DNA from: a virus
Length of the DNA: 28,656 nt
IMG/VR virus record: IMGVR_UViG_3300005613_000325
Location: 1 to 28,656 of that record
Direction: 5' to 3' (one strand)
A program made the translations under genes and the position numbers. This document shows, in pieces, positions 1-28,656 of this stretch. A model generated the notes under the pieces. The model had not been told where the DNA came from, ran no database searches, and saw only the letters and a list, made by a program, of their open reading frames with translations. Numbering within the stretch: the stretch's first letter is position 1; each line of letters begins with the position of its first letter.

Positions 1-16
1 ACCTGCGGCAAAAAGT

Positions 17-418
17 ATGAACTTTTCTTACCTAATTATTCACACTTGTATCGAATGCGGCCAGAAATATGAAGGCGAATCAAGCTGCCTCTTCTGCGGA
101 GCAAAGGACAGCCACAAGTATCTTCATATTCACGAAACCCAGGAGACCTCTTGTGGCACCTCACGATGTGCCAGCGACTGCCCTCTACAATTCACTGATT
201 ACGCTCACCGCACAAATTACTGTCCCCGTAAAGGCGAAAACCTAACCGAGTCCAATATAACCCTCAACCTTCGCCCCGACCACTTCAAAGACCCTCTTAT
301 GGACGAGGAGACCGAAGACAAGTTCCGCATCCTCAAAGGGGCAGGATATATCACAGCCGACGCTAAAATAAACCTAGAGGTCTCTGGGGCAAAGACAATA
401 AAGATTATTACCCAATAG
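17..418 (+). CDS. Small zinc-ribbon-like protein, start uncertain
   Basis: A 133-residue protein of unknown function. Its N-terminal half carries CxxC pairs (CIEC near residue 11 and CLFC near residue 24) followed by further cysteines (CGTSRC, CPLQ, CPRK), a pattern typical of a small zinc ribbon. The C-terminal half (about residues 78-133) lacks cysteines and looks like an ordinary folded tail. The frame stays open upstream to the window edge and there is no Shine-Dalgarno sequence before the ATG, so the true start may lie outside the window. It is the first of several tiny cysteine-rich genes here. No function can be assigned. Confidence 0.6.
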   Translation: MNFSYLIIHTCIECGQKYEGESSCLFCGAKDSHKYLHIHETQETSCGTSRCASDCPLQFTDYAHRTNYCPRKGENLTESNITLNLRPDHFKDPLMDEETEDKFRILKGAGYITADAKINLEVSGAKTIKIITQ

Positions 419-441
419 CTAAATTACTCACACATAATACT

Positions 442-558
442 ATGATTTACTGCTATCACTATACTGACCCCGTTAAGCTCCTAGTCCACTTCCTTTACGA
501 CCAAACATTTCCACCTAATTATGATTTCTGGAAAGAACTAAATGTCTGTAAAAGATAA
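442..558 (+). CDS. Hypothetical 38-residue protein
   Basis: A short frame starting MIYCYHYTDPVKLL and ending NVCKR before TAA. It fills most of the gap after the preceding gene and is rich in aromatic residues with two cysteines. There is no clear Shine-Dalgarno sequence. It is included because it is the only frame occupying this part of the leftward cluster, but it could be chance. No family recognised. Confidence 0.35.
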   Translation: MIYCYHYTDPVKLLVHFLYDQTFPPNYDFWKELNVCKR

Positions 559-674
559 TATCCTCATATTCGAGATATAAGGGGTCATACGGGCGATGTT
601 AGACTTTCGAGTGTGATTAGACCTTCCTGCCCCCATAAGTGCGGCAGAGAGGCTCTCATACAATCCTATGCACT

Positions 675-692
675 TGTGCAATCAATTTCACA
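675..692. promoter_or_regulatory. Near-palindromic operator candidate, copy 1
   Basis: The sequence TGTGCAATCAATTTCACA is an 18 bp inverted repeat with two mismatched pairs. It ends 8 nt before the ATG at 701, where a Shine-Dalgarno sequence would normally sit. The identical 18-mer recurs at 3093-3110, its reverse complement (17 of 18 bases) at 11066-11082, and a one-base variant at 21681-21697. Dyad symmetry and placement before genes suggest a dimeric DNA-binding protein. Confidence 0.6.
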
Positions 693-700
693 AACCAATT

Positions 701-1333
701 ATGTTTATATTTCCTGACATTTTAATCTGCCGCCATTGTTATAAAGTGGTTGTCAATAGCTATTTAGAGGCGTGCTCCTGCACCAGGGGTGCGGAGAATC
801 ACAACGGCAATCTGCTTATTTCTAGTAGTTTACCTGAGATTGATAAGGGTTTTTTCCAAAATGACCCGGATTGTAATAATTGTCGTGGCCGGGCCTGCCA
901 TTGTGATAGCTTAGATGATTGTAATGTTTGTCCTCAGCGGTCGTGCGTGGCTCAAACCAAGAAGTCGCATTATGGAGATGATACCAGCTATTTCCCCTGT
1001 AACGCAGGCCTTTCGTTGCCCCACTCCCCGGACTACCCTTACTCCCGCACTAAGGATTACATCGCCTACCGCAATGCTTGGTATTATGACGACACCTGGG
1101 GGCAAGGGCACATCAACATACCCTCTAAGTCTAAGGGAGAAGCCTCACTCACTCTGTCCCCAGGCACCCACTCGTCTTACGTGCTTTATGAACCACATTT
1201 AGAGATAGTTCATATCCTCACCAGAAAATCCGTCGATTTTTATATGTCCTATGGAGGTAAGCATCTTGTTTCTCGTGCCGCAACAGCCGACGAGGCTATT
1301 TTTCAGGGCATTTGGGGCCTGACGGTTAAATAA
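701..1333 (+). CDS. Cysteine-rich protein of unknown function
   Basis: A 210-residue protein. Its first half contains many closely spaced cysteines: CRHC near residue 11, CSC, CNNC, CHC, CNVC and single cysteines to about residue 100, likely several zinc sites. The second half has a tyrosine-rich stretch (SPDYPYSRTKDYIAYRNAWYY) and ends in TADEAIFQGIWGLTVK. An earlier in-frame ATG exists at 668, but that start would place the operator-like palindrome at 675-692 inside the gene. By analogy with 3130 and 11089, where the palindrome precedes the gene, I chose the ATG at 701. No Shine-Dalgarno sequence is seen at either start. Confidence 0.6.
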   Translation: MFIFPDILICRHCYKVVVNSYLEACSCTRGAENHNGNLLISSSLPEIDKGFFQNDPDCNNCRGRACHCDSLDDCNVCPQRSCVAQTKKSHYGDDTSYFPCNAGLSLPHSPDYPYSRTKDYIAYRNAWYYDDTWGQGHINIPSKSKGEASLTLSPGTHSSYVLYEPHLEIVHILTRKSVDFYMSYGGKHLVSRAATADEAIFQGIWGLTVK

Positions 1334-1357
1334 TCCCAGAAAATATAATTTTTACCC

Positions 1358-1385
1358 TTGACATTTCCTGGAAGTGTGTTATAAT
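1358..1385 (+). promoter_or_regulatory. Sigma70-type promoter, perfect boxes
   Basis: The -35 box TTGACA (1358-1363) and -10 box TATAAT (1380-1385) are both perfect, with 16 bp spacing and an extended -10 TG. Transcription would start near 1391-1393, reading into the small-gene operon beginning at 1413. This rules out the in-frame ATG at 1374, which lies between the two boxes. Confidence 0.88.
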
Positions 1386-1412
1386 GGGGGCAAGCCAATA
1401 GAAAACAAACCT

Positions 1413-1616
1413 ATGAGTTATCTTAAACAACACTTAGACGCGTTTATAGAGATAGAAGCAAGAGCCTCTATTGCGATAGATGAGGACCCTAAACATAAAA
1501 CATGCTCTATTAGCAACATAACGTTTAAGGATTATGTGGCGGCGTATGGGGCAGGAGAGGGTGAGATAGAAGAATGGAAAGGACTACTAGTAGATGAAGA
1601 TAATCAAAAAGATTAA
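1413..1616 (+). CDS. Hypothetical 67-residue acidic protein
   Basis: A small acidic protein beginning MSYLKQHLDAFIEIEARAS. It is the first gene after the promoter at 1358-1385. The start was set to the first in-frame ATG downstream of the predicted transcription start; the earlier in-frame ATG at 1374 lies within the promoter. Its end overlaps the next small gene by 23 nt in another frame, which suggests translational coupling. No motif was recognised; a cysteine sits mid-protein in KHKTCSISNITF. Function unknown. Confidence 0.6.
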   Translation: MSYLKQHLDAFIEIEARASIAIDEDPKHKTCSISNITFKDYVAAYGAGEGEIEEWKGLLVDEDNQKD

Positions 1617-1761
1617 TGATGGTGGCACACCTCCTGCCAAAAGCTGTACAATATGCGGCAGGGCAGTTTATGGGGAGCTACACGAAATATCACTCAAAGA
1701 ACGTTTATGCGAGAAGTGTTACACAATCCACCTAGAAGGGCAATATGATAGAGCAGAATGA
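1594..1761 (+). CDS. Tiny zinc-ribbon protein, 55 residues
   Basis: A 55-residue frame with two CxxC pairs: SCTICGR near residues 20-25 and LCEKCY near residues 40-45, about 17 residues apart, as in minimal zinc ribbons. It overlaps the upstream gene by 23 nt and the downstream metallopeptidase-like gene by 17 nt, so it sits inside a tightly coupled operon. AAGGA lies about 12 nt before the ATG. One copy of the TGCGGCA heptamer encodes its Cys-Gly. Function unknown; a small nucleic-acid-binding or protein-binding adaptor would fit the fold. Confidence 0.6.
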   Translation: MKIIKKINDGGTPPAKSCTICGRAVYGELHEISLKERLCEKCYTIHLEGQYDRAE

Positions 1762-2260
1762 TGACATTTCCTCAGATGGTGTGGTAGAGCCCCTTTGTGA
1801 GATAGGGGCACTAGGTGCAAACGCCTACGTGTATTTCTGCACCCCAGAGGAGTTTAGGGCCGTATGTGCGGAAGAAGTAGATTTATGCGATGATAAGCTG
1901 GCTAGAGGGGGCGTGATAGATAAAGCAATGGCAGCCAGTAGTGCCTGTATTGCTTGTAGTGGCCTCCATGTTCCAATGTTGGATATTATCTGGGTAAACT
2001 CACTTGACGAGGGCTATGCGTTTACTTTCGTACATGAGTTGGTACATTTTTGGCTTCATTGGCTGGACGTGGACCATGAAGCGGAGATTACTTATGATAT
2101 TTCAGAGATTGCGGCACGGGGGATGGAGCAATCTATGTTTAAAATTAATGAATCTCTTCCCCCGGATAAGAGGCCATTTAGGGTGTTTGATGAGCCTGCG
2201 GCAGATGAACAAAAGCCCGCAGCCGTAAAACGTTTAGAAGAACTTAACTTAGGAGAGTAG
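1745..2260 (+). CDS. Putative zinc metallopeptidase with HExxH motif
   Basis: A 171-residue protein with a clear HELVH motif at residues 97-101 inside a hydrophobic helix (AFTFVHELVHFWLHW), the zinc and catalytic signature of zincin-type metallopeptidases. Acidic residues follow at about 108-114 and 118-121 and could supply the third ligand. The setting resembles ImmA/IrrE-like or other small phage peptidases, but the rest of the sequence does not let me choose a family. It lies in the operon behind the 1358 promoter. An ImmA-like role, cleaving a repressor, is possible but is only inferred from the motif. Confidence 0.55.
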   Translation: MIEQNDDISSDGVVEPLCEIGALGANAYVYFCTPEEFRAVCAEEVDLCDDKLARGGVIDKAMAASSACIACSGLHVPMLDIIWVNSLDEGYAFTFVHELVHFWLHWLDVDHEAEITYDISEIAARGMEQSMFKINESLPPDKRPFRVFDEPAADEQKPAAVKRLEELNLGE

Positions 2261-2261
2261 A

Positions 2262-2468
2262 ATGAAAGAGATTACTTGGGAATTTAAGGGAGACGTGGAA
2301 ACGGTAGTTATGGATAATGATGGTTGGTACTCGTTATGCGAAGGGTATTTAGAGCCCGAGAAGATTCTAGCGGACGAGGAGCAAATAAAGAAGGTTCTTG
2401 AGGCTAGAGATACGCTGGAGAGCTTTTTCGGAGCATTGGAAGACCAGGACTTTTATGAAGAGTGTTAA
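2262..2468 (+). CDS. Hypothetical 68-residue acidic protein
   Basis: A small, strongly acidic protein beginning MKEITWEFKGDVETVVMDNDGWY and ending in EDQDFYEEC. The ATG follows the previous stop by one nucleotide, and TTAGGAGAG before it is a good Shine-Dalgarno sequence, so it is translated as part of the same operon. High negative charge, small size and helix-like spacing in the second half are common in phage host-takeover proteins, but nothing specific was recognised. Confidence 0.6.
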   Translation: MKEITWEFKGDVETVVMDNDGWYSLCEGYLEPEKILADEEQIKKVLEARDTLESFFGALEDQDFYEEC

Positions 2469-2540
2469 GTGATTATCTAGCTGGTTGGTTAGCGAAGTGG
2501 ACGAACGAGGCGGAAAATTTAAATGGGGAATTTGTGAGAA

Positions 2541-2738
2541 ATGTTGTTTTTTGGTACATGGACACCAGGAGGAATTAGTTTAGCTTTATTCGCATTAGGT
2601 GTTTCGGTTTTCCTATTCCACCTATTTCGCATATTTGCTATACAGGATGGGACCCAGCAGAGGAGGAATTTAAAGATGGATGACGGAGGATGGTTATTGT
2701 TAGTAGCGATTATTTATTTTAGCCTTTTTGCAGACTAG
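2541..2738 (+). CDS. Small membrane protein
   Basis: A 65-residue protein with two hydrophobic segments: about residues 10-33 (GISLALFALGVSVFLFHLF) and 49-63 (GWLLLVAIIYFSLF), joined by a polar loop with QDGTQQRRNLKMDDG. Most likely an inner-membrane protein with two spans. Its TAG stop shares its last base with the first base of the tRNA-Ile gene. Function unknown. Confidence 0.5.
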   Translation: MLFFGTWTPGGISLALFALGVSVFLFHLFRIFAIQDGTQQRRNLKMDDGGWLLLVAIIYFSLFAD

Positions 2739-2811
2739 CTTCAGTAACTCAGTTGGTTAGAGTGGGGGTCTTATATGCCCCTGGTCGGAGGTTCGAGTCC
2801 TCCCTGAAGTA
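2738..2811 (+). tRNA. tRNA-Ile (anticodon TAT)
   Basis: A full cloverleaf can be drawn. Acceptor GCTTCAG pairs with CTGAAGT; D stem ACTC/GAGT; anticodon stem GGGGT/GCCCC with loop CTTATAT; T stem GGAGG/CCTCC with loop TTCGAGT; discriminator A. The TAT anticodon reads AUA, a codon often rare in hosts but used in these genes. No CCA is encoded. Confidence 0.85.
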
Positions 2812-2816
2812 TTTTT

Positions 2817-2936
2817 GGGGGCGTAGTTTAACGGTAGAATTCTGCCGCAACGCGGCAGGGAATTGAGGTGTTGATAAGCACCAGATGTTCCCGGCAAGCT
2901 GTGGCGGAGGTCCTGGTTCAAATCCTGGCACCCCCG
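2817..2936 (+). tRNA. Abnormal tRNA-like gene, about 120 nt, Gly-like 5' half
   Basis: The 5' end (GGGGGCG, then TA, a D-arm containing GTTTAACGGTAGAAT and a CTGCC stem) closely resembles bacterial tRNA-Gly. The 3' end has a TTCAAAT T-loop and a CACCCCC acceptor strand. The anticodon stem CTGCC/GGCAG closes a loop GCAACGC that has C rather than T at position 33, giving no sensible anticodon. About 50 extra nucleotides follow, able to fold as nested stems GGGAA/TTCCC and GGTGT/GCACC. The acceptor has a C-A mismatch and the T stem a T-T mismatch. It may be a decayed tRNA, one with an insertion, or an RNA with another role. Confidence 0.5.
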
Positions 2937-2945
2937 TTTATTTAA

Positions 2946-3018
2946 GCTATCCTAGCTCAACTGGCAGAGCAGGCGGCTGTTAACCGCCAGGTTGCAGGTT
3001 CGAGTCCTGCGGGCAGTG
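2946..3018 (+). tRNA. tRNA-Asn (anticodon GTT)
   Basis: Cloverleaf with D stem GCTC/GAGC, anticodon stem GGCGG/CCGCC closing loop CTGTTAA, T stem GCAGG/CCTGC with loop TTCGAGT, and discriminator G as is usual for tRNA-Asn. The acceptor GCTATCC/GGGCAGT contains one A-C mismatch and two wobble pairs, so it is weaker than a typical bacterial gene. No CCA is encoded. Confidence 0.8.
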
Positions 3019-3023
3019 TTTTG

Positions 3024-3088
3024 GGGGTTGTTAAAGTGCAAAACAGCGGACTGATAATCCGCGGGCCGCAAGATAGCGGCTGACCCCT
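3024..3088 (+). tRNA. Reduced tRNA-Ile(GAT)-like gene, 65 nt
   Basis: The anticodon arm GCGGA-CTGATAA-TCCGC is exactly that of tRNA-Ile(GAT). The acceptor GGGGTTG pairs with TGACCCC using wobble pairs. The remaining arms are abnormal: the D-arm region has no convincing stem or GG, the variable region is about 2 nt, and the T arm is GCCGC-AAGATA-GCGGC, without the TTC loop. It resembles the minimal tRNAs of mitochondria. It could be a degraded gene or a specialised tRNA mimic. Confidence 0.45.
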
Positions 3089-3092
3089 GTTT

Positions 3093-3110
3093 TGTGCAAT
3101 CAATTTCACA
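3093..3110. promoter_or_regulatory. Near-palindromic operator candidate, copy 2
   Basis: An exact second copy of TGTGCAATCAATTTCACA, 19 nt before the ATG at 3130 and right after the tRNA cluster. An AT-rich stretch (CTATTATATTTATC) lies between the element and the gene and could hold a -10 box. Confidence 0.6.
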
Positions 3111-3129
3111 CTTATCTATTATATTTATC

Positions 3130-3636
3130 ATGCCCCCAACTACCTCTATATTAGACAATTACCTTGAAGAGCTGGAAACCCAGCAGTCTCGTATGCAATC
3201 TATCCGGCAAGAATTTATGGATAAATGGTATGCGTTGCGAGACGTCCCATTAACTGGACTTATGTCCAAACATAGGGTTTACTGCCCAATGCGTGAGGAC
3301 ATAGACGGATTTTTATCTAAAAGGTATCCGCCAGCATATGATGATCTTTGTGTTCGCCAAGACAGGGGACTTGTCTGGGAAAAAACCGAGTTTGGTTACC
3401 AGAACCCTCACTCCGAAAAGTTAATTTATATCCCATTGGGACCTATGACAGCGAAGATGCTGATAGGTTTACAGGACTGGCTTCTTCAAAATGCCAGCAT
3501 TGTGTTATTTGATATTTTACGTGATTGCGGCAACCCAGCCTCTCTCGATTCGTGCGAGGCGATAGCCGATGCGGCAGACGCAGAATGGCGACACATAAGA
3601 GGATTAAAATCTAAAGTGGAGGGCTACTTCAAGTGA
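3130..3636 (+). CDS. Hypothetical 168-residue protein
   Basis: A soluble protein beginning MPPTTSILDNYLEELE with no recognised domain. The N-terminal 35 residues are helical and charged, and the C-terminal part (from IADAADAEWRHIRGLK) is also helical. The frame extends upstream to a GTG at 3094, but that GTG lies inside the operator-like palindrome, so the ATG at 3130 was chosen. No Shine-Dalgarno sequence precedes either start. The gene overlaps the next by GTGA, so the two are probably coupled. Two TGCGGCA heptamers fall near its 3' end, in two different frames (Cys-Gly and Ala-Ala). Confidence 0.6.
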   Translation: MPPTTSILDNYLEELETQQSRMQSIRQEFMDKWYALRDVPLTGLMSKHRVYCPMREDIDGFLSKRYPPAYDDLCVRQDRGLVWEKTEFGYQNPHSEKLIYIPLGPMTAKMLIGLQDWLLQNASIVLFDILRDCGNPASLDSCEAIADAADAEWRHIRGLKSKVEGYFK

Positions 3637-3857
3637 CACCAACAATCGACTTTTCCGACCATCCCGACACCCAGAATACTCCCAAAAGCGGGGCACTGAT
3701 GTTTTGCGGCAAGGCATTTGTTATCTCGATGATAGCAGGAGTCCTCCCCCTGGGGGCAGAATACCCAGTGAGGGTAGCTTGTATGTTCTGGGGGGCAGTA
3801 GCATATACAGCAGTAACAAAAGCACTAGATTATCTTCTAACAGAGCACGAGGAATAA
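3633..3857 (+). CDS. Small membrane protein
   Basis: A 74-residue protein starting at GTG, overlapping the upstream stop by four bases (GTGA). After a polar N terminus it has two hydrophobic stretches, about residues 21-40 (GALMFCGKAFVISMIAGVLPL) and 46-66 (VRVACMFWGAVAYTAVTKAL), then an acidic tail LLTEHEE. Likely an integral membrane protein with two spans. Such small two-span proteins occur among phage holins and superinfection-exclusion proteins, but no lysin is nearby to support holin. Function unknown. Confidence 0.55.
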   Translation: MTPTIDFSDHPDTQNTPKSGALMFCGKAFVISMIAGVLPLGAEYPVRVACMFWGAVAYTAVTKALDYLLTEHEE

Positions 3858-3858
3858 G

Positions 3859-3945
3859 ATGGGACGAATTGATTTTTATGATGGTTGGGGGGCGAGATGT
3901 GAAGCTTTATCTAAAGAACTAAAAGAATTAAAGAAGGAACAGTAA
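3859..3945 (+). CDS. Possible 28-residue peptide
   Basis: A short frame beginning MGRIDFYDGWGARCEA and ending with lysine/glutamate repeats. It has a good Shine-Dalgarno sequence (GAGGAATAAG) and exactly fills the gap between two small membrane protein genes; its TAA directly abuts the next ATG. The fit inside the operon is the main support. Confidence 0.45.
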   Translation: MGRIDFYDGWGARCEALSKELKELKKEQ

Positions 3946-4137
3946 ATGGAAATTGCACTTATTATTGTCGGGCTATTGGTTATTTATCGGGAGTTTACTT
4001 GGAGGCGGGCATATCATGCGTTAGAGCAAGAATACCATGACGGAATACTCACGCTATTTGCCAATATCCCCAAACTTTACGAGCAATATACAAAATATCG
4101 CGAGGAATCTCTAGAAAATGAGACCACCCCCCCTTGA
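3946..4137 (+). CDS. Small single-span membrane protein
   Basis: A 63-residue protein with one N-terminal hydrophobic segment (residues 1-15, MEIALIIVGLLVIYR) and a charged, helical cytoplasmic or periplasmic tail. AAGAAGGAACAGTAA directly before the ATG supplies the Shine-Dalgarno sequence. Its last codons overlap the -35 box of the next promoter. The layout resembles Rz-like or other small tail-anchored phage proteins, but no spanin partner is seen. Function unknown. Confidence 0.55.
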   Translation: MEIALIIVGLLVIYREFTWRRAYHALEQEYHDGILTLFANIPKLYEQYTKYREESLENETTPP

Positions 4138-4162
4138 ACAAAGAGCAGAAATATGCTATAAT
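4134..4162 (+). promoter_or_regulatory. Sigma70-type promoter
   Basis: -35 TTGAAC (4134-4139), 17 bp spacer and a perfect -10 TATAAT (4157-4162) with extended TG. Transcription would begin near 4169 and read into the lysine-rich gene at 4204. A run of eight or more C residues sits directly before the -35 box, a feature partly shared with the other two promoters. Confidence 0.82.
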
Positions 4163-4203
4163 GCTTTCTTTCAAGTTTATACTTAACTCCAAGGAGGGAC
4201 TAT

Positions 4204-4596
4204 ATGGCGAAGAAACGAGCCAAGAGGGCCAAGAAATCTACGAAGAAATCACCTATTTCTAATAAGTCTCCTTTGTCTGATGGGGCAGAGATTGTATCTA
4301 AAGTAATTGATGAGGTATCTGATGAGGACCTCGAACAGAGCTATTCTACGGAGAAATCTGTTGAGAAGCCAGCTATTCGTAGGGTTCAGGCCCCAAAACC
4401 TGCGGCAGCGGAGCAAGTAGACGAGGGCGTGGAGCTGGTTGTTAACCAGCAAGCAGCGTCTATTAAGCGGGTTCGACATAGAAACTATTTGAAGAATCCA
4501 GAGACACATAAGCGGGCAGATAAGTGCGGCGGGAGTAAAACATCTCCCAATCCAGTAAAAGAGGCGGACAAGTTGAAGAAATTGGGATTGAAATAA
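4204..4596 (+). CDS. Lysine-rich basic protein
   Basis: A 130-residue protein with a strongly basic N terminus (MAKKRAKRAKKSTKKS), an acidic middle (about residues 27-50, DGAEIVSKVIDEVSDEDLEQ), and a basic C-terminal third including RVRHRNYLKNPETHKRADK. An excellent Shine-Dalgarno sequence AAGGAGGGAC and its own promoter suggest strong expression. Composition suggests a nucleic-acid-binding protein, perhaps histone-like or chromatin-like, but no known family is recognised and the low complexity limits inference. It is followed by hairpins at 4601-4659. Confidence 0.6.
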   Translation: MAKKRAKRAKKSTKKSPISNKSPLSDGAEIVSKVIDEVSDEDLEQSYSTEKSVEKPAIRRVQAPKPAAAEQVDEGVELVVNQQAASIKRVRHRNYLKNPETHKRADKCGGSKTSPNPVKEADKLKKLGLK

Positions 4597-4768
4597 ACTT
4601 GGACCCACTAGGTGGGCCCCGCGAGTTTTGGCGGACCTAGCGATAATAAAAACCGCCAATTTAATACACAGGAGTATGGCGAAGAGGGAGCGGTGATGCA
4701 AGAGGCGAGGCGGGCGGTTGACCGCAATCTCGAAAGAATGTTGACAGGCACGCTGAATGGATAAGCAG
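4597..4768 (+). other. Intergenic stretch with two hairpins
   Basis: After the lysine-rich gene there are two inverted repeats: CCCAC-TAG-GTGGG (4604-4616, extended by outer G-C pairs) and TTGGCGG/CCGCCAA (4628-4634 with 4653-4659, 18 nt loop). Neither is followed by a long T run, so termination is uncertain. A very short frame at 4696-4764, with its start overlapping an upstream TGA, could encode a 22-residue peptide but has little support. Confidence 0.4.
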
Positions 4769-4879
4769 ATGAGCAAAAGAATACAACGAAAATCCGCCTG
4801 GAAATACAACATCGGTGAAGACAAACCCGGCAACGCAGTGTGCGTGACCGAAGGAACGCCGTGGGCCCGCTTTAATTAA
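4769..4879 (+). pseudogene. Short frame resembling the N terminus of DUF4326 proteins
   Basis: The 36-residue frame begins MSKRIQRKSAWKYNIGEDKPG and contains NAVCVTEGTPW. Phage DUF4326 proteins often open with KRIQRKR, a nearby W and P, and NTVYVGRPTKWGNPF, so the resemblance covers the whole short frame. It then stops. The adjoining frame to 5123 contains HRGILGEIGNG, which resembles the usual ending (CHADVLLEIAN) of that family. This suggests one gene broken by a frameshift, or chance similarity. I recalled the family pattern from memory and did not align it. Confidence 0.3.
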
Positions 4880-4931
4880 TAGTAAGAACATCCCTTGGAA
4901 TCTCAATGAGTTTGCGGCAGATTGGCCGAGG

Positions 4932-5123
4932 ATGTCAGACGAGGAAAGAGAACTGACGGCTAGGGCTTATTTAGCTGAAAGGGCATCTATCTTGGATTGC
5001 TATGAAGAAGGTCTTCCAAGATACCTCAAGGATTGCGGCAGGAATCTCCGAAAACTAGAGGACGAGAAAGAGCATAGAAAAACGCACAGGGGAATCTTGG
5101 GAGAAATCGGAAATGGTCGCTGA
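4932..5123 (+). CDS. Hypothetical 63-residue protein, possibly a gene fragment
   Basis: Highly charged helical protein beginning MSDEERELTARAYLAERAS. The frame is open upstream for at least 20 codons (through NLNEFAADWPR, which contains one TGCGGCA heptamer) and there is only GAGG immediately before the ATG, so the real start could be earlier or the protein could be the distal part of a broken gene starting at 4769. It contains DCGRNLRKLE encoded across another heptamer copy. Function unknown. Confidence 0.45.
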   Translation: MSDEERELTARAYLAERASILDCYEEGLPRYLKDCGRNLRKLEDEKEHRKTHRGILGEIGNGR

Positions 5124-5141
5124 TGACGCGAAAGACCAATA

Positions 5142-5408
5142 ATGACTTGTGATTTTAAACCTGATTATCGAGTTATTCCAGGGGCGACACTTTTAGAGGT
5201 GATGCAACACGGCCATTTCTCAGTAAGAGTCCTTTCCTGGATAACTAAAATCTCAGAAGAATACATTATGGGCATTCTCAAGGGAGATGAAAATATAACA
5301 GAAGAGATTGCGGCAAGACTAGAATTTGCTACTAAAGTCCCTAAGTGCATATGGTTTAACTTACAGAAGAACTTCGACGAACGAGATGGGGCGAAGATTA
5401 TCAAATAA
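5142..5408 (+). CDS. HigA-like helix-turn-helix antitoxin/regulator, without toxin
   Basis: An 88-residue protein that follows the HigA pattern. It has PGATLLEVMQ near residue 13 (compare PGEILLEEFL), a helix-turn-helix at about residues 27-50 ending in GILKGDENITEEIAARL, and the typical finish VPKCIWFNLQKNFDE. HigA proteins bind DNA as dimers and neutralise the HigB RNase. No HigB-like gene flanks it, so it may be a solitary phage regulator or a counter-defence antitoxin. It might also bind the dispersed palindromes, but no evidence links them. It directly precedes the structured stretch and terminator at 5409-5524. Confidence 0.7.
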   Translation: MTCDFKPDYRVIPGATLLEVMQHGHFSVRVLSWITKISEEYIMGILKGDENITEEIAARLEFATKVPKCIWFNLQKNFDERDGAKIIK

Positions 5409-5553
5409 ACGTCTAGGCGAACGTCATCGACCTTGAGGGTGAAAGCCCAACAGGATTTCCTACCAGTGGTAGTGGAACTTGCCGAGGCCTCCGCAGAGCC
5501 AGTTTATCAAATCTGCGGTTTTTATTATTACTTTAATCACAGGAAGTGATTAT
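5409..5553 (+). other. Structured non-coding stretch before the terminase genes
   Basis: No convincing gene here. It contains GGGTGAAAGCCC (5437-5448), a compact hairpin CTACC-AGT-GGTAG embedded in TTCC/GGAA-type flanks (about 5456-5476) and finally the terminator at 5491. The sequence looks more GC-rich and folded than the surrounding genes. It could be a leader, an attenuator for terS/terL, or a small RNA ending at the terminator. No known RNA family was recognised. Confidence 0.4.
5491..5524 (+). terminator. Rho-independent terminator
   Basis: A perfect 7 bp stem CCGCAGA (5491-5497) / TCTGCGG (5512-5518), a 14 nt loop, then TTTTTATTATTA. It separates the small-gene region from the terminase genes. 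Confidence 0.7.
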
Positions 5554-6186
5554 ATGTCAGAGCTATTAAAGCACTATGAAGAAGTAGTTGGCAAAGGAAG
5601 TACGGAATTACCTGGCGGCCAGACAGTACATAACTCTGACCTAAAGGATTTCCGCAATAAACCGGCTGCCGCAAAGAGGGCCCATGCCTACCAGCTACGG
5701 TTGCAGGGAAAAACTGTACGTTGGATAGCTGCTTTATATGACGTAGATGCAGGCACTGTTTACAAATGGCTGAAACAATGCACCGAGGAATACCTTAGTT
5801 CTTTTGAGACTAATTCCGGGGCAGAGGTAGTAGCCGATAATCTAGCATTCCTAGACGAGCTAGAAGCAATTTGTCTTGCCGAGATTTCTGCGGCAGGAAA
5901 GGAACCAGAGTTTGACACTAAAACAGGTACGTTTAAGACAAAAACTTCTCCAGACGCTTCAAAGGAGAAGAATACCTGGGTACAGACACTTCTGAAGGTT
6001 CGAGACTCCAAAATAAAGATACAGGCCCAGGTTGGTATTATGCCATCTGAGGCAGATGGTTTGTATAGGAAAGTAGACGAGAACAAAGTAGACAAGACTG
6101 CGGAAATAGCAAAAGCTAACGAGCGGACTGAAGAAGAACTAAAAAAAGACGTAGAAGATTTATTCAAGGGCCTTGAGACCCTTTAA
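5554..6186 (+). CDS. terS: Terminase small subunit
   Basis: A 210-residue protein directly before terL. Residues 41-76 (KRAHAYQLRLQGKTVRWIAALYDVDAGTVYKWLKQ) form a helix-turn-helix of the kind found in small terminase subunits, which bind the packaging site on phage DNA and pass it to the large subunit. The middle is helical, and the C terminus is charged and helical (EELKKDVEDLFKGLETL), where terL contact usually lies. The start with AGGAAGTGATTAT before ATG was chosen; a longer in-frame start at 5479 would run through the terminator. Assignment rests on HTH plus position. Confidence 0.75.
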   Translation: MSELLKHYEEVVGKGSTELPGGQTVHNSDLKDFRNKPAAAKRAHAYQLRLQGKTVRWIAALYDVDAGTVYKWLKQCTEEYLSSFETNSGAEVVADNLAFLDELEAICLAEISAAGKEPEFDTKTGTFKTKTSPDASKEKNTWVQTLLKVRDSKIKIQAQVGIMPSEADGLYRKVDENKVDKTAEIAKANERTEEELKKDVEDLFKGLETL

Positions 6187-6189
6187 GCC

Positions 6190-8658
6190 ATGGCGGACCC
6201 GCTACTACCACTGTCTGGGGCACCAAGGTCCTCACTAGTCAAGGCTGAGAAGCTCTTGCAGCTTCGTAAGCAGAGGTATGAATTTGCTACTAAGTACCAC
6301 CACAGCACACGTGGCGAACCACTAGATTTTAAAAATTACCCGCACATCAAGGCACTGTACAATTCGGTTGCGGCAGAAATAGCAGTACAAGGCTCTACCC
6401 AATGTTTCAAAGCCCAGCCATTGACCTCGAAGGTCCACACACCAGGCGGTTGGAAGTTGATGGGGGACTTGAAGGTAGGCGACTTGGCGAGTACCCCAGA
6501 TGGGGGCCAGGCACCAATTACGCAGGTACAGCCCCAGGGCAAGAAGCAGATATACAAGATAGTATTATCAGACGGCAGAGAGGTAGAGGCTTGTGCCGAC
6601 CACCTATGGCAGGTGCGGAGAAAGAATGATGACGGGACGTTAGGACCAGAGGGCATCTTGACGACTAGCGAGATTTCCTGTGGTATGAGCACAAAGGATC
6701 ACTCCTTTGTCCTGCCCACAAATAGGCCAATTCAAAAGCCAGAACGAGACCTACCCGTTGACCCTTATCAGGCCGGGGTAAACACAGCACATAAAGTAGC
6801 TTTAGTGCATACCGAGATACCTGAGGACTACTTGGAAGGGGCACTATGGCAGCGGTTGGCCTTTCTCCAAGGTATTTTAGACACTAGCGGGATAGTTAAA
6901 GATGAAATCAGCTTATATTCACGTTGCGAGACCTGGATAAAGCAAGTGCAGCATTTAGTTCTATCTCTCGGCGGGACTACAACGCTCACTAAGGCAGGCA
7001 ATTATAGGCTTGATATTTATTATGAGGCCCCACAAGCACTATTCCAGAGTTATAAGAAGATTGCGGCAAGTGAGACATTAAAGATAGCTCCTTGCGGGCC
7101 GACAATTAAATCCATTAGTGCGGCAGGAATAGAAGAAGCACAATGTATAGTAATAGACCACCCAGACCACTTATACCTCACAGACGGCTACGTAGTAACG
7201 CACAATAGTGAATGGCTAGTAATCGACCACCTCGCTGCTGCTTCAATTGGGCTTCAGATATTCTTCGTACTCCCCAAGTACGATATGATGAAGAACTACG
7301 TCCAGAACCGTGTCGATAGGCCGATTGGTGCGGTAAGAGAATATAAACAATTCTCAAAAGACGGCTCATTTGATAATGTTAATATGAAAGCCTTTGGGAA
7401 AGGTGTTATCAAATATGTAGGGAGTAACGTCGTTGCTGATATGCGGGAATACCCGGCGGACTGCTTATATGTTGAAGAAGTAGACCAATGTAACACGGAT
7501 AACCTGAAGTTGGCGGTTGACCGCCTTCAAGCTAGTCCGTTTAAATTCAAGAGACGGCTTGGAAACCCCTCTCATGTTGGTAGTGGCATTAATGCGGCTT
7601 TTCAAGAGTCCAGCCAGCAAGCCTGGCACACTCCCTGCGATAAATGCGGAGAATACTCGGAGTTGGACTGGTTCACTACTGTTGTTGAGTCTGTTAAGGA
7701 CGCAGACGGGTCTATACTTGAGTATAGACTTCGTGACAGGGAGTGGGAGCCTGGTATTAGGCGAGACATCAGGCTAGTTTGCCCAAAGTGCGGTGAGGGG
7801 ACACTCCAACGAGGAGACCAATCAGGTAAGTGGGTAGCGAAGAAGCAGAGTGTAATTGAGGGATTTCATATCTCGCAGCTTTGCTCGGAGCTTAACTCCG
7901 TCAGTAGTGTGTGGCAGGCTTTCCAAAAAGGTCTTAGTGACCCAGTTGAGCTTCAGCACTTTTACAACTCCTACCTTGGATTGCCTTTTACGGCAGAGGG
8001 CAACAAGGTAACAGAATCTACTTTGGAGCGGGCCACTGGCGACTATGACCTGGTAATTAAGCCCGACTGTGCCCACATACAGGGGGACGGGCACTACGGC
8101 CCATGTTCGATGGGTGTGGACGTTGGAGGCAACTTAGATGTGAAGATTTCATATGTACCCGGTGATGGTACGCGGCAGATGGTTTACATAGGTAAGGTAA
8201 AACGCTTAGCGACATTATATGAGCTAATAGAACGCTACAACGTAGAGAAATGTGTTATTGACTCTATGCCCGAAACCAAGCTGGTACAGGACTTCCAGGA
8301 CGAGGCGATGTGTGATGTGTGGGCTTGCCGGTATAGCGGGGAGGGCTCCGACAGAAGAATGCGGTACGATGTTAATGAGCGGATTGTTACAGTAGACCGG
8401 ACAGAGACACTAGACCGCTCATTCTCGGACTTGAAGACAAAGAAGACAATCCTCCCTAAAAACTTCCGCAGTATTTTCCAAGGTGAATTCACGAGGGAGA
8501 TGACAGGTCCAGTTCGGGGCGTAGTGGAGGACGACAAAGGAAACAAGAAATATGAGTGGTCAAAATGTAAGGACCACCAAAGACACGCAGACGGATACGA
8601 TATGCTTGCGGCAAAGATGATGAGCGATTCGATGGTAACAGATATTTATATTGACTAG
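6190..8658 (+). CDS. terL: Terminase large subunit (GpA-type) containing an intein
   Basis: An 822-residue precursor, predicted to become a 557-residue packaging ATPase/nuclease after removing a 265-residue intein. The Walker A motif is split: GSTQCFK (68-74) and S340 join as G-x4-F-K-S, with Phe in place of the second Gly. Walker B is LYVEEVDQ (426-433). Two zinc CxxC pairs (C483/C486 and C531/C534) are typical of the GpA family. The nuclease domain begins at MGVDVGGN (D644), with further acidic residues at VIDSMPE (D691) and HADGYD (800-804). It starts three nucleotides after terS. Together the two proteins drive headful or site-specific DNA packaging into the procapsid. Confidence 0.9.
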   Translation: MADPLLPLSGAPRSSLVKAEKLLQLRKQRYEFATKYHHSTRGEPLDFKNYPHIKALYNSVAAEIAVQGSTQCFKAQPLTSKVHTPGGWKLMGDLKVGDLASTPDGGQAPITQVQPQGKKQIYKIVLSDGREVEACADHLWQVRRKNDDGTLGPEGILTTSEISCGMSTKDHSFVLPTNRPIQKPERDLPVDPYQAGVNTAHKVALVHTEIPEDYLEGALWQRLAFLQGILDTSGIVKDEISLYSRCETWIKQVQHLVLSLGGTTTLTKAGNYRLDIYYEAPQALFQSYKKIAASETLKIAPCGPTIKSISAAGIEEAQCIVIDHPDHLYLTDGYVVTHNSEWLVIDHLAAASIGLQIFFVLPKYDMMKNYVQNRVDRPIGAVREYKQFSKDGSFDNVNMKAFGKGVIKYVGSNVVADMREYPADCLYVEEVDQCNTDNLKLAVDRLQASPFKFKRRLGNPSHVGSGINAAFQESSQQAWHTPCDKCGEYSELDWFTTVVESVKDADGSILEYRLRDREWEPGIRRDIRLVCPKCGEGTLQRGDQSGKWVAKKQSVIEGFHISQLCSELNSVSSVWQAFQKGLSDPVELQHFYNSYLGLPFTAEGNKVTESTLERATGDYDLVIKPDCAHIQGDGHYGPCSMGVDVGGNLDVKISYVPGDGTRQMVYIGKVKRLATLYELIERYNVEKCVIDSMPETKLVQDFQDEAMCDVWACRYSGEGSDRRMRYDVNERIVTVDRTETLDRSFSDLKTKKTILPKNFRSIFQGEFTREMTGPVRGVVEDDKGNKKYEWSKCKDHQRHADGYDMLAAKMMSDSMVTDIYID
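6412..7206 (+). mobile_element. Class 3 intein in the terL Walker A motif
   Basis: Residues 75-339 of the precursor. The C-terminal end is VVTHN|S, a classic intein junction. There is no Cys or Ser at the N-terminal junction that restores the protein; instead the triad that defines class 3 inteins can be seen: Trp140 at the block B position (GREVEACADHLW, 12th residue), Cys319 opening block F (CIVIDHPDHLYL) and Thr337 before HN. An internal domain with FLQGILDTSGIV (226-237) resembles a LAGLIDADG endonuclease motif, but with Ser for the usual second Asp and no clear second motif, so homing activity is probably lost. Class 3 inteins are known mostly from phage genes. Confidence 0.85.
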
Positions 8659-8679
8659 AGTAAAACAGGAGTATTAATT

Positions 8680-8973
8680 ATGACAAGTGAATTAATTGAG
8701 AGTTTGGATGGAGATTTGAAGAGCTTCCTAGAAGCATTTAAGGAGTATTTGCAGGACCAGTCTTTTGCAATGCACGTATTGCCGGAGGCTGAGATGGAAG
8801 CACTCTTTGAGAAACTGAACCAAGAGAACCTAACAAAGCCGCAGTTTCAGCAATACTGTGAGACCGCGACCTTCCAAAATAGCCCGGACCGGCAGGAAAC
8901 GGGCAAGACATTTGGAAGTATTGCTATGATGTTCCTCGACAACTACCTGACTGGGCAGGAGGAAGAGGAATGA
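8680..8973 (+). CDS. Hypothetical 97-residue acidic protein
   Basis: A helical, acidic protein (MTSELIESLDGDLKSFLEAFKEYL...) with no cysteine pairs or known motif. A clear Shine-Dalgarno sequence AGGAGTATTAATT precedes the ATG. It ends in TGQEEEE and overlaps the next gene by ATGA. Position after terL and before accessory enzymes gives no strong hint. Function unknown. Confidence 0.6.
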   Translation: MTSELIESLDGDLKSFLEAFKEYLQDQSFAMHVLPEAEMEALFEKLNQENLTKPQFQQYCETATFQNSPDRQETGKTFGSIAMMFLDNYLTGQEEEE

Positions 8974-9167
8974 AATATCATCTATGGATGGCGGCCATCT
9001 TAATTTTCGTTGCAGTATTAGTGTCGCAATTATCTAGCTACATGAGTAGAGAAGAAAAGGAACCTGTATTGCGGGCCATTCCTTCCGAGTATATCACAAG
9101 AGTAAGAGTCGTGTATAATGAGGATGGGACAGTGAAGAAGAAGCTGTTATTCCTCCAACAGCTTTAA
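8970..9167 (+). CDS. Small membrane-anchored protein
   Basis: A 65-residue protein with a single N-terminal hydrophobic helix (about residues 5-22, LWMAAILIFVAVLVSQL), followed by a polar, basic tail with RVRVVYNEDGTVKKKLLF. It could be a signal-anchored protein with the tail outside the membrane. It starts within the stop of the preceding gene (ATGA) and uses GGAGGAAGAGGA as its ribosome site. Function unknown. Confidence 0.55.
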   Translation: MKYHLWMAAILIFVAVLVSQLSSYMSREEKEPVLRAIPSEYITRVRVVYNEDGTVKKKLLFLQQL

Positions 9168-9181
9168 CAGAATGGATTCTG

Positions 9182-9934
9182 ATGAGTAAGATTAATAAAA
9201 GTTTGCATGTAATTTTATCAGATGTTCACGTCCCATTTGAGGATAAAGAAGTCTGTCAACTGGCCTTTAATTTTATTAAGCGGGAAAAGCCTGGTACTGT
9301 CCATTTGCTGGGAGATATTTGTGATTTTTATACTTTATCACGATTTGATAAAGACCCTAGTCGCAAGCTGACTCTACAAGATGAGCTAGATGCTACCAAG
9401 GCGTGGTTAGGCAAGTTGCGGAAATGCGCACCGAAAGCCAAGATTATTTATTCACAAGGCAATCACGAGGCACGCCTCACAAAACACTTAAAGTCAAAGG
9501 CACGAGAATTAGCCTCGCTGAAGTCGTTGAATATCCCAGACCTACTTGGGCTAGATGAGTATAATATCTCTTATTTATTAGAGGACGACGCCTATATGAT
9601 TGGTAACGACATTACATTGGTTCATGGCGAGTATTGTCGAGCTTCTGGGCAGACACCCAAAGAATACTGGCTCCGCTTAGGCACAAGCGTAATTATGGGG
9701 CACACCCATAGACTGACTACTTTAAGGCACACATCCAAGAAAGGTACTAAGCAAGGCTGGGAAAACGGGTGTCTTTGTACGATGTATCCAGAATACTTGC
9801 GGTATCCAGATTGGCAGCAGGGGTGGACAGTAGTACAGACCTGCGGCGATATGGAAGAAGTGCGGCAGATACTAGTTAAAAACGGAGCCTACATGTACAA
9901 CAACAAACTCTACAAAGTGCCAACTAAGGAGTAA
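9182..9934 (+). CDS. Calcineurin-like metallophosphoesterase
   Basis: A 250-residue protein with the full set of motifs of the binuclear-metal phosphoesterase family: DVH (D14, H16), GDICD (G44-D48), GNHE (93-96), VHGE (147-150) and GHTH (173-176). These residues bind two metal ions and hydrolyse phosphate esters; related phage enzymes include protein phosphatases, nucleases and nucleotide hydrolases. The substrate here is unknown. No signal peptide is seen, so it should act in the cytoplasm. It lies in an accessory block between terminase and portal, next to a nucleotide-kinase-like gene, so a role in nucleotide or DNA metabolism is plausible. Confidence 0.85.
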   Translation: MSKINKSLHVILSDVHVPFEDKEVCQLAFNFIKREKPGTVHLLGDICDFYTLSRFDKDPSRKLTLQDELDATKAWLGKLRKCAPKAKIIYSQGNHEARLTKHLKSKARELASLKSLNIPDLLGLDEYNISYLLEDDAYMIGNDITLVHGEYCRASGQTPKEYWLRLGTSVIMGHTHRLTTLRHTSKKGTKQGWENGCLCTMYPEYLRYPDWQQGWTVVQTCGDMEEVRQILVKNGAYMYNNKLYKVPTKE

Positions 9935-9938
9935 ACAA

Positions 9939-10394
9939 ATGTTATTGATTATTTGTGGGAATTCTGGTGTTGGGAAGACCTGGCTTGCTAATCAGCTCCC
10001 CTTGGAGAGGATTACCACTACTACCACTAGGGAGCCCCGTGACAGGGAAACAGATTACGAATACGCAAATTCGGATGATTTCATGGCAGCCTCCGGTAGA
10101 GGCGAGTTGGTAGCTTGCTCTTATGTGTTTGGTAATTGGTACGGAGTACCTTATTCAGAGGTGGGGGACGGAAAGTCAGTTATTTTAGATGATATTGGGA
10201 TGACGGTTCTCCGCACTAGTTGCTTAGACGTATTTGGAGAAGACTTAGAAGTAGTATCAGTATTACTCGATTGCGAGTCCAGAGACACTCGCGGCAGGGA
10301 TGATATACCATTCAGCCCCTGTGAATTTGACTATGTGTTTAAATCAGGTGAGGAGGCCTTAGAGACGCTGACCGCCTTAATTGAGGAGAGCTAA
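9939..10394 (+). CDS. Guanylate-kinase-like P-loop protein, shortened
   Basis: A 151-residue protein starting with the P loop GNSGVGKT (7-14). The GMP-binding region TTTTREPRDRETDYEYANSDDF (about 28-50) and the later GNWYGVPYSEV follow the guanylate kinase pattern closely. It is shorter than bacterial guanylate kinases (about 190-205 residues). The usual lid region is compressed to RDTRGRDD, so it may act on a modified nucleotide or be catalytically altered. It starts just after the phosphoesterase stop, with a strong AAGGAG site. Such phage kinases often serve nucleotide supply or base modification; that is an inference. Confidence 0.75.
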   Translation: MLLIICGNSGVGKTWLANQLPLERITTTTTREPRDRETDYEYANSDDFMAASGRGELVACSYVFGNWYGVPYSEVGDGKSVILDDIGMTVLRTSCLDVFGEDLEVVSVLLDCESRDTRGRDDIPFSPCEFDYVFKSGEEALETLTALIEES

Positions 10395-11069
10395 ATGAAT
10401 ATTCTTTTTCTAAGTAATGGTTGTGTAGAGACTGCGGCAATTCAAGCCCTCTTTGACAGGGGTGACGAAGCAATCGTTATTGACGATTTTGACGAATCTA
10501 CTATACCCCTACCGGATATGGATGTAGCTGTTTGTCTGGGGGTAATGCCAGAAACAGTAGATAAGCTAGACTGTCCTATCGTGACTATGGCTATTCCCCC
10601 GCTTTACGGGGGCGATGTACACGGAGTAGTGCGAGACATTTGCGAATATGTACTGGATGACCCAGAATACACACCACGCAGTAATAAGATTGTTAGACTA
10701 GTTCCGATGAAGGATGTAGTTAGTAATCTTATCCGGCTAATTGACGGCGAGCCCCAAACAGACTTGCCGGAATCTCCTATCTATCTTAGTAAATTAACGG
10801 CCTTGGTCCATCGTTTTCGTGCCGCGAGCGACCTCCCCGGTCCTGTGCAGACGACCAGTAACTTTGAGCAGGCAATTCTCGACACCTTCAACATCACACG
10901 TGCGGCAAGGGGAGAAGGAGGAGACATTGATTTACAAGAAGCTATTGCTAAGGTAGCCACTCCTGAAGAGGTCTCCGAAGAGATTCACGAGGACTTTGAC
11001 GATGACTTCGACGAGGATTTCGAGGATGAAGCTGAGTATGACGAGTCTTATGGGGGGTTTTACGAGTGA
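10395..11069 (+). CDS. Hypothetical protein with highly acidic C terminus
   Basis: A 224-residue protein. The N-terminal part (MNILFLSNGCVETAAIQALFDRGDEAIVIDDFDE) looks like a Rossmann-type alternation of strands and helices, with valine-rich strands in VAVCLGVMP and CPIVTMAIPPLY. The C-terminal 30 residues are almost all acidic or aromatic (DDDFDEDFEDEAEYDES), a pattern seen in DNA mimics and in proteins that bind basic partners. Directly coupled to the upstream kinase-like gene (GAGGAGAGCTAA before ATG). No function recognised. Confidence 0.55.
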   Translation: MNILFLSNGCVETAAIQALFDRGDEAIVIDDFDESTIPLPDMDVAVCLGVMPETVDKLDCPIVTMAIPPLYGGDVHGVVRDICEYVLDDPEYTPRSNKIVRLVPMKDVVSNLIRLIDGEPQTDLPESPIYLSKLTALVHRFRAASDLPGPVQTTSNFEQAILDTFNITRAARGEGGDIDLQEAIAKVATPEEVSEEIHEDFDDDFDEDFEDEAEYDESYGGFYE

Positions 11070-11082
11070 AATTGATTGCACA
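11066..11082. promoter_or_regulatory. Near-palindromic operator candidate, copy 3
   Basis: GTGAAATTGATTGCACA is the exact reverse complement of the first 17 bases of the copies at 675 and 3093. It covers the stop of the acidic-protein gene and ends 6 nt before the ATG of the methyltransferase. Confidence 0.55.
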
Positions 11083-11088
11083 CTTCGC

Positions 11089-11853
11089 ATGGACTTGGGA
11101 GATTGCCTTGGCATTATGGCAACCCTCCCAGATAACTCAGTTGACCTGGTTTTGTGTGACTTACCTTACGGAACTACTAAGTGCAAGTGGGACGTTTTAA
11201 TTCCTTTTGAGCCGATGTGGGAGCAGATTTGGCGAATAGGTAAGCCCGACGTAGCCGTGTGCTTATTTGGGGCAGAGCCTTTTAGTAGTTCATTGAGAAT
11301 GTCGCAACTGAAGTGGTTTAAGTATGACTGGGTGTGGGATAAGGTTACTGCCCGTGGGCATTTAGTCGCCAAGAAGAGGCCAATGGCCCAGCACGAAACT
11401 GTCTCCGTTTTCTACAAGAAAGCTGGCAGGTATACCCCGCAGATGGTTGACCGTCCTGTGGACAAGCAGGAAGTCCATAGAGCAACAGATAAAGGGTTCA
11501 AGAGGAGTGAGATTGTTGGAGGCAACAACGACGGCCCTAAGTCCGAGATGGTACTAAGGAAAACATGGTATCCCAAGACTATTCAGACCTTCTCAAATGC
11601 GGCATTGCCCAATAGGTTACACCCAACCCAAAAACCTGTCCCCTTACTTGAGTATTTGATTAAGACTTACACAAAAGAAAAAGAGACTGTGTTAGACTTC
11701 ACCGCAGGTAGCTTTTCAACCGGGGTTGCGGCAATGAATTTAAGTCGGAGTTTTATTGGAATCGAATCAGACAAAGATTATTTTAATGCGGGCAAGAAAA
11801 GAATAAGCGAAGAGAGTAAAAACAAACAAATACACTTAACTATAAATGAGTAA
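11089..11853 (+). CDS. DNA methyltransferase (N6-adenine/N4-cytosine type, beta order)
   Basis: A 254-residue enzyme with the catalytic motif DLPYGTTKCKWD near residue 22 and the AdoMet motif DFTAGSFSTGVAAMNL near residue 205. Motif IV before motif I defines the beta class. It transfers a methyl group from AdoMet to an exocyclic amine in DNA. The N terminus MDLGDCLGIMATLPDNSVDLVL is typical of the family and supports this ATG, though upstream in-frame ATGs exist (11038, 11050) and no Shine-Dalgarno sequence is seen. No restriction gene is adjacent, so it is probably a solitary phage methylase protecting against host restriction. The target sequence is unknown. Confidence 0.85.
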   Translation: MDLGDCLGIMATLPDNSVDLVLCDLPYGTTKCKWDVLIPFEPMWEQIWRIGKPDVAVCLFGAEPFSSSLRMSQLKWFKYDWVWDKVTARGHLVAKKRPMAQHETVSVFYKKAGRYTPQMVDRPVDKQEVHRATDKGFKRSEIVGGNNDGPKSEMVLRKTWYPKTIQTFSNAALPNRLHPTQKPVPLLEYLIKTYTKEKETVLDFTAGSFSTGVAAMNLSRSFIGIESDKDYFNAGKKRISEESKNKQIHLTINE

Positions 11854-12076
11854 GCTAGAACTTTTATTCCACCCCACAGACGCCTGCCCATATTCAGAAG
11901 ATATGTACGGCATGAACCCAGAGGGGCTAGAGCCCGAGGGGGCTTTTGGAGACGACTTTCATCTTTTACCGGAGCATAGAGCCCGGCTAGAAGCCATTAA
12001 GCGGAGACGGATACTCCGTGACTATAATCGAGGAGACGATAATGAGCGAACAAAATGCAGAAGCACTGGCCGCTGA
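11846..12076 (+). CDS. Hypothetical 76-residue protein before the portal
   Basis: Small protein beginning MSKLELLFHPTDACPYSED, rich in Glu and Gly in the middle, and ending in a basic stretch (RARLEAIKRRRILRDYNRG). It overlaps the methyltransferase stop and the portal start by 8 and 35 bases, in different frames, indicating a compact operon. The basic helix could bind nucleic acid. No function recognised. Confidence 0.5.
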   Translation: MSKLELLFHPTDACPYSEDMYGMNPEGLEPEGAFGDDFHLLPEHRARLEAIKRRRILRDYNRGDDNERTKCRSTGR

Positions 12077-13850
12077 CCACCCACTTTCGCAGGCATTAGA
12101 CGCAGAGGTAGCAAAGTCTATGGAGGGTGTAGCCACACCCGATGAACCTGACGAGCCACTTATTGATACGGTCTACGTTGTGGGGGATGATGACCAAGTT
12201 CGTACTTCAGACGAGTTGCTCCTAGATATGATGGAGAATTCCCCATCCGATGAGCGGTGGGCGAAACTTAAAACATCTGAAGGCGACGGCATTCGTGGGG
12301 TAAAATCCGTCTCTAAAACAGTGCAAGGTTCCACTCAGTCTGAGAAGGAGCTCTATGCCTGCGGCATTGATATGTATAATGCTGTTCCTCCGCCGTATTC
12401 ACCGGAGTTTATGCAAAGTATCTTTGATGTTGACCCGACACACTTTAGCTGTGTGGAATCTAAGGTCAGCGACTCTGTTCAGCGAGGATACGTGATTAAA
12501 CCTAGTCTACCCATTATTCCTTATGGGGAAAAGCCTGAGAAGGGTTCTCCGCCAAGTGTATCCCAAGAGGCAGTGGATAACGAAGTTACTATGATTGAGA
12601 ACTTCATAGACACTTGTAACGAGCGGATGGGCTTTGTTGGAGTGCTTACGCGAGCTTGCATGGACCACGAGAGCATTGGATGGGCGGCGATTGAGGTAAT
12701 TCGCGGTAAGGATAAGACAATTAAAAAGATTGCCCATATCCCAGCTAGTAGAATCCGTGTACTAGAGGGATTTAAGGGTTTTGTGGAAATCCAAGAGGGC
12801 GGGAAATTCATTTATTACCAGAACTTCGGGGATAAAGTAGTCAAAAAGGATGGCACGCCCATGGAGCCAGGAGATGACCCCCGTCAAGGTGATTGGGCAA
12901 TGATTAATCGCAAGGATGGAAAAGCCTCCAGCTCTTTCAACCAATCCGCCAATGAGGTATTGTGGATACCGAAACATCACAACGGCTCTATTTATTACGG
13001 TAAATCTGACATCGTTCCAGCTATTGGGGACGTGATTGGTAATGTTAATATCCGTGATTATATGCTGCAATTCTTCGAGCATAACACCGTGCCCCGCTAT
13101 GCGGTCATTGTTAACGGGGCAAAGATGGGTGGAGAAGCCATCAACCAAATTAGGGAGTATTTTCGCAGTTCAGTTAAGGGGCAGGCACACAAGACGCTCC
13201 TTATCCCACTCCCCTCTATTAAAGGGGAGGCCTCAATTACCTTTGAGAAGCTGGATGCGGACGAGAAAGAAGGAAGTTTCCAAAATACCAGGAAGAACAA
13301 CGCCGCCAATATTATGACGGCCCACAGGGTATCTCCTGCGATTATCGGGATTTCTGAGAACTCCGAGCTAGGCTCCGGTAAGGGACTATCACAAGCAGAG
13401 ATTTACAAGGACCGTATTGTTACACCTCTCCAGGCGCAGTGGGCACGACAGTTAAATCTGATGTTCCAATTGGGGTTAGGTGTGTCAGAAGTTAAGTTGC
13501 AGTTTATTCCGCTTGACATTCGGGATAATCAGGCAGAGATGCTTATTTACACCGGGTATCTCGATAGGGGAGTGTTATCTATCAATGAAGTGCGGAAGAT
13601 GGCTCGTTTGGGCGGCCCTATTCCAGGAGGCGATAGATATTATATCGCCACTACCGGGGGCATTGAGTTTATTGACCAGATGACGGACGCCGAGGGGGCA
13701 GAAAAGCAACGGCTAGAGGACGAGATTAATATGCTGAAGGAATCCTCAGCTATTCGAGCCTCTGCCCAATCCGGGGGCGGGAAGATAACAAGACCCCCAT
13801 CAGCCCATGCCAGGAATGATGGAGACGCATCCTCAAGAGCTAAAGAATAA
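12042..13850 (+). CDS. Phage portal protein (PBSX-type)
   Basis: A 602-residue protein. The core (residues about 110-530) has the pattern of the phage portal family: YNAVPPPYSPEF, FIDTCNERMGFVGVLTRACMDHESIGWAAIEVIR, then IYYGKSDIVPAIGDV and the SELGSGKGLSQAEIYKDRIVTPLQ region. Portals form the dodecameric ring at one head vertex through which DNA is packaged and ejected, docking TerL and later the connector. The start at 12042 is preceded by CGAGGAGACGATA, a strong ribosome site; a longer frame exists from 12018. The C terminus (NMLKESSAIRASAQSGGG...) is low complexity. Confidence 0.88.
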   Translation: MSEQNAEALAADHPLSQALDAEVAKSMEGVATPDEPDEPLIDTVYVVGDDDQVRTSDELLLDMMENSPSDERWAKLKTSEGDGIRGVKSVSKTVQGSTQSEKELYACGIDMYNAVPPPYSPEFMQSIFDVDPTHFSCVESKVSDSVQRGYVIKPSLPIIPYGEKPEKGSPPSVSQEAVDNEVTMIENFIDTCNERMGFVGVLTRACMDHESIGWAAIEVIRGKDKTIKKIAHIPASRIRVLEGFKGFVEIQEGGKFIYYQNFGDKVVKKDGTPMEPGDDPRQGDWAMINRKDGKASSSFNQSANEVLWIPKHHNGSIYYGKSDIVPAIGDVIGNVNIRDYMLQFFEHNTVPRYAVIVNGAKMGGEAINQIREYFRSSVKGQAHKTLLIPLPSIKGEASITFEKLDADEKEGSFQNTRKNNAANIMTAHRVSPAIIGISENSELGSGKGLSQAEIYKDRIVTPLQAQWARQLNLMFQLGLGVSEVKLQFIPLDIRDNQAEMLIYTGYLDRGVLSINEVRKMARLGGPIPGGDRYYIATTGGIEFIDQMTDAEGAEKQRLEDEINMLKESSAIRASAQSGGGKITRPPSAHARNDGDASSRAKE

Positions 13851-14719
13851 TGACTCAAGTAAGGTTACAACTAGAACGCTCCTATCAGAAGCAGCTACAA
13901 CGTTTCCTAGCGAAATGGTATGCTTCTTTTGGGAGGGTTCTACGTCCGTACCTTTCAAATCTGCGGCAAGAATCATTAAGAATAAAGAAACTACCTAGAG
14001 CTCAGAGGAAGGACGCTACGAACATCGTCCTTTCTGAACTAGACTCTTTTGTAACAGAAATCAAGAAATCCCAAGAATTTTACGATTACCAGGAGTATAC
14101 TTATGTGTGGTTAGTCCGATTCTACGAGTTAGGGGCTATAGATGCCTCTGCTTCGATAGGCTACCCCGCCACTTCAACTAGGGTGAACAGGGCACTTCAG
14201 CGAGTATACGTGGCTAAGGAGGAGAAACGACGTTTCGAGTTGAAAGACGGACTAATCCTGTTTATGTTGCAGGATAGGGCCTATTTTTCTAGTGTTTTGG
14301 CGGCAGAGACTATGATAAGAGATGCCAAGAAGCTAATTAGGGATAAGTTCTTTAAATCAGATTCGGCAGTAGAAGAACTAGCTACTGAAATGACTACTAC
14401 CTTCGACAATATGTCCATTAAGCGGGCAAGAACGATAGTAAGAACAGAATCCCAAGTAGCTATAGGAAATGCCACGCATGATATGTATAAGCGGTCTGGT
14501 ATCGAGTATCATACTTGGCTATCTGTGGGGGACAAGCAAGTAAGACCCGCCCACAAGGACAATGACGGCACGACGGTTAGGGTAGGAGACCCCTTCCAGT
14601 CAGGACAGATACACACTGGAGACGGACCCCTAGCAACGAATTGTCGTTGCAGTACCATGCCTGTTATTATTGATGGGCTATCATTCTGGGGCGGAGGAGC
14701 TCTATTACCTGTTATTTAG
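13850..14719 (+). CDS. Minor head / head morphogenesis protein (Mu gpF, SPP1 gp7-like)
   Basis: A 289-residue protein just after the portal, overlapping it by TAATG. The diagnostic C-terminal region (about residues 188-275) reads RARTIVRTESQVAIGNATHDMY, then WLSVGDKQVRPAHKDNDGT and ATNCRCSTMPV, the standard signature of Mu F/SPP1 gp7 proteins. These bind the portal and a few copies are packed in the head, helping assembly and DNA ejection. The N terminus is basic and helical. One TGCGGCA copy at 13962 encodes Arg-Gln. Confidence 0.85.
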   Translation: MTQVRLQLERSYQKQLQRFLAKWYASFGRVLRPYLSNLRQESLRIKKLPRAQRKDATNIVLSELDSFVTEIKKSQEFYDYQEYTYVWLVRFYELGAIDASASIGYPATSTRVNRALQRVYVAKEEKRRFELKDGLILFMLQDRAYFSSVLAAETMIRDAKKLIRDKFFKSDSAVEELATEMTTTFDNMSIKRARTIVRTESQVAIGNATHDMYKRSGIEYHTWLSVGDKQVRPAHKDNDGTTVRVGDPFQSGQIHTGDGPLATNCRCSTMPVIIDGLSFWGGGALLPVI

Positions 14720-14727
14720 GAGAACAG

Positions 14728-15147
14728 ATGAGATATAATATTGATGGAGTTAGTAATTTATTGGCTAAATATAACAAAGCTGCCCTAGCTGCCGCTATTT
14801 TGCAGTCCGGGAAAAAGCCGCTGTTTTGTAGACGATTTTCCCGCAGACATTTTGAGTGGGTGAATAGGGCGGTTGTTGCGCTGTTAGATGTAACTAAAAC
14901 AGAGTTGGGCGATTATATTATCCCAGAAGAGGAAACGCTCGATAAGGTTAATGGGCGAAGAAAGCCTACTGGGAGATTACAATCCGTGCAGTTTACGGAC
15001 GACATCTCCCTAGCTCAATTGCCGGATGGAGGCCTTATGTGGATAACCTCTGGTGATGGGCAGCTAGACCCCACCATTAAAAAAGCCCTCTCAGACCTGG
15101 TTCAGGGCGCTAAGTTCTTTCGTGATGTTACTACAACAGACGATTAG
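14728..15147 (+). CDS. Hypothetical 139-residue head-region protein
   Basis: Unknown protein beginning MRYNIDGVSNLLAKYNKAALAAAIL, with basic KPLFCRRFSRRHFEWVNRAVV near residue 30 and an acidic tail FRDVTTTDD. A strong Shine-Dalgarno sequence (AGGAGAACAG) precedes it. It sits between the Mu F-like gene and the protease/scaffold promoter, where many phages carry a small head accessory gene. A terminator-like hairpin follows at 15163-15185. Confidence 0.5.
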   Translation: MRYNIDGVSNLLAKYNKAALAAAILQSGKKPLFCRRFSRRHFEWVNRAVVALLDVTKTELGDYIIPEEETLDKVNGRRKPTGRLQSVQFTDDISLAQLPDGGLMWITSGDGQLDPTIKKALSDLVQGAKFFRDVTTTDD

Positions 15148-15162
15148 TTGGTGTTTTCTCCT

Positions 15163-15185
15163 GGGGCAGGCCTCTTCCCTGCCCC
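15163..15185 (+). terminator. Terminator-like hairpin
   Basis: GGGGCAGG (15163-15170) pairs perfectly with CCTGCCCC (15178-15185) around a 7 nt loop. A T run (CTATTTTTCT) follows only after about 9 nt, so termination may be partial. It separates the portal operon from the promoter at 15233. Confidence 0.55.
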
Positions 15186-15232
15186 TAAGCCGCTATTTTT
15201 CTAAATTACCCAGATTATCTAGTACCCCCCTC

Positions 15233-15261
15233 TTGACAAAGCCGTCATTTTGTGTTAGACT
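15233..15261 (+). promoter_or_regulatory. Sigma70-type promoter for protease/scaffold and capsid
   Basis: Perfect -35 TTGACA (15233-15238), 17 bp spacer, and a -10 TAGACT (15256-15261) with extended TG. A run of C residues (CCCCCCT) sits just before the -35 box, as at 4134. Its place before the protease, scaffold and major capsid genes fits a strong structural-gene promoter. Confidence 0.72.
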
Positions 15262-15299
15262 AGCAGCTTACGCTACATTCTTTCACATGGAGGTGATAT

Positions 15300-16745
15300 A
15301 TGGGTACAGAGCTTTGGGTAGCAGATTCCCCGTTTACTTTTAGTCTTACTGATTCCGACAAAAAAGGCCTTGAAGTTCGAGGCTTTGCTTCTGTCGAGAT
15401 TCCTGATAGGGACAATGAGATTGTCCCACCAGAGGAATTCATATTAGACCGTTACAGACTTGCCCCAATCTTGCAAGTTGACCACAAGTATTGGAAGGAT
15501 GAAAATGGTAACGATATTTCTGTGGGGCGGGCAAAATACCTTTATGTCGCTCGCATCGAGTCCTCCGACGACCCTGAAACCTGGAACGTCATTGATGAGG
15601 ATGACGGCGAGTTTATCGACACTTACCCTAAAGCTCTTATCCCTGAACTGAAAAGTGGGGACAGGGGCTTATTTATTATTGCTGAAGTAACAGAACCAGC
15701 GGTAATTGAGAGGGTAGAATCTGGGGAACTTAGCACATTCTCTTGGAGAGGCTTATCGCGAGCAGAGGAAAGGCTCAACCCCCTCACTAAAAAGCTCGAA
15801 ATCGTATTAAAAGACATTGACCTCTACGAAATTTCTCTCGTACATATCCCCGCCAATCCAATGGCCACTTTCATTGCTAGGAAGTCGCTAAGTGCGGTTA
15901 AGTTAGATAAATCACGTTTTGAGACCACCTCCCAGGCAGTCACTTACCTGACGGAGCATGGTTTGTCATCGGACAACATCGAGGAGTCCGATAATTTCTT
16001 TGTTGCCCTTCAGCGGCCAGAGGCACCACTACCACTCCGAGAGTTGGATGTCTGCAAAGCCGCAACACCGGGGGTATCAATGGTTGTAGGTCCGAAGACG
16101 CCTATTACGCAAGTTCTTCCATTATCGGAGGACCAAGTTCTCCTTGATGTTTTATGTAAATTTAATACCATGGAGGTTAATATGAAAACTGATAAAGATA
16201 CTGAAGTCAGTGAAGATACAGCAAAGAGCCAGGAACCCGTAGAAAACACGGAAGTCACTGAGACTACCGAAGAGGTGACTGAGACTGACGCTGTTTCTAA
16301 ACAGCTTGAGCTTTTAGGTTCGGCTATTAGCGAAAAGACGTCTACTGGCGTTGTTTCCGCTCTAGCCCCTATGCTTGAAACCCTTACTTCGTCCCTCAAG
16401 GACATCGGCGAAGGGCTCAATGCCTTTGTTGCGAAGGTTGTGGAAGAGTTAGAGGAGAAGAAGGAGGAAGAGAAAGAGGCTAAAGTAGAAGAGCCTAAAG
16501 AAGAAAAGGAAGCAGTCGAAGCAGTTAAGTCTTCGGACGTCCAAGACGCAATTAAAGAGTCTGAAGAAAAGACCGCTAATCTCCTTAATGAGGCTCTCAA
16601 GGGCTTTGCCGAAACTCTAGGCCAAGTGCAGAAGAGTGTTGAAAAGATTGGCGACACTACCCCGGACGCTATTGAGCGTGAAGAGTCCATCAAGGGGGCA
16701 GAGGAAAAGAAAGACCTCTGGGCAGGCGCAATCCCAATGGGTTAA
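15300..16745 (+). CDS. Prohead protease with C-terminal scaffold domain
   Basis: A 481-residue protein. Residues 1-200 look like an HK97-type prohead serine protease: VRGFASVEIPDRD, LQVDHKYW (His62), GELSTFSWRGL (Ser145/Ser148) and LYEISLVHIPANPMATF (Glu177 and the typical PANP ending). The protease clips scaffold and capsid N termini during head maturation. Residues 295-481 are an acidic, glutamate-rich coiled coil typical of scaffolding (KVVEELEEKKEEEKEAK). The 190-290 linker is less defined. Start chosen by GGAGGTGATAT before the ATG. An internal start at residue 295 probably yields the scaffold alone. Confidence 0.82.
   Translation: MGTELWVADSPFTFSLTDSDKKGLEVRGFASVEIPDRDNEIVPPEEFILDRYRLAPILQVDHKYWKDENGNDISVGRAKYLYVARIESSDDPETWNVIDEDDGEFIDTYPKALIPELKSGDRGLFIIAEVTEPAVIERVESGELSTFSWRGLSRAEERLNPLTKKLEIVLKDIDLYEISLVHIPANPMATFIARKSLSAVKLDKSRFETTSQAVTYLTEHGLSSDNIEESDNFFVALQRPEAPLPLRELDVCKAATPGVSMVVGPKTPITQVLPLSEDQVLLDVLCKFNTMEVNMKTDKDTEVSEDTAKSQEPVENTEVTETTEEVTETDAVSKQLELLGSAISEKTSTGVVSALAPMLETLTSSLKDIGEGLNAFVAKVVEELEEKKEEEKEAKVEEPKEEKEAVEAVKSSDVQDAIKESEEKTANLLNEALKGFAETLGQVQKSVEKIGDTTPDAIEREESIKGAEEKKDLWAGAIPMG
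16182..16745 (+). CDS. Nested scaffold protein, in-frame internal start
   Basis: A 187-residue product beginning MKTDKDTEVSEDTAKSQEP and identical to the C-terminal part of the protease gene. GGAGG at 16172-16176 lies 5 nt before an ATG in an AT-rich stretch, an excellent start site inside a coding frame. The product is acidic, with predicted coiled coils (EELEEKKEEEKEAKVEEPKEE). This copies the lambda C/Nu3 arrangement, where a protease gene contains the scaffold gene. The scaffold guides capsid assembly and is then removed. Confidence 0.65.
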   Translation: MKTDKDTEVSEDTAKSQEPVENTEVTETTEEVTETDAVSKQLELLGSAISEKTSTGVVSALAPMLETLTSSLKDIGEGLNAFVAKVVEELEEKKEEEKEAKVEEPKEEKEAVEAVKSSDVQDAIKESEEKTANLLNEALKGFAETLGQVQKSVEKIGDTTPDAIEREESIKGAEEKKDLWAGAIPMG

Positions 16746-16803
16746 TTCTCGGGTAATAAGCCTATTTACATTTTTCAATTAAGTTTTTAATGGAGATACA
16801 ATT

Positions 16804-17850
16804 ATGAGTGATATTTTTAATGGGATTGCAATTCCAAACCTTACGGGTGTCGAAGAACGAGAAAAGTCTGGTTCGGTAATCGGCCCCCAATCTATTCCAA
16901 ATAGTATGCTGACGCGAGAGCAGTCGGATGCCTTCATCAATAAGATGGTAGACCTCACGACTATTCTCCGTATGGCGCGTATTGTGAAGATGAACCGCCC
17001 AACGAAGGAAATCAATAAGCTCGACATCGGGCGTATTGTGACGGAAGGGGCGAACACGACGAGCCGGGCACGAACCCGCATCGTCGATGAGTCGGTCATC
17101 CCGCTCACCAGCGTGAAGTACCGCTCGGCATACGACTTCAACCAGGACACCTTTGAGGACAACCTGGAAGGCGAAGCCCTCCGAAATAAGGTTGTTGATA
17201 TGATGGCCACTCAAGTCGCGAATGACATCGAACTCGCGGCTATTCAGAGTGACTCAACTATCCTCACCGGAGATGCGGCATCAGACGAGAATAACCTTCT
17301 TGGTGTTAATGACGGATGGCGTAAAGACCTTCTGGACAATGTTCCCAATGCTCAAATCCTTGAGTGTGGTGGAGCAGCTCCTTCGGAAGACCTTTATTAC
17401 GACATGATTAATGCTCTTCCTCCACGGTACTCGCGAATGACGAATGACTATAAGTGGCTCGTCCCTATCCGCACGTACAATAAGTGGTGGAAGGATATTG
17501 CGGCTCGTCAGACTCAACTCGGTGACGAGATGATTGTCAATGGCGAACTGCCAGGTGCATTCGGCGTTGGTATGGTCAAGGTCACGCAGTTCCCAGAAGA
17601 CCTCACCTATGGTACGGTTGGTACGGATTCTTCGGACGTATGGCTCACCCCTCCGAGCAACCTGATTTACGCTATCCAGCGTGACATCAAGCTCGAATGG
17701 GAGCGAGTACCTCGTACTGACTCGTGGGAAGCCACGGTCCACACGCGAATCGACTTCGCCATCGAAAACCCAGACCTCGTTGTTATGGCAACCGGCCTGA
17801 AGATTGATGGAGCCGATTACGTTTCCGGCGCAGCGACTAACCCAACGTAA
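16804..17850 (+). CDS. Major capsid protein
   Basis: A 348-residue protein following the protease/scaffold, where the main head subunit is expected. Recognisable features include a charged, helical N-terminal half, TRIVDESVIPLTSVKYRSAYDFNQDTFEDNL near residues 94-123, and a helix MMATQVANDIELAAI near 132-146 like the spine helix of HK97-fold capsids. Codons shift visibly toward C-ending forms (GAC, CTC, ATC), a sign of very high expression. TGGAGATACAATT precedes the ATG. The precise capsid family was not recognised. Confidence 0.8.
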   Translation: MSDIFNGIAIPNLTGVEEREKSGSVIGPQSIPNSMLTREQSDAFINKMVDLTTILRMARIVKMNRPTKEINKLDIGRIVTEGANTTSRARTRIVDESVIPLTSVKYRSAYDFNQDTFEDNLEGEALRNKVVDMMATQVANDIELAAIQSDSTILTGDAASDENNLLGVNDGWRKDLLDNVPNAQILECGGAAPSEDLYYDMINALPPRYSRMTNDYKWLVPIRTYNKWWKDIAARQTQLGDEMIVNGELPGAFGVGMVKVTQFPEDLTYGTVGTDSSDVWLTPPSNLIYAIQRDIKLEWERVPRTDSWEATVHTRIDFAIENPDLVVMATGLKIDGADYVSGAATNPT

Positions 17851-17860
17851 GAGTTAGAAT

Positions 17861-19003
17861 ATGAGTAGTTCCCAAGTACCTGGCATTGTCAGTTTGACCG
17901 GCAGTGAACCTGTCGAAAACCTCCCCACCCATTGCGAAGGATTAAATATCTTAGTCGCAATGGGCGGGGGACTTGGGGACGCTCTTATTGCTGTAGGCAG
18001 TGTAGCGAAGTATTTTGATGGCGTAGCGATGGTAGACGCGGCAGTGATGAAACACCAATCACCCGTAATAAAACAACTCAAAGGGGTACGAAACGTTTAC
18101 CAAACACAGGCGGTAAACAACCCCGCATTCCGACGTGAGTACGATGTTTACTTAAACTTCGGCAGGGTATTTAATAACCCTAAAAACCTCCATCAGGAGG
18201 ATTATTATAAGTTAGTAGGAAATAAAGCAGGCATTGGGGTAGATGTTGGCGAGCTAGAAGGTTTTGACGTAGAACAAGGAAACGAGATATTCCTCCACCC
18301 TAGCGCGAGTAACCCCAACAGGCGGTGGACCGAGGAGAAATGGGAAGAGCTGGCGTTTGAGCTTCGAGATAGAGGCTATGCAGTAACCTTCCTTGGCACG
18401 AAAGATGAGTTTGGCTTCTCGGCAGAGGGTATTTTGAAGTTGAGTGACGTAGACGAAGACCTGCTATATCAGGTAGCTTGTTTATCGAAGGCGAAATACT
18501 TCATTGGTAATGATTCAGGCTTTGCCCACTGTGCGGGATTATTGGGAGTGCCAGGAGCAGTCCTATTTTTCGCCACACGGGCCCAAGACGTTATTTGCCG
18601 TTACTCCTCACTCACGGGCATAGAAGTATACGATAAGTTAGGTGTGCAAGCGAATTCATCCCTCAATCCAAGAGACCCAATTTGTTTGAAGTGCATAGAG
18701 AGCATGACGCCTGGGGACGTGTTAGAGGCAACTGGGTTTGACACACCAGTAGTTGAAGAGGGTTCAAGAGAGAAGTGTCCAGAGATTAGATTGCCAATCA
18801 ATCTCCTCAACGAAGATAAGTGCCAAGGATTGTATAATCATTTGTTTAAATATTTTGACCTCTCCGGCAAGGAAGATTCAAACATAACACTAGATGTACA
18901 AAGTAGTAAGATTGCATACGTAACAGTTGGTGATAAAGTAAACCACCTCTCGCTCGACTGTTTTGAGAACATTCCAAGGGCCCTTAGAGAAATGCGGAAT
19001 TAA
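17861..19003 (+). CDS. Family 9 glycosyltransferase (heptosyltransferase-like)
   Basis: A 380-residue protein with the GT9 pattern. NILVAMGGGLGDALIAVGSV (29-48) is the N-terminal glycine-rich loop. FLHPSASNPNRRWTEEKWEELA (144-165) and FIGNDSGFAHCAGLLGVPGAVLF (214-236) are the sugar-nucleotide binding motifs of this family. GT9 enzymes transfer heptose or related sugars in bacterial cell-surface synthesis. The gene lies between the major capsid and connector genes, on the same strand and tightly packed. A role in decorating capsid or tail proteins, or altering the host surface, is inferred. The C terminus (about residues 290-380) is unassigned. Confidence 0.85.
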   Translation: MSSSQVPGIVSLTGSEPVENLPTHCEGLNILVAMGGGLGDALIAVGSVAKYFDGVAMVDAAVMKHQSPVIKQLKGVRNVYQTQAVNNPAFRREYDVYLNFGRVFNNPKNLHQEDYYKLVGNKAGIGVDVGELEGFDVEQGNEIFLHPSASNPNRRWTEEKWEELAFELRDRGYAVTFLGTKDEFGFSAEGILKLSDVDEDLLYQVACLSKAKYFIGNDSGFAHCAGLLGVPGAVLFFATRAQDVICRYSSLTGIEVYDKLGVQANSSLNPRDPICLKCIESMTPGDVLEATGFDTPVVEEGSREKCPEIRLPINLLNEDKCQGLYNHLFKYFDLSGKEDSNITLDVQSSKIAYVTVGDKVNHLSLDCFENIPRALREMRN

Positions 19004-19740
19004 TGGTCTACTACGAAATCGGCTACTGCCTCCCACCGACGACTATTATCGACTGGAATCCAGACCCCAATGAGCTGGATTTTGAGGGCAATTACTTATC
19101 CGTTAGTGAGCTTGCAGCCAGTAAATATGACGGAGAGACCATCGACCTCTCTGCGTACTGCGGCGAAGAGATTTATGCGGCCATTCAATTAGCTGAGTCC
19201 ACGGTAGAGAATATTACCGGGAATATATTTTACGCGAAGCCAGAGGTAAATTCCTTTGACGGTAGACGATACAGGCTATTTTTCCAACCTAAAGTGCCTT
19301 ATCCCCTCCTCACCATTAATAGTGTGGTTGACCAGGACATATATGGCACTACAGTCACCACTTATGAAGAGAATGTTGACTTTGTTAATTATGGCGGGTA
19401 TATTGAGTTATCTGGCAAATATCCGGTGAACTCTCGCCGCCAGTCCTGTTCGGCAGGCGTTTGGCCTAGCGGCCAGAAAAATATCGTAGTTGATGGTGTG
19501 TGGGGTATGGAGACAACTCCCCCAGAGATTAAAGAGGCTGTTAGGATACTTGCGGCAGAGACACTAGTTCCAGGCTTTTATCAACTGCCGCCCAACGGCA
19601 TTATTGATGCACAGTGGGATGACTTTGAGGTACAATACGCGACGCCCCTCCAAAAGGGGCAGGCCACAGGCTTTGATAAAGTGGATAATTACTTACAGCC
19701 TTTTATTAATTACTCAACGACCTTTCAATTTATACCATAA
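19003..19740 (+). CDS. Head-tail connector protein (gp6/adaptor-like)
   Basis: A 245-residue protein in the connector position after the capsid gene. Helical SAYCGEEIYAAIQLAESTVENITGNIF and the strand-rich DGRRYRLFFQPKVPYPLLTINSV, plus PPEIKEAVRILAAETLVPG, match the layout of phage gp6/gp15-type adaptors that attach to the portal ring. The gene begins inside the glycosyltransferase stop (TAATG) and ends the same way, so it belongs to a translationally coupled row of neck genes. A TGCGGCA copy encodes its LAAE. Confidence 0.65.
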   Translation: MVYYEIGYCLPPTTIIDWNPDPNELDFEGNYLSVSELAASKYDGETIDLSAYCGEEIYAAIQLAESTVENITGNIFYAKPEVNSFDGRRYRLFFQPKVPYPLLTINSVVDQDIYGTTVTTYEENVDFVNYGGYIELSGKYPVNSRRQSCSAGVWPSGQKNIVVDGVWGMETTPPEIKEAVRILAAETLVPGFYQLPPNGIIDAQWDDFEVQYATPLQKGQATGFDKVDNYLQPFINYSTTFQFIP

Positions 19741-20117
19741 TGGGTTCGAGAATACCACTTCACGGGTTAGCTCACAAAGTTCGAGTGTTTGAAAAGACAC
19801 CGCAGGACGACGGAGCAGGGGGCATAGAGCTGGGGGCTGAAGTAGATATAATAGCCTCCTGGAAATGCCGTGTGTCCATTTATCGAGATAAAGAGCAGCT
19901 AGAGGATTTTGGTCAGGCGGGCAGGAAGCTCTGGAGTGTAATAGGCAAAGTAAATAAGAGTGTAGAGGAGTCACAGTATATCCAATTAGTATCCGGTAAC
20001 GCCGTAATAGACCAGACAGATGTATTTAGGGTTGTTAGGGTTTATCACGCACAGGACGACTTTGGTAAATTACACCATACGAGTGTTTTGATGGAACTTG
20101 AGGACGGAGACACCTAA
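19740..20117 (+). CDS. Head closure / stopper protein (SPP1 gp16-like)
   Basis: A 125-residue beta-rich protein. Features such as LAHKVRVFEKTPQDDGAGGIELGAEVDIIASWKCRVS near the N terminus and DVFRVVRVYHAQDDFGKLHHTSVLMELED at the C terminus are typical of small head-closure proteins (head-tail joining), which plug the portal after packaging. Coupled by TAATG to both neighbours. The family name is an inference from length, order and the N-terminal pattern. Confidence 0.6.
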   Translation: MGSRIPLHGLAHKVRVFEKTPQDDGAGGIELGAEVDIIASWKCRVSIYRDKEQLEDFGQAGRKLWSVIGKVNKSVEESQYIQLVSGNAVIDQTDVFRVVRVYHAQDDFGKLHHTSVLMELEDGDT

Positions 20118-20716
20118 TGCTCACTATCCAGGCAGAATTACGGAAGATACATACCGGCCTGATACAAGCACAGCGGGATTTGCCAGACATTACTTCGCGG
20201 GCAATCATGAAGACGATTGACCAAATATACCTTCCACGGTTGAAGAATGTTATGCGGAACCCGGGGGATTATGACCTTGACTGGGACCCAGATATGGAAG
20301 ATGTCCCAATCCCATGGACGGGGCGGTTTGAAAAGTCACTAAATATAATGTCTTCACAGCGGTCCTCCTTCGACGGCTCAAATGTTACTGTTAGTGTATC
20401 GGGAAACGATTACATTTTAAATATTGAGGAGGGGGCTCTTCCCGACGACATCACAAGTAGGGAACCTTTGCGGTCATGGATAGCTACGAAGTGGGCAGCC
20501 CAACGTGGACTCACTAAAGCTAGTGTAAAGGCGAACGGGATGAAGTGGGACCAGTTCATTAACGAAATGACGCTCGAGATTCGAGCTAATATTAAATCTC
20601 ACGGCGGGGTAAGAAGAAGACCCACTATTGAAGAATCATTTGAGATGGTAGAAGATTTAATGGCTCACGGAGCCATGTCGGAAATTAGTATAGAGGTTAG
20701 AAGAAGGATAGGATAA
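20117..20716 (+). CDS. Neck/tail completion protein, unassigned family
   Basis: A 199-residue protein between the head-closure and tail-terminator-like genes, the slot of HK97 gp10-like tail completion proteins. It has a helical N terminus (MLTIQAELRKIHTGLIQAQRD), a middle with strands (VTVSVSGNDYILNIEEGALPD) and a basic region SHGGVRRRPTIEE. These fit the family loosely, so the assignment depends mainly on gene order. Coupled by TAATG to both neighbours. Confidence 0.55.
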   Translation: MLTIQAELRKIHTGLIQAQRDLPDITSRAIMKTIDQIYLPRLKNVMRNPGDYDLDWDPDMEDVPIPWTGRFEKSLNIMSSQRSSFDGSNVTVSVSGNDYILNIEEGALPDDITSREPLRSWIATKWAAQRGLTKASVKANGMKWDQFINEMTLEIRANIKSHGGVRRRPTIEESFEMVEDLMAHGAMSEISIEVRRRIG

Positions 20717-21168
20717 TGTCCCAAGCAAAACTATTTGGAGCGATTGCAGATAAGTTGCGGCAGGACACCGGAGTAGGCGGGTTAGTAGAATTGACTGGAC
20801 ATACGGCTAGTGACATCCGTATAGCCAGAGGCAATATCCTCACGGAGAGGAAGAACCCTTTTCTTAGCATTGGCATCGAGGCATCTAGTCCCGTCATCTC
20901 GGAGGGCGGAGCTCAGACCCAACGTGCCGTGATTAAATTTAGTGCTTATGCTGCTAAAGATATTGACTGTTTGCGACTTGCGGATAGGATGGAGGAATTA
21001 TTACTCTTTTACGGGAGAAATAATCGAGAGTATTATGATTTTTCGAATGACGAAATATGCAACCAGTCAACGAAATTTCAAAAGCGTATGCGTAGAGTAT
21101 ATGACGAGGATTGTGATACGTGGATGTGTAGCGTATTAGCAAGCATCACATGGGTTATAAAAAGTTAA
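20716..21168 (+). CDS. Tail terminator-like protein
   Basis: A 150-residue protein directly before the tail tube gene. It starts MSQAKLFGAIADKLRQDTGVGGLVELTG, contains NPFLSIGIEASSPVISEGGAQTQRAVIKFSAYA and ends in a beta-rich stretch (WMCSVLASITWVIKS), the layout of tail terminator proteins of long-tailed phages. These cap the tail tube to set its end and join it to the head. Codes across one TGCGGCA copy (Leu-Arg-Gln). Family assignment is moderately certain by order and topology. Confidence 0.6.
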   Translation: MSQAKLFGAIADKLRQDTGVGGLVELTGHTASDIRIARGNILTERKNPFLSIGIEASSPVISEGGAQTQRAVIKFSAYAAKDIDCLRLADRMEELLLFYGRNNREYYDFSNDEICNQSTKFQKRMRRVYDEDCDTWMCSVLASITWVIKS

Positions 21169-21184
21169 ATAGGAGATATACATT

Positions 21185-21673
21185 ATGGCTGACGCTAATA
21201 ATATTCTTATAGGTGCCGCTTCCATCGAGTTGAATGGCACAGATATTGGTTTCACTCAAGGTGGGACTACGGTACGAAGCGCGATTGAATCTGTTGAAGT
21301 CCCTGCCGACCAGCAGGCAGCAATAGTTCGAAAGGGCGTTTCTATGAGACGAATGTACGTCACGTTTGGCGTATTAGAAATTAGTTTGGATTTTATGGCA
21401 GTTGCTTATTCGCTGCCTTCCTCGCAAGTTGTTGGGGGAACGCAACTGACTCTTGGGTACGCAGACTCTTGTTGGGTCCCAAGCCACTCGCTTACGCTGG
21501 TTGGTCCTGCCCCCGGCTGCGGCACTAGAACGTGGACGTTTCCAAACTGTAATGTTCTGACAGATACGGAATATGCTATGACGCGGGAAAACGCATCCGT
21601 ACTCGAAACAGAGTTTGAGGTTATTTCAGACGCCAACGGCAATTTCGGCACTGTCGTTGATATTGTAGCGTAA
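21185..21673 (+). CDS. Major tail tube protein
   Basis: A 162-residue protein, beta-rich with short turns: NNILIGAASIELNGTDIGFTQGG at the N terminus is the usual opening of tail tube proteins (IGAG.i.ing.digft.GG). It has C-ending codons like the capsid gene and a strong, repeated initiation site (AGGAGATATACATT). Tube proteins form the hollow tail through which DNA passes. No second Ig-like domain is seen. Confidence 0.75.
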   Translation: MADANNILIGAASIELNGTDIGFTQGGTTVRSAIESVEVPADQQAAIVRKGVSMRRMYVTFGVLEISLDFMAVAYSLPSSQVVGGTQLTLGYADSCWVPSHSLTLVGPAPGCGTRTWTFPNCNVLTDTEYAMTRENASVLETEFEVISDANGNFGTVVDIVA

Positions 21674-21680
21674 ATAACCA

Positions 21681-21697
21681 GTGAAATTGATTTCACA
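21681..21697. promoter_or_regulatory. Near-palindromic operator candidate, copy 4, or weak terminator
   Basis: GTGAAATTGATTTCACA differs by one base from the copy at 11066 and is fully palindromic except for the centre. It lies between the tail tube gene and the next gene. The following AATTTTTCATTT would also allow a weak hairpin terminator (stem GTGAAA/TTTCAC, loop TTGA), so its role here is less clear than at the other sites. Confidence 0.4.
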
Positions 21698-21727
21698 ATT
21701 TTTCATTTAATTTAGGAGATATACATT

Positions 21728-22111
21728 ATGGAATATATTTACGACAATCTCGGTGGTCTGGGTGATTTTACCGTGACTTCTGTGAATACGTCTGGGACTA
21801 TTTACACGTTCACTATCGTAGATGCCTGCAAGAAGGTCAATACAAGCGTTAAGCTCTCGCGAGCCATCCTTGGTGATGCGATTGACCAGTTTATTGCTAC
21901 GAACCGTGCGGCCCTGAACACCAACGGTGATTCAGACGTTAAGGGCTCTGACGACTGGCCAGAACCTGGCAACGGCTTCAAAAACGTCACCTGGGAATTC
22001 GGTGGCTCTGATGGCAGTGGGCCAGCGGTAGCTACTATGGAACTCACAGCGACTACTAGCATTACGGCTGGCGACATCACTGTATCCGTTCCTTACGCAG
22101 ACGTTTTGTAA
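21728..22111 (+). CDS. Small tail protein, possibly tube-associated
   Basis: A 127-residue beta-rich protein with serine/threonine-rich repeats (VTSVNTSGTIYTFTIVD, MELTATTSITAGDITVSV). It uses the same ribosome site, base for base, as the tail tube gene (AGGAGATATACATTATG) and the same C-ending codons, so it is probably made in large amounts. It could be a decoration, a tail tube companion or a minor tube protein. Family not recognised. Confidence 0.6.
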   Translation: MEYIYDNLGGLGDFTVTSVNTSGTIYTFTIVDACKKVNTSVKLSRAILGDAIDQFIATNRAALNTNGDSDVKGSDDWPEPGNGFKNVTWEFGGSDGSGPAVATMELTATTSITAGDITVSVPYADVL

Positions 22112-22129
22112 GAAAGAGGATAACAGCCA

Positions 22130-22402
22130 ATGGCTACTTACGAGACCAAAGACATGGCACAGGCAGCTTACCTGTTTTGTCAACCTAACGGAGAGCTCAT
22201 CGGGCTTGAAGACAAGGGGGTCAGAACGGGTAGGAGCACTGTGTATTTCCAATTCTCCTTCTCCGACTTGTCGGAGGAGGGGGTTCGGAGTATGATATTA
22301 GATTATGCTAACGGCAACACCCTCGTTGACCCGTTGGACTACAACAATAAGATGGCAAGCCTTCGGGACTTGCTACACAGTCAATTAAACAAGCGTAGAT
22401 AA
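22130..22402 (+). CDS. Hypothetical 90-residue protein (DUF5659-like)
   Basis: Small protein beginning MATYETKDMAQAAYLFCQPNGELIG and ending with a basic tail (LHSQLNKRR). The opening Y/F-x-T-x-D-x-A-x-AAYL pattern resembles the small phage family DUF5659, but I recalled this from memory and am not sure. Ribosome site AGAGGATAACAGCCA precedes the ATG. Located between tail tube companion and chaperone genes; function unknown. Confidence 0.5.
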   Translation: MATYETKDMAQAAYLFCQPNGELIGLEDKGVRTGRSTVYFQFSFSDLSEEGVRSMILDYANGNTLVDPLDYNNKMASLRDLLHSQLNKRR

Positions 22403-22412
22403 GGAGTAGGAT

Positions 22413-22910
22413 ATGGGTAGTAAGAATACGATTCCCACAGAATCGGGGCCGAATAGCCCGAATAACATAGAGATATTACAGCGTCTTGCCAATGCCGGTG
22501 AGCCTGCCCGATTAAAGGTATTGGGCGATATGGAGGTACGTGTCAGAGAGCCTAGTGTTCAGATGCTGCCTTATATTCTTGAGAAGGTACAGCCTCTTTT
22601 GGCGTTTAATATGGAAGATAGAACAATTCCCCAGCTAATTGCGGGCCTATTGCAGAAAGAAGAAACCAAAGACATTCTTCTCTATTTCGCTCGGCACCTA
22701 ACATATGTTGACGGGGAAATCCTACCTAACGAGGTGTTTGAGGCTATGGGAGCGTCCGACTGGGTAGCCTGGGCGGTTGCCTTCAAAGAGGCCCTTCATT
22801 GGGAGGAGCTTAAAGCAAATTTTTCTCTTCTTGTCCCACCGGAAGCTCTAAGCGAACTAAAAAGAATCGCCCAGGTGGAGACAGCCCAGGAGGAAAGTCT
22901 AACACAATAG
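22413..22910 (+). CDS. Tail assembly chaperone, zero-frame product (G-like)
   Basis: A 165-residue protein preceding the tape measure gene, the standard position of the lambda G product. N-terminal half helical (VRVREPSVQMLPYILEKVQPLLAF), and the product stops at TAG after ESLTQ. The same gene probably also makes a longer fusion by slipping -1 at A-AAT-TTT (22817-22823). Chaperones of this type bind the tape measure protein and recruit tail tube subunits, then leave. A strong ribosome site AAGGAGTAGGAT precedes the ATG. Confidence 0.72.
   Translation: MGSKNTIPTESGPNSPNNIEILQRLANAGEPARLKVLGDMEVRVREPSVQMLPYILEKVQPLLAFNMEDRTIPQLIAGLLQKEETKDILLYFARHLTYVDGEILPNEVFEAMGASDWVAWAVAFKEALHWEELKANFSLLVPPEALSELKRIAQVETAQEESLTQ
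22817..22823 (+). other. Slippery heptamer for -1 frameshift
   Basis: In the zero frame the codons read GCA AAT TTT TCT, giving A-AAT-TTT, a heptamer of the X-XXY-YYZ type. After slipping back one base the frame stays open through the zero-frame stop at 22908 and on to 23197. Confidence 0.6.
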
Positions 22911-23197
22911 ACTACATTTGTGAGCAGTTTGCGGCAGAATATGGTTGGAGCCTGCCGGAAATACTAAATTTAACTTTTTTCCAACTACAGCACTTAGGGG
23001 AGTGTATGGCAGCCCGAAAGGGCAACGAAAATTCACTCCTTTTGCGGATTACGCGGGTGGCACAAGCCGACGGCAAGGCCTTCGAGGACTTTGAAAAAAG
23101 CCTACACCCCGTGAAATCCCGGCAACAACCGACGGCAGCAATGGCAGCAGCACCGGCCTCCACGAGCGCACTCCCAGAGGGTATCATAATGGGATAG
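22823..23197 (+). CDS. Tail assembly chaperone extension (T-like), made by -1 frameshift
   Basis: The -1 frame after the slip encodes about 124 residues: a basic, glycine-rich linker (SKRTKKNRPGGDSPGGKSN) and then IDYICEQFAAEYGWSLPEILNLTFFQLQHL, which looks like a real folded chaperone extension (YGWSL-x-EI-x-x-LT-x-x-QL). Apart from an internal ATG at 23006 there is no good start within this frame, so expression by frameshift is the simplest reading; the fusion would be about 261 residues. The corresponding G-GT arrangement is widespread in long-tailed phages. An A-rich stretch (CTA AAA AGA) at about 22863-22871 is a second possible slip site. Confidence 0.65.
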   Translation, partial: FSSCPTGSSKRTKKNRPGGDSPGGKSNTIDYICEQFAAEYGWSLPEILNLTFFQLQHLGECMAARKGNENSLLLRITRVAQADGKAFEDFEKSLHPVKSRQQPTAAMAAAPASTSALPEGIIMG

Positions 23198-23232
23198 CTC
23201 GTGGGGGCCAGACCCCTTAAATCGGAGAAGAT

Positions 23233-26200
23233 ATGGCTAAGAATCTGATTACCATTGGTGCTGATATTAAGAATGCTCTTAACGCTATTACGGCCCTGAC
23301 GAAAAGGGTAAACGAGTTAGATAAGGCAGTCGCGGCCTCAGAGAAGACGAATAAAACAGCGTCTAAGACCTCCAAGGAATCTGCAAATGCCAATAATGCG
23401 GAGGCCTCCGCGGTTAAAAAAGCGACGACCGCACACAAGAGTAAGGCAAAGGCCCTCACCGAAGAGGAAAAGGCACAAAAAGCTCTTCAGGAGATGAACC
23501 GCCGAACGGTGCTTGGTCTCTCTCGCTACGCCAAAACATCTAGAGAGTTGGTAAAGTCTCTCCGTAGTATTGGCACCACTAAGGCAGAATTCAAGGCTGT
23601 TTCTGACGCTATTCGCAAGTCCGGCCTCTCGCTGGACAAGTTCTACGAATCCACCATTAAGACTAACGGTGCGGCAACTAAACAAGCCCTCATAGTCAAG
23701 TCTTTGGCTATGAAGTATAACGAGCTAACGGCCACTAAGATGCAGGCGTTAGCAGCCTCGCAGAAGCAAATAGAAGAGAACCGCAAGCTTAATCTTCAGG
23801 TTCAGAAGAATGCTGCCCTGGTCAACGAGGGCACAGTCAGCCTGAAGAAATATCTCACTGCCATGGGGTCTTCTCACCTCATTCGACAGGCTACGGAATC
23901 TCTGAAGAAGAACTTCAAGACAGTCCAAGAAGCAAGGGACGCTTATGGTCAGTTGACAAAGAGTGCCAGTGCGGCAAGAATGGCTATTGAAGCCGCTTTG
24001 CGGACATTTGAGAAGAAAGCTGCTCAAAGGGCTGCGGCAAGAGCAGAAGCATTAAACGCCTCTCTAATGAAGACTCAGAAAGTAGTCCACCCCCTTATAC
24101 GTAATATTAAGAGGTATACGGATTACTTACGCAGGCTATCAAGTGAGTCTGGCAGAGCAAAGGGTATCCTTTATAAGTTTGCCAAGGGATTGGATATGAC
24201 CGCAGTTGCGGCAGTAAAAGCCAGTGCTGGGATAAAGACCCTTACCGGTCGGATGAAGATGCTCGCTGCTACTGCCAAATCACGAGTAGGAAGTATGGTA
24301 GGCGGGTTAGAGGGTTTCGGGGTACGCTTGAAGTCTATCGGCTCCGCTATCACAACAGTGCGAACCGCCCTCTTTACGCTTAGTGTGGTGAGCGGCATGG
24401 TCTTTGGGCCTATGATTAAGCAGGGGATGGCATTTGAGAAAACGATGTCCTCGGTTAAGGCGGTTGTGGACGACCTAAAGACAGATAGCAAAGAGGCGGC
24501 AAATGGATTTAAATTAACTGCTGAGGAGATACGCAATGCCGGGGGTGAAGCAAACGCCATCTTCGCAGAGATGAATACACGAGCTAAGGAGCTGGGAGCA
24601 ACAACACGTTACACGGCATCTGAAGTAGCTGAGGCTATGCGATTCCTTGGCGTTGCGGGTTTTGAGGCCAAGCAAGTCTTTGACGGAGTAGAAAGCACGC
24701 TTACGCTCGCAGCGGCAGGGGAAGTGGACCTCGCCACGGCAGCCGAACTCGCGGCAGACTCTATTAACGCCTTTAAGCTCTCCGCACAGGATGTAAACCG
24801 AGTAGCAGACGTATTAGCTCAAACAGCCGCCAGCAGTAACACTACGGTAGATAAGCTCCAGGAATCCTTCAAGTACGCAGCCTCGGTCGGTGCCAGCACT
24901 GGTCAGTCTATCGAGCAGGTCTCCATAGCCTTGGGGGCAATGGCAAATAGTGGTATCAAAGCCACACTAGCTGGTACAGGTCTTTCGCAGGTTATGATTA
25001 AACTTGTGAAGGGCGGCAAGAATGTGAGGATGGTAGCCAAGAAGTATGGGATTGAACTAGACAGAATCAATCCCACAATGGTTAGCATTATTGACATTAT
25101 CAAGGTATTCAAAGAAGAAGCTGTATCTGCTGGTGATGTGATGGACATGTTTGGTGTCCGTGCCGGTCGTGCTCTGATGACGCTTGTTAATACTAGCTCC
25201 GATACTCTTAATACTCTCAGCGAGAAAATCAATAACAGCTTCGGTGTGGCACTAGAACAAGCTGCTATCCGCTTGGACAACGTGTCTGGTGCCTTTACTA
25301 TCCTGAAGTCGCGGTTTGAGACTTTGAATATTGAGATATTCGAGGCAATTAAAGAGGACTTGCGGGAATGGATTGAGTGGGCACAAGACGCTATTACTAT
25401 TACCATTGAGTGGGTAAAAGCCAACAAGGAGCTAGTAGCATCTTATGCGGAAATGGGGATTAAGATTCTAGCAATAGTAGTACCCCTCACCGCTTTGGTA
25501 GCGGTATTGGGTAATTTAATCTCCGCTATGGGGAGTATTCTGTCTCTGATAACCCCAATCATATCTGGGTTAAGTGAGATTACTGGCATTACGGCGGCAT
25601 GGGCAGCCGCGGGGACAGGACTAGTAGCTAAGATAACGGCTATCGGCAGTGCGTTAATGTCTCTAACGGGTTGGTTAGCCCCTTTAGTTGCCATTGGTAC
25701 GTTAATTTACGAAAATTGGGAAGATTTCACCGACTTAATTCAACAATCATGGAGCTCGGTAATCAAGCCCATTTTCATGATGTTTATAGCGGCGATTAAA
25801 GGCATTTGGGATAATATTTCTACGGGTTGGGCCTTTTTATCCAAAGCCTTTGGTGGGATGGTAAGGTCTGTCACTAAGTTAGTCGCCGCGTTTAAGCCTC
25901 TATTTTTGCTTCTGAAGCCCCTCGGTTATCTTCTTGGGACTGTATTAGGGCAGGCATTCAATGTGTTGGGCTACGCCATAGGTGGGGTAATGGACCTCAT
26001 CTCAAAGTTAGCGGACTTGGTATCTTATTTGTTATCGCCTCTTACAAACTTGGCCAGGGCTTTTGGGCTGATTAAGGATAAGTATTCAGACTTAAATAAA
26101 TCTACGGATGATTTTGTTAAGAGGTCTAAAGCTATTTTGAAGGCTTTAGAGTCGGAGGAGGACCAAGCAAACAAGACAGCCGTCGCCCTAAACAAGAAGA

Positions 26201-28656
26201 ATAAGGCGGAGAGGGGGGATATAGACCCAGATGATGCGGAAGGCACTAAATCTGCATTAGGCCTCTCTGAAGGAGCCAGTAAAGAGAGGGTCTTAGAGGG
26301 ATTAGCCGGGGATGTAGAGGGATTTGACGAGGGGTCTACATCCTTTAAGCAGTTAGAGGCTGCCACCGCCCTAGTGAAAAAGAGGTTTGGAGATGTCTTA
26401 GAGAATCGAGAGAACGAGGTCTACGCTATATTACGTGACCAGTTCACTTATACAAAAGAATCTACGAGGAAGCTGGCGAAACATTTGGTTAGGGGTAGCG
26501 CAGAGACGGCAGCCTATGTGGAAAATTTGCTTCTAACGAAAGCCACCAGGCGAACCGATACCCCTTTTAGGAGTCTTAGGAGTAGTTTTTCTCCCATAGG
26601 CCTACATCAGGACGGGAGTTATGCAGGAGAGACCAACGACTTCTTGCGGGAATTGCGGGGAGCTTCTGGCAGGGGTATGCAAGGTAACGACTACGCTGAT
26701 GTTGTAGGCTCCGCAGAAGAGCGGTTAGGGCAGACAGTCGCGGTAGAGAAGAAGACCGGAGAGCGGCTAGAGGACGCAAAGGAGCTTGGCCGCAATTTAA
26801 AAGATAGAATAAAAAACACACAAACTCTGATAGGCCTACTAGAGAGAAAGAGCACTCTGGCAGAAGTAGAGATGCGTGACCTCTCTAAGCTCCACGGTAT
26901 GTATGAGGATGGAAATCTCCTTAGTATTGAGGGATTACGAAAATCTACTGCGGAGTTAGATAAATTACTAGAAAAACTGAAAAAAGGGCAAGAAGCTTTA
27001 AATAAGGCAGGCAAGCGGGACAGAGAGTTAGATGCTACTATTGCCGCCCTTGAGGGTATGGGGAGTGTAATAACCCAGAATATTGGGCGGTATGAGGACC
27101 TCTTCGCCACTATGGGGCTCGGCAAGGGCGCGGACTTTGATAAGGTCCTTGGTAAGGCAGTAGACGCGAAGGCTCAAGAGACAGCCGCAGCAGTCACGTA
27201 CAATAAGAACCTCAACGAAGAAAAAGAGATTAAGCAACAACTTAATTCTCTTGAGTCTAAACGTGCAGATATATCCGAGGAAGCCACTGACCAACTACTC
27301 TCTGATTCTGATAAGAAGCTCGCGGCTATGGAACGTGAGAGAGAAGCAAAAGTAGAAGCACTAGAATTAGAGCGTACTCTTCTGTTGAGACAGGAGGTTA
27401 TCCGTAAGGAGCAATTAGACGCTGACATAAAGCGGGAGCAGGCCGCCGCCTCCGCCGCTTTAGATAGGGGAGATACCACTGAGCATCTGTCTCGAATGCA
27501 GACTATGGCCAGTCTGCGAGAGAATTATAACAGGGATAGCGAGAAATCCGCCGAGAGGCTTGTCGAAATAAAAAAGACATTAGATAATGTTGAGGCGGAG
27601 GCCCATGTCAAGAGAATGGGCGAGATTCAGGCGGAGGCCGACAGGAAGTCACAGGCCTTAAAAAAAGAGCAAATAGAAAAAGAAAAACTCCATAAAGAAG
27701 AGCTAAAGAGGATTAAAGACCTCCAAGACCGCGAAGAGAACAGACAATCTCTTATCTTGCGTGCGGCAGTGATTCGTATGAAGAAAGAAGGAAGACTCTA
27801 CAAAGCGCAACAATTCCAGAATATTCAGGATACCATGGCGTTTGAGCGGCAGATGAAGACGGCCTTTAGTACAGAAGGTCTAACTCCTGAGCAGGCGGCA
27901 AGGGTACAAAAACAAGCCGAAGCATTCCGACAGGAGTTTAAACTCACACAAGGGGAACGACTTCGTGCGGCAAAGGATAAACAGCAGGGCGTCCGAGAAA
28001 CCCCTAGTATGCTAGAGAAGGAGGCAGACCTCCAACGGGACATAACCTCACAGATAGCCGAACAGGTTAACTCTGTAGAGGACATGCTGATGTTGTACGT
28101 GGCCATTGCCCGTGTGCGTGATATGCAGGAGCGTAGGGCTTTACAGGGGGCGAGGGATTTAGCCAATACGGAGATGAAGGTAATCAATCTTCGTAAGCGA
28201 GCTGCGGCAGCTCCCGGCAATGAGGGTATTGAAAGGCAGTTATTTTTAGCTGAGCGAGAATATCAGGCAAAGCAGCCTTTGGCGAGAGCCCGCTATAATC
28301 AGGCCGGGGCCACAATGCAAGAGGGCGGAGCAGCAAATCTCCAAGCTGCTATTGATGTGTTAGGCGGAAATCAGGACGCTAACGCACAGAATGTACGTAT
28401 AATGGGCGGGGAAGCAGGACAGGCTTTGGCCGGTTCTTTACCCTCCCCACTGCCCGTTAAGGTAGTAAATACTGGTGAGATTAAGGCTTCTATCCCAGAG
28501 GCAGGCGATGCTCCGGCTGCGGGCCCCCCTTCGGCTATCGAGAAGACCGCACAGGCCGCGGCAGGGGCTTCACCGCCACCAGCAGGAGCAGCGCCGACCG
28601 GGTATGCAGCGGCAGGGGCGCCCCACAGAAGGGAATGCGCGGAGAGTGGACCTGGG
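23233..28656 (+). CDS. Tape measure protein (TP901-type), partial
   Basis: Opens at MAKNLITIGADIKNALNAIT with GGAGAAGAT as ribosome site and stays open for 1,808 codons to the window edge, so the C terminus is missing. Residues about 396-690 form the TP901 core (FEKTMSSVKAVVDDL, TRYTASEVAEAMRFLGVAGF, GIKATLAGTGLSQVMIKL). Hydrophobic helices follow at about 737-830 (MGIKILAIVVPLTALVAVLGNLI and neighbours), then a very long charged coiled coil to about residue 1690 and a Pro/Ala/Gly-rich end. The length sets the tail length; over 1,800 residues would give a tail longer than about 270 nm at the usual 1.5 angstrom per residue. A small GGGG/CCCC hairpin lies just upstream. Confidence 0.88.
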   Translation, partial: MAKNLITIGADIKNALNAITALTKRVNELDKAVAASEKTNKTASKTSKESANANNAEASAVKKATTAHKSKAKALTEEEKAQKALQEMNRRTVLGLSRYAKTSRELVKSLRSIGTTKAEFKAVSDAIRKSGLSLDKFYESTIKTNGAATKQALIVKSLAMKYNELTATKMQALAASQKQIEENRKLNLQVQKNAALVNEGTVSLKKYLTAMGSSHLIRQATESLKKNFKTVQEARDAYGQLTKSASAARMAIEAALRTFEKKAAQRAAARAEALNASLMKTQKVVHPLIRNIKRYTDYLRRLSSESGRAKGILYKFAKGLDMTAVAAVKASAGIKTLTGRMKMLAATAKSRVGSMVGGLEGFGVRLKSIGSAITTVRTALFTLSVVSGMVFGPMIKQGMAFEKTMSSVKAVVDDLKTDSKEAANGFKLTAEEIRNAGGEANAIFAEMNTRAKELGATTRYTASEVAEAMRFLGVAGFEAKQVFDGVESTLTLAAAGEVDLATAAELAADSINAFKLSAQDVNRVADVLAQTAASSNTTVDKLQESFKYAASVGASTGQSIEQVSIALGAMANSGIKATLAGTGLSQVMIKLVKGGKNVRMVAKKYGIELDRINPTMVSIIDIIKVFKEEAVSAGDVMDMFGVRAGRALMTLVNTSSDTLNTLSEKINNSFGVALEQAAIRLDNVSGAFTILKSRFETLNIEIFEAIKEDLREWIEWAQDAITITIEWVKANKELVASYAEMGIKILAIVVPLTALVAVLGNLISAMGSILSLITPIISGLSEITGITAAWAAAGTGLVAKITAIGSALMSLTGWLAPLVAIGTLIYENWEDFTDLIQQSWSSVIKPIFMMFIAAIKGIWDNISTGWAFLSKAFGGMVRSVTKLVAAFKPLFLLLKPLGYLLGTVLGQAFNVLGYAIGGVMDLISKLADLVSYLLSPLTNLARAFGLIKDKYSDLNKSTDDFVKRSKAILKALESEEDQANKTAVALNKKNKAERGDIDPDDAEGTKSALGLSEGASKERVLEGLAGDVEGFDEGSTSFKQLEAATALVKKRFGDVLENRENEVYAILRDQFTYTKESTRKLAKHLVRGSAETAAYVENLLLTKATRRTDTPFRSLRSSFSPIGLHQDGSYAGETNDFLRELRGASGRGMQGNDYADVVGSAEERLGQTVAVEKKTGERLEDAKELGRNLKDRIKNTQTLIGLLERKSTLAEVEMRDLSKLHGMYEDGNLLSIEGLRKSTAELDKLLEKLKKGQEALNKAGKRDRELDATIAALEGMGSVITQNIGRYEDLFATMGLGKGADFDKVLGKAVDAKAQETAAAVTYNKNLNEEKEIKQQLNSLESKRADISEEATDQLLSDSDKKLAAMEREREAKVEALELERTLLLRQEVIRKEQLDADIKREQAAASAALDRGDTTEHLSRMQTMASLRENYNRDSEKSAERLVEIKKTLDNVEAEAHVKRMGEIQAEADRKSQALKKEQIEKEKLHKEELKRIKDLQDREENRQSLILRAAVIRMKKEGRLYKAQQFQNIQDTMAFERQMKTAFSTEGLTPEQAARVQKQAEAFRQEFKLTQGERLRAAKDKQQGVRETPSMLEKEADLQRDITSQIAEQVNSVEDMLMLYVAIARVRDMQERRALQGARDLANTEMKVINLRKRAAAAPGNEGIERQLFLAEREYQAKQPLARARYNQAGATMQEGGAANLQAAIDVLGGNQDANAQNVRIMGGEAGQALAGSLPSPLPVKVVNTGEIKASIPEAGDAPAAGPPSAIEKTAQAAAGASPPPAGAAPTGYAAAGAPHRRECAESGPG

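Follow-up and report, generated by a model that had tools for sequence, protein, structure and literature searches.

The gene at 6190 to 8658 of the window (the whole stretch of DNA analyzed, a 28.7-kb virus record) encodes a terminase large subunit interrupted within its ATP-binding loop, which raises the question of what kind of insert occupies this site, where exactly it begins and ends, and what its position means for the packaging motor. The best explanation, to which we assign a probability of about 95%, is that the Walker A loop of this phage terminase, a member of the GpA family, harbors a class 3 intein of the LAGLIDADG type, at a late immobile stage and with splicing predicted. The features of the gene were assigned as follows.

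6190 to 8658, + strand: gene for a GpA-family terminase large subunit with an intein, precursor of 822 amino acids, 557 after predicted splicing (translation, domain matches)
6190 to 6411, + strand: N-extein, M1 to K74, whose last residues, GSTQCFK, open the Walker A loop (alignment to nine distinct uninterrupted relatives)
6412 to 7206, + strand: class 3 intein, A75 to N339, 265 amino acids (empty-site relatives, alignments, fold model)
6412 to 6627, + strand: first half of the Hint (splicing) domain, containing His138 and Trp140 of block B (alignment; 72% identical to L099)
6607 to 6609, + strand: codon of Trp140, the W of WCT (alignment)
6739 to 7095, + strand: degenerate LAGLIDADG endonuclease region, motif 1 and the following segment deleted, motif 2 GILDTSG (PF14528 match, alignment with full copies, relaxed constraint)
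7102 to 7206, + strand: second half of the Hint domain, with blocks F and G, ending in ...CIVIDHPDHLYLTDGYVVTHN (alignment)
7144 to 7146, + strand: codon of Cys319, at position 4 of block F, the predicted first nucleophile (same residue in all 37 aligned copies)
7198 to 7206, + strand: codons of Thr337, His338 and Asn339, block G (invariant in 37 of 37)
7207 to 8655, + strand: C-extein, S340 to D822, remainder of the ATPase domain plus the nuclease domain (GpA_ATPase, GpA_nuclease and phrog_675 matches)

The exteins, which amount to 557 residues once the 265 of the intein are subtracted from the 822 of the precursor, matched PF05876 (GpA_ATPase, E 7e-17), PF20454 (GpA_nuclease, E 1e-7) and the phrog_675 terminase family (E 4e-69). 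Thus, the open reading frame at 6190 to 8658 carries both the ATPase and the nuclease domains that identify a GpA-family large terminase, and both were matched by all nine intein-free relatives. The same protein, with 100% identity and an intact frame, is encoded by a second contig, L098. A search of PDB sequences with the terminase profile gave no match, and no cellular relatives of the terminase appeared in two genome-contig scans, which relied on short conserved peptide matches. The fold model of the terminase was of moderate quality (pLDDT 71) and resembled the HK97 and T4 gp17 terminases as a general fold only; it was left out of the judgement of P-loop geometry.

To locate the junction, viral contigs were scanned with the C-extein, which yielded 24 loci of the same terminase subfamily. 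Fourteen of them (nine distinct) had no insert and ran without a gap through the join, reading ...MGSVQSYKSEW..., ...LQGSVQCFKSEW..., ...LQGSVQSFKSEW..., ...MGSVQSMKSEW..., ...LQGSVQSLKSEW... and ...MGGTQIFKSEW.... The spliced window sequence, ...VQGSTQCFK-SEW..., agreed residue for residue with these uninterrupted relatives, and for this reason the join was set at K74|S340, so that the insert separates the Lys of Walker A from the next Ser. This is the junction proposed in the first-pass annotation, which had named a different junction in relatives lacking the insertion as the finding that would overturn it; such relatives were examined, and the junction held. The placement of the insert in the ATP-binding loop was likewise upheld by the nine distinct uninterrupted relatives, and these, together with the codon positions, gave the same limits as that annotation, A75 beginning at base 6412 and N339 ending at base 7206.

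A Cys lies three residues upstream of the assigned intein start, and this residue, Cys72, could in principle be the start and first nucleophile of a class 1 intein. Such a start would take C-F-K from the extein, whereas all the empty relatives have those residues; moreover, Ser occupies the position of Cys72 in carriers L099, L112, L114 and L115, and the block A alignment begins at Ala75 in 37 copies. Cys72 was rejected as the intein start on the evidence of the empty-site relatives, as it rightly had been in the earlier annotation, and we give a class 1 intein at this site practically no weight.

Lys and the next Ser are invariant in the subfamily, while the usual last Gly of Walker A is replaced by F, Y, M or L. 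From this conservation and the G-x4-x-K-S pattern, a catalytic role of K74 would be expected. Distant GpA terminases, from Listeria P100, Bacillus Mater, Caulobacter Seuss, Pseudomonas PMBT3 and Acinetobacter fJoAci01, have the loop KxSQxG(L/M/V)(S/T)E; the insertion point falls in the same column, and where the loop was covered the residue aligned with K74 was Leu or Met instead of Lys. Taken together, such distant terminases were too diverse for their alignment to serve in scanning.

The insert carries the full class 3 signature. W140, C319 and T337 (block B:12, F:4 and G:5) make up the WCT triplet, the C-terminal residue is Asn339, and the +1 residue is S340. Intein position 1 is Ala75, so there is no Cys, Ser or Thr nucleophile at the N-terminal junction. 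In an end-to-end alignment of 37 inteins, in which block A could be aligned from Ala75 onward, the Cys of block F and the terminal VTHN were invariant and the block B Trp was present in at least 90%; judged from this alignment, conservation across the 37 intein relatives is far above chance. A phmmer search against PDB matched the class 3 intein of Mycobacterium smegmatis DnaB (6bs8) at both ends, and the inteins of phages SL2, PhiPA3, TaPaz, Eowyn, vB_PQ1 and VCO139 aligned from first to last residue. The AlphaFold model of the intein (mean pLDDT, 95.6) showed the intein (Hint) fold, and a search with it retrieved 42 PDB chains at an E value of ≤0.001, the class 3 inteins 6bs8, 6rix and 6riy among them; PI-SceI was another Foldseek match. 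Class 3 inteins were reportedly characterized by Tori and Perler. The assignment to this class, made from the letters alone in the first-pass annotation, was supported.

The chemistry of class 3 inteins, in which a Cys attack is followed by transfer to the +1 residue and Asn cyclization, is known (PMC7891396, PMC7664689). By analogy, Cys319 of the window intein would attack the peptide bond between K74 and A75 and hand the acyl group on to Ser340, and Asn339 would cyclize, so that the exteins would be joined as ...GSTQCFK-SEW... and the ATP-binding loop restored. The unspliced precursor would probably be unable to hydrolyze ATP, and a dependence of packaging on the predicted splicing would follow from the position of the insertion.

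Six other distinct carriers in the subfamily have an intein at the same site, and they differ widely in size. The full copies in L099, L112 and L115 (356, 364 and 366 amino acids, respectively) have both endonuclease motifs, LGDG plus LDTDG or MDTDG. The decayed copy in L110 (276 amino acids) is without motif 1 and has YDTYC in place of motif 2, and the mini-inteins of L108 and L114 consist of 141 amino acids each. WCT is kept in all six, and the first residue is Ala or Gly. The window intein has lost motif 1, and its motif 2 is LDTSG in place of LDTDG, with the catalytic Asp missing; it lacks the pair of motifs with catalytic acidic residues expected of a mobile LAGLIDADG endonuclease.

The decay is also visible in the divergence of the two parts. 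Compared with the nearest full relative, L099, the window intein is 71% identical in the splicing domain (72% and 69% in its two halves) and 31% identical in the endonuclease (Fisher P = 2.5e-9, to be taken as a guide only, as aligned residues are not independent events). The corresponding identities were 0.55 and 0.34 with L112 and 0.45 and 0.34 with L115, the last contrast pointing the same way without reaching significance (P = 0.13, with the same reservation). L110 showed the same pattern of higher identity in the splicing domain than in the endonuclease, and three pairs of intact copies had no such gap (splicing/endonuclease identities of 0.52/0.52, 0.48/0.45 and 0.51/0.51). The earlier description of a degraded, immobile endonuclease thus stood as regards the loss of homing function, for which relaxed constraint speaks, and had to be corrected in its detail: motif 1 is deleted, and what is kept is a broken motif 2. 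The GC content of the intein equals that of the extein in each carrier and therefore gives no pointer to recent arrival.

With its endonuclease part decaying, the insert might be a splicing-dead relic, retained in a terminase that is inactive. However, all the splicing residues are intact in the window intein, the halves of its Hint domain are conserved to the extent given above, and the frame is open over 822 amino acids in both contigs. Furthermore, the mini copies at the same site are under purifying selection: the intein dN/dS between L108 and L114 is 0.06, a figure that covers these two minis only, the window's own synonymous sites being saturated, and splicing in the minis therefore appears to be under strong constraint without the endonuclease. 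A dead relic is accordingly very improbable. The window copy is better read as a late, immobile stage of a formerly homing intein, since presence and absence are patchy among relatives and full, decayed and mini forms occur side by side. The intein would have persisted because its exact removal from a P-loop is difficult, and an inexact one would ruin the packaging motor.

The same intein could have been retained for a different reason, namely, splicing as a regulated switch, through oxidation, metal or timing, that delays the motor until late infection. Any splicing delay at a P-loop position would hold back the ATPase, and the class 3 P-loop intein DnaBi1 is inhibited by H2O2 via its catalytic Cys, which is blocked in a disulfide with Cys48 (PMC6195587). 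The window has Cys72 at position −3 plus several Cys residues within the intein. Nevertheless, the internal partner is absent, since Ile occupies the position aligned with Cys48, and a redox switch by analogy with DnaBi1 was rejected on that ground. Cys72 itself is also found in the intein-free relatives L109 and L119 and is replaced by Ser in four other carriers, which argues that it was not selected for regulation, and close relatives live without the intein altogether. The timing or stress switch raised in the first-pass annotation was not borne out by these residues; a switch of some kind is possible but without support, and we regard retention on its account as unlikely. Similarly, it seems quite unlikely that the intein was kept, after loss of the endonuclease, as a posttranslational brake with the terminase active only once splicing was allowed. 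Retention by the difficulty of precise loss is the reading followed here.

In the extein tree, most forks of which were weak, the presence and absence of the intein were scattered, with 5 changes compared to 5.5 in shuffles. In the intein tree, the seven copies formed one group (support, 97/97), which also took in a single long-branch row. A single site-specific intein lineage, repeatedly gained and lost, would fit both trees. The deletion that made the mini-intein is identical in L108 and L114, with 85 to 93% DNA identity there. By intein and deletion, L108 thus belongs with L114, but its partner in the extein tree is L110, which has a longer intein. The local identity around the intein in L108, L110 and L114 suggests recombination, and the endonuclease-free mini-intein may have been moved by ordinary recombination.

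The preference for this kind of site extends beyond the subfamily. Among 63 distinct viral-contig relatives of the wider family, the intein followed a Lys in 60 and preceded Thr or Ser in all 63, and a recognizable P-loop lay immediately upstream of the insertion in 56; the hosts include helicase-like as well as terminase-like P-loop ATPases. Judged by these insertion sites, the wider intein family is a P-loop specialist. In L026 and L079 the intein follows Gly (MLPG|PQPL and AGDG|PQPL), so the Lys preference is not absolute. In L070 and L071, the intein (start 3001) directly precedes SGKT (...SSIGNQ|...VTHN|SGKT), and this copy appears to have moved a few residues along the Walker loop.

Compared with the known class 3 DnaB inteins (MsmDnaBi1, 6bs8; MchDnaB1, 6rix and 6riy), the window intein shares WCT, the absence of an N-terminal nucleophile, the Hint fold, the remnant of a lost endonuclease and, with DnaBi1, the P-loop insertion. 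It differs from them in its GpA-family terminase host, in the half LAGLIDADG domain that is left and in having no equivalent of Cys48 of DnaBi1. The closest named relatives, with 36 to 40% intein identity, are in SNF2-type helicases of jumbo phages (Pseudomonas SL2 and PhiPA3; vB_PQ1) and in the TaPaz and Eowyn terminases. These inteins have the same K|xQPL start and a VTHN|T end, and those of SL2, Eowyn and PQ1 are, like the window's, without the first LAGLIDADG motif, but their host proteins, P-loop ATPases with the canonical GK|T, are unrelated. The nearest copies of all are those of L099, L112, L115, L110, L114 and L108, IMG/VR contigs that share the window's subfamily, site and intein lineage in full, differently decayed or mini forms.

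Insertion in the P-loop between Lys and Thr is the classic site and the commonest kind in mycobacteriophage terminases (PMC5050341). The TerL1-a inteins described there likewise interrupt the P-loop of a terminase, after the invariant Lys and before the next nucleophilic residue, but their hosts are TerL1 (terminase_1) proteins with Thr at +1, whereas the window has a GpA host with Ser at +1. The inteins reported in that study are confined to terminase_1, terminase_6 and a terminase-like family (PMC5050341), and in the open-licence literature we found no earlier report of an intein in a GpA-family terminase. The window case is a further class 3 P-loop intein, of a kind already known, in a host protein for which no earlier report was found.

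With this case, the P-loop hotspot also takes in a terminase of the GpA family that lacks the usual last glycine of Walker A. At one site in one phage gene family, empty, full (endonuclease intact), two separate partly deleted and mini forms bring the predicted stages of the homing cycle together, a compact natural series for measuring the speed at which splicing and endonuclease functions separate.

The neighborhood of the gene yielded some minor observations. Two tRNA genes, for tRNA-Ile (anticodon TAT, 2738 to 2811) and tRNA-Asn (GTT, 2946 to 3018), lie upstream of the packaging genes, and an N6/N4 DNA methyltransferase gene (10996 to 11853) lies between the terminase and portal genes. A glycosyltransferase family 9 (heptosyltransferase-like) gene at 17861 to 19003 lies inside the head/connector block, where it adjoins predicted virion protein and head-tail adaptor genes.
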